Assembly (NCBI GenBank): GCA_004211785.1
Contig: SHBX01000001.1
Coordinates: 1-64,000, forward strand
Direction: 5' to 3'
From: Winogradskyella sp.
Lineage (GTDB): Bacteria > Bacteroidota > Bacteroidia > Flavobacteriales > Flavobacteriaceae
Length of the DNA stretch: 64,000 nucleotides
This document shows, one piece after another, positions 1-64,000 of the stretch. The position numbers were made by a program, and so were the translations under genes. Every line of letters begins with the position of its first letter. Position 1 is the first letter of the stretch. The notes below the pieces were generated by a model. The model was not told where the DNA came from. It saw only the letters and a list, made by a program, of their open reading frames with translations, and ran no database searches.

Positions 1-439
1 GCATTTATTTGTTGAGAACCTTGAACGCTCAATCGATTTTTATAAAAACACACTTGGTTTAAAACAATGTCGCTTCAGTGAAGAGCGTAGAATTGCTTTC
101 TTTTGGGTCGGAGAAGATAAACAGTTTATGTTGGGGTTATGGGAAAAGCCTAAAAAAGACATTGATATTAGACATTTTGCATTTGAATGTGATCCTGATT
201 GGGTTCTTAATGAATCAGTCAATTATCTCAAGGCCCGAAATATTAAATCCTGGAATTTTTTAAATGACGACAAAGAAGTCCCAATGGTTTTTGTCTGGAT
301 GCCTGCGATATCAATTTATTTTAGTGACCCAGATGGACATGAGTTAGAATTTATTGGAGTTTTAGAGGGGAAAACTAAATCTAGCAAAGAGAAACGAGTA
401 GTTACTTATGAAGAATGGCTCATCATTAAAGATTCTTGA
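1..439 (+). CDS. VOC (glyoxalase/bleomycin-resistance) superfamily protein, 5' end outside window
   Basis: The reading frame is open from base 2, with no start codon in the window, so the N-terminus lies upstream. The visible part begins HLFVENLERSIDFYKNTLGL, the classic opening of a vicinal-oxygen-chelate (VOC) domain, and includes the later motif DPDGHELEFIG, whose glutamate is the usual metal ligand closing the beta-alpha-beta-beta-beta unit. About 145 residues are visible, close to a whole single-domain member. The family includes glyoxalases, dioxygenases and antibiotic-binding proteins, so no substrate can be assigned. The ATG at 128 lies inside the domain and is not the true start. Family assignment is secure; function is unknown. 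Confidence 0.8.
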   Translation, partial: HLFVENLERSIDFYKNTLGLKQCRFSEERRIAFFWVGEDKQFMLGLWEKPKKDIDIRHFAFECDPDWVLNESVNYLKARNIKSWNFLNDDKEVPMVFVWMPAISIYFSDPDGHELEFIGVLEGKTKSSKEKRVVTYEEWLIIKDS

Positions 440-480
440 GCCACCTTTTTTTCCATTTTTAAAGAATCTATTATCATAGA

Positions 481-552
481 GATTTATCTATAATAAGTAT
501 CAAAGGTTATTAGGGCTTCTTAAGATATCATTTGATTTGTATTAGAACCGAG
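481..552 (-). repeat. Decayed copy of tRNA-Cys 3' end plus terminator (most distal copy)
   Basis: Read on the - strand, this stretch runs from a CGGTTC-like T-arm fragment through a CTTAAGAA segment into a degraded terminator and T-rich end. It has the same order of parts as the 3' end of the intact tRNA-Cys gene at 791-861 and its terminator. It resembles the second copy (about 660-720) even more closely: by eye about 45 of 61 aligned bases agree with no gap. No cloverleaf can be folded, so it is not a functional tRNA. The rest of the 440-790 gap shows nothing else recognisable. Confidence 0.5.
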
Positions 553-659
553 TTCATTTTATAATAAACTCTCAAATATTATATAGGTTTTCTCTAGATG
601 TTACTCTTTTCATTAGGAATCCAGCCATTTTACTCTAATATTCTCCTATAATTTATTTA

Positions 660-720
660 TAAAAAGCCTCAAAGCTTATGGGTGTTTCTCGAGGTGTCAT
701 TTGATTCCAATTCGAACCGC
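660..720 (-). repeat. Decayed copy of tRNA-Cys 3' end plus terminator (proximal copy)
   Basis: On the - strand this copy keeps GCGGTTCGAAT, ACACCTC and GAGAAAC, followed by a GAGG run and T-rich tail. These are the T-loop, acceptor 3' strand and terminator parts of the tRNA-Cys unit at 757-861. The 3' half of the T-stem no longer pairs, and no 5' half of a tRNA precedes it. It therefore looks like a partial tandem duplication that has decayed. Similarity was judged by eye only. Confidence 0.5.
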
Positions 721-756
721 GTCTGAATTAATCTAAATTTTCTTAAAATTTATAAT

Positions 757-783
757 AAAAAAACCCTCAACATTTGTTGAAGG
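757..783 (-). terminator. Rho-independent terminator of tRNA-Cys
   Basis: On the - strand CCTTCAAC pairs with GTTGAGGG around a four-base loop and is followed by seven T residues. It begins about eight bases after the tRNA 3' end, so it terminates the tRNA-Cys transcript. Confidence 0.75.
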
Positions 784-790
784 TTTCTTG

Positions 791-861
791 AGGTGTCGAG
801 CGGATTCGAACCGCTGTAGATGGTGTTGCAGACCACTGCCTAGCCACTCGGCCACGACACC
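791..861 (-). tRNA. tRNA-Cys (anticodon GCA)
   Basis: The - strand folds as a complete 71-nt tRNA. Acceptor GGTGTCG pairs with CGACACC, the D arm is GCC...GGC, the anticodon stem is GTGGT/ACCAT with loop CTGCAAC (anticodon GCA), and the T stem AGCGG/CCGCT carries the TTCGAAT loop. Base 73 is U, the known identity element for cysteinyl-tRNA synthetase. CCA is not encoded. A terminator follows directly, so the gene appears to be transcribed alone. Confidence 0.95.
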
Positions 862-903
862 CTATATCTCGTTGGCAAATATAAAAATATTTACTGTTTT
901 ACG

Positions 904-1275
904 CTATTTACTATTGTTTTTTCGTTTCTGTGTCATTTTAATGGTAACCATTTCCACATCACCACCAATAGGTGGATTAATTTTACTAACTGAAACAGTT
1001 GCTTTAGAGATTAATTGATCCTCTTTAAAGAATCGATATAGGATACGTTGTGCAACAGTTTCAAGAAGTTTAGATGGTTTAGCCATTTCTTCTATAACCA
1101 CTTTATTTAAAAACACATAATCAACAGTATCATTAAGCTCATCGGTATTGGCTGGTGTTTTTAAATTGGCTTTTACTTCCAAATCTACGCGGTAATCACT
1201 ACCAATTTTCGTTTCTTCTGGTAAACAACCATGATGCGCGAATACACGTATGTTTTCAACTTTTATAATTCCCAT
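904..1275 (-). CDS. folB: Dihydroneopterin aldolase
   Basis: The 123-residue product is the usual size for FolB, which cleaves 7,8-dihydroneopterin to 6-hydroxymethyl-dihydropterin in cytoplasmic folate synthesis. The N-terminal VENIRVFAHHGCLPEE matches the family's opening strand and its glutamate. The TVDYVFLN segment carries the conserved tyrosine, and SKINPPIGG near residue 98 carries the conserved lysine. The ATG at 1273-1275 sits only four bases after a TACATTTG promoter element, which supports this start and suggests a nearly leaderless mRNA. No other folate gene is adjacent. Confidence 0.92.
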   Translation of the reverse strand: MGIIKVENIRVFAHHGCLPEETKIGSDYRVDLEVKANLKTPANTDELNDTVDYVFLNKVVIEEMAKPSKLLETVAQRILYRFFKEDQLISKATVSVSKINPPIGGDVEMVTIKMTQKRKNNSK

Positions 1276-1279
1276 AAAG

Positions 1280-1287
1280 CAAATGTA
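1280..1287 (-). promoter_or_regulatory. Candidate -7 promoter element of folB
   Basis: The - strand reads TACATTTG, a full match to the Bacteroidetes -7 consensus TAnnTTTG, followed by CTTT and the folB ATG. The predicted transcript would begin at or within a few bases of the start codon. Confidence 0.5.
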
Positions 1288-1380
1288 TTAGGTCTTTTTT
1301 CTTTTTGTGTAATTTCTGAAAGAAATTTAAGCAAAAGTCTAAAATCTATTATCTAGCAGCAATGAAGCCTAAAGTCTATT

Positions 1381-1581
1381 TTAATTGGTAAACAAATCAA
1401 AGATATTACTCAACGCGCTCGTTTTCGCTTTAAAGAACTCTGTGTAAGAACAGTTTTTACAAGTTACTGAGGTAAATTTCTTGTTTTGTACATCAAATAT
1501 TTTCGATAATGTTCCACCTGTTGCTCTCATTTCGTCAACATCATATGCGGTATTATCGCATTTTGGACATTTATAGCTCAT
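1381..1581 (-). CDS. Small zinc-ribbon protein (DUF2082-like)
   Basis: This 66-residue protein has two CxxC knuckles, CPKC at residues 5-8 and CKNC near residues 41-44, forming a four-cysteine zinc ribbon. The intervening ATGGTLSKIFDVQNKKFTSV resembles the nucleic-acid-binding zinc-ribbon family DUF2082. It is presumably cytoplasmic. The partner and target are unknown. It lies downstream of, and diverges from, glnS with an 88-bp gap; no clear full-consensus promoter was found in that gap. Confidence 0.7.
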   Translation of the reverse strand: MSYKCPKCDNTAYDVDEMRATGGTLSKIFDVQNKKFTSVTCKNCSYTEFFKAKTSALSNIFDLFTN

Positions 1582-1669
1582 ATTATATAAGATTTTGATT
1601 CGTTGTATAGGTGCAAAATAAAACGGTTTTGTTACAATTTTGTGTAATTTTACACTTTAATTTTTTGCA

Positions 1670-3688
1670 ATGTCAGAAGAAACGAAACCCCTCAATTTTA
1701 TTGAGCACATTATAGAAGAAGATTTAGCAAATGGTTTACCAAAAGAAAAGCTACGTTTTCGTTTTCCACCAGAACCAAATGGCTATTTACATATAGGCCA
1801 TACAAAAGCCATTGGCATTAGTTTTGGTTTAGGCGAAAAGTATAATGCGCCAGTTAATCTTCGTTTTGATGATACTAATCCAGCTAAAGAAGAACAAGAA
1901 TATGTAGATGCCATTAAGCGAGATATCACTTGGTTAGGTTATCAGTGGGAAAATGAATTGTATTCTTCAGATTACTTTCAAAAGCTTTATGATTGGGCAG
2001 CACAAATGATTAAAGATGGCAAAGCATATGTAGATTCTCAATCTTCAGAAGCTATACGAGAGCAAAAAGGAACACCTAGGGAAGTAGGCACAAATAGCCC
2101 TTTTAGAAATAGAACTATCGAAGAAAACCTAGATTTATTTCAAGGCATGAAAGATGGAAAATTTGAAGCAGGAGAACATGTGTTGCGTGCAAAAATTGAC
2201 ATGGAAGACCCAAATATGTTGATGCGCGACCCATTGATGTATCGTGTTATGTATGCACATCATCACCGAACTGGAGACGATTGGTGTATTTACCCAATGT
2301 ACGACTGGACACATGGAGAGAGTGATTATATTGAGCAGATTTCTCATTCGTTATGTTCTTTAGAGTTTAAGCCACACAGAAAGCTATATAACTGGTTTAG
2401 AGAGCATGTATACGATTATGCCAAGGAAGAACTTCCGATGCCTCCAAAACAGCGCGAATTTGCGCGTTTAAACCTAAGTTACACGATAATGAGTAAGCGT
2501 AAGTTATTGCGCCTGGTTGAAGAAGGAAAAGTAACAGGTTGGAACGATCCGCGCATGCCAACGATTTCAGGCTTACGCCGCCGGGGTTATACGCCAAATT
2601 CTATACGTCAGTTTATAGATAAGGTTGGTGTTGCAAAGCGCGAAAACGTGATTGATGTGTCGCTTTTAGAATTCTGTGTGCGAGAAGATTTAAACAAGTC
2701 TGCTAATCGTGTTATGGCGGTTTTAGAACCTTTAAAGGTTGTGATTACAAATTACCCTGAAGGAAAAGAAGAATGGCTTGAAGCCGAAAACAATCCTGAA
2801 GATGATAATGCGGGTTCAAGAAAAGTACCATTTTCAAGAGAAATTTATATTGAAAAAGAAGACTTTAAAGAAGAGGCTGGAAATAAGTTTTTTAGATTAA
2901 AACTTGGTGGCGAAGTCCGCTTGAAGAATGCCTATATCATTCAAGCAAATAATGTTGTTAAGGATAGTGATGGAAATATAACAGAAGTTCATTGCACATA
3001 CTCTACAGATACAGAAAAGCGTGTTAAAGGCACATTACATTGGGTTTCTGTACCACATGCGATTAAAGCCGAGGTAAGAGAATACGACCGACTATTCATC
3101 GATGAGTCTCCAGACAGTCATAAAGACAAGGACTTTATGGCGTTTGTAAATCCAAATTCTTTAAAAATAAGAACTGGTTATTTAGAACCAAGTTTAGCTG
3201 AAGCTAAAGTAGGAGAGCAGTTTCAGTTTCAGCGTCTAGGATATTTCAATGTAGATAACGATTCTAAATCTGGAGCTTTGGTGTTTAATAAAACGGTTGG
3301 TTTGCGTGACAGCTGGGCAAAGCAAAAGCCTAAAAACCAAAATGACGTGGTTACTGAGCGTAGCCGAAGTGCAAAACAACCACAACAAAAACGAAAAGCG
3401 ATTAGTGTTATTCAGCAGTTTGGTAAAAAGTATACCAATTTACCTGAGGAAAAACAGCAAAAAGTAAAAGCTGAAATTCAATCATTAGCTAAAGATGTGC
3501 CCTACGAAGATTTGGAAGCCTTATTTGGAACTGCGGTAAAAAAAGCAGGTACACGCATAGCTGTTATGATTGCGTTAAAAGAACAGCTTAAAAACGGCTT
3601 ACAGCGCAATGAAAATATAGATGCTTTTATAACAAAAGCAAAAGACGATAAAAATGAATTGTTAGTTGACGAAGCTAACGGAATTTAG
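1670..3688 (+). CDS. glnS: Glutaminyl-tRNA synthetase with C-terminal extension
   Basis: This class I synthetase charges tRNA-Gln with glutamine. The ATP-binding signature PPEPNGYLHIGHTKA places HIGH at residues 41-44, and MSKR at 274-277 is the KMSKS-type loop. The catalytic core and anticodon-binding beta-barrels end near residue 555, the normal length of the E. coli enzyme. Here the protein runs to 672 residues: a basic linker followed by about 90 mostly helical residues (from ISVIQQFGKKYTNLPEE). The linker contains VVTERSRS at residues 560-567, encoded by a copy of an interspersed flavobacterial repeat. Extra C-terminal tRNA-binding domains are known in some GlnRS lineages; whether this one is YqeY-like was not tested. 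Confidence 0.95.
   Translation: MSEETKPLNFIEHIIEEDLANGLPKEKLRFRFPPEPNGYLHIGHTKAIGISFGLGEKYNAPVNLRFDDTNPAKEEQEYVDAIKRDITWLGYQWENELYSSDYFQKLYDWAAQMIKDGKAYVDSQSSEAIREQKGTPREVGTNSPFRNRTIEENLDLFQGMKDGKFEAGEHVLRAKIDMEDPNMLMRDPLMYRVMYAHHHRTGDDWCIYPMYDWTHGESDYIEQISHSLCSLEFKPHRKLYNWFREHVYDYAKEELPMPPKQREFARLNLSYTIMSKRKLLRLVEEGKVTGWNDPRMPTISGLRRRGYTPNSIRQFIDKVGVAKRENVIDVSLLEFCVREDLNKSANRVMAVLEPLKVVITNYPEGKEEWLEAENNPEDDNAGSRKVPFSREIYIEKEDFKEEAGNKFFRLKLGGEVRLKNAYIIQANNVVKDSDGNITEVHCTYSTDTEKRVKGTLHWVSVPHAIKAEVREYDRLFIDESPDSHKDKDFMAFVNPNSLKIRTGYLEPSLAEAKVGEQFQFQRLGYFNVDNDSKSGALVFNKTVGLRDSWAKQKPKNQNDVVTERSRSAKQPQQKRKAISVIQQFGKKYTNLPEEKQQKVKAEIQSLAKDVPYEDLEALFGTAVKKAGTRIAVMIALKEQLKNGLQRNENIDAFITKAKDDKNELLVDEANGI
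3346..3374 (+). repeat. Interspersed flavobacterial repeat embedded in glnS
   Basis: The core ACTGAGCGTAGCCGAAGT matches, with one or two changes, the short repeat commonly seen between genes in flavobacterial genomes (CTTCGACTACGCTCAGT and its complement, recalled from general knowledge). Here it lies in frame inside glnS and encodes VVTERSRS at the junction between the catalytic body and the C-terminal extension. No other copy was seen in this window. Confidence 0.55.
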
Positions 3689-3710
3689 CACAATATGTTT
3701 TATATCTAAG

Positions 3711-3741
3711 AACCTCTAAGTAACCACTAAGAGGTTTTTTT
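3711..3741 (+). terminator. Rho-independent terminator after glnS
   Basis: AACCTCT pairs with AGAGGTT across a 12-base loop and runs into a tract of T residues, 23 bases after the glnS stop codon. Confidence 0.7.
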
Positions 3742-3779
3742 GTACTTTTAAATCATACTAACAAAAAATCTTTATAATC

Positions 3780-4274
3780 ATGGAATTACCAATTAACCCT
3801 ATCGCTATTCCTATTGCAGCAATAGCAGCATTAGTTATTGGCGCATTATGGTACAATCCAAAAATTGGTTTTGGAAACCTTTGGATGCGTGAATCAGGAA
3901 TGACTGAAGAAAAAATGAAAAGTGGTAAAATGGCTGTTATTTTTGGACTTTCTCTAGTTTTTGCAGCATTGCTAGCTTTATTGTTAATGCAATTTACCAA
4001 TCACCAATGGGGAGCCTTTGGTATGATTGGAGGAGATCCGGCTGCTGATGGAGTTTTACCTTCTTTTGAAGCATTTATGGCGGATTACGGTACAGCTTTT
4101 AGAACTTTTAAACATGGCGCATTACACGGAACAATATTTGGTGTTTTAGGCGCTTTACCAATTATAGGTACTATAGCGTTATTTGAACGCAAAAGCGCAA
4201 AGTATATCTTTGTTAACGCCGGCTATTGGATTTTAACGCTTGCTGTTATGGGCGCTATTCTTTGTGGACTTTAA
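3780..4274 (+). CDS. DUF1761-family membrane protein
   Basis: The 164-residue product has four hydrophobic segments, near residues 8-26, 50-70, 113-133 and 142-163. The first is followed by the family-typical ALWYNPKIGFGNLWMRESGMTEE. This layout matches DUF1761, a small family of inner-membrane proteins of unknown function. The gene stands alone between two strong terminators, so it forms a single-gene transcript. No catalytic or ligand-binding residues can be assigned. Confidence 0.75.
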   Translation: MELPINPIAIPIAAIAALVIGALWYNPKIGFGNLWMRESGMTEEKMKSGKMAVIFGLSLVFAALLALLLMQFTNHQWGAFGMIGGDPAADGVLPSFEAFMADYGTAFRTFKHGALHGTIFGVLGALPIIGTIALFERKSAKYIFVNAGYWILTLAVMGAILCGL

Positions 4275-4290
4275 GAAGTATATAAAAACA

Positions 4291-4322
4291 AAAACCTCGA
4301 AGAAATCCTTCGAGGTTTTTTT
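4291..4322. terminator. Bidirectional terminator between DUF1761 and SPFH genes
   Basis: A ten-base stem (AACCTCGAAG with CTTCGAGGTT, counting wobble positions) is flanked by an A-run on the left and a T-run on the right. It can therefore end transcription of both convergent genes. Confidence 0.8.
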
Positions 4323-4343
4323 GTGTCTAATTACTAGAAAAAG

Positions 4344-5273
4344 CTATTCTTCTTTCTTGTTGTTTTTAGCATTTTTCATAGCCTCACCAATTTGGTTACT
4401 CGCTGTAAAACTAGCCACCATATCATTAAGCATTTGGCTTCCTGCTTGAGGTGAGTTTGGTAGTAGAATTAAATTACTATTTGTTTCTTGACCGATAGAT
4501 TGCAGTGTATCGTAATGTTGTGTTACAACAATCAATGCCGATGCTTCTTGAGAATTAATCCCCACTTTATTTAATACCTCTACCGATTCCTCAAGACCTC
4601 TAGCAATTTCACGACGCTGGTCTGCAATACCTTGACCCTGAAGACGCTTACTTTCAGCTTCAGCTTTTGCTTTTTCAACAATTAAAATACGAGCTGCATC
4701 ACCTTCAAATTGTGCTGCAATTTTTTCACGTTCAGATGCATTAATTCTGTTCATAGCCTCTTTTACTTGAGCGTCAGGGTCAATATCTGTCACTAAGGTT
4801 TTAATGATATCGTATCCGTAGGTCATCATGGCTTCGTTAAGCTCTGCTTTTACAGCAATAGCAATATCATCTTTACGTACAAAGACATCATCTAATTTCA
4901 TTTTTGGAACCTCGGCACGGACCACATCAAAAACATAAGACGTAATTTGGTCGTGTGGATAGTCTAATTTATAGAAAGCTTCGTACACCTTATCTCTAAT
5001 CACTTTATATTGAACAGAAACTTTAAGACGAACAAAAACATCATCCAAAGTTTTTGTTTCTATAATAACATCCAACTGTTGAATTTTTAAACTAAGTTTT
5101 CCTGCAATACGATCTACTAATGGGATTTTTAACTGTAAACCAGAATGACGAATACTTTGAAATTTACCGAAGCGCTCTATTACCGCCGCGGTTTGCTGCT
5201 TAACAATAAAGAAAGCGGAAAGAGCAACAATAAGCCCCAAAAAGACAATAGGAATGTAAAAGTAAGATTGCAT
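4344..5273 (-). CDS. SPFH/band-7 (stomatin/prohibitin-like) membrane protein
   Basis: The protein has one N-terminal membrane anchor (residues 3-25), then the SPFH domain beginning KQQTAAVIERFGKFQSIRHSGLQLKIP. A long charged helix follows near residues 175-225 (ASEREKIAAQFEGDAARILIVEKAKAEAESKRLQGQG), typical of stomatin, prohibitin and QmcA/HflC relatives. Such proteins form oligomeric membrane platforms and often modulate proteases. There is no neighbouring nfeD or hflK partner, so the exact subgroup is open. The length of 309 is normal. The C-terminus is polar and disordered. Confidence 0.88.
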   Translation of the reverse strand: MQSYFYIPIVFLGLIVALSAFFIVKQQTAAVIERFGKFQSIRHSGLQLKIPLVDRIAGKLSLKIQQLDVIIETKTLDDVFVRLKVSVQYKVIRDKVYEAFYKLDYPHDQITSYVFDVVRAEVPKMKLDDVFVRKDDIAIAVKAELNEAMMTYGYDIIKTLVTDIDPDAQVKEAMNRINASEREKIAAQFEGDAARILIVEKAKAEAESKRLQGQGIADQRREIARGLEESVEVLNKVGINSQEASALIVVTQHYDTLQSIGQETNSNLILLPNSPQAGSQMLNDMVASFTASNQIGEAMKNAKNNKKEE

Positions 5274-5420
5274 AATTTATGTTTTTAATGGTTAGTGTAA
5301 TAAGTACAACTAAAAATAAGTTATATTTTTTGAGCAGCCCACTTTATTTCAAAATAAAAGCGAGTTAAAAAGTTTTTGTTTAGGTTTGCTTTTTAAATAA
5401 CCCAAATCTTCTCCCACAAA

Positions 5421-6080
5421 ATGAAAAAGCTCAACCTATTTGTCGCCATAAGCATACTTTTTGTTACAGTAAGCACTTCTCAAAATTATCGCATCCAAAA
5501 TGGAATAGGTGTTTTTGGCGGTGTCACACAATTTAATATAGATACTGACGACTTAGTCACTAAAAGCGAGAGCGGTTGGTTAGCTGGTTTAGCCGCTACA
5601 GTAGATTTACCAAACCGTTGGTATAACTTAAGTTATACCATACAACTCTCCGAAAACAAATTAGGTGTTGCAGCTATTCCTATTGGAGGCACACAAACAG
5701 AATCGATAGACTACAAAGTATTTACAGCACAAATAGCTTTATTGGGGCATATAAAAATTATTAAAAACCACTTAACTATTGATGCTGGTCCTATGCTGCA
5801 GTACAATAGCGATTTAGATTTACAAGATGAAGCAAAAGAAACATATCTTATAGATGGTTACAATACCATAAGAGCCGATGAGATTACTGGAATTTCTAGA
5901 TTTAATATTAATGGTGCGGTTGGCGCATCTTTAGGCATTGATAAGTTTAAGCTTAGAGCACAATACATTTATGGTTTTACAAACATGTTAAGCAAATTAA
6001 ATAAAGCAAACTTTTCTGAAGATGTTGACTTTAAAGGCAATCAGAGTATGTTGGTATTTACTGCTATGTTTGTGTTTTAG
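5421..6080 (+). CDS. Secreted outer-membrane beta-barrel-like protein
   Basis: A signal peptide (MKKLNLFVAISILFVTVSTSQ) precedes about 200 residues of alternating hydrophobic and polar strands, ending with an aromatic residue (FTAMFVF). That ending is the usual signal for outer-membrane barrel insertion. The size and repeated beta-hairpins fit a small barrel of perhaps eight strands. No substrate or enzyme motif is evident. Its stop codon overlaps the end of the convergent gltX gene by four bases. Confidence 0.65.
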   Translation: MKKLNLFVAISILFVTVSTSQNYRIQNGIGVFGGVTQFNIDTDDLVTKSESGWLAGLAATVDLPNRWYNLSYTIQLSENKLGVAAIPIGGTQTESIDYKVFTAQIALLGHIKIIKNHLTIDAGPMLQYNSDLDLQDEAKETYLIDGYNTIRADEITGISRFNINGAVGASLGIDKFKLRAQYIYGFTNMLSKLNKANFSEDVDFKGNQSMLVFTAMFVF

Positions 6081-7591
6081 ATTGTCTTTATTAAAGCGTC
6101 TATACGTTTTACCGTTTCGTTTTTGCCAATCATAAACATTATTTCAAATACATCAGGACCCTGTAAAGCGCCAACTAATGCTAATCGTAAAGGCATCATC
6201 ACTTTCCCGAAACCTATTTCATTATCAGTAATCCAACCTTTTAGTTTAGATTCTAGATTTTGTACCGTAAACTCTCTAGTGGCAGTAACAATTTCAATCA
6301 CCTTTTGCATAATATCTACCGTACCTTCTTTTAGGGCTTTCTTTGATGCTTTTTCATCGAAAGATGTTGGAGCAGAGAAGAAGAAGTGGCTTAATTCCCA
6401 GAACTCATTGATAAAGGTTGCGCGCTCTTTTATTAAACCAACGACTAAAGCGATATAGTTAACATCGATTTCTGCTAATTCCGAACGTTCAGCTTTAAAC
6501 GTATTAGCTAAATCTAAATCTAACTGTTGCTGCATGTATTGATGGTTAAACCATTTAGTTTTATCTGGGTCAAAACGCGCACCAGCCTTATTAACACGGT
6601 CTAAATCAAATTCTGAAATTAAATTTTCTAGAGAAAACAATTCTTGTTCAGTACCTGGATTCCAACCTAAAAAGGCTAAAAAGTTTACGACAGCATCAGA
6701 GAAATATCCATCTTCTTTATAACCTCTAGAAATTGTTCCATTTGGTGCAGTATATTCCAAAGGAAATACTGGAAATCCTAGCTTATCGCCATCACGCTTA
6801 CTTAGTTTTCCTTTCCCCGTTGGTTTTAATATTAACGGTAAGTGCGCAAATTCAGGAGCTTCCCACCCAAAAGCATCATACAATAATCGGTGTAAAGCTA
6901 AAGACGGCAACCATTCTTCACCTCTAATAACGTGTGTAATCTCCATTAAATGGTCATCAACGATATTTGCCAAATGATAGGTTGGCATACCATCACTTTT
7001 AAATAAAATCTTGTCGTCTAAAACATTAGTATTAATAGAAATATTACCACGAATAACATCTTTTAAGTGAAGTGTTTCATCTTGTGGCGATTTAAATCTT
7101 ACCACATAAGTTTCACCCGCTTCAATTTTTGCCTTTGTTTCTTCTTTGGTTAAAACTAAAGAGTTTATTAAACGCCCTTTTTCGCGGTTATGCCAGTTGT
7201 AGATGAATGTTTTGCCATTAGCTTCGTGATCTTTTCTGTGTGCATCTAATTGCTCCGAAGTATCAAATGCATAATAGGCTTTGCCTTCAGAAATTAATTG
7301 GTCAGCATATTGTTTATACAAATGCTTACGTTCGCTCTGTCTGTATGGACCAAATTTTTCATTTTTTTCAGGGCCTTCGTCAAAAGGAATATTACACCAG
7401 TTTAATGCATCAACAATATAGTCTTCAGCTCCTTCAACATACCGATTTTGATCAGTATCCTCGATGCGCAGTACAAAATCACCTCCGTGTTTTTTTGCGA
7501 ACAAATAATTAAAAAGAGCAGTTCTTACACCACCAATATGTAAAGGTCCTGTTGGACTTGGCGCAAAGCGCACACGGACGTTTTTTGACAT
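6077..7591 (-). CDS. gltX: Glutamyl-tRNA synthetase
   Basis: The 504-residue class I synthetase attaches glutamate to tRNA-Glu. RFAPSPTGPLHIGGVRTALFN is the HIGH-type ATP site (HIGG at 18-21) and KLSKR at 262-266 is the KMSKS loop. LRIEDTDQNR near residues 41-50 is the amino-acid-binding segment. Length and order are those of ordinary bacterial GluRS. A separate glnS is present in the window, so this enzyme is probably discriminating rather than dual-specificity, although gatCAB lies outside view. A TATCTTTG element lies 17 bases upstream of the ATG. Confidence 0.97.
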   Translation of the reverse strand: MSKNVRVRFAPSPTGPLHIGGVRTALFNYLFAKKHGGDFVLRIEDTDQNRYVEGAEDYIVDALNWCNIPFDEGPEKNEKFGPYRQSERKHLYKQYADQLISEGKAYYAFDTSEQLDAHRKDHEANGKTFIYNWHNREKGRLINSLVLTKEETKAKIEAGETYVVRFKSPQDETLHLKDVIRGNISINTNVLDDKILFKSDGMPTYHLANIVDDHLMEITHVIRGEEWLPSLALHRLLYDAFGWEAPEFAHLPLILKPTGKGKLSKRDGDKLGFPVFPLEYTAPNGTISRGYKEDGYFSDAVVNFLAFLGWNPGTEQELFSLENLISEFDLDRVNKAGARFDPDKTKWFNHQYMQQQLDLDLANTFKAERSELAEIDVNYIALVVGLIKERATFINEFWELSHFFFSAPTSFDEKASKKALKEGTVDIMQKVIEIVTATREFTVQNLESKLKGWITDNEIGFGKVMMPLRLALVGALQGPDVFEIMFMIGKNETVKRIDALIKTI

Positions 7592-7608
7592 AACTTAAAG
7601 TTAAAGCA

Positions 7609-7616
7609 CAAAGATA
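7609..7616 (-). promoter_or_regulatory. Candidate -7 promoter element of gltX
   Basis: The - strand reads TATCTTTG, matching TAnnTTTG, 17 bases ahead of the gltX ATG. Confidence 0.45.
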
Positions 7617-7636
7617 GTTTGATAATTTAAGCCCAC

Positions 7637-7668
7637 AAAAAAAGCTCCTTTAATTAAAAGGAGCTTTT
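7637..7668 (-). terminator. Terminator of the 864-residue lipoprotein gene
   Basis: The - strand forms AAAGCTCCTTT/AAAGGAGCTTT with a small AT loop, followed by seven T residues. It lies 24 bases beyond the stop of the lipoprotein gene and in front of the gltX promoter. Confidence 0.8.
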
Positions 7669-7691
7669 ATTTTATATGAAAGAATTAAAAT

Positions 7692-10286
7692 TTAGCAACC
7701 AGAGTCTACAACTAAGTTTACTTGTCCAGTACTAAAACAATTAGTAACTAAGTTTTCAGCTCTTACAAAAATAATTTGTGAATTATTATCAATATTAGCA
7801 AAGCTAGCAGCATCAATTGGATTAATTCCAGAATCTGCATCTACTTGAGAGCTATAGTATGTTACTATAATGTCAATACCTGGATTCTCATCAATTATTA
7901 GTATTTCTAAAGAACTTAAATTGAATGTAGCCAAACCATCTGCATTAACATCACACTCTACAATATCTGCAAGAGCAGGCATTACAGGAGCCGGAACGAC
8001 TTCTAAGGTTAACAAAGAAGTTTCATAGTTACCAGTTGAAATTTCAAAAACCCTTACAAATAAAGTTTGCGGATTTGTGGTATTGAAAAAAGGAGAAGGC
8101 AATGCTTGAACACCATTAGTGGCGTCTATGTCTGTTAAGTGATATGATATTTGATAGTTAGCGGGGTCGTTTCCGTTCAAGAAAAATGAATCCATCGATG
8201 TTAAATCAAAGTTAGAGAAACCATCATTATTATCATCGCAAACCTGTAAAACCCCATCGCTTGGACTATTATTATCCATATTTGGGTCATCAGGATCATT
8301 TGGGTCACTCATTCCTGTTGGAATTAAATTAGTATTAGGATTATCAACACCCGTAGTTTCTTCGCAGTCTGTTAAACCATCATTATCTGAATCAAAATCG
8401 TTTAAGAACAAAAAGACACTAGCAATCCCTGTTTGACCAGTAGTTGCGCTTGTTGCTTTTACAAATATGGTTGGGTTTAGCACCGCTTCAGCAAAAGTAA
8501 GTGTATATGGCAACGCTATAGGATTAATCTCTGACGTAGCGTCTGCCTCAGTTTCATAAAACACATAGTCTGTATTTGCTACATTATAAACATTAGCAAA
8601 TAAAGCGCCAAAGTCATAAGTGACTGGTTCGCATCCGTTACTCCCAGTTTCAGCATCAAAAAGGTTTAAATCATTATTATCTAAGTAATTAGGTACCCCA
8701 TCATCATCTGTATCATCATTTAAGGGGTTGTTGTCGCCATCGTAATCTTCATTTATGGTATTAATACCATCATCATCATCATCATCATCTAGGTAATTCG
8801 GTATCCCATCATTGTCAGTATCGTCATTATCTAGATTGTTATCACCATCTACATCTTCTAAAGCATCAGGAATGCTATCGCCGTCTGCATCTTCAAATGT
8901 ATCACAAGCACTAAATGAGCCTGCATCTATGGTCTCTGTTGAATCATTGATAGCTCCAGTAAAAACTTGAGTTTCTTGACTGTTTTCAAGGTCAATGCCT
9001 TTATAAGAATAGTTTGTTACGCCACAGCTATTAAAGGTGTAATCTATTACGCCATCGGTTACGGGTATGATTTGAGAAATACCATCAATTGATAACTGTA
9101 CATATCCGTTACTTACGTTAAGCCCTTCGCAGGTTAGAAAACTACCTGTAAAAGTGATATCGTTTTCTAAATCAACAATTACTGTAGTATTGACATCAAA
9201 AGAGAAAGGCCCAATAGTTGCTGTAAACGGTTGATTTGTACACAGCGGACTATAAACGGTAATGGTTAATTCTTCGTCTGCAGGAACTAGGCCACATTCC
9301 TCTCCGTTACTATTTGTAAAACCATAAGTTCCTGTTGCATTTAATAATTCCGAATATAAATCTAAAGCTGTATTTGGTAGTATATTTCCGTTTGTGTCTC
9401 GTAATGTGATACATAAATTAACTGCCGGATACGGATAGTCATAATTCCAAAATGTAAAATGGCTAACTTCACCTATGTATTGATTTCCTTGAAGAATTGC
9501 CCCACCATCTTCTTTCCAGTAGCCTACGTTTTCATCAAAATACCATAATGGAATCGTCGCTGGTGGATTAGTAACATCTGTTGCCAACGGAATAGTAATT
9601 CTTGATTTGCTATTTTCAGCAAGTTGGAGCGGTTCTCCTCCTGAAGTGGATAGTTCTACCGCGAGCATACCATAGGTTTCTAAAGCCACATCATTGCCAG
9701 AAGCGTTTTGAGCATATAACATTCCCGGCATCATAGCACTCATGTTATCATCATCAGGGCTTAAATGCTTTAAGGTTACATTTACTGGCCCAAGGTAGGT
9801 AGCCCCTGAAGCAGAAACAAAATTACCATCAAAAGTGATTTCAGAACCATTGCTTAATGAAACAGTAGAAGATTCTCCAGAGCTAATGGTTTCTGTCACA
9901 GTTTTTTCAAGTAGCATAATTTGCACTTGATTGATTTCAGATTCTGAAGGCACTAAAGCACGTGAGCCATTGATGTAACCGATTTTTTCTGCTCTAATGT
10001 AGGCAAAGCGCTCATACACATTAGCATCGCGAATACTAAAAACGCCAAAAGCATCTGTGATTGCCGTTGCATTTTCTATTTGAATGTTTACACCTTCAAT
10101 GGGGTTATTATTTTCATCAACTACACGCCCTAAAAAACTAGCGCTTATTTGATCACCGAAGTTTTCAATAAAGTCCTCATCCGAAGGAACTTCTGTTGTT
10201 GGCGGAACATAAGGGAAGCTCTCGTCTTCACAAGAAAACACAGAGACTAAAAGACAAAATATAAAATATTTGACAAAGTTTTTCAT
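7692..10286 (-). CDS. Large surface lipoprotein with carboxypeptidase-regulatory-like and TSP3 repeats
   Basis: A lipoprotein signal (FCLLVSVFSCEDE, lipobox cysteine at residue 19) begins the 864-residue product. A carboxypeptidase-regulatory-like beta domain (GRVVDENNNPIEGVNIQIEN) follows at about residues 52-110. Mixed beta-sandwich sequence runs to about residue 460. Residues 464-540 are calcium-binding thrombospondin type 3 repeats (DADGDSIPD, DNDGIPNYLDDDDDDDG, DDDGVPNYLD). The rest holds about three related modules, each with a CDxNxDGxxxFxLxSL-type opening and a FVRA/FVRV-type ending. Unlike many TSP3 proteins of this phylum, it shows no obvious type IX secretion C-terminal domain, so surface display would rely on the lipid anchor. 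Binding partner unknown. Confidence 0.75.
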   Translation of the reverse strand: MKNFVKYFIFCLLVSVFSCEDESFPYVPPTTEVPSDEDFIENFGDQISASFLGRVVDENNNPIEGVNIQIENATAITDAFGVFSIRDANVYERFAYIRAEKIGYINGSRALVPSESEINQVQIMLLEKTVTETISSGESSTVSLSNGSEITFDGNFVSASGATYLGPVNVTLKHLSPDDDNMSAMMPGMLYAQNASGNDVALETYGMLAVELSTSGGEPLQLAENSKSRITIPLATDVTNPPATIPLWYFDENVGYWKEDGGAILQGNQYIGEVSHFTFWNYDYPYPAVNLCITLRDTNGNILPNTALDLYSELLNATGTYGFTNSNGEECGLVPADEELTITVYSPLCTNQPFTATIGPFSFDVNTTVIVDLENDITFTGSFLTCEGLNVSNGYVQLSIDGISQIIPVTDGVIDYTFNSCGVTNYSYKGIDLENSQETQVFTGAINDSTETIDAGSFSACDTFEDADGDSIPDALEDVDGDNNLDNDDTDNDGIPNYLDDDDDDDGINTINEDYDGDNNPLNDDTDDDGVPNYLDNNDLNLFDAETGSNGCEPVTYDFGALFANVYNVANTDYVFYETEADATSEINPIALPYTLTFAEAVLNPTIFVKATSATTGQTGIASVFLFLNDFDSDNDGLTDCEETTGVDNPNTNLIPTGMSDPNDPDDPNMDNNSPSDGVLQVCDDNNDGFSNFDLTSMDSFFLNGNDPANYQISYHLTDIDATNGVQALPSPFFNTTNPQTLFVRVFEISTGNYETSLLTLEVVPAPVMPALADIVECDVNADGLATFNLSSLEILIIDENPGIDIIVTYYSSQVDADSGINPIDAASFANIDNNSQIIFVRAENLVTNCFSTGQVNLVVDSGC

Positions 10287-10393
10287 GGTGATTGATGTTG
10301 GTTATTTTAAAATTTGGGTAAGCAAATTAAATATAAAGCAGCAAACTAATAATTTTTTTTGTAAAAAAAAGATTACGTCCTGTTTTTCAGACA

Positions 10394-11437
10394 TTAGCCT
10401 AAAATCATCGGTTTTGGGACGCGTCTGTTCATAATCTTAAACCAGAGTGGTGGTATCATAGCTAACACCATAGACGTGGGATAGCCGTAAGGCATTTGCG
10501 GACTTTCGTCATGACAATCCAGTATTTGATATTTCTTTGAAGACTTGTAATGATGGTCACTGTGGCGAGTTAACTCATATAAAATGATGCGCCCAATCAC
10601 ATGATTAGAATTCCACGAATGCATTTCTCTAACACGTTCGTATCGACCAGATTTTGTTTGCAAACGCAATAAGCCGTAATGCTCGATATAGTTTACAGTT
10701 TCTAATAAAATAAAACCAACAACTCCAGATGCTAATGAAAAAATGAATCCTGTTTTTCCAAAGATTAAAAAAGCCGCAATTAAATATAAGGCTTGAAAAA
10801 TAGTGTACCAAAGCATATCATTTTTCACAGACAAAAAACTTTGATTATTATTCTTTAGCAGTTTTTTTTGAATACGCCACGCACTAAAATATTGCCTAAC
10901 GGTTGAGGTAATCCAAAACGAATACACGGATTGATTATACCTTGCTGTCGCTGGGTCTTCCGGTGTTGCAGCGTGTAAATGGTGCCCGTAATTATGTTCA
11001 ATAAAAAAATGCATATAAAAAGACGGCAGCAGCAGCGCTTTACCAATAAAACGCTCATTTGTGGCTTGCCTATGACCTAGCTCGTGAGCAACATTTATGC
11101 CGTTAACACCCAAAACAATTCCTAAAGAGAAAATTAACCCAACAAACTCATAGGTTTCAATACTTAGATTAGTCACCACAAATAATCCATAAGTAACCAA
11201 GCCAAATACAATTGGTAGGTTAAGATACAATAGCCAATCAAATAGTTTTCGTTTCAATCGACTGCCTACTTCTTCTTCAGAAAAATTATCAGTATCAACA
11301 GGAAATATGAGTTCTAATATTGGGATACAAACAAATGCAAATATTGGTGTTGACCAAACCCAATAACCTTTAAAACAGAACCCAATGAATGCGAAAACTG
11401 GAATTGAAAATGCAGCTAAATATTTAAGGTCTTTCAT
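10394..11437 (-). CDS. alkB: AlkB-type alkane 1-monooxygenase
   Basis: This integral-membrane di-iron enzyme hydroxylates terminal carbons of alkanes or related chains. It carries the histidine boxes of the AlkB family in order: HELGH at 118-122, EHNYGHH at 147-153, NYIEHYG at 249-255 and RHSDHH at 291-296. The NYIEHYG box separates AlkB from ordinary fatty-acid desaturases. Hydrophobic segments near 8-45, 72-118, 205-250 and 320-335 fit a six-helix membrane enzyme. At 347 residues it is slightly short of the roughly 400 of Pseudomonas AlkB. No rubredoxin or reductase is adjacent, so the electron donor and true substrate are unknown. Confidence 0.88.
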   Translation of the reverse strand: MKDLKYLAAFSIPVFAFIGFCFKGYWVWSTPIFAFVCIPILELIFPVDTDNFSEEEVGSRLKRKLFDWLLYLNLPIVFGLVTYGLFVVTNLSIETYEFVGLIFSLGIVLGVNGINVAHELGHRQATNERFIGKALLLPSFYMHFFIEHNYGHHLHAATPEDPATARYNQSVYSFWITSTVRQYFSAWRIQKKLLKNNNQSFLSVKNDMLWYTIFQALYLIAAFLIFGKTGFIFSLASGVVGFILLETVNYIEHYGLLRLQTKSGRYERVREMHSWNSNHVIGRIILYELTRHSDHHYKSSKKYQILDCHDESPQMPYGYPTSMVLAMIPPLWFKIMNRRVPKPMILG

Positions 11438-11592
11438 ATGTTTAAAGTCGGTATTTGTTCAAAATAATGGACGAAATTGAGTGATTTCAGCCCAATTTAA
11501 CACTAAAAGCCCCTAAATTAACAGAAACTTATCAAATTTAGGAATTCAACACTAAAAATAAAATTGTAGTTTAGTCAGTTATTGAAGTTAAT

Positions 11593-14500
11593 ATGAGCAA
11601 TTTTAAGACCATACAAGCCAAATTACAGCAGTTTATTAAGAAATTTTACACTAATGAATTGCTTAAAGGCGCTATTTTGTTTTTCGCTATTGGCGTGCTC
11701 TATTTTATGATTACGCTATTAGTAGAGTATTTGTTATGGCTAAATCCAACCGCGAGAACTATATTGTTTTGGTTGTTTATCGCTGTGGAAGCTACACTTT
11801 TTACGAGATTTATAATTATTCCGTTAGCAAAGCTTTTCAATCTTAGAAAAGGCATTGATTTTGAAACCGCTTCAAAATTAATTGGTAACCATTTCCCTGA
11901 AGTTGATGATAAACTACTCAATGTACTTCAGTTAAATCAAAATACACAACAATCTGATTTACTATTGGCAAGCATAGAGCAGAAATCTGCTGAGCTAAAA
12001 CCCATACCGTTTCAAACTGCAATTAACTTTAAATCGAGTTTAAGATATTTAAAGTATGCTGCGATTCCTGTAGCTATATTATTGCTTTCATTTATAACAG
12101 GCAAAATCAATTGGTTTAGCGATAGTTATGAGCGTGTTGTGAATTATCAAACAGCTTATGAGCCGCCAGCACCGTTTCAGTTTTTTGTGGTTAATGATGA
12201 GCTTCAAGCAATTGAGAACAAAGACTACACGCTTATTGTAAAAACTGTAGGCGATATTATTCCGGACCAAGTTCAGATAGATTATAATAGTCAAACCTAT
12301 TTTTTACAACAGAATGTTCCCGGAGAGTTTCAGTATGTTTTTAATCAATTAAAAGAAGATGTTTCTTTTTCACTTTCAGCAAATGAAGTGGTTTCTAAGC
12401 CTTATGAATTACGTGTGGTAAACGTGCCAACTTTGGTCGGTTTTGATATGATTTTAGACTATCCGAGCCATACTAAAAAGAAAGATGAAACATTAAAAAG
12501 TACAGGTAGCGCTACAATCCCAGAAGGGACAAAAATCACATGGAGTGTAAATACAAAATCAACATCAGAAGTTAATATCTACGCTAATGACACTATCGCT
12601 TTCGCTGGAAATAAATCTGGAGATTTTGAAGCCACTAAAAGGCTTTACAGAAATTATAGTTATAGTATAAACACCAGCAATAAAGATTTAACTAATTATG
12701 AAAGTCTGGCGTTTTCCATTAATGTGGTTAAGGATGCTTATCCTGAATTAGATATTAAAGTCGAAAAGGATTCTGTTGATCAGCAAAGTCTTTATTTCTA
12801 TGGCCAGGCAAGCGATGATTATGGTTTGCGAAAATTGCAATTAGTGTATTATCCTTCTGAAAACGAAGCTAAAAAACAGGTTGTACCTATTGACATTTCT
12901 AAATCTAACTTTTCGGAGTTTGTAAGTGCTTTTCCAGATCAATTAAATGTTAAAGATGGAATTGCTTATGACTTGTATTTTGAGGTTTTTGATAATGACG
13001 CTATTCACAACTTTAAGAACGTAAAGAGCAGCGTGTTTAACTATCGTAAGCGCACTAAAGACGAAGAAGAAACAAAACAACTTAACGAGCAAAACGAAAC
13101 GATTAAAAACATAAGCAAAACGTTTGAAAAGCTTGAAGAACAAGACAAAAAGCTTGAAGAATTATCTAAAACTCAAAAGGAGAAAGAAGCTCTTAATTTC
13201 AATGATAAAAAGAAATTTGAAAACTTCCTGAAACGTCAAAAACAACAAGAACAGTTGATGAAGAATTTCAATAAAAAATTGCAAGAGAATTTAGAAGAGT
13301 TTCAGAAAGACAAAGAAGAAGATGGTAAGAAAGATGAATTTAAAGAAGATTTAAAAGAGCGATTAAAAGAAAACGAAGAACAACTTAAAAAAGACGAAAA
13401 ACTTCTTGAGGAGTTGGAGAAAATGACGGAGAAAATTAATAAAGAAGAGTTTAGTCAGAAGCTTGAAGAGTTAGCTAAGCAAAACAAAAACAAAAAGCGA
13501 AGCATGATGCAACTGCTTGAGTTAACCAAGCGTTTTTATGTCACCAAAAAGCAAGAGAAAATTCAGAAGCAATTAGAGGATATTTCTAAAAGACAAGAAG
13601 AGCTTTCTGAGAAAGATTCAAAAGAAAACACAAAAGAAGCTCAGGAGAAATTAAACAAAGAATTTAAAGACATACAGAAAGCTATTGATGAGTTAATGAG
13701 TGAGAATAGAAAGCTCAGAAAACCAGAAGATATTGAAAGAGATAAGCCGACTGAAGAAAGCATAAAAGAAGACCAAAAGGAAGCCAAAGAAGAGCTTGAG
13801 AAAAATGAATCTCAAAAAGAAGGTGAAAAACAAGAAGGCGAGAAGAAGGAAGACAAGCCAATGACACCTCAAGAGATGCAACGTGCAAAAAACAAGCAAA
13901 AAGCTGCAGCTAAAAAGATGAAGCAACTTGGCGAGATGATGAAACAATCTATGATGTCTGGCGGTGGCGGCGGGGATAAAATAGAGGAAGATGCTGAGAT
14001 GTTGCGTCAGATTCTTGATAATTTGGTGTTATTCTCTTTTGACCAAGAAGCATTAATGGACCGATTTGATGAGATAGATGTTAACCATAATCAGTACGGT
14101 AAATTCATTATAAAACAAAGCACACTTAAAGAACATTTTGAGCATGTAGATGATAGTCTTTTTGCATTGTCATTACGAAATCCAAAAATTTCAGAAAAGA
14201 TAAACTCTCAAATCACAGATGTCTATTTTAATATAGATAAGAGTTTGAGTCAGCTTACAGAAAACCGAATCTACCAAGGCGTGTCTTCTCAACAATACAC
14301 GGTGACGGCAGCAAATTCTTTAGCAGATATGTTGAGTAATATTCTTGATAATATGGAAATGTCTATGAACATGCAACCCGGTCAAGGTAGCGAAGGAGAG
14401 ATGCAACTTCCAGATATTATTATGAGCCAAGAAGAGTTAAATAAGAAGATGGAAGAAGCTATGAAAAAGCTAAATGAAGGAGAAAAGCCAGGAGACAAAG

Positions 14501-15177
14501 GAAAAGACAAAGAAGGTGAGAAAGGCGAAAAGGGAGAGAAAGATGGCGACAAAGGAGAGAATGGACAAGAAGGCAAAGAGGGTAATGAAGGACAGGAAGG
14601 AGAACAATCTGGAGGCAAACAGGGTAAAGGAAAAGATGGTCAAAACGGAAATGAAGGTCAAGGTTCAGAGGGAGAAAATGGCAAAGACGGTAAGAACGGA
14701 AAGGATGGGGATAAAGATGGAGAAGGTGATAAAAAAGATGGCTATGGTGAAGGCGGAAGTGAAGAGTTTAACGGTGAACTCTATAGGATTTATCAACAGC
14801 AACAACAGTTAAGACAGGCACTTCAAGACAGAATTGGAAAAGAAGGAGGAAAAGGTGAAGCAGGTAAATTAATAAGACAAATGGAAGAGGTAGAGTTAGA
14901 TTTAATAAATAAAGGATTTACAAATCAAACGCTCCAAAAAATGATGGACTTACAACATCAATTATTAAAATTAGAAAACGCAACATTCACTCAGGGCGAA
15001 GATGAAAAACGCGAATCTAAAACGAATAGAAAAGAATATAATAACACTTCTAAAAGTCAAATACCAACAGCAAAACAATATTTCAATACTACGGAAATAT
15101 TAAACCGACAAGCATTACCTTTGCGTTCGCAATTCAAAAAGAAATTGCAAGACTATTTTAAAAACACAAATGATTAG
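11593..15177 (+). CDS. DUF4175-family giant membrane protein with coiled coil and Gly/Lys/Glu-rich tail
   Basis: The 1194-residue protein starts with two membrane helices (about 25-47 and 57-80) and a third near 153-170. A beta-rich periplasmic part follows to about 480, then a long charged coiled coil (about 490-760), a helical part, and a low-complexity tract near 960-1055 built from short G-E/K-K/D units such as GEKGEKGEKDGDKGENG. A structured C-terminal part (about 1060-1194) includes a predicted helix. This arrangement matches DUF4175, found throughout Bacteroidetes with no known role. It overlaps ybeY by eight bases, so the two are co-transcribed. The repetitive segment is purine-rich on the + strand for nearly 300 bases. 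Confidence 0.8.
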   Translation: MSNFKTIQAKLQQFIKKFYTNELLKGAILFFAIGVLYFMITLLVEYLLWLNPTARTILFWLFIAVEATLFTRFIIIPLAKLFNLRKGIDFETASKLIGNHFPEVDDKLLNVLQLNQNTQQSDLLLASIEQKSAELKPIPFQTAINFKSSLRYLKYAAIPVAILLLSFITGKINWFSDSYERVVNYQTAYEPPAPFQFFVVNDELQAIENKDYTLIVKTVGDIIPDQVQIDYNSQTYFLQQNVPGEFQYVFNQLKEDVSFSLSANEVVSKPYELRVVNVPTLVGFDMILDYPSHTKKKDETLKSTGSATIPEGTKITWSVNTKSTSEVNIYANDTIAFAGNKSGDFEATKRLYRNYSYSINTSNKDLTNYESLAFSINVVKDAYPELDIKVEKDSVDQQSLYFYGQASDDYGLRKLQLVYYPSENEAKKQVVPIDISKSNFSEFVSAFPDQLNVKDGIAYDLYFEVFDNDAIHNFKNVKSSVFNYRKRTKDEEETKQLNEQNETIKNISKTFEKLEEQDKKLEELSKTQKEKEALNFNDKKKFENFLKRQKQQEQLMKNFNKKLQENLEEFQKDKEEDGKKDEFKEDLKERLKENEEQLKKDEKLLEELEKMTEKINKEEFSQKLEELAKQNKNKKRSMMQLLELTKRFYVTKKQEKIQKQLEDISKRQEELSEKDSKENTKEAQEKLNKEFKDIQKAIDELMSENRKLRKPEDIERDKPTEESIKEDQKEAKEELEKNESQKEGEKQEGEKKEDKPMTPQEMQRAKNKQKAAAKKMKQLGEMMKQSMMSGGGGGDKIEEDAEMLRQILDNLVLFSFDQEALMDRFDEIDVNHNQYGKFIIKQSTLKEHFEHVDDSLFALSLRNPKISEKINSQITDVYFNIDKSLSQLTENRIYQGVSSQQYTVTAANSLADMLSNILDNMEMSMNMQPGQGSEGEMQLPDIIMSQEELNKKMEEAMKKLNEGEKPGDKGKDKEGEKGEKGEKDGDKGENGQEGKEGNEGQEGEQSGGKQGKGKDGQNGNEGQGSEGENGKDGKNGKDGDKDGEGDKKDGYGEGGSEEFNGELYRIYQQQQQLRQALQDRIGKEGGKGEAGKLIRQMEEVELDLINKGFTNQTLQKMMDLQHQLLKLENATFTQGEDEKRESKTNRKEYNNTSKSQIPTAKQYFNTTEILNRQALPLRSQFKKKLQDYFKNTND

Positions 15178-15580
15178 TTTTAATTACGAAATTGACTTTA
15201 AACTTGACAAAGAAGTAGAGACTTCCAAATGGATTTCAGATTTAATTATTGAAGAGAATTATAAAGAAGGAGAGATTAATTATATCTTTTGCTCGGATGA
15301 ATATTTGCATAAAATCAATCTAGATTTTCTAAATCATGACACGTTAACTGACATAATAAGTTTTGATTATTCCGTAGGAAAAGAACTACACGGAGATATT
15401 TATGTTTCAATAGAAAGAGTTCGAGATAACTCAAAAGATTTTGGCACAACTTTTTCAAACGAATTAGCAAGAGTTATGGCTCATGGTGTTTTGCACTACT
15501 GCGGTTATAAAGATAAGTCGGACGAAGAGTCTAAACTGATGCGCTCTAAAGAGAATCACTACTTGTCTAAGCGTATTTAA
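15170..15580 (+). CDS. ybeY: Endoribonuclease YbeY (rRNA maturation)
   Basis: YbeY is a metal-dependent RNase involved in 16S rRNA 3'-end maturation and ribosome quality control. The 136-residue product has TLTDIISFDY and HGDIYVS, both hallmark segments, and the metal site MAHGVLHYCGYKDKS. The classic H-x3-H-x5-H site is here H105-x3-H109-x5-D115: the third histidine is replaced by aspartate. As far as I recall this variation is common in Bacteroidetes YbeY, and an aspartate can still bind metal. The start overlaps the end of the DUF4175 gene in an ATGATTAG arrangement. Confidence 0.92.
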   Translation: MISFNYEIDFKLDKEVETSKWISDLIIEENYKEGEINYIFCSDEYLHKINLDFLNHDTLTDIISFDYSVGKELHGDIYVSIERVRDNSKDFGTTFSNELARVMAHGVLHYCGYKDKSDEESKLMRSKENHYLSKRI

Positions 15581-15597
15581 TATCCACATTTTCAGCG

Positions 15598-15605
15598 TAT
15601 ATTTG
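15598..15605 (+). promoter_or_regulatory. Candidate -7 promoter element of mnmG
   Basis: TATATTTG matches TAnnTTTG and is followed by CAGACTG. It lies between the ybeY stop and mnmG, 57 bases ahead of the mnmG start, with the first parS-like site between promoter and gene. That site would therefore be inside the mnmG 5' leader. Confidence 0.5.
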
Positions 15606-15631
15606 CAGACTGAAATTTTCAATCACACAAA

Positions 15632-15647
15632 TGTTCCACGTGGAACA
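15632..15647. other. parS-like ParB-binding palindrome, copy 1
   Basis: TGTTCCACGTGGAACA is a perfect 16-bp palindrome and equals a known form of the chromosomal parS site (the Bacillus form is TGTTTCACGTGAAACA; the C/G form is found in Pseudomonas-type and other chromosomes). ParB clamps load at parS and organise origin segregation. This copy lies 15 bases before mnmG. An identical copy follows mnmG. The parA and parB genes are not in the window. Confidence 0.85.
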
Positions 15648-15662
15648 ATAAGAATATAGGTT

Positions 15663-17534
15663 ATGTTTAACGAGATTTATGATGTTATAGTAGTTGGAGC
15701 TGGTCACGCTGGTAGCGAGGCTGCTGCTGCTGCTGCAAATATGGGTAGCAAAACATTGTTAATAACAATGAATCTTCAAAACATTGCACAGATGTCTTGT
15801 AATCCAGCTATGGGAGGAATTGCAAAAGGACAAATTGTGCGTGAGATTGATGCGCTTGGTGGTTACAGCGGAATTGTTTCAGACACATCCGCTATTCAGT
15901 TTAAGATGCTTAATAAATCTAAAGGACCTGCAATGTGGAGTCCAAGGGTTCAGAGTGACAGAATGCGTTTTGCAGAAGACTGGAGAATGCTTCTAGAGAA
16001 TACTAAGAATTTAGATTTCTACCAAGAAATGGTCTCTGGTCTAATAGTAAAAAACGGAAAAGTTGAAGGCGTAAAAACTTCTCTTGGAATTGAAGTTAAA
16101 GCTAAAACAGTTGTACTTACAAATGGCACTTTTTTGAATGGATTAATTCACATAGGTGAGAAGAATTTTGGCGGTGGAAGAGCAGGAGAAAGAGCCGCAA
16201 CAGGGATTACTGAGCAGCTAGTTAATCTAGGTTTTGATTCTGGTCGAATGAAAACAGGAACTCCTCCAAGAGTTGATGGACGTTCTTTGGATTATTCTAA
16301 AATGACCGAACAACCAGGTGACGAAAACCCAGATAAGTTTTCTTATTTAGACACAACTCAGGCGCTCAAAAACCAACGCTCATGTCATATGACTTATACA
16401 AGTCAGGAGGTTCATGATTTATTACGTGAAGGTTTTGATAGATCGCCAATGTTTAATGGAAGAATAAAAAGTGTTGGTCCAAGATATTGTCCTTCAATAG
16501 AAGATAAGATTAATCGGTTTGCAGATAAGGACAGGCATCAATTATTTGTTGAACCGGAAGGTTGGAATACATGTGAAGTGTATGTCAATGGTTTTTCAAC
16601 ATCACTTCCAGAAGACGTTCAGTTTAAAGCATTACGTTCTGTGGTTGGTTTCGAAAACGTGAAGTTTTTTAGACCTGGTTACGCAATTGAATACGATTAT
16701 TTTCCGCCAACACAATTAAAACATACGTTAGAAACTAAGCTGGTTGATGGTTTGTATTTTGCTGGTCAAATTAACGGAACAACGGGATATGAAGAAGCAG
16801 CATCTCAAGGTTTAATGGCCGGAATAAATGCCGCATTACAAGTACAAGAAAAAGATATATTCACTCTGAGAAGAGATGAAGCTTACATAGGTGTATTAAT
16901 AGATGATTTAATTACAAAAGGTACAGAAGAGCCTTACCGTATGTTTACATCTCGCGCAGAGTACAGAACATTATTAAGACAAGATAATGCAGATTTTAGG
17001 TTAACACCAAGAGGATATGAATTAGGTTTGGCCTCAGAAAACCGTCTTAAACGAATGGAGGAAAAGCAATCTAAGTCTGATAATTTTGTTCAGTTTTTTA
17101 AAGACACAAGTGTAGAGCCGAAAGAAATAAACCCAATACTTGAAGCAAAAAATTCTGCTCAGGTTAAGCAGAAGGATAAGATGTTTAAGTTGTTTGCAAG
17201 ACCACAAATCTGCATGTCAGATATGCGAAAAGTGGAGTCTGTAAATGCACACATTTTAGAAAATAATTTGGATACTGAAATTTTAGAACAAGCAGAGATC
17301 CAGGTTAAATATGCTGGGTATATAGAGAAGGAAAAGAGTAATGCAGACAAGCTTCAGCGTTTAGAAAATGTCAAGATCCCAAAAGATTTTGACTACTCAA
17401 AACTGCAATCTATGAGTTTAGAGGCAAGAGGAAAATTAAACGAAATACAACCTGTAACGGTTTCTCAGGCATCAAGAATTAGTGGTGTTTCTCCAGCGGA
17501 TATTTCTGTTTTGTTAGTGTATTTAGGACGATAA
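15663..17534 (+). CDS. mnmG: tRNA uridine 5-carboxymethylaminomethyl modification enzyme MnmG (GidA)
   Basis: With MnmE, this FAD protein modifies uridine 34 of several tRNAs. At 623 residues it has normal family length. The N-terminal VVGAGHAGSEAAAAAANMG is the FAD dinucleotide-binding fold. The signatures GGIAKGQIVREIDALGG, GPAMWSPRVQSDR, CPSIEDKI and GQINGTTGYEEAASQGL are all present, and the C-terminal helical MnmE/tRNA-binding part ends ISGVSPADISVLLVYLGR. The gene is bracketed by two identical parS-like palindromes. In many bacteria gidA sits beside oriC and parAB, which fits this context. Start at the ATG at 15663. Confidence 0.97.
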   Translation: MFNEIYDVIVVGAGHAGSEAAAAAANMGSKTLLITMNLQNIAQMSCNPAMGGIAKGQIVREIDALGGYSGIVSDTSAIQFKMLNKSKGPAMWSPRVQSDRMRFAEDWRMLLENTKNLDFYQEMVSGLIVKNGKVEGVKTSLGIEVKAKTVVLTNGTFLNGLIHIGEKNFGGGRAGERAATGITEQLVNLGFDSGRMKTGTPPRVDGRSLDYSKMTEQPGDENPDKFSYLDTTQALKNQRSCHMTYTSQEVHDLLREGFDRSPMFNGRIKSVGPRYCPSIEDKINRFADKDRHQLFVEPEGWNTCEVYVNGFSTSLPEDVQFKALRSVVGFENVKFFRPGYAIEYDYFPPTQLKHTLETKLVDGLYFAGQINGTTGYEEAASQGLMAGINAALQVQEKDIFTLRRDEAYIGVLIDDLITKGTEEPYRMFTSRAEYRTLLRQDNADFRLTPRGYELGLASENRLKRMEEKQSKSDNFVQFFKDTSVEPKEINPILEAKNSAQVKQKDKMFKLFARPQICMSDMRKVESVNAHILENNLDTEILEQAEIQVKYAGYIEKEKSNADKLQRLENVKIPKDFDYSKLQSMSLEARGKLNEIQPVTVSQASRISGVSPADISVLLVYLGR

Positions 17535-17543
17535 TAAAAATGA

Positions 17544-17559
17544 TGTTCCACGTGGAACA
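17544..17559. other. parS-like ParB-binding palindrome, copy 2
   Basis: This is the same perfect 16-bp palindrome TGTTCCACGTGGAACA, nine bases after the mnmG stop codon and 1912 bases from copy 1. Two identical perfect copies so close together make chance very unlikely. Confidence 0.85.
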
Positions 17560-17581
17560 TCAAATATAAACATCCATATTT

Positions 17582-17606
17582 GTTATTCTGAACTTGATTC
17601 AGAATC
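17582..17606. repeat. Short interspersed inverted repeat
   Basis: ATTCTGAA (17585-17592) and TTCAGAAT (17598-17605) form a hairpin around CTTGA. The unit resembles a repeat often found between genes in flavobacterial genomes (ATTCTGAACTTGTTTCAGAATC-like, from general knowledge). It ends just before the methyltransferase start and could form a hairpin in its leader. Confidence 0.6.
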
Positions 17607-17615
17607 TTGTTTCAA

Positions 17616-18467
17616 ATGAAAAACAACAATCAATTCCTTAAAGTAAAAGACCATTCTGTTTCTGGAGAATCATTTGATTTAATATTAAATGAAGAACAAG
17701 ATATTCTTATAACTTCTCCACAGCCTAAACTAGAGAATCTTGGAGCGTATTATAAAAGCGAAGACTACATTTCGCATACAGATTCGAACAGAAACCTCCT
17801 TGAACAAGTTTACCATTTGGTTAGAAAGAGTGCTTTAAAAAAGAAATTGAGGTTAATTAATTCATTCAAAAATGAAGAGAAAAATCTTTTGGATATAGGA
17901 TGTGGTACTGGGGATTTTTTAGAAACAGCTAAAAATAACGGTTGGCAAATAACAGGAATTGAGCCTGATAAAAACGCTCGCAAAATTGCAAGGTCAAAAA
18001 CCGACAATAATGTTTTTGAAACAGAGCATCTTCAAAATTTAAAACCTCAGAGCTTTGATGTTATTGCGCTTTGGCATGTCTTAGAGCATTTGCCAAATTT
18101 AGAAGAACACATTAATATTTTCAACCATCTATTAAAACCAAATGGACGTATAGTGATTGCTGTACCAAACTATAAAAGTTATGATGCAGAATATTATAAA
18201 TCATTTTGGGCTGCTTATGATGCGCCAAGACACCTTTGGCATTTTTCTCAAAACGGAATGAAACGTATTTTTAAAGAAAAAGGATTTTTATCAGATAGAA
18301 TTTATCCAATGCTTTTTGATTCGTTTTATGTGAGTTTACTTTCCGAAAAATATAAGTCTGGATTTATGAATCCTTTTAAAGCATTTTTGGTTGGACTGCG
18401 TTCAAATCTCAAAGCAAAAAGGACAGGAGAGTACTCGTCTTTAATTTACACCTTCAAAAAAGACTAA
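17616..18467 (+). CDS. Class I SAM-dependent methyltransferase
   Basis: The 283-residue product has the SAM-binding motif NLLDIGCGTGDFLETAK (about residues 92-108). Motif II-like acidic loop GIEPDKNARKIA and the motif III-like segment SFDVIALWHVLEHLPNLEEHI follow, then LKPNGRIVIAVPNY. This is the Methyltransf_11/23 arrangement. A short N-terminal beta region (residues 1-50) precedes it, and a basic C-terminal segment with APRHLWHFS fits relatives that act on hydroxylated or sugar substrates. The substrate is unknown. I chose the ATG at 17616 because the longer frame uses a TTG that lies against the preceding repeat. Confidence 0.82.
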   Translation: MKNNNQFLKVKDHSVSGESFDLILNEEQDILITSPQPKLENLGAYYKSEDYISHTDSNRNLLEQVYHLVRKSALKKKLRLINSFKNEEKNLLDIGCGTGDFLETAKNNGWQITGIEPDKNARKIARSKTDNNVFETEHLQNLKPQSFDVIALWHVLEHLPNLEEHINIFNHLLKPNGRIVIAVPNYKSYDAEYYKSFWAAYDAPRHLWHFSQNGMKRIFKEKGFLSDRIYPMLFDSFYVSLLSEKYKSGFMNPFKAFLVGLRSNLKAKRTGEYSSLIYTFKKD

Positions 18468-18655
18468 AACTCAAAACAAAGCGTTTTAAGAGGTTTTAGA
18501 CGAAACAAAGCACAAATCATTAAGCAGTTTTGTGTACTCTTCTAAAATGAGCGCCTATTTAGCCTATTTTTAATTGATAAAAATTATCAAACAAGCATTT
18601 TGCCATAAAGAAATGTAATAGTTGTTAAATTGCTTTCTAAACGTTCCAACTTTTA

Positions 18656-18663
18656 TACATTTG
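18656..18663 (+). promoter_or_regulatory. Candidate -7 promoter element of the Skp-like gene
   Basis: TACATTTG matches TAnnTTTG, 30 bases before the ATG at 18694. The wider gap 18468-18693 otherwise holds only a small AT-rich palindrome at 18574-18590. Confidence 0.45.
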
Positions 18664-18693
18664 CCAAAATTTAATTTCAAAAATCAGAACGAC

Positions 18694-19218
18694 ATGAAAA
18701 ATATATTTAGACTATTAGTAATTGCCATTTTATTTTCTTCTTGCCAACAGCAACAGAAAATTGGTTTTATAGATAACGGTGATGTAATTAATGATTACCA
18801 AATGAAAATTGATATCGAAAATTCTTTTAAAGTAACAAAAGAAGCTTTTGAAAAAAGAATGGATAGCATAGATAGAAATTTTCAGGTTGAAGTAAAAGCA
18901 TTTCAGTTAGCTCAAAGTAAAATGTCTCAAAAGAAGGCTCAAGAAAAATACAATGAGTTGGGTCAAAAAAACCAACAATTAACACAACAATTCCAAATAG
19001 AGCAGCAAGTGATGAAACAAGCTTTTGCTAAAGAGATGGATTCAGTTATTTCAAAAGTAAACGATTTTGTAGAAGATTATGGAAAAGAGAATGGTTACAC
19101 ATTTATTTTCGGAAAAAACGAAGCAGGTAGTGTCATGTATGGTCAAGAAGCAAGCGATTTAACCAAAACCATTACAGAAGCATTAAATGCGGATTATAAG
19201 CCAGATGGAAAAGAATAA
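18694..19218 (+). CDS. OmpH/Skp-family lipoprotein (outer-membrane protein chaperone-like)
   Basis: The 174-residue product begins with a lipoprotein signal (FRLLVIAILFSSCQQQ; lipobox cysteine near residue 16). It then has the Skp/OmpH layout: a short strand KIGFIDNGDVIND, a long charged and glutamine-rich helical hairpin, and a closing strand YTFIFGKNEAGSVMYGQEASDLT. Skp proteins hold unfolded outer-membrane proteins in the periplasm. The lipid anchor is a departure from soluble Skp but common in Bacteroidetes. The longer upstream frame is rejected because the signal peptide starts at 18694. Confidence 0.85.
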   Translation: MKNIFRLLVIAILFSSCQQQQKIGFIDNGDVINDYQMKIDIENSFKVTKEAFEKRMDSIDRNFQVEVKAFQLAQSKMSQKKAQEKYNELGQKNQQLTQQFQIEQQVMKQAFAKEMDSVISKVNDFVEDYGKENGYTFIFGKNEAGSVMYGQEASDLTKTITEALNADYKPDGKE

Positions 19219-19242
19219 GAAAACAACATAAAATACTGAAAA

Positions 19243-20406
19243 TCAGATGTTTGCTCGGCTATTTTTGTGCAATAATCTTGTCAGTTTTATTGACAAATCG
19301 GTAAGGATAATTTTAGAATTACCATTGCGTTCAATGTGGTAAATAGCATCCTGAAGCTCTTTAGAAATTTCTAAGATATTGGCGTCGTGAACAAAAGGCG
19401 CAAATTTTTCTAGCTTAAAACTATCAGATTTTGGTTCTAAATAGACCAACTCATTAGCTTTATAATTAAGTAGCATGGCTTGTCTGAAGTAGTTGATGCA
19501 AAAATGCAGAAATTGTTTCTGCGTTTCACGACCTGTTTTTGCAATCTCTTCAGACCAAGCTATTAATTCTCGAATAGCAGACTTATTACCTTTGGCTTTA
19601 AAAGCAGAACGTACCCAGGCAATAAACCATTTTTCAAACTGAATGTCTTCGCTGTCTTGATAGATTAAGTCACAAGCCTTATTAAAATTCCCATTAGATT
19701 GCTGAGCAATTTTGTTTGCAACAGCTTCTTCAACTTCATAATTTTTAACCAAAGCCTCGGCGATTACAACTTCAGATAGACGCGGAAAATGTAACACTTG
19801 ACAGCGAGATCTAATGGTCCCAATAATTTGTTCTTCTTCCTCGGCAATAAGAATAAAAATGGTTTTTTCTGGCGGTTCTTCAATAAGCTTTAATAGCTTG
19901 TTGGCGCAAGCAGTATTCATTTTTTCAGCCATCCAAATAAGCATCACCTTATAACCACCTTCGTAAGACTTTAAGCTCAATGACTTTATAATATCTTGAG
20001 CCTCGTCTACGCCAATTTGTCCTTGCTTATTATCAACTCCTAGCATTTTGTACCAGTCAAATAAATTTCCATAAGGTTGTTGATCAATAAGCTGCCGCCA
20101 TTCTTCTAAAAAATGATTAGAAACAGGGTGTCGTTTCACCTTATCATTTGTCGTCACAGGAAATACAAAGTGCAAATCTGGATGCGAAAGGTTATTAAAC
20201 TTAAGATTACAGGCTTGGTTACCTTCAGTGTTTTCAGAATTTGTATTGTTACACAAAATGTATTGCACATAGGCAATTGCCATTGGCAAAGTGCCTGAGC
20301 CTTCAGGACCCACAAACAATTGTGCATGCGGAATACGGCCTGCATCTGCACTTTTTGTAAGATGACTTTTTATATGATGTTGCCCTAAAACTTCTGAAAA
20401 AAGCAT
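19243..20406 (-). CDS. holB: DNA polymerase III subunit delta' (clamp-loader)
   Basis: HolB is the non-hydrolysing stator of the clamp loader. The 387-residue protein has the AAA+ layout: VLGQHHIKSHLTKS at the N-terminus, a degenerate P-loop GPEGSGTLPMA (about 33-43) lacking the catalytic lysine, and KMNTACANKLLKLIEEPPEKTIFILIAEE, the family signature with the sensor region, ending IRSRCQVLHFPRL. The zinc-binding cysteines of gamma/tau are not arranged as in DnaX, supporting delta'. It diverges from pgk. The ATG at 20404-20406 is four bases from a TAGATTTG element, so the mRNA may be leaderless. Confidence 0.93.
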   Translation of the reverse strand: MLFSEVLGQHHIKSHLTKSADAGRIPHAQLFVGPEGSGTLPMAIAYVQYILCNNTNSENTEGNQACNLKFNNLSHPDLHFVFPVTTNDKVKRHPVSNHFLEEWRQLIDQQPYGNLFDWYKMLGVDNKQGQIGVDEAQDIIKSLSLKSYEGGYKVMLIWMAEKMNTACANKLLKLIEEPPEKTIFILIAEEEEQIIGTIRSRCQVLHFPRLSEVVIAEALVKNYEVEEAVANKIAQQSNGNFNKACDLIYQDSEDIQFEKWFIAWVRSAFKAKGNKSAIRELIAWSEEIAKTGRETQKQFLHFCINYFRQAMLLNYKANELVYLEPKSDSFKLEKFAPFVHDANILEISKELQDAIYHIERNGNSKIILTDLSIKLTRLLHKNSRANI

Positions 20407-20410
20407 AAAG

Positions 20411-20418
20411 CAAATCTA
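20411..20418 (-). promoter_or_regulatory. Candidate -7 promoter element of holB
   Basis: The - strand reads TAGATTTG then CTTT and the ATG. This is the same element-to-start spacing and the same TTTGCTTTATG junction as folB. Confidence 0.5.
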
Positions 20419-20444
20419 TGTAAAAAAATTAGCTTTCTAATCTA

Positions 20445-20452
20445 TATATTTG
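20445..20452 (+). promoter_or_regulatory. Candidate -7 promoter element of pgk
   Basis: TATATTTG matches TAnnTTTG, 18 bases before the ATG at 20471. It is divergent from the holB element. Confidence 0.55.
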
Positions 20453-20470
20453 CTCAATAAAACATATGCA

Positions 20471-21658
20471 ATGAAAACCATAAACGACATCAGTTTTAAA
20501 GATAAAAAAGCATTAATTCGTGTGGACTTTAACGTACCTCTAAATGAAAATTTTGAAGTTACTGACGATACAAGAATTCAATCTGCAAAACCTACAGTAA
20601 TTAAGATTCTTGAAGACGGAGGTAGTTGTGTTTTGATGTCTCATATGGGGCGACCAAAAGGTGTACAAGACGAGTTTTCACTACGTCATATTGTAGAGAA
20701 GATTGAAGACGTCATTGGAGTTGAAGTTAAGTTTGTAGAAGATTGTGTTGGCTCAAAGGTAGAGGAAGCGACTATGAATTTAAAACCCGGAGAAGTTTTG
20801 TTGTTAGAAAACCTCCGCTTTCACGATGAAGAAAAAGCGGGTGACAAAGCCTTTGCAGAAAAGCTTTCTAGGTTAGGAGATATATATGTAAATGATGCCT
20901 TTGGTACAGCACATAGAGCTCATGCCTCAACAACTATTGTAGCTCAGTTTTTCCCAGAAAAGAAATGCTTTGGTTACTTATTAGCTCAAGAAATAGAGAG
21001 CATTCAAAAAGTTATGGAAACTGGAGAAAAACCAGTATTAGCAGTACTTGGAGGCGCAAAAGTATCTTCAAAAATCACAATTATCGAAAATATTTTAGAT
21101 AAAGTTGACCATTTAATCATTGGAGGCGGTATGACCTTTACGTTTATAAAAGCACAAGGAGGAAGTGTTGGCGATTCTATTTGCGAAGATGATAAAATGG
21201 AGTTAGCAATAGACATTTTAAAACAAGCAGAAGCCAAAAATGTAAAAATTCATTTGCCTGTTGATGTATTAGCCGCTAATGCTTTTAGTAACGATGCAGC
21301 AACTCAAGTTGTAGATGTTAACCAAATACCTGATGGTTGGCAAGGTTTGGACGCTGGCCCAAAGTCAAAAGCAATTTTTAATGATGTTGTAAATCAGTGT
21401 AAAACTATATTATGGAACGGCCCACTAGGTGTTTTTGAGATGGAAAGCTTTGCTAGTGGAACCATAGAATTAGGTAATTCTATTGCTGAAGCGACTAAGA
21501 ATGGTGCATTTTCCTTAGTTGGTGGTGGTGATTCAGTTGCAGCAGTAAAACAGTTTGGTTTTCAAAACAAGGTAAGTTATGTTAGTACTGGTGGTGGTGC
21601 AATGCTTGAAAGTTTAGAAGGAAAAACACTACCAGGTATCGCTGCGATTCTATCCTAA
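20471..21658 (+). CDS. pgk: Phosphoglycerate kinase
   Basis: This glycolytic enzyme transfers phosphate between 1,3-bisphosphoglycerate and ADP. The 395-residue product has [15 protein letters not shown] near the N-terminus, SHMGRPKG for substrate phosphate binding, [29 protein letters not shown] and the C-terminal nucleotide loop [16 protein letters not shown] with STGGGAMLE. Length is standard for bacterial PGK. The ATG at 20471 is preferred to an upstream TTG because it precedes the family's usual opening ([21 protein letters not shown]) and because the TTG overlaps the promoter element. Confidence 0.97.
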
Positions 21659-21731
21659 AAAGGTTAATTATTTAAAAATAAAGCACGATTTTAACGGCAC
21701 TTTTCGTTAGCATTGTTAAAACAATCAATAT

Positions 21732-23411
21732 ATGAGTATCAAAAATCTTTTTTTATTTACTGCTATTGTGCTGTTAAGCAGTTTTGTCTTTGCTCAGGAT
21801 TCTATTCCAAAGCCAACAAAAAAGCGCATCACAGAAGAAGATTTTATATCAGGTAAAACATATGCTATTGATACTATTATTAGCGGAGTTAAATACTACA
21901 AAGAATTTGTTCAAAAAGGAACTGAACCCAAACAGCCTAAAGCAATACCAAATACGTCTATTGACGGCAAGAACGTTAACGAAAAGACTATTCCTGCAGT
22001 AAGTGTAGGCGATACGATAAAAATAAAAACACTAGAAGATAATGAACATGCAGCCAAAATAGATGAAAAATGGCTTGAAGAATTGTATAGCAATTCACTT
22101 TACGATACGATATATAAATCTGTTACAGAGTTAGATTATAAACCTGTAGATTATCCCGAGTTATCTACAGATACATTAAAAGCAAGATTAAAACGATTAA
22201 ATGCTCGTACTCCTTTTAACATTGAATATAACCCATCTTTAGAAAGCGTTATTAAGCGTTATCTAAAAACTCGCAGAACATCTATGGAACGTCTTATGGG
22301 TTTGAGTCATTTCTACTTCCCGATGTTTGAAGAAGCTTTGGACAAAGAAGATATTCCGTTAGAAGTTAAATACTTAGCTATTGTTGAGTCAGCCTTAAAA
22401 CCAAGAGCGCGTTCACGAGTTGGCGCAACAGGTTTATGGCAGTTTATGTTTGGTACAGGAAAAGAGTATGATTTGGATGTGAGCAGCTATGTAGATGAAC
22501 GTCGCGACCCAATAAAATCAACAGAAGCCGCAGCAAAGTATTTAGCAAGATTATACAGAATTTTTGGAGACTGGGATTTGGCTCTAGCATCTTATAATTC
22601 AGGACCAGGCAATGTATCTAAAGCTATAAGACGTTCAGGTGGTTACACCAATTATTGGAATATAAGGCAAAACCTTCCACGTGAAACAGCTGGATATTTA
22701 CCTGCATTTTTAGCTACCATGTATATTTTTGAGTTTGCAGAAGAACACGGTTTTAAACCAGAGAGACCAAAGTATCAATATGTCGAAACAGATACGATTC
22801 GTGTTAAGCAAATGATAACTTTAGACCAAGTGGCTGAGGTTACGGATATAAAAATTGAAGAGCTTCAGTATTTAAACCCATCTTATAAGCTGGATATTAT
22901 TCCATTTATTGAAGATAAAAATTATACGCTTCGTTTACCGCGTTATGCAATTGGTAGTTTTGTAGCAAATGAAAATAAAATATATGCCTTTGCTAAAGCA
23001 GAATTAGATAAGCGCGAAAAGCCTTTGCCTCAGTTTTTTGAGAACGATACAAAAGTTAGATATCGTGTAAGAAGTGGTGATTACCTTGGAAAAATTGCTC
23101 GTAAGTATGGCGTCAGAGTTAGTAGCATAAAACGCTGGAATGGCTTACGAAGCAACAACCTTAAAATAGGACAAAGATTAACGATTTACCCAAAAAATCC
23201 TGGCGGTCAAGTTTCGAAGTCTACGCTTAAAACAAAGATTAAAAAACCAGCAAGTGCAGCTGGTAAAAAGACATATAAGGTCAAGTCTGGTGATTCTTTA
23301 TGGAGTATTGCACAGAAAATTTCTGGCGTTTCTGTTCAGAATTTAAAAGATTGGAACGATATTAGTAGTAATAAACTTAAAATTGGAATGACTCTTGTTG
23401 TGTCCAAGTAA
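21732..23411 (+). CDS. MltD-like lytic transglycosylase with LysM domains
   Basis: A signal peptide (MSIKNLFLFTAIVLLSSFVFAQ) marks this 559-residue protein as secreted to the periplasm. A linker runs to about 150. The SLT domain (about 165-330) contains EVKYLAIVESALKPRARS with the catalytic glutamate, GATGLWQFMFGTG and LALASYNSGPGNVSKAI, as in MltD. A degenerate LysM (near 355-400) is followed by two clear LysM peptidoglycan-binding modules (about 443-487 and 513-559, YKVKSGDSLWSIAQKI). Lytic transglycosylases cleave peptidoglycan glycan strands with 1,6-anhydro ends. Its neighbours are unrelated, so it is probably its own transcription unit. Confidence 0.92.
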   Translation: MSIKNLFLFTAIVLLSSFVFAQDSIPKPTKKRITEEDFISGKTYAIDTIISGVKYYKEFVQKGTEPKQPKAIPNTSIDGKNVNEKTIPAVSVGDTIKIKTLEDNEHAAKIDEKWLEELYSNSLYDTIYKSVTELDYKPVDYPELSTDTLKARLKRLNARTPFNIEYNPSLESVIKRYLKTRRTSMERLMGLSHFYFPMFEEALDKEDIPLEVKYLAIVESALKPRARSRVGATGLWQFMFGTGKEYDLDVSSYVDERRDPIKSTEAAAKYLARLYRIFGDWDLALASYNSGPGNVSKAIRRSGGYTNYWNIRQNLPRETAGYLPAFLATMYIFEFAEEHGFKPERPKYQYVETDTIRVKQMITLDQVAEVTDIKIEELQYLNPSYKLDIIPFIEDKNYTLRLPRYAIGSFVANENKIYAFAKAELDKREKPLPQFFENDTKVRYRVRSGDYLGKIARKYGVRVSSIKRWNGLRSNNLKIGQRLTIYPKNPGGQVSKSTLKTKIKKPASAAGKKTYKVKSGDSLWSIAQKISGVSVQNLKDWNDISSNKLKIGMTLVVSK

Positions 23412-23524
23412 ACCAATTTAAAATTTCAATGAAATGAAACGAGCATGCTAAAAAGTATATCATCAAAGACTAATGATGAATTGCGAACAGCATGTGTCTT
23501 TAAAAAAACAATAAATAGAAACAC

Positions 23525-24502
23525 ATGAAACATATTATCTCTTTTTTTTGCTTGCTATTAGTATTAAGTTGTAATGATAAAAAAGATAACATACGCTATC
23601 TCTCGGCTTCATCAGGAAACATTAATTCTATATCCGTTGTTGCAGATAACTTATTATGGGAAGATCAGGTTGGAGAGGCTGTGCGTAGTGTACTAGCGGC
23701 ACCAGCAAAAGGATTACCTCAGGAAGAACCAATGTTTTCTTTAAGGCAAATCCCAACACCTGTCTTTAGTGGTTTTGCAGCGAAGAACAGAACAGTTCTA
23801 AAAATCGAAAAAACGGATGAGTCGGGTATTTTCATAAAAGAAGATGTGTATGCAAAACCACAAACAATTGTGGTAGTAAAAGGAAAAACAGACCAGGATA
23901 TTATAAATCAACTTAAAGATAATGCACCTAAGATTATTGATGCTTTTAACAAAAGAGAAGTTGCAGAAAAGCTAAGACGCATCAATAAGTCTCTACTTAA
24001 GGACGAAGCTATGGAAAACGCCTTAGGTTTCACAATAGATATCCCGTCAGCATATAGAGTAGCTAGTGGAGACAATGATTTTTATTGGGTTAGAAAAAGT
24101 TTAAGCAATAACAAAACTATGGATTTGATGTTTTATAGCTACCCATTAGATTCAATTAGCAAGACAGATACTACAGTCGAAGATATTATTAATATGAGAG
24201 ACTCTATGATTGCTAAAGGCATTCCTGGAGAAGATGGTATGCAGATGATTACGGAAAAAGCCTACGCACCTTCAATATACGAAGCGATTATAGACAATAA
24301 ACCTGCTTATGAAATCAGAGGTGTTTGGAAAATTGCAGATGAAAAAATACCAATGGCAGGGCCATTTGTAAACTATGCTATTGAAGATAAAGTAAATAAC
24401 CGTTATTTAGTGGCAGAAGGCTATGTATATGCGCCATCACTAGATAAAAGAGAATATGTTTTTGAGCTTGAGTCGATTATAAAATCAATTAAGATTAAGT
24501 AG
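23525..24502 (+). CDS. DUF4837-family lipoprotein
   Basis: The 325-residue protein begins with a lipoprotein signal (SFFCLLLVLSCNDKKDN; lipobox cysteine near residue 16). The pattern NSISVVADNLLWEDQVGEAVRSVLAAP and a central VVVKGKTDQDIINQLKDNAPKI are characteristic of DUF4837, a Bacteroidetes family of unknown function. The body looks like two related alpha/beta halves, the second starting near ENALGFTIDIPSAYRVASGD. It follows the MltD-like gene by 113 bases and ends at a bidirectional terminator shared with tatA. Location is probably the periplasmic face of a membrane. Confidence 0.75.
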   Translation: MKHIISFFCLLLVLSCNDKKDNIRYLSASSGNINSISVVADNLLWEDQVGEAVRSVLAAPAKGLPQEEPMFSLRQIPTPVFSGFAAKNRTVLKIEKTDESGIFIKEDVYAKPQTIVVVKGKTDQDIINQLKDNAPKIIDAFNKREVAEKLRRINKSLLKDEAMENALGFTIDIPSAYRVASGDNDFYWVRKSLSNNKTMDLMFYSYPLDSISKTDTTVEDIINMRDSMIAKGIPGEDGMQMITEKAYAPSIYEAIIDNKPAYEIRGVWKIADEKIPMAGPFVNYAIEDKVNNRYLVAEGYVYAPSLDKREYVFELESIIKSIKIK

Positions 24503-24518
24503 CCAAAATAGAAATCAT

Positions 24519-24551
24519 AAAAAAGCCAACTCATTTGAGTTGGCTTTTTTT
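24519..24551. terminator. Bidirectional terminator between DUF4837 gene and tatA
   Basis: A-run, AGCCAACTCA / TGAGTTGGCT stem with a TT loop, and a run of seven T residues. It serves both convergent genes. Confidence 0.85.
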
Positions 24552-24569
24552 GTTTTATTGTTAAAGATA

Positions 24570-24746
24570 TTATTTCTCCTCTTTTTCTTCAGAAGAATCC
24601 TCTTTACTCGCGTCTTTAAATTCTTTTATCCCACTACCTAAACCTTTCATTAATTCAGGAATTTTCTTTCCACCGAATAATAAAATAATAGCGAGTCCGA
24701 TAATAACCCATTGCCATGGACCAATTGCTAGAAATATTGTAATCAT
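24570..24746 (-). CDS. tatA: Twin-arginine translocase subunit TatA/E
   Basis: TatA forms the protein-conducting part of the Tat system, which exports folded proteins. This 58-residue product has a single N-terminal membrane helix ([25 protein letters not shown]), the FGGKKIPEL hinge, an amphipathic helix [12 protein letters not shown] and an acidic tail, the whole TatA plan. The ATG at 24744-24746 is preferred over a TTG seven codons upstream, since TatA N-termini are short. No tatC is adjacent, as is common when the genes are dispersed. A TAACTTTG promoter element lies 18 bases upstream. Confidence 0.93.
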
Positions 24747-24764
24747 AATAATTAAATTAGACAG

Positions 24765-24772
24765 CAAAGTTA
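24765..24772 (-). promoter_or_regulatory. Candidate -7 promoter element of tatA
   Basis: The - strand reads TAACTTTG, a match to TAnnTTTG, 18 bases ahead of the chosen tatA ATG. It supports that start, because the alternative TTG start would lie at the promoter. Confidence 0.45.
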
Positions 24773-24846
24773 ATAATTAAAGTTTAATTACGGCGTTATT
24801 GCGCTAACTTTAGGATTTAATAACTTAGCAATATCGGTATTTTATA

Positions 24847-24854
24847 TACTTTTG
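24847..24854 (+). promoter_or_regulatory. Candidate -7 promoter element of the M23 peptidase gene
   Basis: TACTTTTG matches TAnnTTTG and ends seven bases before the ATG at 24862, so the transcript is expected to be leaderless or nearly so. Confidence 0.5.
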
Positions 24855-24861
24855 TTTACCT

Positions 24862-25719
24862 ATGGCTAAAAAGGAGAAAAAACTTAAAAAAAAATTACTC
24901 CACAAGTATCGTCTAGTAGTATTAAACGAAGATACTTTTGAGGAGCGCTATGCTATTAAGCTTAACAGACTCAATGTATTTGTTTTAACGGCTTTATCTG
25001 CAATTTTTTTAATTGGCTTTACAACACTTCTAATAGCGTATACACCTTTAAGAGAATATATTCCAGGATATTCTTCGACATCCTTAAAGAAGAAAGCTAC
25101 AGTTTTGACATACAAAGCAGATTCTCTACAACAACAATTATTAATTAATGACAGGTATTACGCCTCTATAAGAAAAGTACTTACAGGAGATGTAACAACT
25201 GTAGAGTTTAATAGAGATTCTATTTTAGAAGCCGCTAAAAATGAGGATATCGCAGATATTTTCCCAAACAAGGAAGATTCTTTATTGAGAGCAAAAGCAG
25301 ATAAAGAAGATAAATACAATCTTTTTGATTCTGAGACAAATAGCTCGAATTTTGTATTGTTTCCGCCTCTTAGCGGAACAATTTCTGAAGGCTATAACCT
25401 TGAAGAAAAGCATTATGCTGTAGATGTCGTTGCGCCTGAAAATACGCCTGTAAAATCTACAGCAGACGGTACCATCATATTTTCAGAATGGACAGTGTCC
25501 ACAGGCTATGTAGTTATCGTTGAACACAGTAATGAGCTTATCTCTATATATAAGCATAATCGTTCGGTGACCAAAGAGCAAGGTGATTTGGTAAAAGCGG
25601 GAGAAGTCATTGCAATGTCTGGTAACACTGGAGACCTGAGCACAGGACCACATTTACATTTTGAACTTTGGAGTAAAGGCTACCCAATTAATCCAACAAA
25701 CTTTATTGATTTCCAATAA
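24862..25719 (+). CDS. M23/LytM-family metallopeptidase, membrane-anchored
   Basis: The 285-residue protein has a basic N-terminus, one membrane helix (about 37-60) and a helical stalk. Its C-terminal LytM domain (about 170-280) has the zinc site HYAVD (H-x3-D) and HLHF, plus GNTGDLSTGPHLHFELW. M23 enzymes cut peptidoglycan cross-links, or activate amidases when degenerate; here the key metal ligands remain. It is anchored in the inner membrane with the catalytic domain in the periplasm. It overlaps the GH3 gene by one base (TAATG), so the two are co-transcribed. Confidence 0.9.
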   Translation: MAKKEKKLKKKLLHKYRLVVLNEDTFEERYAIKLNRLNVFVLTALSAIFLIGFTTLLIAYTPLREYIPGYSSTSLKKKATVLTYKADSLQQQLLINDRYYASIRKVLTGDVTTVEFNRDSILEAAKNEDIADIFPNKEDSLLRAKADKEDKYNLFDSETNSSNFVLFPPLSGTISEGYNLEEKHYAVDVVAPENTPVKSTADGTIIFSEWTVSTGYVVIVEHSNELISIYKHNRSVTKEQGDLVKAGEVIAMSGNTGDLSTGPHLHFELWSKGYPINPTNFIDFQ

Positions 25720-27221
25720 TGGCATCTATTAAAGCATTATTAGCAAAACCATTTGCAAAAAAAGTTGCGAAGCGTATAAAAAAATGGTCTTCAAACCCTG
25801 TTGAGACCCAAGAAAAGGTATTTCAAAAGTTAATCTCAGAAGCTGCTGGTACAACATTCGGAAAAGACCACGATTTTATAAGTATTAATAATCATGATGA
25901 TTTTGTAAAACGTATTCCTGTTAGGGATTATGAAGCATTAAAACCTTATGTAGAGCGTGTTGTTGATGGCGAAGAAAATATACTCTGGAAAGGCAAGCCT
26001 ATTTATTTCGCAAAGACATCAGGGACAACTTCTGGTGCTAAATATATTCCTATAACAAAAGAAAGCATGCCTAGTCATGTTGAAGCTGCACGTAATGCAA
26101 TTTTGATGTATATCAATGAAACTGGTAATTCAAGATTTGTTGATGGTAAAATGATTTTTCTTCAAGGAAGCCCTATTCTAAAAGAACAAAAAGGAATCCA
26201 GCTGGGTAGACTCTCGGGTATTGTGGCGCATTATGTGCCTAAATATCTTCAGAAAAACAGACTACCAAGCTGGGACACAAACTGTATAGAAGATTGGGAA
26301 ACTAAAGTTGATGCAATTGTAGACGAAACACTTCCTGAAAACATGACTATTATTTCTGGGATTCCTTCTTGGGTTCAGATGTATTTCGAAAAGCTCATTG
26401 AAAAGACTGATAAAAGAGTTGGAGATATTTTCAAAAACTTTAATCTATTCATTTTTGGAGGCGTTAATTACGAACCTTATCGTGCTAAGTTTGAAAACTT
26501 AATAGGCAGAAAAATTGATAGTATTGAGTTATATCCAGCTAGCGAAGGTTTCTTTGCTTTCCAAGATAAGCAAGGTGAAAAGGGTATGTTACTTCAGCTT
26601 AACTCAGGAATGTTTTATGAGTTCATAGAAGCAGAACATTTTTTTGAAGAAAACCCAAAACGACTAACAATTAAAGATGTAAAAATGGGTGTAAACTATG
26701 TCATGATTGTTTCGACAAACGCTGGACTTTGGGCATATAACATTGGAGACACTGTTGAGTTTACAAGCACATCACCTTACAGAGTTATTGTTTCTGGACG
26801 TATAAAGCATTTTATTTCGGCTTTTGGGGAACATGTGATTGGCAAAGAAGTTGAACAAGCGATGAAAGAAGCTTTAAAAGCCTCTGGAGCATCTATAAAT
26901 GAATTTACAGTGGCTCCACAGATAAATCCTGAAAGTGGTTTGCCTTACCATGAATGGTTAGTGGAATTTGAAAATGAACCCAATAATTTTGAAGATTTTT
27001 CAAATAGAATCGAGCAATCTCTTCGAGAGCAAAACAGTTATTATAAAGACCTAATTGATGGCAAAGTGCTTCAGTCATTAAAGATTACACGAATTAAAAC
27101 GGAGGGTTTTAAAAATTATATGAAATCTATTGGTAAATTAGGGGGACAAAATAAAATACCAAGATTAGCCAACGACCGTAAGATTGCTGATGCCTTATAC
27201 GAAAGAAAACTCCTTAAATAG
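25719..27221 (+). CDS. GH3-family acyl-adenylate-forming enzyme (GH3 auxin-responsive promoter family)
   Basis: The 500-residue product resembles plant GH3 acyl-acid amido synthetases, members of the ANL adenylating superfamily that join carboxylic acids to amino acids. The nucleotide-binding loop is YFAKTSGTTSGAKYIPIT (about 92-109), followed by LYPASEGFFAFQD and the YNIGDTVEFTS / GRIKHFISAFGEHV hinge. Bacterial members are widespread in Bacteroidetes, and their substrate is unknown. Translation is coupled to the M23 peptidase. No pathway can be inferred from neighbours. Confidence 0.88.
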   Translation: MASIKALLAKPFAKKVAKRIKKWSSNPVETQEKVFQKLISEAAGTTFGKDHDFISINNHDDFVKRIPVRDYEALKPYVERVVDGEENILWKGKPIYFAKTSGTTSGAKYIPITKESMPSHVEAARNAILMYINETGNSRFVDGKMIFLQGSPILKEQKGIQLGRLSGIVAHYVPKYLQKNRLPSWDTNCIEDWETKVDAIVDETLPENMTIISGIPSWVQMYFEKLIEKTDKRVGDIFKNFNLFIFGGVNYEPYRAKFENLIGRKIDSIELYPASEGFFAFQDKQGEKGMLLQLNSGMFYEFIEAEHFFEENPKRLTIKDVKMGVNYVMIVSTNAGLWAYNIGDTVEFTSTSPYRVIVSGRIKHFISAFGEHVIGKEVEQAMKEALKASGASINEFTVAPQINPESGLPYHEWLVEFENEPNNFEDFSNRIEQSLREQNSYYKDLIDGKVLQSLKITRIKTEGFKNYMKSIGKLGGQNKIPRLANDRKIADALYERKLLK

Positions 27222-27223
27222 TT

Positions 27224-27231
27224 TATATTTG
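27224..27231 (+). promoter_or_regulatory. Candidate -7 promoter ahead of DUF6909 gene and polysaccharide locus
   Basis: TATATTTG matches TAnnTTTG, 16 bases before the ATG at 27248. The next gene starts three bases after the DUF6909 stop, so this is the best visible promoter for the start of the polysaccharide operon. Confidence 0.5.
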
Positions 27232-27247
27232 CAGGTTAAATACAAGT

Positions 27248-28939
27248 ATGAATAACACCAAAAAAACACACAAAAGAACACGTGCACAACAAAGTTCAAA
27301 TGCTATTGAACGAATGTATGTGACTATGCGTCATCTTTTTAATAGGGGCTTTTACAAGCCTATGGGTGTTTCTGGAGAAACCCTGCGAGAAGCTTTACTG
27401 CTTTTAAGGCCAGAAATATATGGCTCTATTGCTGATGAAAAAGCTGAACTAGAAGGTCTTCTTTATGTTGTAGACCGTTTGCCCCATGGTATAGAAGAGT
27501 GTTCTTTTATAAACCTTACCAGTGATGAAGGTTATGGAGATTCACATTTTAAGGTTATAATACCTCCAAAGCGAAGACGTAACTGTTATCGTATTGATGA
27601 GGAGCAAATGAATATTGAAATTACTCGAGGACGTTCTGAGATTTATGATATACTTACTCATTTAACTTTTCTTTTTGTAGAATCTCACAAAATAAGTAAA
27701 CGCGTTTTAATAGATGATGATGGGACAACAATCAGAGATTGGGGAAAGCTTGAGTCTGCGGTTAAAAAGAACAAAAAACTAACTCAGAAAGAGCGAGAAA
27801 TTGCAATAACGCATACAGCTCATATTTTGGGACGTACGTTCAATGAAATTTCCGAAACCTATTCTGAATTTGCAACAGAAACGCAGCCTGAGCGCTTTTT
27901 AAATATTGTGTATTGGTTAGGCAAATTAGCCATCGAAGAGATGGTAAATAACAAAAAACGTACTGTAACTTTTAGTCCAGTTTTAAGAGAGCGTTTAGGA
28001 CATCATATTCATGGAGAGATTTGGGCTGATAATATAAAATCTATCCTTAATAAAAACAATTTATTAAGGCGCCCAATTCATATTATAAGTGCCAATATGC
28101 ATAGTGTTATGAATTCACTTTTTGCAGATATCACTTTGAAAGCAACAAAAGTAAAAAAAGATATTTTTGATATTTATGAGGATTTAAGCCAGCCCGAAAA
28201 TAAAGCCATGCGTAGTAAGGTTGAAGCTTTTGCTTTCAAGAACGGAATGACCTATATCAAAGATACTTCGGGCACAAATATTAATGTTCAGATTTTTGAT
28301 ACAACTCAGATAGATTTTTCTAAAACAGCTTTTGAATACAACCAAGACAACACAGAAGATAAAGCAGTTATTATTGTTATGGATTATGCCTTTGGAGAGC
28401 AAGCCTATGAGACTATGGACGAGCTCTTAAAGCCAGTATCTGTAAAAGGAGAGAAGATACATTTAGATGTTAAATCTATATCTATAATGGGTAAAGCAGG
28501 GATTCTTCAAGGAGGAAAAGGAGACGTGATGATTCCTTCTGCACATATTTTTGAAGGTACTGCGGACAATTATCCGTTTAAAAATGAGTTAAGTAAAACA
28601 GATATGTTAGATTGCGGTGTCGATGTCTATGAAGGTTCTATGATAACAGTTTTAGGAACATCTCTTCAGAATAAAGAAATATTAAAATTCTTTAAAAAAT
28701 CAACATGGGATGTGATTGGACTGGAAATGGAAGGCGCACATTATCAAAAAGCTATACAAGCAGCATCAAAAGTTAGGGCAAGCATTAACGAAGATGTTAA
28801 AGTACGTTATGCATACTACGCTAGTGACAACCCATTAGAAACAGGAAGTACATTGGCCTCTGGAGGATTAGGGTCAACAGGTGTTAAGCCGACATATGTT
28901 ATAACAAAAAAGATATTACAACAAATTTTTAATCAATAG
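27248..28939 (+). CDS. DUF6909-type protein with C-terminal nucleoside-phosphorylase-like domain
   Basis: The 563-residue protein has an N-terminal basic segment and a helical region (to about 330). Its C-terminal part looks like the PNP/UDP superfamily that includes AMP nucleosidase: IMGKAGILQGGKGDVMIPSAHI (about 415-437), the EMEGA motif in WDVIGLEMEGAHYQKAIQ (near 500), and a closing YYASDNPLETGSTLASGG. These segments carry the ribose and purine contacts in the superfamily. Substrate is unproven. I recall proteins of this type as DUF6909 in flavobacteria. It ends three bases before the first polysaccharide gene and is probably co-transcribed with it. Confidence 0.7.
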   Translation: MNNTKKTHKRTRAQQSSNAIERMYVTMRHLFNRGFYKPMGVSGETLREALLLLRPEIYGSIADEKAELEGLLYVVDRLPHGIEECSFINLTSDEGYGDSHFKVIIPPKRRRNCYRIDEEQMNIEITRGRSEIYDILTHLTFLFVESHKISKRVLIDDDGTTIRDWGKLESAVKKNKKLTQKEREIAITHTAHILGRTFNEISETYSEFATETQPERFLNIVYWLGKLAIEEMVNNKKRTVTFSPVLRERLGHHIHGEIWADNIKSILNKNNLLRRPIHIISANMHSVMNSLFADITLKATKVKKDIFDIYEDLSQPENKAMRSKVEAFAFKNGMTYIKDTSGTNINVQIFDTTQIDFSKTAFEYNQDNTEDKAVIIVMDYAFGEQAYETMDELLKPVSVKGEKIHLDVKSISIMGKAGILQGGKGDVMIPSAHIFEGTADNYPFKNELSKTDMLDCGVDVYEGSMITVLGTSLQNKEILKFFKKSTWDVIGLEMEGAHYQKAIQAASKVRASINEDVKVRYAYYASDNPLETGSTLASGGLGSTGVKPTYVITKKILQQIFNQ

Positions 28940-28942
28940 ACT

Positions 28943-29995
28943 ATGAGTGAAAATAAAAAGCCAGAAAACAATGAGGAAATAGATTTAACTTCTTTTATGG
29001 ATTCGATAAAAAAAGTTTCGCAAAAGGTTTTTTCATTTCTACAAACTATTACTATAGGTTTTGTTTCGGTAATTATGGGTTTTGCAAAAACACTTCTTGC
29101 AAATTGGTTGATTATTACAGCAGTAATTGTTGTTGGCTTTATTGGCGGAAAAATACTCGAAAAGAACACACCAACCATCTATATCTCTAAAATGTTAGTG
29201 CGACCACATTTTGATTCTAAGTATCAGCTTGTTAATAATATTGATTATTTCAATGCACTACTAGAGAGTAAAGATTTTGATAGATTATCTAACATATTTA
29301 AAGTTCAAGAAGATACAGTAAAAGAGCTTCTTGAGTTTGGAATTAACCCAGGACCCGAATCAGAAAATGATAGAATACGACAATACGATATATTTTTGAA
29401 ATCAATTGATAGTGTTAGAGCTCAGTCTATTACTTACGAAGATTTTATTAATAATAGAGGAACTCATAATAGTGATATTTTTGAAATATCTATTGAGTCA
29501 AAGAGAAAAGATATTTATAAATCACTGCAAGAAGGGTTAAACAATTCTATAGTCAATGATTATTCTAATAATATCAGGGATAAAAGAGATAGTGTAGTTG
29601 CTATTGAACGTCGAGATTTAATAAAATCCTTAGCGGAGGTTAAAAAAATGCAAGAGTTTTACATAAAAATGCTTGAAAGAGAACAAGAAAAAAAGCAAAC
29701 TGCAATTAATATTGGCCCTGGGCTTACATTTACAACTGACGATAATAAGACTAGAGAATATGATTTGTTTAACAAAGAAATAGAAATTAGAAATGAGATT
29801 AGAGAATTAGATAAGGTAGTAGTTGAAGACAATGAGTTTTTTGATGTAATTTCTGATTTTCAAGAAATAGGAAGACCTTTTAGATCATGGAAACAAATGT
29901 ACTCCCTTATAGTCCCTGTTTTAGGATTGTTTATTTTGTTTTTTGTTTTTGTTTTTTGGAACATTATCAGATTCATTAAAAATTATGAACATTAA
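28943..29995 (+). CDS. Wzz-like polysaccharide chain-length / co-polymerase protein
   Basis: The 350-residue protein has two membrane helices, about 50-70 and 322-343, bracketing a long periplasmic region rich in charged helices (KKMQEFYIKMLEREQEKKQ). This is the topology of Wzz and related co-polymerases that set O-antigen chain length. No cytoplasmic tyrosine-kinase domain follows, unlike Wzc. Sequence similarity to typical Wzz is weak, so the call rests on topology and context. The stop overlaps rfbB by 11 bases. Confidence 0.65.
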   Translation: MSENKKPENNEEIDLTSFMDSIKKVSQKVFSFLQTITIGFVSVIMGFAKTLLANWLIITAVIVVGFIGGKILEKNTPTIYISKMLVRPHFDSKYQLVNNIDYFNALLESKDFDRLSNIFKVQEDTVKELLEFGINPGPESENDRIRQYDIFLKSIDSVRAQSITYEDFINNRGTHNSDIFEISIESKRKDIYKSLQEGLNNSIVNDYSNNIRDKRDSVVAIERRDLIKSLAEVKKMQEFYIKMLEREQEKKQTAINIGPGLTFTTDDNKTREYDLFNKEIEIRNEIRELDKVVVEDNEFFDVISDFQEIGRPFRSWKQMYSLIVPVLGLFILFFVFVFWNIIRFIKNYEH

Positions 29996-31004
29996 TACGT
30001 CTATATTAATAACTGGCGGGCTAGGCTTTATAGGCTCTAATTTTATTGAATATTATTTAGAAAAACACCCTCATTACCATATTGTTAATTTAGATAAGCT
30101 CACTTATGCAGGGGATTTAGCTAATTTAAGTTCAGTAGAAAACCATACTAATTATACTTATATAAAGGGTGATATTTGTGATAAAAAATTAGTTCAAAAC
30201 CTATTTGAAACCTATAATTTTAAAGGAGTTATACATTTTGCCGCAGAATCTCATGTAGACAACTCTATTGATAGTCCAGACGAATTTATAAATACTAATG
30301 TTTTAGGAACATTTAACCTTATCGATGTCGCCAGACAGTTTTGGATGAATGCCCCTTTTGAATTTAAAGAAGGAGCTGAGTTAAATAGGTTTCATCATAT
30401 TTCTACCGATGAGGTTTATGGCACCTTAGGAAAAGAAGGGCTTTTTAAAGAGACCACACCTTATGCACCAAACAGTCCATATAGCGCATCAAAAGCTTCA
30501 TCAGATTTTTTGGTGAGAAGTTATTTTCATACGTATGGTATGAATGTGGTTACAACAAATTGCAGTAATAATTATGGTCCAAAACAACACAATGAAAAGT
30601 TGATACCAACAATTATAAGAAAAGCAATTAAAGGCGAAAATATTCCTATTTATGGCGATGGTAAAAACATAAGGGATTGGCTCTATGTTCTTGATCACTG
30701 TACAGGTATTGGTCTTACGTTTCATAATGGAAAAGCTGGCGAGACATATAACATTGGGGGTAAAAATGAAAGAGATAATCTATATATTGCAAATAAAATT
30801 TGTAGTATTTTAGATGACATAAGACCTCGAGAAAGTTCTTATAAAAATCAGATTACATTTGTATCAGATAGACCAGGACATGATTTTAGATACGCTATTG
30901 ATGCATCTAAAATAGAAACAGAGCTAGGTTGGCAGGCAAATGAAAATTTTGAATCCGGAATACTAAAAACAATACATTGGTATTTAAATAAATATGCATC
31001 ATAA
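29985..31004 (+). CDS. rfbB: dTDP-glucose 4,6-dehydratase
   Basis: RmlB, the second enzyme of dTDP-L-rhamnose synthesis, is an NAD-binding short-chain dehydrogenase. The 339-residue product has ILITGGLGFIGSNF at the start, HFAAESHVDNSI, STDEVYG, the catalytic YSASK, and CSNNYGPKQHNEKLIPT. Start taken at the ATG at 29985, which overlaps the upstream gene by 11 bases, because the longer frame only adds an unrelated leader. It lies directly before rfbA with no gap, forming the rfbBACD block. Confidence 0.95.
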   Translation: MNINTSILITGGLGFIGSNFIEYYLEKHPHYHIVNLDKLTYAGDLANLSSVENHTNYTYIKGDICDKKLVQNLFETYNFKGVIHFAAESHVDNSIDSPDEFINTNVLGTFNLIDVARQFWMNAPFEFKEGAELNRFHHISTDEVYGTLGKEGLFKETTPYAPNSPYSASKASSDFLVRSYFHTYGMNVVTTNCSNNYGPKQHNEKLIPTIIRKAIKGENIPIYGDGKNIRDWLYVLDHCTGIGLTFHNGKAGETYNIGGKNERDNLYIANKICSILDDIRPRESSYKNQITFVSDRPGHDFRYAIDASKIETELGWQANENFESGILKTIHWYLNKYAS

Positions 31005-31868
31005 ATGAAAGGTATAATACTCGCCGGAGGTTCTGGAACACGGTTACATCCGTTAACATTAGCGGTTAGTAAACAGTTAATGCCAATTTATGATAAGCCA
31101 ATGATTTATTACCCACTATCAACTTTAATGTGGTCGGGTATTAGAGAAATATTAATAATTTCTACACCTCAAGATTTACCATTATTCAAAAAACTTTTAG
31201 GAGACGGAAGTCAACTGGGTTGTAAATTTGAATTTGCAGAACAAGCTTCTCCAAACGGATTAGCAGAAGCCTTTATTATAGGTGAAGATTTTATAGGGAA
31301 TGATAAAGTCGCTTTAATTTTAGGAGACAATATATTTTACGGAACGGGCTTGTCAGATTTACTTAAACAGAATAGCAATCCTAATGGTGGAATTGTATAT
31401 GCCTATCATGTTCATGACCCAGAAAGATACGGCGTAGTTGAGTTTGATGATAATTTAAACGTTGTTTCTATTGAAGAAAAACCAAAACAGCCAAAATCTA
31501 ATTTTGCAGTTCCAGGCATATATTTTTATGATAATAATGTCGTAAGCATAGCAAAACAAATAGAGCCTAGTACCAGAGGTGAGCTTGAGATTACAGATGT
31601 AAATAAAGCGTACTTAAAGCTTGGGAAACTTAAAGTAAGCATACTCGATAAAGGTACAGCTTGGTTAGATACTGGTACTTTTCAATCACTTTTACAAGCC
31701 TCTCAATTTGTTGAGGTAATTGAAGAGCGTCAAGGCTTAAAAATTGGCGCAATTGAAGAAGCGGCATATGCTATGGGTTATATTGATGAAAATCAACTTT
31801 TAAAACTAGCAAAGCCTTTGGTGAAGAGCGGTTATGGGAAACACCTATTAAGCCTTGTAAAGAATTAA
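31005..31868 (+). CDS. rfbA: Glucose-1-phosphate thymidylyltransferase
   Basis: RmlA joins glucose-1-phosphate and dTTP to give dTDP-glucose, the committed step to dTDP-rhamnose. The 287-residue product opens [18 protein letters not shown], the nucleotidyltransferase signature. [20 protein letters not shown] and [10 protein letters not shown] are the other RmlA hallmarks. Length is standard. It follows the rfbB stop directly. dTDP-rhamnose inhibits the enzyme in well-studied species, although nothing in the sequence tests that here. Confidence 0.96.
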
Positions 31869-31873
31869 ATAAG

Positions 31874-32419
31874 ATGCAAATAAAAGAAACTCCATTAAAA
31901 GGCTGCTATATTTTGCAACCTCAATTATTTGTGGATGGTAGAGGCTCATTTTTCGAAAGCTTTAATAAAAAGCAATTCAGAGATATTACAGGAAAGAATA
32001 TTGACTTTATTCAAGACAATCAATCTCGTTCAAAAAAAGGTGTGTTGAGAGGCTTACATTATCAAAAGGGAGAACATGCTCAGGCCAAATTAGTTCGTGT
32101 TGTGAAAGGACGTGTTCAAGACGTAGTTGTAGACTTAAGATTTAATTCTAAAACTTTTGGCAATCATTTTTCAATTGAACTATCAGAAGAAAACAATACA
32201 CAATTATTTGTCCCACGAGGATTTGCACATGGGTTTTTAGTTTTAGAAGACAATACTATTTTTAGTTATAAGTGCGATAATTTTTATAATAAAGATGCCG
32301 AATCTGGCATTATTTACAACGATGAAGACTTAGATATTAACTGGAATATCTTGGAAAATGATTTTATCATCTCTGAAAAAGACTTAAAACTTCCCAAATA
32401 TAGAGTAGTTGACTTATGA
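31874..32419 (+). CDS. rfbC: dTDP-4-dehydrorhamnose 3,5-epimerase
   Basis: RmlC is a cupin-type epimerase. The 181-residue product shows GSFFESFNKKQF, RGLHYQKGEHAQAKLVRVVKGRVQDVVVDLR with the catalytic histidine of the RGLHYQ box, and VPRGFAHGFLVLED. Length and motifs match typical RmlC closely. It is five bases downstream of rfbA and overlaps rfbD by four bases (ATGA), implying translational coupling. Confidence 0.95.
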   Translation: MQIKETPLKGCYILQPQLFVDGRGSFFESFNKKQFRDITGKNIDFIQDNQSRSKKGVLRGLHYQKGEHAQAKLVRVVKGRVQDVVVDLRFNSKTFGNHFSIELSEENNTQLFVPRGFAHGFLVLEDNTIFSYKCDNFYNKDAESGIIYNDEDLDINWNILENDFIISEKDLKLPKYRVVDL

Positions 32420-33282
32420 TTAAAGTATTAATCACAGGAAAAGACAGTCAGTTGGCCCAATGTATAAAGGATATTGAAAAAGCATATCCTAAAATTTCAT
32501 TCACATACAAAAGCTCAAAAGAATTAGATATTACAAATAAGGTTTCTGTAAAAGATAATTTTGAAGAAAGCAATTATGATTATTGTATTAACTGTGCTGC
32601 ATATACCGCTGTGGATAAGGCAGAAACCGAAACCGAAATATCGAACAATGTAAATACTCTAGGCGCACTAAACCTAGCAAGAGCTTGTAATCGGTTTGAT
32701 GTAAAACTAATACATATTTCTACAGACTTTGTTTTTGATGGAGAAAAGAGAACAGCTTATTTAGAGACAGACAAAACAAATCCCTTGAGTGTATATGGTA
32801 TAACAAAACGTGATGGAGAAAATGAAATAATAAAAACCTTAAAAAACTACTACATAATAAGAACATCTTGGCTTTATTCAGAGTACGGCAATAATTTTTT
32901 TAAGACTATTTTGCGTTTAGCAAAAGAAAAAAAGGAAATTAACGTGGTGAATAATCAATACGGAACACCTACATATGCCAAGGATTTAGTAGAGTTTATT
33001 TTAAGAATAATTTTGACGAACGCTAACAATTTTGGACTTTATAACTTCAGCAATTTAGGGGAAACAAGTTGGTTTGGATTTGCATTAAAAATAAAAGAAA
33101 TTAGGAATCTTAACCTTAAAATAAACCCAATACCCTCAGAGTCATACAAAACGGAAGCAATGAGGCCTATATATTCTGTTTTAGATAAAACAAAGGTTAT
33201 TAAGCAGTTTGACATAAATATTTCAGATTGGGAAACAGGTCTAAACACCTGTTCTATTGCTTACAATAAGGGTTTTTTGTAA
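32416..33282 (+). CDS. rfbD: dTDP-4-dehydrorhamnose reductase
   Basis: RmlD makes dTDP-L-rhamnose by NAD(P)H reduction. The 288-residue product has VLITGKDSQLAQCI in place of the usual GxxGQLG fold. CINCAAYTAVDKAE, HISTDFVFDGEK, the catalytic YGITK and NNQYGTPTYAKDLVE follow, the usual RmlD order. It closes the rhamnose block. The next gene begins 143 bases later, the largest gap in the locus. Confidence 0.94.
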   Translation: MIKVLITGKDSQLAQCIKDIEKAYPKISFTYKSSKELDITNKVSVKDNFEESNYDYCINCAAYTAVDKAETETEISNNVNTLGALNLARACNRFDVKLIHISTDFVFDGEKRTAYLETDKTNPLSVYGITKRDGENEIIKTLKNYYIIRTSWLYSEYGNNFFKTILRLAKEKKEINVVNNQYGTPTYAKDLVEFILRIILTNANNFGLYNFSNLGETSWFGFALKIKEIRNLNLKINPIPSESYKTEAMRPIYSVLDKTKVIKQFDINISDWETGLNTCSIAYNKGFL

Positions 33283-33304
33283 TAGGTTATCTTCAAAAAT
33301 AAAC

Positions 33305-33312
33305 GATATTTG
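33305..33312 (+). promoter_or_regulatory. Possible internal promoter in the largest gap of the polysaccharide locus
   Basis: GATATTTG matches the TAnnTTTG pattern at seven of eight positions. It lies in the 142-base gap between rfbD and the next dehydrogenase. The same octamer occurs in the other sizeable gap at 51995-52002. This is weak evidence. Confidence 0.25.
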
Positions 33313-33424
33313 TAGTCGTATAAGGAATGAAAAATCACACCTCTAAATCATTTGGGTTTCTAAGTTCATTTTTAATACTAGATATACTTAATTAGCGTTT
33401 AAACTATCATACCTTAAAATTTAT

Positions 33425-34681
33425 ATGAGCCATAAAATTGCAATAATTGGTTTAGGATACGTCGGCTTGCCTTTAGCTGTTGAATTTTCGAAAAAATTTC
33501 AAGTCATAGGCCTTGATATTAACCAAACTAGAGTTAAGGAATTAGAAAATAATATAGATATAACTAGAGAAGTGTCTTCTAAAGAATTAAAAGAAGTCAA
33601 AGACTTAGCCTTTACAACTAATCCTTTGGATATAAAAAATAGTAATATATATATAATTACAGTTCCTACACCAATAGATAAGTTTAAAACACCTAATTTA
33701 AAACCACTTATAAGCGCAAGTAATATGGTGGGTAATGTTCTGTCTGAAGGAGATGTTGTTATATATGAATCTACAGTATATCCAGGATGTACTGAAGAAG
33801 TCTGTGTACCTGCTTTAGAAAAATCAAGTAAATTAAAATTTAATAAAGACTTTTTCTGTGGATATTCTCCGGAACGTATAAATCCAGGTGATTCAGTAAG
33901 AAAAGTGCATAATATTATAAAGATAACATCTGGAAGTAATCCGAGCACAGCCAAAATTGTAGATGATTTATACAATGAGATTGTTACCGTAGGCACACAT
34001 TTGGCCTCAAGTATCAAAGTAGCTGAAGCAGGAAAAATTATTGAAAACACACAAAGAGATGTAAATATTTCTCTTATAAATGAGCTAGCCCTGATATTTG
34101 ATAAACTTAATATTGACACTACTGAAGTACTTGAAGCCGCAGGAACTAAATGGAACTTTTTACCCTTTAGGCCAGGATTAGTTGGAGGTCATTGTATAGG
34201 TGTGGACCCATATTATTTAACGCACAAAGCAGAAAGTGTAGGATATTATCCAGAAGTTATTTTATCTGGAAGAAGAATCAATGACAATATGGGCATACAT
34301 ATAGCAAACAAAATTGTGAAACTCATGGTACAAGGCTCTCATGTTATTAAAGGAGCTAAAGTTTTGGTTTTAGGCTTAACTTTTAAAGAAAACTGTCCCG
34401 ATATCAGAAATACTAGAGTTATAGATGTAATAAAAGAACTCAGGAGTTTTGGTATGAACGTAGATACTTACGACCCTTATGCATCAAAAGAAGAAGTGAA
34501 ACACGAGTATGACGAAGAATTAATAGATACTATAAATAGCGCTTATGATGTTATTGTTTTAGCCGTTGGTCATGATAAGTTTAAAAAATTAGACTATAAT
34601 AAACTAAAAAGAAATGACGCATCAATTCTATACGATGTAAAGAGCTTTTTACCAAAAGAAATAGTAACAGATAGACTGTAA
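33425..34681 (+). CDS. UDP-N-acetyl-hexosamine 6-dehydrogenase (TviB/WbpA/WbpO-like)
   Basis: This nucleotide-sugar dehydrogenase oxidises C6 of a UDP-HexNAc to a uronic acid. The 418-residue product has IAIIGLGYVGLPLAVEFSKKF at the N-terminus, YESTVYPGCTEEVC, GYSPERINPGD, and the active cysteine in GGHCIGVDPYYLTHKAE, then VLVLGLTFKENCPDIRNTRV. It resembles the Vi-antigen TviB and WbpO group rather than UDP-glucose dehydrogenase, for which the locus has a separate gene at 53996. Whether the substrate is GlcNAc or GalNAc cannot be read from the sequence. Its stop overlaps the next start (TAATG). Confidence 0.9.
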   Translation: MSHKIAIIGLGYVGLPLAVEFSKKFQVIGLDINQTRVKELENNIDITREVSSKELKEVKDLAFTTNPLDIKNSNIYIITVPTPIDKFKTPNLKPLISASNMVGNVLSEGDVVIYESTVYPGCTEEVCVPALEKSSKLKFNKDFFCGYSPERINPGDSVRKVHNIIKITSGSNPSTAKIVDDLYNEIVTVGTHLASSIKVAEAGKIIENTQRDVNISLINELALIFDKLNIDTTEVLEAAGTKWNFLPFRPGLVGGHCIGVDPYYLTHKAESVGYYPEVILSGRRINDNMGIHIANKIVKLMVQGSHVIKGAKVLVLGLTFKENCPDIRNTRVIDVIKELRSFGMNVDTYDPYASKEEVKHEYDEELIDTINSAYDVIVLAVGHDKFKKLDYNKLKRNDASILYDVKSFLPKEIVTDRL

Positions 34682-35661
34682 TGAGAATAGCAATAATAGG
34701 TGCAGCAAACTTTTATGACTCTTTAGAGTTTCATTTAAATGACGAATTAATACGACAAGGAAATGATTGTCAGATTTTTGACTTTAAAAATATTACTTCT
34801 TCTAAGATTGATGCTGGATTAGCATTAATTAGTCAAAAATTTATAGAGCATAAAAATGAAACCCTTTTAAATAAAATTCTTGATTTTAAACCTGACTTAG
34901 TTATTGGTGTTTATAGACATATACACCCATTAGTGGTTAAAACAATCAAAGAAAATAAAATTAAAATTATACATATAAACCCTGATGCTCTATCTACCTT
35001 TCAAAGTCAGCAAATATTTGCTGAGACTTATGATGCGTATTTTACCAAAGACCCATATATAGTTGATTTTATGACAAATAAACTCAAACTAAATACGCAC
35101 TTATACCAAGAGGCATTTAACCCTAGATTTCATAAACGAGTATCAGAAGATTTTAAGAATATTGAAGATGAAATTAACATTGATGTTTTAACATTTGGAA
35201 ATTTATATCCTTATCGAAATTTAATGATTAATTACCTTAAATCAAGCGGTTGTAATGTAAGTTTATATGGTAAAAAAGCAAAATTTTTTCTTCCAGAATT
35301 AGAGAGTAACTTTAATAATAAAGCAATCTACGGAGAAGAAAAATCAAGGGTAATAAGTGGGGCTAAGATTGTGTTCAATAATTTACATTATGCAGAAATA
35401 GAGTCTGTTAATAATAAGTTTTTTGAAATTAATGGCATAGGTGCTTTTCAAATTTGTGATTATAAAAAGATACTTCATGAATTACTTCCGATAGATCCTA
35501 AAAAGGTTTCGTTTAATAGTATGGATGAAGCCATTAAACTAGTGCGTTTTTATATGAATGAGCCAGAAGAGCGTTACGTTATTCGAGATAAAATATATAA
35601 TCATTTTATGGAGAATTATACATATGAAAATATGGTCAAAGGCATATTTAATTTAATTTAA
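34681..35661 (+). CDS. CgeB-like glycosyltransferase
   Basis: The 326-residue product is a GT-B-type protein: an N-terminal Rossmann half (MRIAIIGAANFYDSLEFHLNDEL) and a C-terminal half with DVLTFGNLYPYRNLMINYLKSSG, VFNNLHYAEIESVNNKFFEINGIGAFQICDY and DEAIKLVRFYMNEPEER. The pattern of a short sugar-binding loop followed by FEINGIGAFQI resembles CgeB and DUF3880-type transferases. Acceptor and donor are unknown. It is coupled by overlap to the dehydrogenase upstream. Confidence 0.7.
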   Translation: MRIAIIGAANFYDSLEFHLNDELIRQGNDCQIFDFKNITSSKIDAGLALISQKFIEHKNETLLNKILDFKPDLVIGVYRHIHPLVVKTIKENKIKIIHINPDALSTFQSQQIFAETYDAYFTKDPYIVDFMTNKLKLNTHLYQEAFNPRFHKRVSEDFKNIEDEINIDVLTFGNLYPYRNLMINYLKSSGCNVSLYGKKAKFFLPELESNFNNKAIYGEEKSRVISGAKIVFNNLHYAEIESVNNKFFEINGIGAFQICDYKKILHELLPIDPKKVSFNSMDEAIKLVRFYMNEPEERYVIRDKIYNHFMENYTYENMVKGIFNLI

Positions 35662-35683
35662 ACTAACCCAAAGTATAAAGGTA

Positions 35684-37150
35684 TTGTTTCCAATTTTTTT
35701 TAAAAATAGCGCTTGGGTTATATCAGGTAGTTTATTTGCTAAGATTAGTAGTTTTTGCATGTTGGCTTTATTAGCCCAGATACTAGGCACAAAAGATTTT
35801 GGTATATATGCAGCAATTCTTGCAACTGTAGCTTCAGTTCAACAGATATGTGATTTAGGTATAAGTGTAGTTTTGCAACGTTTGGGAGCGAAAATAGATA
35901 CATTTCATATACTAGAAACAAAAAAGCTATCAGTAAAAATGACAACATTGCTATTATTGCTAGTAACAATTGTTCTTAGTGCTTGGCTTACCTTAGTAAT
36001 TTTTGAAGACTTTTTTAATAAAATATTTTATGGTTATGAAATAGCTGACCAATATTTTAAATTCTTACCCTATATATTTTTACTTCAAGTATTAACAGAA
36101 ATTCCTTTAAAATTGATAGCCGGAGGTGGATTCTTTAAAAAATTATCCCTAAGAGTAAGTTTACAAAATTTACTGTTATTAATTGTTTTACCTACATCTG
36201 CATATCTATTTGGGCTTAAAGGAATGTTTACGGGCTATATAGTAATTGGTGTCATTAATTGCTGCATAACATTAAAGTTTGTATTAGATTTTGTAAAAAA
36301 ATATAATTTAAAATTCGAATTAAACAATACATTTAAAACCATCAAAAGCATTTTATCAGAGGGACTTGTCAATTACTTGGGAAACACCTTAGCTGGAGCA
36401 TTATTAGGAATTTTAGTTATTCGTTTAATAAGCCAGTATTTAGATATATCATTCTTCTCATATGTAAGAATAGGTTTGGCATTGGGAGCACTGTTATCTT
36501 TTATACCAACCGCTATCCAACCTGTAACGCTACATTTTTTAATTAAACACAAAGACAAATCTAGTATTTTACAATATTATCAATTTAAGTATATACTTTT
36601 ATTTACTTTAATATCAATTTCTGTATTAGTACCTTTTTTAGAATACCTAACACCCCTTGTATATGGAGAAAAATATATAAACGGTATAGATGTAATTACA
36701 ATAGTATTTATAACAAGCTTTTTTAACATTGGGTATACAACGTTATATAGTTTTTCATTAGCAAAAGACTCTATTTTCCATATTGGAATAATAGGCGTAA
36801 CTTGTGTTTCCTTAGCGGGTTTAGTAGCTTATTTTACCATACCAATTTACGAAGGGAATGGTTACATTATGTACTATTTGGTTTTTCAAATAAGTTATTT
36901 TATAATATTTTATAGAGAAAGAATTATTAAAGGTAAAATACCAATTAAGATATCAGATTTACTAATTATGCTATTCTTTTGGTTATGGTTATTAGCCTTT
37001 GCAGTAATACAAAATGATAGTTTTCTGTTTTACACAAAAATATTACTAATTCCAACCTTACTATTTGTTACATTTTATTATCTATTGGATGATTTGGTAA
37101 AAAATGAAATTAAAAAACTAATAAAGAGAATCAGAAAAACCCAAAATTGA
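35684..37150 (+). CDS. Wzx-type oligosaccharide flippase
   Basis: The 488-residue protein is almost entirely hydrophobic, with about 12 to 14 membrane segments beginning SAWVISGSLFAKISSFCMLALLAQILGTKDFGIYAA. This is the MATE/MVF-type opening of Wzx flippases, which move lipid-linked repeat units across the inner membrane. No ATG precedes the first helix within the open frame, so the TTG at 35684 is the likely start. It is the only clear flippase in the locus. Its stop overlaps the next gene by four bases. Confidence 0.85.
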   Translation: MFPIFFKNSAWVISGSLFAKISSFCMLALLAQILGTKDFGIYAAILATVASVQQICDLGISVVLQRLGAKIDTFHILETKKLSVKMTTLLLLLVTIVLSAWLTLVIFEDFFNKIFYGYEIADQYFKFLPYIFLLQVLTEIPLKLIAGGGFFKKLSLRVSLQNLLLLIVLPTSAYLFGLKGMFTGYIVIGVINCCITLKFVLDFVKKYNLKFELNNTFKTIKSILSEGLVNYLGNTLAGALLGILVIRLISQYLDISFFSYVRIGLALGALLSFIPTAIQPVTLHFLIKHKDKSSILQYYQFKYILLFTLISISVLVPFLEYLTPLVYGEKYINGIDVITIVFITSFFNIGYTTLYSFSLAKDSIFHIGIIGVTCVSLAGLVAYFTIPIYEGNGYIMYYLVFQISYFIIFYRERIIKGKIPIKISDLLIMLFFWLWLLAFAVIQNDSFLFYTKILLIPTLLFVTFYYLLDDLVKNEIKKLIKRIRKTQN

Positions 37151-38532
37151 GTTTTAAAAAAAAACATATCATCTATTTTGCTTCGAACCTATTAATATTA
37201 CCAATATTAGTTAAAGAAGAATTTTCTTTATTGGAAATTATAGCAATCTTTATTTCTTTAAATATTTTAATTGATTTTGTTTTTGAATTTGGAAAAAAAA
37301 TAGTCATACTTGAAGCTATTGCGGCTATTGCTAGTGTTGAAGTATTGTTAATGCCCGCACTGGTGTTTCATTATGACCCAGATGTTATGTATACATCATC
37401 TTATAACTATTTTTTTTATATAATCCCATCTTTTTTAGCACTAATGCTAGCTTTTAAAATTAGAATTTTTAAACGTAGAAATGACACAAATTATTTTGAA
37501 AACGCAAAAGAGTATCTTTCTAAAAAAAAGAATATCACTAAAATTTATGCGCTTATTATTATTGGTGGGATAGCACTTTTATTAAAAAAATTTTTACCGC
37601 CAGGGTTACAGTTTTTATTCTCCGCACTTTCTCTTTTACTTAAAGTAAGTTTGCTCTTTATTTTAATATCAAATTCTAGTAAAAGCAATAAATGGATTTT
37701 TAGTCTTATAATACTTTTTTCAGTTGCTTCTCATGATATAGGCAAAGGTATGTTTGGAGATATAATGAAATGGATGCTTTTATGGTTAATAATTATAACA
37801 GCATTTTTCCCATATAAAATTTCATTTAAGAGAAAATTAATTTTCTTGAGCTTTGGTTTATACGCTCTTCTTGTAATACAAGTCACTAAAGCTGAATATC
37901 GAAAACAAATATGGAATAACGACATTAATATAGTAGAGCAAAAAGAAGATGGAGGAATAATCAAATTCACAACAATCGTTAAGGATAATATATTTGCATT
38001 CGACAAGCTTTTTAGCGCTGATAATTTGACCAAAGGACCCTTAAGAAGGCTTAATTCTGGTATTGTAATTAGCAATCTTATTAATTATGTACCTAAAAAA
38101 CATCCTCATCTATACGGGACTACATTAAGTTCTATTTATTTAGCATTTATACCTAGAGCCATTTGGAAAAACAAACCTAAAGTTTCTGGTAGAGATTATA
38201 TAAAAAAGTATACGACAATGTACTTATCACCAAGGAACAGTATAGAGATTAGCCCAATTGGAGAAGGGTATTTAAATTTTGGGGGTTTAGGATTTATAGC
38301 TGTATTTTTTTGGGCATTATTCATAAAGTGTATTTACGACTTCTTCTTCGCATATTCCCATAAAATAAAAATATTATTTTTATGGCTTCCTGCAATAATG
38401 GTAGGGTTAGTTACTTGTATGGAAAACAGTATTAAAACAACTACAATTGCAATTATAAGCACATTTATAATTATAATTTTTATTAATTTATTACTCTTTG
38501 CAAAACTTAGATTTTTTAAGGTAACGAAATGA
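37147..38532 (+). CDS. Wzy-like O-antigen/repeat-unit polymerase, candidate 1
   Basis: This 461-residue polytopic protein has about ten hydrophobic segments and a large periplasmic loop. Near the C-terminus are FIPRAIWKNKPKVSGRDYI and GEGYLNFGGLG, both recurrent in Wzy-like oligosaccharide repeat-unit polymerases. It starts with TTG at 37147, overlapping the wzx stop (TTGA), and is directly downstream of the flippase, the usual Wzx/Wzy pairing. Two other polytopic proteins in the locus (41492 and 42780) are rival candidates for polymerase or ligase roles. Wzy sequences are highly divergent, so the call is contextual. Confidence 0.7.
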   Translation: MSFKKKHIIYFASNLLILPILVKEEFSLLEIIAIFISLNILIDFVFEFGKKIVILEAIAAIASVEVLLMPALVFHYDPDVMYTSSYNYFFYIIPSFLALMLAFKIRIFKRRNDTNYFENAKEYLSKKKNITKIYALIIIGGIALLLKKFLPPGLQFLFSALSLLLKVSLLFILISNSSKSNKWIFSLIILFSVASHDIGKGMFGDIMKWMLLWLIIITAFFPYKISFKRKLIFLSFGLYALLVIQVTKAEYRKQIWNNDINIVEQKEDGGIIKFTTIVKDNIFAFDKLFSADNLTKGPLRRLNSGIVISNLINYVPKKHPHLYGTTLSSIYLAFIPRAIWKNKPKVSGRDYIKKYTTMYLSPRNSIEISPIGEGYLNFGGLGFIAVFFWALFIKCIYDFFFAYSHKIKILFLWLPAIMVGLVTCMENSIKTTTIAIISTFIIIIFINLLLFAKLRFFKVTK

Positions 38533-39545
38533 AGAAAATTCAGCATATTCGTTTTTTTTCAAGAAGAGAAACAAAAACAGGAATAAGTATTGAACTTATT
38601 TTTAATAACTTAATATCATATATTGATAACAATACAGAGTTTGATACAGACAAAAAAAATGTTCCTAGTTACAGTTCTTTTTTAGGGCTATTAAGAAATA
38701 TATTATTTACTGTGACCAATCGGTCAAAAATAAACCATATTACAGGAGATATTCATTATGTCGCATTGGCGCTAAATAGAAAAAGAACAATTCTAACAAT
38801 TCACGACTGCGTACTGTTAGAGCATAAAAAGACAAGCCATTTTTTTTTGTTTTACAAGTATATCTGGTATAATTTACCAATGTGGTGGTGTAAAAACATT
38901 ACCACAATTTCTGAAAAAACAAAGCAAGACTTGATTAATAAAACTTGGGCAAAAGAGAGTCAGATAAAAGTAATTCAAAATTTTTATGACCCAATTTATA
39001 AAAGGCAATTAAAGAAAGTTAATAAAGAACAACCTGTTTTGTTACAAATAGGAAACAAACCGAACAAGAACTTAAATCGCGTTATTGAAGCTATAAAAGA
39101 CATTGATTGTAAATTGGTACTTGTTGGAAAATTAACGAATGCTCAAGCTCAAAAAATAGAAGAATATAATATCGTAAATGAAGTTTACTGTGGTATCGAA
39201 AAGGAAAGTTTGGTAAAGCTTTATAACGAATCTGATATTGTAGTTTTTGTATCAACTTATGAAGGTTTTGGGATGCCAATAATTGAGGCTAATGCTATAG
39301 GTAGAATACTAGTCACAAGTAATATTGAACCAATGAATACAATAGCTTCTAATTCGGCGATATTTGTCAATCCTTTCAAAATCTCTTCAATTAAAGAAGG
39401 CATAATGTCGGCAATTAAAAACGATGACTTAAGAAATAAGTGCATTGAAAATGGATTAAAAAACGCAGAAAAACACCATATAAGTAATGTTGCTCAAAAG
39501 TATCTAGCATTATATAAATCAATTAATAATAATTTCTCAGCATGA
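38529..39545 (+). CDS. GT4-like glycosyltransferase
   Basis: The 338-residue product has the GT-B two-domain plan. The N-terminal half contains HITGDIHYVALALNRKRTILTIHDCVLLEHK, the C-terminal half LLQIGNKPNKNLNRVIEAIKDI and the donor-site segment STYEGFGMPIIEANAIGRILVTSNIEPM, with the EGFGMPIIEA retaining-transferase signature of family GT4. The donor sugar is unknown. It overlaps the genes on both sides by four bases (ATGA), so it is translated as part of a tightly coupled chain. No signal peptide or membrane helix is present. Confidence 0.85.
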   Translation: MKKIQHIRFFSRRETKTGISIELIFNNLISYIDNNTEFDTDKKNVPSYSSFLGLLRNILFTVTNRSKINHITGDIHYVALALNRKRTILTIHDCVLLEHKKTSHFFLFYKYIWYNLPMWWCKNITTISEKTKQDLINKTWAKESQIKVIQNFYDPIYKRQLKKVNKEQPVLLQIGNKPNKNLNRVIEAIKDIDCKLVLVGKLTNAQAQKIEEYNIVNEVYCGIEKESLVKLYNESDIVVFVSTYEGFGMPIIEANAIGRILVTSNIEPMNTIASNSAIFVNPFKISSIKEGIMSAIKNDDLRNKCIENGLKNAEKHHISNVAQKYLALYKSINNNFSA

Positions 39546-40654
39546 AAGTGTTGTTTCCTATAGGTGCATTATTTCCATCGCAAACAGGTGGGCCTGCAAA
39601 TTCAATTTATTGGTTAGCCAAGGCTCTTCATAAAAATGGAGTTGAGGTAAAAGTAATTACTACAAATAGAGGTATTGCAGAAAATGTAATAGAATTAAAT
39701 AAATGGTTAAGCCTTGATTATGGTGATGTGTATTATTGTACAGAATTTAATTATAGTTTAAACTTAAAACTTATTAGAAAAACGCTTCAAAACCTTAAGG
39801 AAACGGACATAGTACACCTAACAAGTATTTTTGACATACCCTCATTAATTATAGCTTTATTCGCTGTTTTTTTCAATAAAAAAATAGTATGGTCTGTAAG
39901 AGGAGAACTTGCTCCCAAGGCTTTGAAAATAAAATTTTCACTAAAAAAAGTATTACTTTTTTTAGTGAAAAGAATAAAGAATAAAATATATTTTCATTCC
40001 ACTGTAAAACAAGAAACAGAATATATAAAGTCTCAAATGGGTGTAAATCAAAAAATTATTGAGTTGCCTAATTATATGGATCTTTCTCAATATAAAGGCT
40101 GTCATCATGAAGATGATGATTATTTTCTTTATTTAGGTAGAATACACTCGATCAAAGCTCTTGAGAATTTATTAGAAGCCTATTCAAAAGTTAATCATTT
40201 AAAGCTACCCAATTTGTATCTTGTAGGAACAGGAGATCAAGACTATATTAACGATTTAGAACATCTTAGTAAAAAGTTAAACATATCGGATAAAGTTTTT
40301 TTTAAAGGACATGTTGCTGGTCAAAAAAAATATAATTTTTTAAAAAACGCAAAATTTTTAATTCTACCATCGTTCACGGAAAACTTTGGAAATGTAGTAA
40401 TAGAGGCATTATCTCAAGGAACACCTGTTATAGCATCTCAAGGAACACCATGGCAAATTTTAGAAATAGAAAATTGTGGATTTTGGGTTTCTAATGACCC
40501 CGAAAACCTTTCTGAAATTATAAAAAATAGCTCGGAATTATCTAAGGAAGTATATAAGAATATGCGAAAAAATGCTTTTGATTTAGCTTCTAATAATTTT
40601 GATATTAATAATAATGTTAGCCTTTGGGTAAACGCTTACAAAGAAGTAATATGA
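39542..40654 (+). CDS. GT4 glycosyltransferase
   Basis: The 370-residue product begins VLFPIGALFPSQTGGPANSIYWLAKALHKNG, the opening of GT4 enzymes (the GGP loop contacts the donor). FLYLGRIHSIKALENLLEAYSKV and LPSFTENFGNVVIEALSQGTPVIASQGTPW then make up the C-terminal donor site with the EX7E-like FTENFGNVVIEA segment. It is a retaining GT-B transferase, probably at the inner face of the membrane. It overlaps both neighbours by four bases. Linkage and donor cannot be told from sequence. Confidence 0.88.
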   Translation: MKVLFPIGALFPSQTGGPANSIYWLAKALHKNGVEVKVITTNRGIAENVIELNKWLSLDYGDVYYCTEFNYSLNLKLIRKTLQNLKETDIVHLTSIFDIPSLIIALFAVFFNKKIVWSVRGELAPKALKIKFSLKKVLLFLVKRIKNKIYFHSTVKQETEYIKSQMGVNQKIIELPNYMDLSQYKGCHHEDDDYFLYLGRIHSIKALENLLEAYSKVNHLKLPNLYLVGTGDQDYINDLEHLSKKLNISDKVFFKGHVAGQKKYNFLKNAKFLILPSFTENFGNVVIEALSQGTPVIASQGTPWQILEIENCGFWVSNDPENLSEIIKNSSELSKEVYKNMRKNAFDLASNNFDINNNVSLWVNAYKEVI

Positions 40655-41499
40655 CAAAAATAAAAACCCCAGTATCTGTAGTAATTTTAACTTATAATGA
40701 AGAAATTCACATATCTAGGGTAATAAATGGTGTTAAAGATTGGGCAGATGAGGTTGTTGTACTAGATTCTTATTCAGAAGACAAAACTGTGGATATTGCT
40801 AAATCACTTGGTGTTGATGTTGTGTTCAGGAAATTTGACAATTATGCCAAACAGAGAAATTATGCCATAAAAGAGATTACATTAAAAAATGATTGGATTT
40901 TATTCCTTGATGCGGACGAATTGATGACTGATGAGCTAAAAGTTGAAATTACTGATACGCTTCGTAACCCTCAAAAAGATGGATATGAAATTAAGTTTCG
41001 TTTCTATTTTATGGGAAAATGGATAAAGTATGGAGGATATTATCCTACGTATATATTAAGATTGTTTAATAGAAAAAAGGCATCAATAAATAGAGATATT
41101 AATGAACATATAACGGTTGATGGTGAGTTAGGAAGACTAAAACACGATTTCATGGACGTAAACAAAAAAGATTTCACGTTTTGGGTTCATAAGCACAATA
41201 AATACTCTACATACGAAGCCGAAGATTTATTTAAGAAAAATAAAACAGAAGATGAAAAGGGATTTGCAAATTTTTTTGGAACCCAAGCGCAACGAAAAAG
41301 ATGGGTTAGAGTAAAAATATGGAATAGGTTACCATTATTTTTTAGACCATTACTATATTTCTTATATAGATATTTTTTAAAATTAGGTTTTCTTGACGGT
41401 ATGGTTGGTTTAATATTTCATTTTAACCATGCATTTGTATATTACATGCAAATAGATGTTAAATATTATCAAAAGAAAAAAAACTTGTTTAATGAGTAA
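40651..41499 (+). CDS. GT2 glycosyltransferase, WaaE/KdtX-like
   Basis: The 282-residue product starts VSVVILTYNEEIHISRVINGVKDWADEVVVLDSYSEDKT, the GT-A fold of family GT2. FLDADELM supplies the DxD-like metal site, and AKQRNYAIKEI precedes it. The sequence resembles WaaE/KdtX, lipopolysaccharide-core beta-glucosyltransferases. The segment HKHNKYSTYEAEDLF after it is also typical of that group. I chose the ATG at 40651 because it forms a four-base overlap with the upstream stop. Substrate unknown. Confidence 0.85.
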   Translation: MTKIKTPVSVVILTYNEEIHISRVINGVKDWADEVVVLDSYSEDKTVDIAKSLGVDVVFRKFDNYAKQRNYAIKEITLKNDWILFLDADELMTDELKVEITDTLRNPQKDGYEIKFRFYFMGKWIKYGGYYPTYILRLFNRKKASINRDINEHITVDGELGRLKHDFMDVNKKDFTFWVHKHNKYSTYEAEDLFKKNKTEDEKGFANFFGTQAQRKRWVRVKIWNRLPLFFRPLLYFLYRYFLKLGFLDGMVGLIFHFNHAFVYYMQIDVKYYQKKKNLFNE

Positions 41500-42793
41500 T
41501 TTTCAAGCTTTAAAAAGCATACTAGATTTAAAGAGTATAAGTTGGCAAAGAGACAAATATGTAATTTTATTCATCCTTAATTTTGTAACGCTTTTTTTTT
41601 ATAAATATACGTTTAGTAGTATTTCGGTTATTCTTTTTTTGTTTGTTTGGTTGATAGACAAGAACAAACAAAAACCAAAAACCAAAAAGTATTTAATTGT
41701 AATAGGACTTTTTTTAATTCTCTATATAATTAGTTTCTTTTTCTCTGAAAATATAAAAGAGGCTTCTAAAAATTTTCAAAAGGCTTTACCATTTTTTGCA
41801 TTCTCTTTAATTTTATCAACGATACCAAAATTTTCAAAAAAAAACATTCAAAGAATTAAGTTTACCTATATAATTACATGTTTTCTAGCAACGATATATT
41901 GCTATTTTACTGGCGTAATTAATTGGTTGACAAATACAAATATAAAGCCCGAAGAAAAAGAGTTTTTCTTTTTCATAACGTATACCAGAATTTCAGAAAT
42001 AATTGAGCTACATCCGACATATTTTACAATCTACATTTTTTTGGCATGTATTTTCTTATTCGAACTATTTTACAAAACGATTAAAACAAAACAACGCCTT
42101 ATCATTTTATTACTTATAGTGTATTTTTTTGTTTTCATTGGGTTTTTATCAAGTCTAATGGGTATTTTATTAATGTTTTCGTTAGTTTTTTATGAGAGCA
42201 TTAAGTTTATTTACAGAAACAAAAAATTCAAAAGAAACCTAGCGTTATTTTCTGTAGTAATTTTAGGAATGGTTTTCACTCTTGTTAAAGCAGGTGAGAG
42301 AAGAAAGTTTGCATATTATTACGCAGACTTTAAACTTTCAGACTTAAAAGACAAAACAATACTTAATAACAAGAAACCTTTGAGATTTGTGTTAATCGAT
42401 ATTTTTATTAGCCAAACTCAGAAAGACATTCTCCTGGGTCAAGGCATAGGTGATTTGAAGGATTACACTAATACTAAATATATTAATTATGTTATCCAAA
42501 AAGATGTTCAATACTTTAAGGACCACAATTATCATAACCAATATATTCAGTATTTTGGGTATTTTGGGATTATTGGAGGTAGTTTATTTTTGATAATACT
42601 TTTAAGTTCAATTTTTCAAGCGTTTAAAGTAAAAGATGAAGAAGCATTAAAATTTATCTTAATCTGTTCTTTGTTTTTTTTAACCGAATCCATAATGGAG
42701 CGACATAAAGGTATTGTGTATTTTAGTTTATGGTTTTTCTTTTTTGTAAACAACTTAAAGCCAGAACCTCAGAAGATAGATGAGCGATATTAA
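41492..42793 (+). CDS. O-antigen ligase/polymerase-like polytopic protein, candidate 2
   Basis: The 433-residue protein has about ten membrane segments and one large periplasmic loop. The loop ends with DHNYHNQYIQYFGYFGIIGGSLFL, the H-x-Q-like segment of the Wzy_C/WaaL superfamily, where a histidine is implicated in transfer of the lipid-linked glycan. LSSLMGILLMFSLVFYESIK lies before it. It may be the WaaL ligase or a second polymerase. Start placed at the ATG at 41492, overlapping the upstream gene by eight bases. It overlaps the next gene by 14 bases. Confidence 0.72.
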   Translation: MSNFQALKSILDLKSISWQRDKYVILFILNFVTLFFYKYTFSSISVILFLFVWLIDKNKQKPKTKKYLIVIGLFLILYIISFFFSENIKEASKNFQKALPFFAFSLILSTIPKFSKKNIQRIKFTYIITCFLATIYCYFTGVINWLTNTNIKPEEKEFFFFITYTRISEIIELHPTYFTIYIFLACIFLFELFYKTIKTKQRLIILLLIVYFFVFIGFLSSLMGILLMFSLVFYESIKFIYRNKKFKRNLALFSVVILGMVFTLVKAGERRKFAYYYADFKLSDLKDKTILNNKKPLRFVLIDIFISQTQKDILLGQGIGDLKDYTNTKYINYVIQKDVQYFKDHNYHNQYIQYFGYFGIIGGSLFLIILLSSIFQAFKVKDEEALKFILICSLFFLTESIMERHKGIVYFSLWFFFFVNNLKPEPQKIDERY

Positions 42794-44012
42794 TATTTTT
42801 TTTAAATCAACTTTTAATAAAGCAAGCTTATTTCTTTGTAGCTATTTTGTTTTAATTGTTTTATGTGCAGACTTTATAACCAAAGTAACCTTATGGTCTG
42901 GTTTTGATTTTCATAGATATGGCAGTATTGTAAAGTTTTCAATTGAGTTAATTTTTATAATCAGTGTTTTAGTTAATCAGACCCGGAACCACAAAATTGC
43001 ATACTTAATGTACCTACTTATAGGCTGTTTTATTATAGGGCAAGTAGGTATGGTTTTGTTAAACAAAAATATTGATGGTGATTTTAAAGACAATTTTGTA
43101 ACTATAATCTCTTTTGTTTTTCTTCCTTTATTCATATTAGCATGCTTTGCACAAAAAAATCATTTAATAATAATTCAGAAAAATGTAAAAATAATTAAGG
43201 TAGCAGCACTGGTAAATTTACCTTTTATAATACTTGGTATTATTACTAATAGTAATATTCTTAAGTCCTATCCCAACTCAGACAGATTTGGATTTAATGG
43301 ATTTCTTACGTCATCATCATCAGCAAGTTATTTTTATATTGCCTTAATGATAATTCTCTATTTTCAGTATATAAAACTGAAAAAAAGAAAATATTTATTA
43401 GTATTAATAATACAAGTTTTTGCAAGCCTTTTAATGGGCACAAAAACCATTTGGTTTTTTCTAATACTCTTATCGTTTATCCATTTTTGTGTTATAATAA
43501 ACAAAAACTACAGAAGATTTTTTCAAACTCTAACAACATTACTTTTAGTTTTGACATTAATTTTTTGGAATAAGACAAAAATGTTTATTGTTGGTTTATT
43601 TAGTTTTGGAGAAGAAATTTATAATGAGCATGGCTTTATATCTGTTATACTCTCAACTAGAGATTTATACCTAAAAGAGACTTTGACACATGTTATTGAG
43701 AACGGAACAATTTTAAATATTTTATTTGGCGGTATAAACGTTAAAATAATTAGAGTCGAATTTGAGTTCGTTAATATGTTCTATTTTTTTGGTGTATTTG
43801 GAACGATTATATATTTCCTGTTTTTGAAGGAAGCTTTTTATCGTGAAAACAGGAGTTTATTAAAGATATTACTTTTCTTTGCATTTATGATTACTGGAGC
43901 GCTTTCAGGAGGATTATTTTATAGTGTATCAAGTTCTGTTTTACTTTACATTGCTTTTAGATACGTAGATATATTTACCAAAACAAACGATTTTGAAACA
44001 AATAACAAATAA
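42780..44012 (+). CDS. Polytopic Wzy-like membrane protein, candidate 3
   Basis: This 410-residue protein has about ten to twelve hydrophobic segments and a short motif region GTKTIWFFLILLSFIHFCV followed by a large loop and VNMFYFFGVFGTIIYFLFLKEAFY. The overall pattern resembles O-antigen polymerase-like proteins. No catalytic residue can be fixed. It overlaps both neighbours, so it belongs to the locus. Its role as polymerase, ligase or another integral-membrane step is open. Confidence 0.55.
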   Translation: MSDINIFFKSTFNKASLFLCSYFVLIVLCADFITKVTLWSGFDFHRYGSIVKFSIELIFIISVLVNQTRNHKIAYLMYLLIGCFIIGQVGMVLLNKNIDGDFKDNFVTIISFVFLPLFILACFAQKNHLIIIQKNVKIIKVAALVNLPFIILGIITNSNILKSYPNSDRFGFNGFLTSSSSASYFYIALMIILYFQYIKLKKRKYLLVLIIQVFASLLMGTKTIWFFLILLSFIHFCVIINKNYRRFFQTLTTLLLVLTLIFWNKTKMFIVGLFSFGEEIYNEHGFISVILSTRDLYLKETLTHVIENGTILNILFGGINVKIIRVEFEFVNMFYFFGVFGTIIYFLFLKEAFYRENRSLLKILLFFAFMITGALSGGLFYSVSSSVLLYIAFRYVDIFTKTNDFETNNK

Positions 44013-45003
44013 AAAACTTTTAATTACAGGAGGAACAGGGTCGTTTGGTAATGCTGTTCTTAATAGATTTATTAACACAGACCATTTTTCAGAAATAAGA
44101 ATTTTTTCTCGTGACGAAAAAAAACAAGACGAATTAAGACGTCGTGTGGCTAATTCTAAGGTGAAATTTTATATCGGAGATGTTAGGGATTATAGATCTG
44201 TTGAAACCGCTGTTAGAGGTGTCGATTATATTTTTCATGCAGCAGCATTAAAGCAGGTGCCATCTTGTGAGTTTTTCCCAACAGAAGCAGTAAAAACAAA
44301 TGTTTATGGGACAGAGAATGTTTTAGATGCAGCAATTGCTCATAAGGTTAAAAGTGTGGTAGTATTAAGTACAGACAAAGCTGTATATCCTATTAATGCT
44401 ATGGGAATTTCTAAAGCAATGATGGAGAAAGTACTAATTGCTAAAAGCCGTAATTCTGAAAATACTATAATCTCAGGAACGCGATACGGTAATGTCATGG
44501 CATCTAGAGGCTCTGTTATTCCTCTTTTTGTTGAGTTAATAAAAGGCAAAAAGAATTTAACAATCACAGACCCACGTATGACAAGGTTTATGATGACCTT
44601 AGACGACGCAGTGGATTTAGTACTCTTTGCTTTTAATAATGCTAAACCGGGCGATATGTTTGTGCAAAAAGCACCAGCAGCAACAATTCAAACACTTGCC
44701 GAAGCATTACTTGACCTTTATGAGTCTGATAGTAAAATAAAGACTATAGGCACAAGACATGGTGAAAAACTTTACGAATCACTTTTAACTAGAGAAGAGC
44801 GAGTAAAATCTGAAGATTTAGGAGATTATTATCGCGTACCAGCTGATAGTCGTGACCTTAATTATGCCAATTATTTTTCTGAAGGAGAAATAGACATGAA
44901 CACTGTTGAGGATTACCATTCTCATAACACCGAACGTTTAGATGTTGAAAGAATGAAAAAATTATTGCTTAAATTAGAATCTATTAGAAAGGATATTAAG
45001 TAA
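43993..45003 (+). CDS. capE: UDP-GlcNAc 4,6-dehydratase/5-epimerase (CapE/FnlA-like)
   Basis: CapE starts UDP-N-acetyl-L-fucosamine synthesis from UDP-GlcNAc. The 336-residue SDR protein has LLITGGTGSFGNAVLNRF at the start, FSRDEKKQDELRRR, FHAAALKQVPSCEFFPTEAVKTNVYGT and STDKAVYPINAMGISKAMMEK. There methionine replaces the usual active-site tyrosine (M-x3-K), as in known inverting dehydratases. The start is a TTG at 43993, because no ATG precedes the fold in frame. It heads a run capE, cupin, capF, capG, wbuB-like that mirrors the FucNAc gene sets of Staphylococcus and E. coli O26. Confidence 0.88.
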   Translation: MKQITNKKLLITGGTGSFGNAVLNRFINTDHFSEIRIFSRDEKKQDELRRRVANSKVKFYIGDVRDYRSVETAVRGVDYIFHAAALKQVPSCEFFPTEAVKTNVYGTENVLDAAIAHKVKSVVVLSTDKAVYPINAMGISKAMMEKVLIAKSRNSENTIISGTRYGNVMASRGSVIPLFVELIKGKKNLTITDPRMTRFMMTLDDAVDLVLFAFNNAKPGDMFVQKAPAATIQTLAEALLDLYESDSKIKTIGTRHGEKLYESLLTREERVKSEDLGDYYRVPADSRDLNYANYFSEGEIDMNTVEDYHSHNTERLDVERMKKLLLKLESIRKDIK

Positions 45004-45012
45004 CACTAAATT

Positions 45013-45444
45013 TTGATTTCAAATCAACCCCAGATAATTCCAGGAGGAATTTATAAAGACAATAGAGGTCAGTTAGACTTTTATAATAGTTTCGATATGA
45101 CTCCAATAAAACGAGTGTATTTTACTAAACATTATAATACAGACACCATTAGAGCTTGGCAAGGACATATTATAGAAAGTAGATGGTTTATCTGTGTGTC
45201 AGGCAGCTTTATTGTTAAGTTAGTGGGTATTGACGACTGGGAAAACCCTTCAGAAAGCCTCATTGCAAAAGAGTTTGTTCTAGACGAAAACAAACAAGAA
45301 ATTCTTTACATTCCCAATAGGTTTGCTAATGGATTTAAAGCACTTAAAAAAAACTCAAAGCTCATGATTCTGTCAGATTATGGATATAATGAAATTGAAA
45401 ATGACCAAGTAAGATTTGACCAAAATAATTGGACAACATGGTAA
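45013..45444 (+). CDS. Small RmlC-like cupin (sugar epimerase-like)
   Basis: The 143-residue protein opens IPGGIYKDNRGQLDFYNSFDMTPIKRVYFTKH and has WQGHIIESRWFICVSGSFIVKLVGIDDW and IPNRFANGFKALKKNSKLMILSDY, the beta-barrel pattern of RmlC and WxcM-like epimerases. Its position between capE and capF suggests that it helps epimerise or chaperone the keto-sugar intermediate, but CapF already carries its own cupin. Start is TTG at 45013; an upstream in-frame stop excludes any ATG. It overlaps capF by seven bases. Confidence 0.65.
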   Translation: MISNQPQIIPGGIYKDNRGQLDFYNSFDMTPIKRVYFTKHYNTDTIRAWQGHIIESRWFICVSGSFIVKLVGIDDWENPSESLIAKEFVLDENKQEILYIPNRFANGFKALKKNSKLMILSDYGYNEIENDQVRFDQNNWTTW

Positions 45445-46568
45445 ATAAGATTAAAGTGGGGATTACTGGTCAAAATGGTTTCATGGGAAGTCATCTGTAC
45501 AATTATTTAGGTACTAAACCCAAAGAAATTGAACGTATAAGCTTTTCACGACATTATTTTAATGATGAAAACTTTCTACAAAATTTTGTAAGAAATTGCG
45601 ATGTTGTAGTTCATATCGCGGCTATGAACAGGAATGATAATCAACAGGTTATTTATAATACTAATATTAGCTTGGTGAAAAAACTAATTGATGCATGTGA
45701 GAAAAGTAATTCACAACCTAAAATAATTTTTTCATCATCAACACAAGAAGAAAAAGACAATCTTTATGGAAAGTCTAAAAGAGATGGCCGTCAATTATTA
45801 GAATCTTGGGCTTTTAAAGTAAATACTTCAGTAAGTTCCCTTATTATACCAAATGTTTTTGGTCCTTATGGCAAGCCATTTTACAACTCATTCATTGCGA
45901 CGTTTTGTCATCAAATTATAAATGGGGAGACACCTAATGTAATTAATGATAGCATTGTAAACCTTATTTACATTAATGAGTTATCAGACATATTTTATAA
46001 AAAAATACTAGAGAAAACTAAAGAATCAGAAACTTATCTTGTTCCGCACTCATCTTCAAAAAAGGTATCAAAAATTGCAGAATTGTTAAATGTATTTAAA
46101 TCTAAATATGTAGATAATGGCAAAGTTCCCAAAGTAGATTTAAATTCTTTTGAGCTGGATTTATTTAATACGTTTACAAGCTTTATCCCAAAGGATTATT
46201 TTCCAAGAAAGTTTACAAAACATACTGATGATAGAGGCACATTTGTAGAAATTATGCGAGCAGATACAGCGGGGCAGAGTTCGTTCTCAACAACAGTTCC
46301 TGGTATTACAAGAGGTAACCATTATCACACAAGAAAGATAGAACGTTTTGCTGTAATAAAAGGTAAGGCATCAATTAAGCTCAGAAAAATAGATTCTGAG
46401 GAAATATTTGAATATATTATAGATGGCGACACACCGGCTTACATAGATATGCCAATTTGGTATACGCACAACATTACCAATATTGGTAACACAGAATTAA
46501 TAACACTGTTTTGGATAAACGAACCATATAACTCAGAAGACGCCGATACATATTTTGTCGAGGTATAA
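45438..46568 (+). CDS. capF: CapF-like UDP-sugar epimerase/reductase (SDR plus cupin)
   Basis: The 376-residue product joins two domains: an N-terminal SDR (VGITGQNGFMGSHLYNYL, catalytic YGKSKRDGRQ) and a C-terminal cupin (DDRGTFVEIMRAD, GITRGNHYHTRKIERFAVIKGKA, MPIWYTHNITN) with histidines for a metal. This is the CapF design, which epimerises and then reduces the CapE product on the way to UDP-N-acetyl-L-fucosamine. Start taken at the ATG at 45438. Length and layout fit the family. It sits 11 bases upstream of capG. Confidence 0.9.
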   Translation: MVNKIKVGITGQNGFMGSHLYNYLGTKPKEIERISFSRHYFNDENFLQNFVRNCDVVVHIAAMNRNDNQQVIYNTNISLVKKLIDACEKSNSQPKIIFSSSTQEEKDNLYGKSKRDGRQLLESWAFKVNTSVSSLIIPNVFGPYGKPFYNSFIATFCHQIINGETPNVINDSIVNLIYINELSDIFYKKILEKTKESETYLVPHSSSKKVSKIAELLNVFKSKYVDNGKVPKVDLNSFELDLFNTFTSFIPKDYFPRKFTKHTDDRGTFVEIMRADTAGQSSFSTTVPGITRGNHYHTRKIERFAVIKGKASIKLRKIDSEEIFEYIIDGDTPAYIDMPIWYTHNITNIGNTELITLFWINEPYNSEDADTYFVEV

Positions 46569-46579
46569 TAAAATATAAG

Positions 46580-47713
46580 ATGAAAAAATTAAAAGTAGTA
46601 ACAGTTGTAGGAACAAGACCTGAAATTATAAGGTTGTCGTGTACATTGTTAGCTTTAGATAATAGTCAAGCTATAGACCATATTTTAGTCCATACAGGTC
46701 AGAATTATGATTATGAACTTAACGAAATATTTTTTGAAGATTTAGGTTTGAGAAAGCCAGACCATTTTCTAGAAGCTGCAGGTAAAAATGCAACAGAAAC
46801 TGTAGGTAATATTCTCATTAAAATTGACCCAATTTTAGAAAAAGAAAACCCAGATGCATTTTTAGTTCTTGGAGACACAAACTCTTGTTTATGTGCTATA
46901 CCTGCAAAAAAGAGAAAGATTCCAGTATTTCATATGGAAGCAGGTAATCGCTGTTTTGACCAACGAGTCCCAGAAGAAACAAATCGTAAGATTGTAGACC
47001 ATGTTTCGGATATCAACCTAACATATAGTGATATTGCCAGAGAATATCTATTACGTGAAGGGTTATTGCCAGACAGAGTAATTAAAACAGGAAGTCCAAT
47101 GTTCGAGGTACTCCATAAGTTTTTACCTAAAATCGAAGATTCGGATGTATTAAAAAAACTTAATCTCGAAAAGCATAAATTTTTTGTAATCTCCTCACAC
47201 CGTGAAGAAAACATCAACAATCCTAAAAACTTTAAAGGATTAATAGATTCCTTAAATCAAATTGCCAAAAAATACAACTACCCAGTTATTGTTTCAACAC
47301 ACCCTAGAACACGTAATATGTTGAATGACAAAAACCTGAAAACTCATAAAAACATTCAGTTCTTAAAGCCATTAGGCTTTTCTGATTATAATGCATTGCA
47401 GATGTATTCATTTGCAGTATTGTCAGACTCTGGTACGATTTCCGAAGAGTCATCAATACTAAATTTTCACGCCTTAAACATCAGAGATGCGCACGAAAGA
47501 CCAGAAGCTATGGAAGAAGCTTCAGTAATGATGACTGGTTTAAACCCTGAACGAATTATGCAAGGCTTGGCAACTTTAAGTGCACAAAATCGTAATCCAA
47601 AGCGTAATTTTAGAGAAGTCCAAGATTATTCTATGCCCAACGTTAGCGAGAAAATGGTACGCATCATTTTGTCTTATACAGATTATATTAACCGAGTTGT
47701 TTGGAGCAAATAA
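46580..47713 (+). CDS. capG: UDP-HexNAc 2-epimerase (CapG/WecB-like)
   Basis: The 377-residue product begins KLKVVTVVGTRPEIIRLS, the UDP-GlcNAc 2-epimerase signature. VHTGQNYDYELNEIFFEDLGLRKPDHFL, FLVLGDTNSCLCAIPAKKRKIPVFHMEAGNRCFDQRVPEETNRKIVDHVSD, SSHREENINNPKNF and LSDSGTISEESSIL follow. It matches the CapG/FnlC branch, which converts the talosamine intermediate to UDP-FucNAc. Context with capE and capF makes that role more likely than a ManNAc epimerase. Both CapG and WecB share the fold, so sequence alone cannot separate them. Confidence 0.9.
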   Translation: MKKLKVVTVVGTRPEIIRLSCTLLALDNSQAIDHILVHTGQNYDYELNEIFFEDLGLRKPDHFLEAAGKNATETVGNILIKIDPILEKENPDAFLVLGDTNSCLCAIPAKKRKIPVFHMEAGNRCFDQRVPEETNRKIVDHVSDINLTYSDIAREYLLREGLLPDRVIKTGSPMFEVLHKFLPKIEDSDVLKKLNLEKHKFFVISSHREENINNPKNFKGLIDSLNQIAKKYNYPVIVSTHPRTRNMLNDKNLKTHKNIQFLKPLGFSDYNALQMYSFAVLSDSGTISEESSILNFHALNIRDAHERPEAMEEASVMMTGLNPERIMQGLATLSAQNRNPKRNFREVQDYSMPNVSEKMVRIILSYTDYINRVVWSK

Positions 47714-47719
47714 AAATTA

Positions 47720-48931
47720 ATGAAAATCCTTATTGTTTCTCAATATTTCTACCCTGAAAACTTCAAGGTTAATGACATTGCTTTCGATTTTGTAAAAAAA
47801 GGACACGATGTAACCGTACTTACAGGAAAGCCGAATTATCCTAACGGGCGTTTTTTTGAAGGGTACTCTTTTTTTGGTAAAAAGACAGAAACAATTAACG
47901 GTGTAGATGTGATTAGAGTACCATTATTTCCTCGTTTTAATGGTAGTGGAAAGTATTTAGCTATTAATTATATGTCGTTCTTGTTTTTCACATTTTTCGC
48001 TATTCATTTTAGAATAAAAGGTGAGTTTGATGTAGTGTTTTCACATTTACCGTCGCCATTAACCTCAGCAATTCCTGGCATCTGGTTAAAACGAAAATTT
48101 AAAGCGCCATTAGTATTATGGGTTTTAGATTTATGGCCAGAAAGTGTAAGTGCTAATAGCAATATTAAAGGCGGCTTTTTAATCAAACAACTTAAAAAAG
48201 GTATAAAATATATTTACAGAAATTCCGATAAAATTTTAGTGAGTTCTAACAGCTTTAAAACGTCTATAATTAGTAATTTTAAGATTGATAAAGCCAAGAT
48301 AGATTACTTCCCTAATTGGGCTGAAGATGTATTTATCCAACCCCATAAAACAAATATTAGGTTGCCTGAATTACCTGATGGTTTTAATATTATGTTTGCG
48401 GGAAACCTTGGAGATTCTCAAGATTTTGAAGCTGTATTAAATGCAACCGAACTTACTAAAGATACTATAAATTGGATTTTAGTTGGCGATGGACGTAAAT
48501 CCGATTGGATAAAGAAAGAAAAACTTGAAAGACAATTAGATAACGTCTATTTACTGGGTCGTTTTCCTCTAGAAACCATGCCAATTTTTTTCAAAAAAGC
48601 AGATGCAATGTTGTTATCTCTAAAAGATGACCCAACATTTGCATTAACCATACCAGCAAAGGCTCAAGCTTATATGGCGTCAGGAAAAATAATCTTAGCG
48701 ATGCTTAATGGCGAAGGTAAAGATTTGGTAAATGAATCTGGTACTGGATTCGCTGTTTCTGCAGGCGATTTTAAACATCTAGCTGAGACAGCAACTAAAA
48801 TTAAAACCTTATCTCAAAACGAAAGAAAAGCGATAGAAAATGTATCTATAGATTATTACAACAATCACTTTTCTAAGAGTTTTTTATTTGATAAGTTGGA
48901 AGAAATCTTTAAAAATGCTACGGTTGAGTAA
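47720..48931 (+). CDS. WbuB-like glycosyltransferase (probable FucNAc transferase)
   Basis: The 403-residue GT4 product opens MKILIVSQYFYPENFKVNDIAFDF and includes GKPNYPNGRFFEGY, VLDLWPESVSANSNI and NIMFAGNLGDSQDFEAVLNA, all features of the WbuB group, which adds L-FucNAc in E. coli O26. Immediate placement after the FucNAc genes supports the same donor here. It overlaps the next gene by 17 bases. Acceptor unknown. Confidence 0.85.
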   Translation: MKILIVSQYFYPENFKVNDIAFDFVKKGHDVTVLTGKPNYPNGRFFEGYSFFGKKTETINGVDVIRVPLFPRFNGSGKYLAINYMSFLFFTFFAIHFRIKGEFDVVFSHLPSPLTSAIPGIWLKRKFKAPLVLWVLDLWPESVSANSNIKGGFLIKQLKKGIKYIYRNSDKILVSSNSFKTSIISNFKIDKAKIDYFPNWAEDVFIQPHKTNIRLPELPDGFNIMFAGNLGDSQDFEAVLNATELTKDTINWILVGDGRKSDWIKKEKLERQLDNVYLLGRFPLETMPIFFKKADAMLLSLKDDPTFALTIPAKAQAYMASGKIILAMLNGEGKDLVNESGTGFAVSAGDFKHLAETATKIKTLSQNERKAIENVSIDYYNNHFSKSFLFDKLEEIFKNATVE

Positions 48932-49847
48932 TATCATTATATCAGGGATAACAGGCTTTGTGGGAGGAAATCTAAAAAAACATTTAGGCTCAACATATTC
49001 TATTTTAGGGCTATCTCGTCAGGCTTCATTAGAAGAAAATATTCAATCTTATGATAAAGTTTCTACAGAAGATTTAGATAATTCTAAAGTGTTTATACAT
49101 TTAGCAGGTAAGGCACATGATTTAAAAAAAATAGCTGATGAAAATGTCTATTTTGAAGTAAATACAGAACTCACAAAATCACTTTTTGATAAGTTTTTGG
49201 AGAGTAATTGCGAGATTTTCATTTTTATGAGTAGTGTAAAAGCCGTTGCCGACAACGTAGATAATATATTGGAAGAAGAAACATTTCCGAACCCCAAAAC
49301 CATATACGGAAAATCTAAACTTGCCGCCGAAAATTATATACTTTCAAAAAATATACCTATAAATAAAAAGTTTTATATATTAAGACCATGCATGATTCAT
49401 GGTCCAAGCAACAAAGGAAACCTTAACTTGTTATTCAACATAATTAATAAAGGCATTCCGTACCCTTTAGGTACTTTTAAAAATGAACGTTCTTTTTTAT
49501 CAGTTGATAATTTATCCTTTGTTATTCAGAAATTAATAGAGATAAATCCAGCATCTGGGATTTATAATGTTGCAGATGATGACTCAATTTCAACTAAAGA
49601 ATTGGTCAAAATTATTGGTGAAGCAATTGGTAAAAAAGCTAAAGTTTTAAATATGCCTAAAGGTTTAATAAAGTTAGTGGCAAAAATTGGAGACGTGTTG
49701 CCATTACCATTAACGACTGAGCGTTTACAAAAACTTACAGAAAACTATGTCGTTTCAAATGCAAAACTCAAAAGAGCACTTGCAGATGAATTACCTTTAA
49801 GTACTAAAGAAGGCATTAAAAAAACGATTCATTCGTTTAAACAGTAG
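48915..49847 (+). CDS. WbpV-like NAD-dependent epimerase/dehydratase (UDP-sugar reductase)
   Basis: The 310-residue SDR begins NIIISGITGFVGGNLKKHLG and has FIHLAGKAHD, FMSSVKAV and the catalytic YGKSKLAAE, then LRPCMIHGPSNKGNLNLLFNII. It groups by pattern with WbpV/WbuX-type proteins that reduce a 4-keto intermediate to UDP-QuiNAc or UDP-FucNAc. Pseudomonas places wbpV next to wbpL, the same arrangement as here. Start chosen at the ATG at 48915, inside the end of the upstream gene. The precise product is not fixed by the sequence. Confidence 0.78.
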   Translation: MLRLSNIIISGITGFVGGNLKKHLGSTYSILGLSRQASLEENIQSYDKVSTEDLDNSKVFIHLAGKAHDLKKIADENVYFEVNTELTKSLFDKFLESNCEIFIFMSSVKAVADNVDNILEEETFPNPKTIYGKSKLAAENYILSKNIPINKKFYILRPCMIHGPSNKGNLNLLFNIINKGIPYPLGTFKNERSFLSVDNLSFVIQKLIEINPASGIYNVADDDSISTKELVKIIGEAIGKKAKVLNMPKGLIKLVAKIGDVLPLPLTTERLQKLTENYVVSNAKLKRALADELPLSTKEGIKKTIHSFKQ

Positions 49848-49849
49848 TT

Positions 49850-50812
49850 ATGATTACGAATCTTATAGTTTTGTTTACTTTAATTATATGTGCTTTTGCT
49901 TACATAAAAATTGCAGAACATTACAATATTGTAGATAACCCAAACCATAGAAGTTCACATTCAGAACCAATTATTAGAGGATCGGGTGTGTTATTTTTTG
50001 TTGCTGCTATGCTGTTTTTTGTCTTGAGTGGTTGGCAGTATCCTTATTTTTTCATTGGTCTTACGCTTATTGCAGTGATAAGTTATATTGACGATTTAAT
50101 AACCTTAAGCTCTAAAATACGATTGGTGTTTCAGTTTGTAGCGATTGGTTTAAGTATTTATCAATTAGTCTTGTTAACAGAGTTGCCATTATTTTATATA
50201 CCGCTTATACTCATTATTGGCGTTGGTTTTATAAATGCTTTCAATTTTATGGATGGCATAAATGGGATTACAGGAATGTATTCTCTAGTAGCATTTATTG
50301 GATTACATATTATAAACTTAAAAGAAGGAATCATAGAAGAGCGCCTAATCATTTTTATTATAATTTCAATTTTGGTATTTGGATACTTTAATTTCAGAAA
50401 AAAAGCGCGATTTTTCTGTGGTGATGTTGGTAGTATTTCGTTAGCAGTTGTTTTATTTTTTATAATCTCATTGTTTTCAATACAACTTGAATCGCCATTG
50501 TTTGTATTGTTAATGGGTGTGTACCTTACAGATGCTGTTCTTACAATATTTTATAGAAAATATTTAAAGGAAAACATTACTGAAGCACACAGGCATCATG
50601 TTTATCAAAAACTAACCGATATCAAAAATTTTCCTCACTTAAAAACTTCTTTTCTTTATAGCTTTATTCAAAGTTTAATTTTAATATTGATTTATTTCTC
50701 ATATAAGACAAGTTTTAGTGTACAAATTATCATATTCTTTGTTATAAGTACATTATTAGTATTATTATATATATATGCTTTTAAAGGACTTAAAATTAAA
50801 AAGGATTTGTAG
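49850..50812 (+). CDS. WbpL/WecA-like polyprenyl-phosphate sugar-1-phosphate transferase
   Basis: This 320-residue integral-membrane protein starts a lipid-linked glycan by moving HexNAc-1-phosphate to undecaprenyl phosphate. It has about ten membrane segments and the family motifs NFMDGINGITGMYS, FCGDVGSIS and the HRHHVYQK cluster. It lies three bases after the WbpV-like gene, the arrangement of Pseudomonas wbpVL, and so probably uses UDP-FucNAc or UDP-QuiNAc. A second, unrelated initiating transferase of the WcaJ type is at 56293. Confidence 0.9.
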   Translation: MITNLIVLFTLIICAFAYIKIAEHYNIVDNPNHRSSHSEPIIRGSGVLFFVAAMLFFVLSGWQYPYFFIGLTLIAVISYIDDLITLSSKIRLVFQFVAIGLSIYQLVLLTELPLFYIPLILIIGVGFINAFNFMDGINGITGMYSLVAFIGLHIINLKEGIIEERLIIFIIISILVFGYFNFRKKARFFCGDVGSISLAVVLFFIISLFSIQLESPLFVLLMGVYLTDAVLTIFYRKYLKENITEAHRHHVYQKLTDIKNFPHLKTSFLYSFIQSLILILIYFSYKTSFSVQIIIFFVISTLLVLLYIYAFKGLKIKKDL

Positions 50813-50824
50813 TTAATTATCTTC

Positions 50825-51955
50825 ATGAAACCAAATAAAATTCACATATCAGAACCTCACTATAATGAGAGCGTCTCAAAATATGTTAACGAGGCTTTTG
50901 TGCGAAATGAAATTTCTAGTTATGGAGAAAACATCAATAAGTTTGAAGCCTCAATAAAATCTTTTTTACAGACGGATAAACAGGTTGTAACATTAAACTC
51001 AGGTACATCCGCAATGCATTTAGCACTTTTGCAATTAGGTGTCGGCAGAGGTGATGAGGTCATATGCCAAAGCTTTACTTTTTGTGCATCAGCAAACCCT
51101 ATTTTGTATTTAGGAGCAACTCCAGTCTTTGTAGACAGTGAGAGTGACACATGGAATATGTGTCCAAACCATCTCGAAGAAGCCATAAAAAATAGGCTTT
51201 CAAAAGGTGAAAAACCCAAAGCAATAATTATGGTTCACCTTTATGGAATGCCAGCAAAAATAGATGAACTTTTAGAAGTGGCAAATCGTTATGAAATTCC
51301 AGTTATAGAAGATGCCGCTGAAGCTTTAGGGTCAATATACAAGGGTAAAAAATGTGGGACCTTTGGAGATTTTTCTATCTTATCATTTAACGGGAATAAA
51401 ATAATAACTACGTCAGGCGGAGGAGCATTAGTTTGTAATACAGAAGAACAAAAAAAACAAACTATCTTTTATGCTACTCAAGCTAGAGATAATGCACCAC
51501 ATTACCAACATTCTAAAATAGGCTACAATTACAGAATGAGTAATATTAGTGCTGGAATTGGTAGAGGTCAAATGGAAGTTTTAGAGGAGCATGTTAAGCT
51601 TAGACAAGCCATGAATCTATTTTATCAAGACCTTTTTAAAAATTTTGAAAATATTCAAGTGTTTAAAGAGTCAAATAAAGACTATATTTCAAATCATTGG
51701 CTAAGTTGTATTACAATTGAAGAAAAAAGTAATTCGAGAAAGGAAAAATTGCAAAAGGCAATGTATGATTCAAATATAGAGACTAGACCTTTATGGAAAC
51801 CAATGCATCTTCAACCAGTATTTAGAGATGTGCCATACTATGGAAGTGGTGAGAGCGAAACTCTATTTAAAAAGGGCCTTTGCTTACCGAGTGGTTCTAA
51901 TTTAACAGATAATGATAGGGGTAGAATTTCTAATATAGTACTTAGTTTAAAATAA
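50825..51955 (+). CDS. DegT/DnrJ/EryC1/StrS-family aminotransferase
   Basis: The 376-residue PLP enzyme transfers an amino group to a keto-sugar nucleotide. TLNSGTSAMHLALLQLGVGRGDEVICQSFTFCASANPILYLGATPVFVDSE is the family start and IEDAAEALGS the cofactor site. The PLP lysine lies in SFNGNKIITTSGGGALV. It resembles PglE/WbpE-type sugar aminotransferases. The next gene is a WbpM/PglF-like 4,6-dehydratase, whose 4-keto product is the expected substrate, so together they should produce a UDP-4-amino sugar. No dedicated acetyltransferase is adjacent. Followed by a 75-base gap. Confidence 0.9.
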   Translation: MKPNKIHISEPHYNESVSKYVNEAFVRNEISSYGENINKFEASIKSFLQTDKQVVTLNSGTSAMHLALLQLGVGRGDEVICQSFTFCASANPILYLGATPVFVDSESDTWNMCPNHLEEAIKNRLSKGEKPKAIIMVHLYGMPAKIDELLEVANRYEIPVIEDAAEALGSIYKGKKCGTFGDFSILSFNGNKIITTSGGGALVCNTEEQKKQTIFYATQARDNAPHYQHSKIGYNYRMSNISAGIGRGQMEVLEEHVKLRQAMNLFYQDLFKNFENIQVFKESNKDYISNHWLSCITIEEKSNSRKEKLQKAMYDSNIETRPLWKPMHLQPVFRDVPYYGSGESETLFKKGLCLPSGSNLTDNDRGRISNIVLSLK

Positions 51956-51994
51956 CGTACAGTCTTTATATTTCTCTATTCTGATTATAATTAA

Positions 51995-52002
51995 GATATT
52001 TG
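51995..52002 (+). promoter_or_regulatory. Possible internal promoter before the WbpM-like gene
   Basis: GATATTTG is a seven-of-eight match to TAnnTTTG, 28 bases before the ATG at 52031, in one of only two sizeable gaps of the locus. The same octamer lies in the other gap (33305-33312). Weak evidence. Confidence 0.25.
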
Positions 52003-52030
52003 CTTACATTAAAAAGAGTAGATTTAATAA

Positions 52031-53977
52031 ATGTTCAGAAAATTTAAACAAGCACTAATTCAGGTATTAGAGTCAAGTAAAAAGCGCCTCGATTTCAAAA
52101 ACATTGGGTACTTGCCTAGGTGGGCAATTTTAGGACTTGATTCTACTATTATTATTGCATCTCTTTTTGTTACTAAATTTATTATTAGTAAAATAAAAGA
52201 TCAAGTTTTTGAATTTTCTTTTTCTACAACAGAAGTTTTAATAATTTCTGTAAACATTGCTTTTTTTATTCTTTATCGCACATATGCTGGGTTGATAAGA
52301 CATTCTACTTTTTTAGATGCAGTAAGGTTTTTAGTAGCTTCATTATCTACAGTTATAATAATATTAACAGCTTATTATATTTATTATTTATATAACTCAG
52401 TTGAGATAATTTTTATTCCATTACTGTTTATTTATTCGTTCATATCATTTTGTGGCTTATTTCTTTTTAGAGTTATTGTAAAACAAGTTTTTGAAGTTTA
52501 CTTAAATTTCAGTAACAAAGAGAAAGAACTTAGAGTACTAGTATATGGTACAGACGAGAATGCCATAGCAATAGCAAGTGCTTTAAAATCAGAAAAGCCT
52601 AACAGGTATTCTGTAATAGGTTTTATAGACAAAGGAGAAAGGAATAAGAGTAAACAAATATTAGGATTACCTATTATTAATATGCAGAGAAACATTGCAG
52701 TAACTATTCGAATTCATAACGCTCAAGCTTTAATCTTAGCTGATAAAAACATAACAAAACAAGAGACTGTAGCCCTAATTGACAAATGTTTAGATTACAA
52801 TATAAAGGTTTATAGAGCACCACTTTTATCTGATATTGAAGAAAATAAAAATATAACAAGTCAAATAGAGAAAATACAAATTGAAGATATATTAGAGAGA
52901 GCACCAATAAAATTAGATAATAAATTAGTTGCAAAAGAGATTTTTAATAAATGTGTATTTGTAACTGGCGGAGCAGGTTCAATAGGTAGTGAAATAGTCA
53001 GGCAAGTTGCAGGTTACAAACCAGCTAAACTTGTTATAATAGATCAGGCGGAATCTCCTTTATATCAAATACAATTAGAAATTAAAAACTCTTTTCCAGG
53101 TTTAAACTTTCAAGCCGTAGTGTTAGATATTAGAGATTCTATAAGAACGGAGTCTCTTTTTTTGGAAAATAAACCTGATGTAGTATTTCATGCCGCTGCA
53201 TACAAGCATGTTCCTTTAATGGAGAGCTATCCAGCTGAGGCTATATTTGCTAATGTACAAGGGTCAAAAAATATTGCAGATTTAGCTTTTAAGCATAATG
53301 CTGAAAAATTTGTGATGGTTTCAACAGATAAAGCAGTTAATCCCAGCAATGTCATGGGTGCCTCAAAGCGAATAGCCGAAATTTATGTACAGGCCCTTCA
53401 AGAACAAACAAAGAAAGATTTAAAGAAAACTACAGGGTTTGTAACGACTAGATTTGGAAATGTATTAGGGAGTAATGGCTCTGTTGTTCCATTATTTAAA
53501 AGACAAATTGAAGAAGGAGGTCCACTCACTATAACCCATCCAGATATTATTCGTTATTTCATGACCATATCTGAAGCTTGTCAGCTAGTTATAGAAGCTG
53601 GAGCAATGGGTAATGGAGGTGAAGTCTTTATTTTTGATATGGGAGAAGCAGTTAAGATAATTGACCTTGCTAAAAAAATTATAAGACTTGCAGGTTATAC
53701 CCCATATAAAGAAATCGACATTAAAGTTATTGGCTTAAGACCAGGAGAAAAATTATACGAAGAATTACTTAACGAAAAATCATCTACTTTACCTACATAT
53801 AATGATAAGATAATGATTGCTAAGGTAGAAACATATGATTACAACACAATTAGTAAAGATATATCTGAACTTATTGAATTGGCTCATACTGAAAATAAAA
53901 ACGAAATAGTGAAAAAAATGAAAGAAATCGTACCTGAATTTTTAAGTATGAATTCTGATTATGAAAAGTTCGATTAA
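52031..53977 (+). CDS. WbpM/PglF-like membrane nucleoside-diphosphate-sugar 4,6-dehydratase
   Basis: The 648-residue protein has four membrane helices (about 30-150), a first Rossmann-like domain (LRVLVYGTDENAIAIASALKSE, near 170-290) and a C-terminal SDR. The SDR contains CVFVTGGAGSIGSEIVRQ at about 309-326, FHAAAYKHVPLMESYPAEAIFANVQGSKN and STDKAVNPSNVMGASKR with the M-x3-K active site. GLRPGEKLYEELL follows. This is the WbpM/PglF/CapD design, converting UDP-GlcNAc to a 4-keto-6-deoxy sugar at the inner membrane. It probably supplies the upstream aminotransferase, and may also supply the WbpV-like reductase. Confidence 0.92.
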   Translation: MFRKFKQALIQVLESSKKRLDFKNIGYLPRWAILGLDSTIIIASLFVTKFIISKIKDQVFEFSFSTTEVLIISVNIAFFILYRTYAGLIRHSTFLDAVRFLVASLSTVIIILTAYYIYYLYNSVEIIFIPLLFIYSFISFCGLFLFRVIVKQVFEVYLNFSNKEKELRVLVYGTDENAIAIASALKSEKPNRYSVIGFIDKGERNKSKQILGLPIINMQRNIAVTIRIHNAQALILADKNITKQETVALIDKCLDYNIKVYRAPLLSDIEENKNITSQIEKIQIEDILERAPIKLDNKLVAKEIFNKCVFVTGGAGSIGSEIVRQVAGYKPAKLVIIDQAESPLYQIQLEIKNSFPGLNFQAVVLDIRDSIRTESLFLENKPDVVFHAAAYKHVPLMESYPAEAIFANVQGSKNIADLAFKHNAEKFVMVSTDKAVNPSNVMGASKRIAEIYVQALQEQTKKDLKKTTGFVTTRFGNVLGSNGSVVPLFKRQIEEGGPLTITHPDIIRYFMTISEACQLVIEAGAMGNGGEVFIFDMGEAVKIIDLAKKIIRLAGYTPYKEIDIKVIGLRPGEKLYEELLNEKSSTLPTYNDKIMIAKVETYDYNTISKDISELIELAHTENKNEIVKKMKEIVPEFLSMNSDYEKFD

Positions 53978-53995
53978 AAAGATTAAAAATATAGA

Positions 53996-55294
53996 ATGAA
54001 TATAACAGTTGTTGGAACAGGATATGTAGGTCTAGTAACAGGCACTTGTCTCGCCGAAACAGGAAATAATGTACTTTGTATAGACATTGACACTAATAAA
54101 ATAGCTAGAATGAAAAAAGGCGAGGTTCCTATCTATGAACCTCATCTAGATGTTATCTTTGAAAGAAATATTAATGCAGGTCGTCTTGAGTTTTCAACAC
54201 AATTACAAGATGGTTTAGACCATGGAGAGATTATTTTTTTAGCATTACCAACTCCAGAAGATGAAGATGGATCTGCTGATCTAAAATATGTATTGGGTGT
54301 AGCAGAAGATATAGGAAAACGTATTACTGATTATAAAATTATTGTAGACAAAAGCACAGTACCAGTAGGCACATCCGAAAAAGTTGAAGCAGCTATTTCG
54401 CAGCATACAAATGTTGAATTTGATGTGGTAAGTAATCCGGAGTTTTTAAGAGAAGGTTTTGCAGTAGATGATTTCTTAAAGCCTGAACGAATAGTAATTG
54501 GCTCAAGTAGCGCTCGCGCCATTGAAAGAATGAAAAAGCTTTACAATCCGTATGTAAGGTCTGGAAATCCGATTATTATTATGGATGAGAAGTCAGCAGA
54601 GCTTACTAAATACGCTGCAAATGCATTTTTAGCAACTAAGATTACTTTCATGAATGAGATTGCTAACTATTGCGAAAAAGTCGGAGCAGATGTAGATAAA
54701 GTTAGAATAGGCATGGGCACTGATTCCAGAATAGGAAAACGTTTCCTTTTCCCTGGCATAGGATATGGCGGTTCTTGTTTCCCTAAAGATGTAAAAGCAC
54801 TTTACAAATCAGGACAGGATTCTAATTATAGTTTTGAGATTTTAGATGCAGTAATTGGTGTAAATCAGAGACAAAAACTAGCATTGCTTCCAAAAATGAA
54901 ATCTCATTTCGATGATAATCTTGATGGTAAAAAGATTGCTATATGGGGTTTAGCGTTTAAACCAGAAACAGATGATATTAGAGAAGCGCCTTCACTTGAG
55001 GTCATAAATGCGTTATTAAAAGAGAATTGCAATATTTCGGCTTTCGACCCAGAAGCTATGCCAAACGTTGAGCGCAAACTTGGGGATAAAATAAACTACT
55101 CTAAAAGCATGTACGAAACTTTAGAAAATGCAGATGCTCTTGTGATATGTACAGAATGGAGTATTTTCAGAACACCAGATTTTAATAAGTTAAGAGAGCT
55201 TATGACTAGTCAGACGATTTTTGATGGTAGAAATCTTTATGATGTTAATTCAGTAGAGGCTGAAGGGTTTAAATATGTTTCAATAGGCAGATAA
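53996..55294 (+). CDS. ugd: UDP-glucose 6-dehydrogenase
   Basis: Ugd oxidises UDP-glucose to UDP-glucuronate with NAD. The 432-residue product has [23 protein letters not shown], the matching [37 protein letters not shown] and the active cysteine in [16 protein letters not shown], then [20 protein letters not shown]. All UDP-glucose dehydrogenase hallmarks are present. It is two bases from the UDP-glucuronate decarboxylase gene, so the pair makes UDP-xylose. Confidence 0.94.
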
Positions 55295-55296
55295 TT

Positions 55297-56289
55297 ATGA
55301 GTAAAGAAAAAGTACTAATAACTGGAGCTGCAGGTTTTTTAGGTTCACACCTTTGTGATAGATTCATTAACGAAGACTTTGAGGTAATCGGAATGGATAA
55401 TTTTATAACGGGTGACAAAAAAAACATATCACATTTAAGTAGTCACCCTAATTTTAGCTTCATAGAGCATGACGTTACAGAGTTTATTAAAATTGAAGGA
55501 GAATTAGATTACATACTGCATTTTGCCTCACCAGCAAGCCCTATTGACTACCTTAAAATCCCAATTCAAACATTAAAGGTTGGGTCTTTGGGCACGCATA
55601 ATTTATTAGGATTAGCAAAAGCCAAAAAAGCAAGAATACTTATTGCTTCTACCTCAGAGATATATGGCGATCCTTTAATACATCCGCAACCAGAATCATA
55701 TTTTGGAAATGTAAGTACCATTGGACCTAGAGGCGTATATGACGAAGCAAAACGTTTTCAAGAATCTATAACCATGGCATACCATAGGTTTCATGGATTA
55801 GAAGTAAGAATAGTAAGAATCTTTAATACATATGGTCCTAGAATGCGTTTAAATGACGGAAGAGTTATTCCTGCATTTATGGGGCAGGTTTTAAGAGGAG
55901 AAGACTTAACTGTTTTTGGAGACGGATCACAGACACGTTCATTCTGTTATGTAGATGATCAAGTTGAAGGCATATTCAGACTCCTATTTTCTGATTATTC
56001 TTATCCAGTTAATATTGGAAACCCTAATGAGACAACAATATTAGATTTTGCAAAAGAAATTATTAATCTTGGTAACTCTAAGCAAAAGATAATATACAAG
56101 CCGTTACCTCAAAACGATCCATTGCAAAGACAACCAGACATTACGTTAGCTAAAAAACTATTAGACTGGCAACCTAAAGTGTATCGTGAAGAGGGCATGA
56201 GAATTACTTTTGATTATTTTAAAAGCCTAAGTGAAGGTGAGCTATACAAAAAAGAGCACAAAGACTTTTCTACCTATAATAAACATTAA
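55297..56289 (+). CDS. uxs: UDP-glucuronate decarboxylase (UDP-xylose synthase)
   Basis: UXS converts UDP-glucuronate to UDP-xylose. The 330-residue SDR begins [19 protein letters not shown] and has [21 protein letters not shown] and [37 protein letters not shown] with the YDEAK active site, then the [10 protein letters not shown] segment. These residues are diagnostic of the UXS group. It follows ugd by two bases and precedes the WcaJ-like transferase by three bases. The product sugar may be xylose or a derivative in the final polymer. Confidence 0.93.
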
Positions 56290-56292
56290 AAT

Positions 56293-57702
56293 ATGAATTA
56301 TATCAGAGGAAGATATTCTTGGTTATTGAGACCAGCTCTTATTTTCTTTGATGTAGCTGTCATCGTTTATTTAGCGTCATACTTCATAGATTTTCAAACT
56401 TTTGGATTGCCATACTGGTCCATTGGCTTTTTGAAGAGTAAAGCCACCGTTTTTGTTATTTACTCTAGTATTTCATGGCTAATTTCTGCGTATTCAATAA
56501 GGTTTTATAATGTATATAGATATACTACGCCGTTAAATATTTTAGGATTTCTAATTAAGCAGTTTTTAATATTTTTTGTTATTGTATTTGCATTTATTGG
56601 CTTTTATAGAGGCATTGAGATTAACAAAATAACAATCTTTAAATATATAGTTACCAGCATTTCTGTTATTGGCTTCATTAAATTTTTAATGTTTTTTGTG
56701 CTTAAAAGATATAGACAATATCTTAACGGAAATCACAGACGTGTTTTAATAATAGGAAACACTGAAGGTGCTCAGGAATTAAAAACCTTTTTTACAGATA
56801 AAAAAGAGTATGGTTACAATTTGTTAGGTGTTTTCAGTGGTAATTTGTCTGAAGACATTAATGGCAATATAGAAGATGCTATAGCTTTTATATCTGACAA
56901 TGAGTCCATAGACGAAATATATTGCGCAATGGATGAGTTGTCCGAAAAAGAGATAAACACCTTTGTGAAATATGCAGAGCTCAATCAGTGTAATATTAAG
57001 TTCATTCCAAAAACCACAAACTTCTTTAACAAACGTTTAAAGACAGATTTTTATAATTACCTACCAGTATTGTCTATTCAGGAAGTAGCACTTAATAAAT
57101 CGTTTAATAGGGTTTTAAAGCGCGTTTTTGATGTTACTTTCTCTTTGTTTGTTATTGTTTTCATATTATCATGGCTGAGCATAATCCTATTTATTCTCAT
57201 TAAAATAGAATCAAGAGGCCCATTGTTTTACAAGCACAAACGTAATGGCATCAATTACAAAGAATTTAATTGCTATAAGTATAGATCATTACGTGTAAAT
57301 TCTAAAGAAGGCGAAGATTACGTAAAAGCTAAAGATAATAGGGTTACAAAAATCGGACGTTTTTTAAGAAAAACGAGCCTTGATGAGTTACCACAATTTA
57401 TCAATGTATTAAAAGGCGATATGTCTGTTGTGGGACCACGACCACATATGTTGTCGTATACGGATGCTTATTCCAAAAAAATAGACCCTTATAATTTTAT
57501 ATTTAGGCATAATGTAAAACCTGGGATAACAGGTTTGGCGCAAGTCAAAGGTTTTAGAGGCGAAATAAAGGCTGATGAAGATATTATTAACCGTGTTAAG
57601 TACGACATTTTTTATATAGAAAATTGGTCTATACTTTTAGATTTAGATATTATCGGAAGAACAATAATATCTGTAATTAAAGGCGATGAAAAAGCCTATT
57701 AA
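56293..57702 (+). CDS. WcaJ-type polyprenyl glycosylphosphotransferase (initiating transferase)
   Basis: The 469-residue protein has about four N-terminal membrane segments, a CoA-binding-like Rossmann domain (RVLIIGNTEGAQELKTFF, about 153-240), and the bacterial sugar transferase domain. The latter contains KRVFDVTFSLFVI, KYRSLRVN, LRKTSLDELPQFINVLKGDMSVVGPRPH and KPGITGLAQVKGFRG, with the DELPQ and GPRP motifs of the family. It moves a sugar-1-phosphate, commonly glucose or galactose, to undecaprenyl phosphate. It ends the locus and overlaps the convergent glycosyltransferase by four bases. Confidence 0.93.
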   Translation: MNYIRGRYSWLLRPALIFFDVAVIVYLASYFIDFQTFGLPYWSIGFLKSKATVFVIYSSISWLISAYSIRFYNVYRYTTPLNILGFLIKQFLIFFVIVFAFIGFYRGIEINKITIFKYIVTSISVIGFIKFLMFFVLKRYRQYLNGNHRRVLIIGNTEGAQELKTFFTDKKEYGYNLLGVFSGNLSEDINGNIEDAIAFISDNESIDEIYCAMDELSEKEINTFVKYAELNQCNIKFIPKTTNFFNKRLKTDFYNYLPVLSIQEVALNKSFNRVLKRVFDVTFSLFVIVFILSWLSIILFILIKIESRGPLFYKHKRNGINYKEFNCYKYRSLRVNSKEGEDYVKAKDNRVTKIGRFLRKTSLDELPQFINVLKGDMSVVGPRPHMLSYTDAYSKKIDPYNFIFRHNVKPGITGLAQVKGFRGEIKADEDIINRVKYDIFYIENWSILLDLDIIGRTIISVIKGDEKAY

Positions 57703-58850
57703 ATGAGAGAATTGAGTTCTTTTAATTGCTGAGAATACTCAAAATTTTTAATAGCTGTTTTTTGTATTTCTGTTTTTAGCTCTGAATTAAAATCAGAAGC
57801 ATTCAATTGAGAAATAGATTTGTTCAAAGCCTCATAATTTCCAGCTTCAGCAACCCAGCCTAGTTTATTATTTTCAACGATAGTTTCGCCTTCACCACCA
57901 CCAAAATAGATGATAGGTAAACCAAGTCTAGAATATTCAAAAATCTTTGACGGTACTGAGCCATAAATTCTATTTAGCAGCGGAATTATAGTCGCATCAT
58001 ATTTTAAAAGTTCTCGATGCAGTTCTTTTCTAGGGACACTTCCGTGAAAAGTAATTGGTAATTCAGGATTGTTATTTATAAAGTTTTTAACCTGAATTTC
58101 TTCAGCTCCAGAGCCATAAATATGCAATTCAATAGTAGTGTAATTTAAGTTCTTACATAGCTTTAAAACACCTTGAGCAACACCCAAAAGACCAGCATAA
58201 ACAATTTTTATTTTATTGCTTTTATTTAATGCTTTAGTTTCAATTTGTGGAGGTTCAAAATCAGGAAAATTTCTGTATAGTAATGTTTTAGTAGTTGGAA
58301 CAATAGTTTTTACATGCATTAAAATTTCTTCACTTTGTCCTAAAATCACATGCGCCTTTTTGTAATTAAAATGTTCAATTTTTTGAAGTATTTTGTAACC
58401 AAGATTATGTTTTATAACACCAAGTTCTATGCCTGCTTTTGGCCATAAATCACTAACATTTAGGAGGAGACTGTGCTTTTTTGAATTCAGAAAGAGTAAA
58501 GAGGAAAAAGCAACTAATAAAGGCGGAGAATTTACAATTACAGTTTTTGGAATTTTGTTCCAAAGCATAAACCAAAAGACACTAAAACTAAACGAAAGCA
58601 TTGAAAACAATCGAACAAACTTATTTTTTGAAATCGAAGGCGACACCCAAAGCCTATTAACCCTAATACCATCAATAGTCTCTTTAGCACTGTAATTGTC
58701 AAAAACTTTCCCAGTTGGATAATTTGGAAATGGACAAATAACACTAACCTTATGTGCTGCAGAAAGCCCTTTAGCTAATTGAAAAATACGATTAGAAGCC
58801 GCTCCCATTTCTGGCGGAAAATAATTAGATATGATTAAGACATCTTTCAT
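57699..58850 (-). CDS. GT4 glycosyltransferase (WbuB-like)
   Basis: The 383-residue product opens VLIISNYFPPEMGAASNRIFQLAKGLSAAHKVSVICPFPNYPTGKVF, similar to the other WbuB-type protein at 47720. KIKIVYAGLLGVAQGVLKLCKNL and SVPSKIFEYSRLGLPIIYFGGGEGE then form the donor-site half. It is on the opposite strand to the main locus and overlaps the CapK-like gene by four bases, so the two form an operon. Substrate unknown. Confidence 0.85.
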   Translation of the reverse strand: MKDVLIISNYFPPEMGAASNRIFQLAKGLSAAHKVSVICPFPNYPTGKVFDNYSAKETIDGIRVNRLWVSPSISKNKFVRLFSMLSFSFSVFWFMLWNKIPKTVIVNSPPLLVAFSSLLFLNSKKHSLLLNVSDLWPKAGIELGVIKHNLGYKILQKIEHFNYKKAHVILGQSEEILMHVKTIVPTTKTLLYRNFPDFEPPQIETKALNKSNKIKIVYAGLLGVAQGVLKLCKNLNYTTIELHIYGSGAEEIQVKNFINNNPELPITFHGSVPRKELHRELLKYDATIIPLLNRIYGSVPSKIFEYSRLGLPIIYFGGGEGETIVENNKLGWVAEAGNYEALNKSISQLNASDFNSELKTEIQKTAIKNFEYSQQLKELNSLI

Positions 58851-60163
58851 TGAGTAGAGACGTAAGAAGTAAATTGCTTTAGTTTTCCACTTTTAGAACG
58901 TTTTAGCTTTTCAAATTTCTCAAAAGTAATACTTATACCAGCTTCTAAATAAGTGACCATAGCTTTTGTTATGGTTTCTTTTTGGGGCTCTGTTAACCTT
59001 ATTTTAGAAACATAACTTATTTTAAAATGATTAAGTACTAATTGTTCAATAATAAACTCTTTTACATTACCATCTTCTTCAATGATGCTTTTTGTAATGT
59101 AGTAAAACGTAAGTCCAGCAGCTTTTTTTCCGCTTGGAAGTATCGCAATATCATTTGTGCGGCCAACTAACTTTTCTAAAATAGGTTTTCGTAAAGTACT
59201 TTGTCTAGATAATACACCAACATCTCCAATGTCATACCTAATAAAAGGAATTGCTTTGTTGTATAGCGATGTTATAACAACACGACCTTCAGTGCCGTTT
59301 GGTAAAGGTTTGTTTTCATTATCAAGAATTTCAACAAAAAGAGTTTCACTATTAACTTGCCATTCGCTACTAGGATTTTCAAAAGCTATTAAATCCAATT
59401 CTGAGGCGCCATATTCGTTTATAACAGGGATTCCAAATTGTTGTTCTAATAGTTCTCTGTCGTCTTCAAATAACATTTCTGAGGTTACGACACAGACGTT
59501 TAGAGTTGGACATATATCTTTTAGAACAACATTTTTTCGTTCTAAAAACTTAGCAAATTGTACAATTGGGCTTGTATAGCCATTGATATAATCAAAACGT
59601 GTTAATCTAAATTTTTCTAGTACGTTTTCAAAAGCGCTATCACTTAAATCAAAAACCGAAAACCGATATCTGTTTGCAAAAAAGTCCTTGATTCGCTCTT
59701 TGTAATATCCTTTTTTATCTAAAGGGATACCATAAAAACGAGCTTGTTTTGACGAATTAAAATCAATAGTATACCAAGAAAATCGATCCATTATTTGGGC
59801 CCAAGTCAGTGCATGACAAAACTTGTCTTTAGCAAAAATAAAAGGATCACCAGACGAACCAGAAGTCTTATTTACATAAACGTTTTTAGAGTTAAAACCG
59901 TTAGATAATAATTGACTCAGAGGCTGCTGCAAATCCTTTTTAGTCATTACCGGAATGTCTTCCCAATTGTTGAGGTCAATATCCTTTACCTTGGACTTAT
60001 AAAAAGCATTATGTGTTCTGTGGTATTGTAAAATGCTTTCTTTGCGTTGCGATACATAAGTTTCAAAATCTTTGTCACTTTTTCTCTGTATTTCTGATAA
60101 GAGTTGTTTGGCTTTGTTAATAGCAAAGCCTTTTACAATAAGAGAAAGGTCGAATATTCGCAA
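58847..60163 (-). CDS. CapK-like phenylacetate-CoA ligase family (adenylate-forming) protein
   Basis: The product has the ANL-superfamily nucleotide loop NKTSGSSGDPFIFAKD, the segment INEYGASELDLIAFE, and the hinge ITSLYNKAIPFIRYDIGDVGVLS, as in PaaK and CapK proteins, which occur in many polysaccharide loci. The frame is open back to a GTG at 60247 that touches the purD ATG, and the first 28 residues of that version do not look like the family. A TTG at 60163 gives 438 residues beginning RIFDLSLIVKGFAINKAKQLL and is my choice, but the start is uncertain. It is probably co-transcribed with the GT4 gene and may modify or activate a substituent of the glycan. Confidence 0.78.
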   Translation of the reverse strand: MRIFDLSLIVKGFAINKAKQLLSEIQRKSDKDFETYVSQRKESILQYHRTHNAFYKSKVKDIDLNNWEDIPVMTKKDLQQPLSQLLSNGFNSKNVYVNKTSGSSGDPFIFAKDKFCHALTWAQIMDRFSWYTIDFNSSKQARFYGIPLDKKGYYKERIKDFFANRYRFSVFDLSDSAFENVLEKFRLTRFDYINGYTSPIVQFAKFLERKNVVLKDICPTLNVCVVTSEMLFEDDRELLEQQFGIPVINEYGASELDLIAFENPSSEWQVNSETLFVEILDNENKPLPNGTEGRVVITSLYNKAIPFIRYDIGDVGVLSRQSTLRKPILEKLVGRTNDIAILPSGKKAAGLTFYYITKSIIEEDGNVKEFIIEQLVLNHFKISYVSKIRLTEPQKETITKAMVTYLEAGISITFEKFEKLKRSKSGKLKQFTSYVSTQ

Positions 60164-60220
60164 AAATTTTGAAGCAAAAAGGTTTATGTAAATTAATTGT
60201 TTTTTAAGCGTAAAAGCAAT

Positions 60221-60228
60221 TATTTTTG
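60221..60228 (+). promoter_or_regulatory. Candidate promoter of purD
   Basis: TATTTTTG matches TAnnTTTG, 19 bases before the ATG at 60248, with a TTG 21 bases upstream as a possible -33 element (60197-60199). This spacing is within the range known for Flavobacterium promoters. Confidence 0.5.
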
Positions 60229-60247
60229 CGCAAACAACACGCAACAC

Positions 60248-61519
60248 ATGAATATTTTAGTCCTTGGCTCAGGCGGAAGAGAACATACTTTTGCTTGGAA
60301 AATTTCTCAAAGCCCACTTTGTAAATCACTTTTTGTAGCGCCCGGCAACTCAGGAACTTCAAAAATAGCGACAAATTTGCCAATATCAGTAACTGATTTT
60401 CAAGCTATAAAAAGCGCAGTTATTGATAACGAAATAGAATTGGTAGTTGTTGGCCCAGAAGATCCTTTAGTACAAGGAATCCATGATTTTTTTCTTAATG
60501 ATGAAGCTTTAAAAGAGGTCAAAGTTATTGGTCCGCAAAAAGCGGCTGCTGAGTTGGAGGGCAGTAAAGAATTTGCAAAGCAGTTTATGGTGCGTCATAA
60601 TATACCAACTGCAGCTTATGAAAGTTTTACATCTTCAAATTTAGAAGAAGGCTACAGGTTTTTAGAAACTCTAAATGCTCCGTATGTTCTTAAAGCAGAT
60701 GGACTGGCTGCCGGGAAAGGTGTTTTAATTCTTGATAATTTAGATGAAGCTAAAGCTGAATTAAAAGAAATGCTTGTAGACTCAAAATTTGGAAACGCAA
60801 GTACAAAAGTGGTTATCGAAGAGTTTTTAGATGGGATAGAGCTTAGCTGTTTTGTGTTAACTGACGGGAAAAATTATAAAATTTTGCCAACAGCAAAAGA
60901 TTATAAACGCATTGGCGAAGGCGATACAGGATTAAACACTGGCGGAATGGGTGCAGTGTCTCCAGTGCCTTTTGCAACTAAGGCATTTTTAGACAAAATC
61001 GAAAACCAAGTTGTAAAACCAACGATTGACGGTTTACAAAAAGATAACTTACCTTATGTAGGTTTTGTATTTATTGGTCTTATTAAAGTTGGAGACGAGC
61101 CAAAAGTTATTGAATATAATGTACGAATGGGAGACCCAGAAACCGAGGTTGTTTTACCAAGATTAAAAACAGATGTGGTTGAAGTTTTTAAAGCTATAGG
61201 TAATGGAACATTATCTGAAATCAATCTAGAAATAGACCATCGTACAGCAACAACAATTATGTTGGTTTCTGGAGGTTATCCAGAAGCTTATGAAAAAGGA
61301 AAAGAAATAAAAGGATTAGAAACGATAGTAGATTCCATTCCTTTTCATGCAGGAGCACAGTTAAAAGGCAATAAAATTGTAACCTCTGGAGGTCGTGTTA
61401 TGGCTATTACGTCTTTTGGTAATAATTACGAAGAGGCCATAAAAAAATCTTATCAAACCATAGATAAACTAAGTTTTGATAAGATGAATTATAGAAAAGA
61501 TATTGGTTTTGACTTATAA
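60248..61519 (+). CDS. purD: Phosphoribosylamine-glycine ligase (GAR synthetase)
   Basis: PurD makes glycinamide ribonucleotide in purine synthesis. The 423-residue product begins MNILVLGSGGREHTFAWKI and has VVGPEDPLVQGI, the ATP-grasp segments VLKADGLAAGKGVLIL and RIGEGDTGLNTGGMGAVSPVPF, and the catalytic VIEYNVRMGDPETEVVLPRL. Length is standard. Start set at the ATG at 60248, where the family begins; the longer frame adds an unrelated leader. It overlaps the end of the DUF6341-like gene by six bases. No other pur gene is adjacent. Confidence 0.96.
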   Translation: MNILVLGSGGREHTFAWKISQSPLCKSLFVAPGNSGTSKIATNLPISVTDFQAIKSAVIDNEIELVVVGPEDPLVQGIHDFFLNDEALKEVKVIGPQKAAAELEGSKEFAKQFMVRHNIPTAAYESFTSSNLEEGYRFLETLNAPYVLKADGLAAGKGVLILDNLDEAKAELKEMLVDSKFGNASTKVVIEEFLDGIELSCFVLTDGKNYKILPTAKDYKRIGEGDTGLNTGGMGAVSPVPFATKAFLDKIENQVVKPTIDGLQKDNLPYVGFVFIGLIKVGDEPKVIEYNVRMGDPETEVVLPRLKTDVVEVFKAIGNGTLSEINLEIDHRTATTIMLVSGGYPEAYEKGKEIKGLETIVDSIPFHAGAQLKGNKIVTSGGRVMAITSFGNNYEEAIKKSYQTIDKLSFDKMNYRKDIGFDL

Positions 61520-61741
61520 ATAAGAATGAGCCGAAACGCTTTTATCTTCTTCGTTGTTATCGTTATATTTTTTTAGCTCTAGCATCCAATATATAAATGC
61601 AACAGAACCAATTGCCATAAAAACCCATGACATAATATTAGCGCTAAACCAGCTAGTTAGCTCTAATTCTCTAAGCGCATCAAATGGAGCAAAAAGTGTA
61701 TTTACAAATAAATCTTGTATTGCGTAAAAGAAATCCTTCAT
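61514..61741 (-). CDS. DUF6341-like small membrane protein
   Basis: The 75-residue product has an N-terminal amphipathic stretch (MKDFFYAIQDLFVNTLFAPFDALRELE), one membrane helix (about 38-56, WVFMAIGSVAFIYWMLEL) and a charged tail ending SAHSYL. From memory this is the pattern of the DUF6341 family in flavobacteria, usually near purD, upp and a DUF6427 protein, as here. Function is unknown. The ATG at 61739-61741 is preferred to an upstream TTG, which lies next to a TATTTTTG promoter element. Confidence 0.72.
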   Translation of the reverse strand: MKDFFYAIQDLFVNTLFAPFDALRELELTSWFSANIMSWVFMAIGSVAFIYWMLELKKYNDNNEEDKSVSAHSYL

Positions 61742-61762
61742 AACTTTAATAAATTTACAGGA

Positions 61763-61770
61763 CAAAAATA
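61763..61770 (-). promoter_or_regulatory. Candidate -7 promoter element of the DUF6341-like gene
   Basis: The - strand reads TATTTTTG, a match to TAnnTTTG, 21 bases ahead of the chosen ATG. It makes the upstream TTG start unlikely. Confidence 0.45.
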
Positions 61771-61782
61771 CAAAAAGAGTTA

Positions 61783-62700
61783 ATGATTACAAGCATTTTT
61801 AGTAAATCTAAGCCCATAAACTATTTAATAGTAATGCTTATACTGGTTATTGCATTTGTATTTCAGATTTTTTCTGAAGCAAATGAAGATAATTCCTCTA
61901 TAACTATAAGCTTTATAGCACTAAGTATTGGGTTGTTTTATGTATTCATTACAGATTTTGTCATCTCTAAAAATGACTTAACCAAAAGGCACAGCTATGG
62001 TATCATGGTACTTGGTTTGTCATTCGCTATTTTTCCTGAAGTATTTAGCAATGTTAATATTATGGTGGCTAATCTTTTGGTACTATTTGCTTTGAGACGC
62101 TTGTTTAGTTTGCACACAAAACGAGACTTAAAGAAAAAGTTTTTTGATGCTGTTTTTTGGATTGCATTATCTTCTTTGTTTTATACTTGGGCAATATTGT
62201 ATTTACTAGTTGTTTTTGTTGCGCTAGCTTATTTTTGGCAAAATGAAGGCAAGTATATTGCTGTGTCTTTACTTGGTGTAGTTTCAGTTTTTGTTTTGTT
62301 GGTGCTTTACAATATCATTTTTAAAGACCAATATATACTTGAGAGTAATTTTGATTTTAGCTCTAGTTTTGATTTTTCAAACTATAATAGTGCTGGGAAA
62401 ATTATAAGATTTACTGTAGTTATAACAATTTATATATGGAGTTTGGTGTTCTATTTTAAAAGTGCCTCAGAGAAGAACAAAAAATTAAAACCCATACACA
62501 CACTAGTTGTGTTATCTTCTTTTGTGGCTATAGTTATAGCCGTTTTAGCGCCATTGAAAACGGGTAATGAAGCAGTGTTTTTTATGCTTCCATTTTCTAT
62601 AATTGTTGCCAATTATATAGAAACAGCAGAAGAGCTTTGGTTTAAGGAAGTTTTTGTAGCACTACTAATTTTGGTGCCTGTACTAAATTTAGTGTTGTAA
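61783..62700 (+). CDS. DUF6427-like polytopic membrane protein
   Basis: The 305-residue protein has about eight to ten hydrophobic segments, beginning NYLIVMLILVIAFVFQIF and including VFWIALSSLFYTWAILYLLVVFVALAYFW. No charged catalytic site is visible. Its neighbours (DUF6341-like, purD, upp) match the context I recall for DUF6427 in flavobacteria. The gene ends by overlapping the convergent upp by 12 bases. A structural or transport role is possible, but nothing specific can be shown. Confidence 0.68.
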   Translation: MITSIFSKSKPINYLIVMLILVIAFVFQIFSEANEDNSSITISFIALSIGLFYVFITDFVISKNDLTKRHSYGIMVLGLSFAIFPEVFSNVNIMVANLLVLFALRRLFSLHTKRDLKKKFFDAVFWIALSSLFYTWAILYLLVVFVALAYFWQNEGKYIAVSLLGVVSVFVLLVLYNIIFKDQYILESNFDFSSSFDFSNYNSAGKIIRFTVVITIYIWSLVFYFKSASEKNKKLKPIHTLVVLSSFVAIVIAVLAPLKTGNEAVFFMLPFSIIVANYIETAEELWFKEVFVALLILVPVLNLVL

Positions 62701-63348
62701 TTTTTCTCCAAATGCTAAGTCGCCAGCATCGCCAAGCCCAGGAATTATGTAACCTTTTTCATTTAGCTCATCATCAATAGCTGCAATCCATAAGTGAGCG
62801 TTTGCATCAAAATTTTCAGAAACAAAATCAACACCTTTTTGAGCGCCAATAACACTGACTAGATGAATTTCTTTTGGTGTCCCAAATGGTTTTAAAGCTT
62901 CAAAAGTTGCAACCATAGATTGTCCTGTTGCTAACATAGGGTCAGCAAGAATCAACGTTTTATTTTCAAGATTAGGGCAAGCTAAATACTCAACGATGAT
63001 TTCAAAACTTTCAGGGTTGTCTTTATGATGTCTATAAGCCGAAATAAAAGCATTTTCAGCAGTATCAAAATAATTCAGTAAGCCATTATGGAATGGTACA
63101 CCAGCTCTTAAGATTGAACAAAGCACAATGTCTTTGTTGTGTAATTGCATTTGTAAACTGTCTAGAGGAGTTGTCACCTTTTTAGAGTTATATTCAAGAG
63201 ATTTACTCAATTCATAACCCAAAACTTCTCCAATACGCTCAATGTTTCGTCTAAAACGCATCCTATCTTTCTGAATAGTTTTGTCTCTAATTTCAGAGAT
63301 AAACGTATTCAAAATTGAAGGCATTTTAGAAAGATGGTGAATTTTCAT
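62689..63348 (-). CDS. upp: Uracil phosphoribosyltransferase
   Basis: Upp salvages uracil to UMP using PRPP. The 219-residue product has ILRAGVPFHNGLLNYFD, the PRPP loop TLILADPMLATGQSMVATFEAL and the uracil-binding C-terminus YIIPGLGDAGDLAFGE. All are standard for Upp. It is five bases downstream of the unknown gene on the same strand, so the two share a transcript. It ends convergent with the DUF6427-like gene. Confidence 0.95.
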   Translation of the reverse strand: MKIHHLSKMPSILNTFISEIRDKTIQKDRMRFRRNIERIGEVLGYELSKSLEYNSKKVTTPLDSLQMQLHNKDIVLCSILRAGVPFHNGLLNYFDTAENAFISAYRHHKDNPESFEIIVEYLACPNLENKTLILADPMLATGQSMVATFEALKPFGTPKEIHLVSVIGAQKGVDFVSENFDANAHLWIAAIDDELNEKGYIIPGLGDAGDLAFGEKLQH

Positions 63349-63353
63349 TGTTT

Positions 63354-64000
63354 TTAAATTACTATTAATTCAAAAGAAGTTTCAAAACTATTACCTGTGT
63401 TTCTGTCTTTTATAATTAAACTACACTTTACGGGATTACTTATAGTACCTTCCGTAACAAGTATTTCTGCGTATAATTGATCTTTAAGGCTTTTAACATC
63501 GACAGCTTCAGGAAGCATATCAATCATTTCCTTAATGGTTCTTCCTCTTGCATCTTTTAAGAAAAGAGAAACTGATAAATCAGCCAAACCATTTGTAACT
63601 TTATATCCGCTTAGACCTTCTAATAGAATATATACTTTTTCATTGGGCGAAACTCTGTTATCAATTAACGAGATGTCTCTTTTCTTGGAATATAAATAAA
63701 GAATATCATAGGATAGGCCATTAGTTTTTGTATCTAACATTCTGTTTTCAACAACCTCAAAATCCATACTAAAATTATAAAATCCATCTCCTAGCTTGTC
63801 AGACACCTTAACGTGTAGTTTGTAAGAAGAATTTGGAAACATTGGCTCTGCAAAAGTTACACTTCCTCTTAAATTTAAATCTTCTATCGTATATCCTTGT
63901 GTTATATCTTTAAATAAGTTTTTTTGCTGAAAAACAGTATCTCCTTTTTTACTCAAAACAATGATATCCATGTCAGGATATACTAACCCATCATCTAAGT
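63354..64000 (-). CDS. Protein of unknown function, 5' end outside window
   Basis: The frame stays open to the window edge, so the ATG at 63971 is not necessarily the start; the upstream codons read LDDGLVYPD before MDIIVLSKKGD. About 215 residues are visible. The sequence is rich in beta strands (SSYKLHVKVSDKLGDGFYNFSMDFEV, NGLADLSVSLFLKDARGRT, SFELIVI) and has no membrane helix in the visible part. I do not recognise the family. It might be an exported beta-sandwich protein whose signal peptide lies beyond the edge. It lies five bases upstream of upp and is probably co-transcribed with it. Confidence 0.6.
   Translation of the reverse strand, partial: LDDGLVYPDMDIIVLSKKGDTVFQQKNLFKDITQGYTIEDLNLRGSVTFAEPMFPNSSYKLHVKVSDKLGDGFYNFSMDFEVVENRMLDTKTNGLSYDILYLYSKKRDISLIDNRVSPNEKVYILLEGLSGYKVTNGLADLSVSLFLKDARGRTIKEMIDMLPEAVDVKSLKDQLYAEILVTEGTISNPVKCSLIIKDRNTGNSFETSFELIVI

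What the first reader, a model, noticed from the sequence alone, without database searches (positions are those of the whole stretch)
15632..17559. Two identical perfect parS-like palindromes bracket mnmG
TGTTCCACGTGGAACA occurs twice, 1912 bases apart, one just before and one just after mnmG. The sequence equals a known chromosomal parS variant. Two perfect 16-bp copies in 2 kb are not expected by chance, and both are intergenic. This suggests a ParB-loading centre in a flavobacterium, where parS positions are little studied, and may mark the origin-proximal region. The first copy would lie in the mnmG leader, so ParB binding might also affect mnmG expression.
Basis: partly seen in the sequence, partly recalled or inferred. 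Interest (0 to 1): 0.85.

Follow-up and report, generated by a model that had tools for sequence, protein, structure and literature searches.

The report
Bacterial centromere sites flank mnmG gene
Two copies of the short DNA sequence that bacteria use as a chromosome "handle" for segregation sit on either side of one housekeeping gene; the same attachment recurs in most sampled genomes of the phylum Bacteroidota and, in three relatives checked, lies near where chromosome copying seems to start.

Summary
The genus is Winogradskyella. The own genome and all 40 sampled congeners carry the motif, 36 of the 41 exactly twice. Of 138 Bacteroidota genomes tested, 127 have a parS-like site beside mnmG; 75 of 80 named mnmG loci are bracketed. 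ParB is in 148 of 148 genomes, and this ParB has parS-type specificity residues. In three complete congeners the strand-corrected GC skew switches 4, 4 and 53 kb from parS, with dnaA 1.2-1.9 Mb away. Best explanation: a ParB-loading centromere anchored on mnmG near the replication origin, probably a relic of the ancestral gidA-gidB-par-oriC cluster. ParB occupancy, and any effect on mnmG expression, are untested; a promoter-like element about 34 bp upstream puts the first site in the probable mnmG leader. The sites are ordinary parS; unusual is their phylum-wide attachment to mnmG, away from dnaA and parAB.

The parts
15632..15647 (.). parS1, TGTTCCACGTGGAACA, in the probable mnmG leader
   Evidence: relatives
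17544..17559 (.). parS2, identical 16-mer just after mnmG
   Evidence: relatives
17541..17562 (.). perfect 22-bp palindrome around parS2 (TGA + parS + TCA)
   Evidence: read
15663..17534 (+). mnmG (gidA), 623 aa, the bracketed gene
15598..15605 (+). TATATTTG, fits the Bacteroidota -7 promoter element TAnnTTTG (consensus recalled); would put parS1 in the transcribed leader (inferred)
   Evidence: such an element in the 60 bp before the mnmG-proximal strict parS in 29 of 68 loci (some genomes counted twice), in 1 of 68 after one base shuffle each
15170..15580 (+). ybeY, upstream neighbour, also in 76 of 80 named loci
17616..18467 (+). SAM-dependent methyltransferase (Methyltransf_23), downstream neighbour, also in 71 of 80 named loci; start codon 17616 read by eye, the ORF list gives a TTG at 17607

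Best explanation
The two palindromes are parS sites, the loading sites of the CTPase clamp ParB. ParB, encoded elsewhere in the genome, would load at both sites, slide over mnmG and the adjacent DNA to form the partition complex, and ParA would move newly copied origin regions apart. The mnmG-parS segment lies in the replication-origin region, although dnaA and parAB do not. The arrangement is inherited: in lineages that still have rsmG (gidB) just after mnmG, parS is often on that side and in two loci examined lies in the start of rsmG, so the site seems to have stayed with mnmG when rsmG, parAB and dnaA moved away. Shown here: sequence, position, recurrence in relatives, presence of ParA and ParB, specificity residues of ParB, nearness of the skew switch in three congeners. 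Inferred: ParB binding, spreading, segregation, and the evolutionary path.
For: Two exact copies and none other within 1 mismatch in the genome. 41 of 41 genomes of the genus (own included) have TGTTYCACGTGRAACA, 36 exactly two; spacing 1908-2098 bp in the 35 two-site genomes whose places were listed. Of 147 phylum genomes with mnmG, 109 have an exact site; of 191 listed sites 178 lie within 10 kb of mnmG, and 100 of the 109 have one within 600 bp. Of 29 examined among the 38 without an exact site, 27 have one with at most 2 mismatches beside mnmG; resampled flanks of 20 of these genomes reach that in 0.3%. 75 of 80 named loci are bracketed and 79 of 80 have at least one site, at most 2 mismatches. 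The reversed control pattern gave 1 place in the 148 genomes searched. ParB in 148 of 148. Own ParB has R, Y, K, G at positions 173, 179, 184, 201 in Caulobacter numbering: the parS type (R..G), not the Noc type (Q..R) (PMC7383237 passages; counted by eye). Skew switch at or near the site in three congeners.
Against: No binding data. In G025 the best skew change-point is 52.7 kb away, and points nearer than 17 kb are not among its best twelve. Some sampled 20-kb stretches have the wrong sign (listed in the full report). The window's own genes show no clear switch. 11 of 138 genomes fail the rule (three of them pass if up to 2 mismatches are allowed). One named locus, a Capnocytophaga MAG, has no site. 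Own ParB has K at position 172, where the paper names a serine as conserved, though other ParB proteins vary there too.
Confidence: 0.9

Rival explanations
1. The palindromes are operators of a transcription factor that controls mnmG and its downstream neighbour, not centromere sites.
For: The first copy lies between a promoter-like element and the start codon, and attachment to one gene across a phylum is what an operator would show.
Against: The sequence is parS, and the genome encodes a ParB with parS-type residues. In 33 of 109 genomes with an exact site the sites near the gene are only after it, and in two loci they lie inside the rsmG coding start. In G053 and G148 no site with up to 3 mismatches is beside mnmG, while exact sites lie beside a SIS-domain gene. 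The skew switch is not explained.
Confidence: 0.05
2. They are RNA elements: a leader hairpin and a terminator-like hairpin of the mnmG transcript.
For: A perfect palindrome could fold as a short hairpin in RNA, one copy in the leader and one just after the stop (inference; not folded here).
Against: In the sense strand the form that breaks the RNA stem (C5/A12) is as common as the form that keeps a G-U pair (T5/G12): 15 against 12 upstream and 10 against 5 downstream, strict sites in 80 loci. No T-run follows the second copy directly.
Confidence: 0.02
3. A rival on place only, compatible with parS: the origin is at mnmG itself, as Ori-Finder predicted in related genera, so the two parS sites frame oriC.
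For: PMC12843772 and the main text of PMC11278836 (passages) place the predicted origin at mnmG in other Flavobacteriaceae; change-points 4.1 kb from parS in G027 and G011.
Against: No DnaA-box cluster near mnmG in the window or three congeners. A figure legend of PMC11278836 contradicts its text and labels mnmG as ter. An AT-rich divergent region upstream of rnr, 15-23 kb away, is an alternative, although an a priori search with TTATCCACA does not single it out.
Confidence: 0.25

Closest known systems
Chromosomal ParABS with parS clusters near oriC (Bacillus, Caulobacter, Pseudomonas)
   Same: Same 16-bp site class, ParB, ParA partner, sites near the origin (recalled for the models; PMC7333895 and PMC4368675 seen only as search listings with abstract starts)
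   Different: parAB and dnaA are not near the sites; the sites bracket mnmG; no Smc over the SMC_prok_B cut-off in five Winogradskyella genomes
parS clusters at the origin of gut bacteria, two Bacteroidetes among them, seen by Hi-C (PMC10197239, passages)
   Same: parS clusters mark the origin; the origin need not be at dnaA; those authors found no condensin homologue in their two Bacteroidetes
   Different: The passages seen do not mention mnmG; here SMC_prok_B is over cut-off in 5 of 5 Bacteroidota tested from outside the order, which does not agree with a general lack of Smc
Ori-Finder origins at mnmG in Mariniflexile and Algorimicrobium (PMC11278836, PMC12843772; passages)
   Same: Flavobacteriaceae; predicted origin at or next to mnmG; in Mariniflexile the dnaA position did not fit the skew
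   Different: No parS in the passages seen (the one 'pars' hit in each is 'parsimony'); a figure legend of PMC11278836 labels mnmG as ter, against its own text
Ancestral gidA-gidB-parA-parB-oriC gene cluster (recalled)
   Same: mnmG is gidA; in 53 tested genomes an rsmG (gidB) match begins within 1.5 kb after mnmG, and 38 of these have a site on that side
   Different: In the own genome rsmG, parAB and dnaA are on other contigs

Membership tests
parS | 16-bp palindrome matching TGTTYCACGTGRAACA | tested here: met
parS | few copies, clustered in one chromosomal region | tested here: met
   2 exact in the genome; 1 or 2 in each of 41 genomes of the genus
parS | close to the replication origin | tested here: met
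   in congeners only: skew change-point 4.1, 4.1 and 52.7 kb away in 3 genomes; the own genome is too fragmented
parS | bound by ParB | not testable with these tools
   needs ChIP-seq or in vitro binding
chromosomal ParB | ParB_N and HTH_ParB domains | tested here: met
   (both over the Pfam cut-off; ParB_C just under its cut-off, 23.3 against 23.8 bits); TIGR00180 over cut-off
chromosomal ParB | parS-type specificity residues (R173, G201), not Noc-type | tested here: met
   counted by eye
ParABS | ParA ATPase encoded next to ParB | tested here: met
   L004 ORFs; AAA_31
ParABS with Smc loading | Smc of the SMC_prok_B family | tested here: not met
   0 of 5 Winogradskyella genomes over cut-off, 5 of 12 genomes in all; other condensins were not sought
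gidAB-par-oriC cluster | rsmG, parAB and dnaA next to mnmG | tested here: not met
   rsmG on C4, parAB on C30, dnaA on C18, mnmG on C1

The most novel reading that the evidence does not exclude
parS and mnmG are kept together by selection, not only by history: the parS-mnmG-parS segment is a phylum-wide unit in which ParB, loaded in the leader and behind the gene, coats mnmG and ties the expression of a tRNA-modifying enzyme to origin segregation, in a partition system that in flavobacteria works without canonical Smc.
Probability: 0.18. Interest if true: 0.8.

Novelty: new variant of a known kind. Interest (0 to 1): 0.58.

Why it matters
In these Bacteroidota dnaA is a poor marker of the origin. 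A parS-tagged mnmG would give a sequence-only marker of the centromere and origin region for most genomes of the phylum, useful for growth-rate estimates from metagenomes and for orienting assemblies. It also offers a natural test of why a centromere should stay with one gene for so long, and of how ParABS works in flavobacteria that seem to lack canonical Smc.

Tried and rejected
Chance repeat: rejected by shuffles and the reversed control. RNA hairpins: no strand bias in the variants. Sites tied to a wider conserved gene block: in the 30 best-scoring mnmG loci of the phylum search (own included), 24 have neither Winogradskyella neighbour recognisable by tblastn (E 1e-4, 1.5-kb flanks), and all 24 keep a site at mnmG; divergent neighbours could be missed. 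Raw GC skew in 20-kb stretches was noisy, so third-position skew split by gene strand was used. E. coli-type DnaA boxes gave no cluster near mnmG. The rnr-upstream origin candidate ranks first only with boxes learned from that region, not with TTATCCACA at 1 or 2 mismatches; its commonest 8-mer, TATTAACA, is in 18 of 27 loci (one of the 27, L199, cut at a wrong start). It is held as tentative. The 16-mer core is fixed by the search pattern itself, so that call is not used as evidence of conservation. G033, the fourth single-contig congener, was not used for skew. Nine of the 38 genomes without an exact site were not tested at mnmG (named), nor were the mnmG flanks of G073, G089 and G170 tested for degenerate sites. 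One search's list was cut; by its per-genome counts one site of 76 was missing (in G053), and one search shows it.

Full report
Observation. The 16-mer TGTTCCACGTGGAACA lies at 15632-15647 and 17544-17559, with 15 bases between the first copy and the mnmG start codon and 9 between the mnmG stop and the second copy. Shuffled sequence gives 0.08 matches per window even with 3 mismatches allowed. In the own genome (55 contigs, 89.74% complete), searched with up to 2 mismatches, the only other match has 2 mismatches. The second copy is the middle of a perfect 22-bp palindrome (read).

Organism. The best named mnmG match is Winogradskyella haliclonae, 95% identity. Its contig has the same length (1,734,228 bases) as contig C1 of G007, a 'same genus' genome, so the genus is Winogradskyella.

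Genus. The own genome and 40 congeners all have TGTTYCACGTGRAACA: 36 have two and 5 have one. In the 35 two-site genomes whose places were listed the spacing is 1908-2098 bp, median 1940. mnmG itself was placed against the sites in the own genome and in G011, G025 and G027; for the rest the spacing and partial matches point the same way.

Phylum. 148 genomes at least 95% complete, plus the own in that number, were drawn; 147 have mnmG over the family cut-off. The exact motif was sought in all 148; G155, the one without a proper mnmG, has none. 109 of 147 have it. Of 191 listed sites 178 lie within 10 kb of mnmG, and 100 of the 109 genomes have a site within 600 bp of one end: 30 on both sides, 37 upstream only, 33 downstream only. 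One search's list was cut; its counts show one site missing. Of the 38 genomes without an exact site, 29 were examined: 27 have a site with at most 2 mismatches within about 700 bp of mnmG; G076 and G130 have none. First-order resamples of the flanks of 20 of the 29 reach 2 mismatches in 0.3%. Under the mixed rule (exact site where the genome has one, otherwise up to 2 mismatches) 127 of 138 tested genomes have parS at mnmG; one search adds G064, G069 and G111 if 2 mismatches are allowed. The reversed control pattern matched at one place (G113) in the 148.

Named loci. 75 of the 80 are bracketed by sites with at most 2 mismatches within 600 bp, 3 have an upstream site only, 1 a downstream site only, and 1 (a Capnocytophaga MAG) none; with exact sites only: 38 both, 20 upstream, 4 downstream, 18 none. 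Some loci are cut short by contig ends, and two (L286, L290) are genomes also in the genus sample. Several Flavobacterium loci have rows of sites upstream.

ParB and ParA. The genome encodes ParB with ParB_N and HTH_ParB domains; ParB_C is just under its cut-off. ParA is next to it. TIGR00180 is over its cut-off in 148 of 148. PMC7383237 (passages) shows that R173 and G201 go with parS and Q173 and R201 with the Noc site, and that about 28% of ParB proteins have K or R at 184. Position 172 is K, not the S named as conserved.

Origin. In three single-contig congeners (G011, G025, G027; G033 was not fetched) 20-kb stretches were taken and third-codon-position GC skew was computed separately for genes on each strand. 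In G025 it is negative in all stretches from 0 to 1.07 Mb, about zero in the stretch with parS and positive from 1.4 to about 3 Mb. In G027 and G011 the same change of sign is seen, with exceptions: G027 at 1484, 1523 and 1722 kb slightly positive and at 2338 kb negative (each with genes on one strand only), G011 at 3600 kb slightly positive and at 225 kb negative. On finer data the best change-point is 4.1 kb upstream of parS in G027 and G011 (in G011 points out to 14 kb fit almost as well), and 52.7 kb upstream in G025, where points 17 kb away fit about 9 units (twice log-likelihood) worse. dnaA lies 1.2-1.9 Mb from parS, the shorter way round, in the four single-contig congeners. ParB is at least 301 kb from mnmG along the contig in the 26 genomes chosen because both lie on one large contig (linear distance).

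Where oriC may be. No DnaA-box cluster was found near mnmG. In the three congeners an AT-rich divergent region upstream of rnr carries repeated TATTAACA-type boxes, and no stronger cluster of such boxes is in the 2.35 Mb scanned. This is partly circular, since the boxes were learned there; TTATCCACA with 1 or 2 mismatches does not single it out. rnr lies 15-23 kb from parS in the 34 congeners with both on one contig. In the own genome the rnr match ends 768 bases from the end of contig C34, so C34 may abut the start of the window's contig; this is inference. Two taxonomic papers (passages) place the Ori-Finder origin at mnmG in related genera, though a figure legend of PMC11278836 labels mnmG as ter, against its text. 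A Hi-C study (passages) finds parS clusters at the origin of gut bacteria, two Bacteroidetes among them, with dnaA not always there.

How the link may have arisen. In 53 tested genomes an rsmG (gidB) match, in part below the family cut-off, begins within 1.5 kb after mnmG; 34 of these have sites on that side only, 4 on both, 13 upstream only, 2 none. In two loci examined the gene is GidB by Pfam, with parS in its coding start, translated as MFHVKH or VSRET. In 85 tested genomes rsmG is elsewhere; 76 still have parS at mnmG. This fits an ancestral gidA-parS-gidB order (the wider cluster is recalled) from which rsmG, parAB and dnaA left. In G053 (family f16) and G148 (f30) exact sites lie instead beside a SIS-domain gene of the GKRP/MurQ kind, with none within 3 mismatches in the mnmG flanks; in G103 the site is also away from mnmG, beside other genes. 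So parS can leave mnmG.

mnmG expression. TAnnTTTG, the Bacteroidota -7 element (recalled), occurs in the 60 bp before the mnmG-proximal exact parS in 29 of 68 loci and in 1 of 68 after one base shuffle each; in the window it is 34 bp before parS, and it is 33-35 bp before in 12 of the 14 genus-sample loci that have it, the window counted. So the first site probably lies in the transcribed leader. Whether ParB there blocks or tunes transcription is not known.

Smc. SMC_prok_B is over its cut-off in 5 of 12 genomes, in none of five Winogradskyella (one of them the incomplete own genome), nor in G096 (same family) and G134 (same order), but in all 5 tested from outside the order. Other condensins were not sought. 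If this holds, parS here serves ParA-driven segregation without Smc loading.

Novelty. Searches of the held library for parS with mnmG, with gidA and gidB, with Bacteroidetes or Bacteroidota, and for Bacteroidetes origins listed no paper that, by title, abstract start or the passages read, describes the parS-mnmG link; two lists were partial (20 of 26, 30 of 436). Livny 2007, the known parS survey, is not held and may list such sites. The sites are ordinary parS; the layout is the new part.

Noticed in passing
L224, L222 and G011:C1 about 4272300-4273200; own genome L207 (contig C34): AT-rich region upstream of rnr with repeated TATTAACA-type boxes, 15-23 kb from parS in congeners; tentative oriC.
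   Followed up: partly
L299, L301, L302, L271: Flavobacterium loci with rows of 12, 6 and 7 parS-like sites (up to 2 mismatches) upstream of mnmG, in L299 partly at a 117-bp period; G064 (L271) has eight (up to 3 mismatches) at a contig end.
   Followed up: no
L046:848-1498, L074:757-1476: parS inside the coding start of rsmG, translated as MFHVKH and VSRET.
   Followed up: partly
L266, L269: In G053 and G148 parS lies beside a SIS-domain (GKRP/MurQ-like) gene and not beside mnmG; in L266 also at the start of a gene with a UvrB_inter domain.
   Followed up: partly
G000, G011, G025, G027, G033, G096, G134: No match over the SMC_prok_B cut-off in these seven genomes, whereas five other Bacteroidota have one.
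   Followed up: partly
L003 (G000:C18:35939): A 2-mismatch parS-like site, about 12 kb from dnaA on the same contig; its central CACGTG is broken, so probably chance.
   Followed up: no
L311, L315: Contigs labelled Limnohabitans and Chitinophaga MAGs carry an mnmG 79-80% identical to the window's, with bracketing parS; the bins may be mislabelled.
   Followed up: no
[quoted passage not shown]
   Followed up: no
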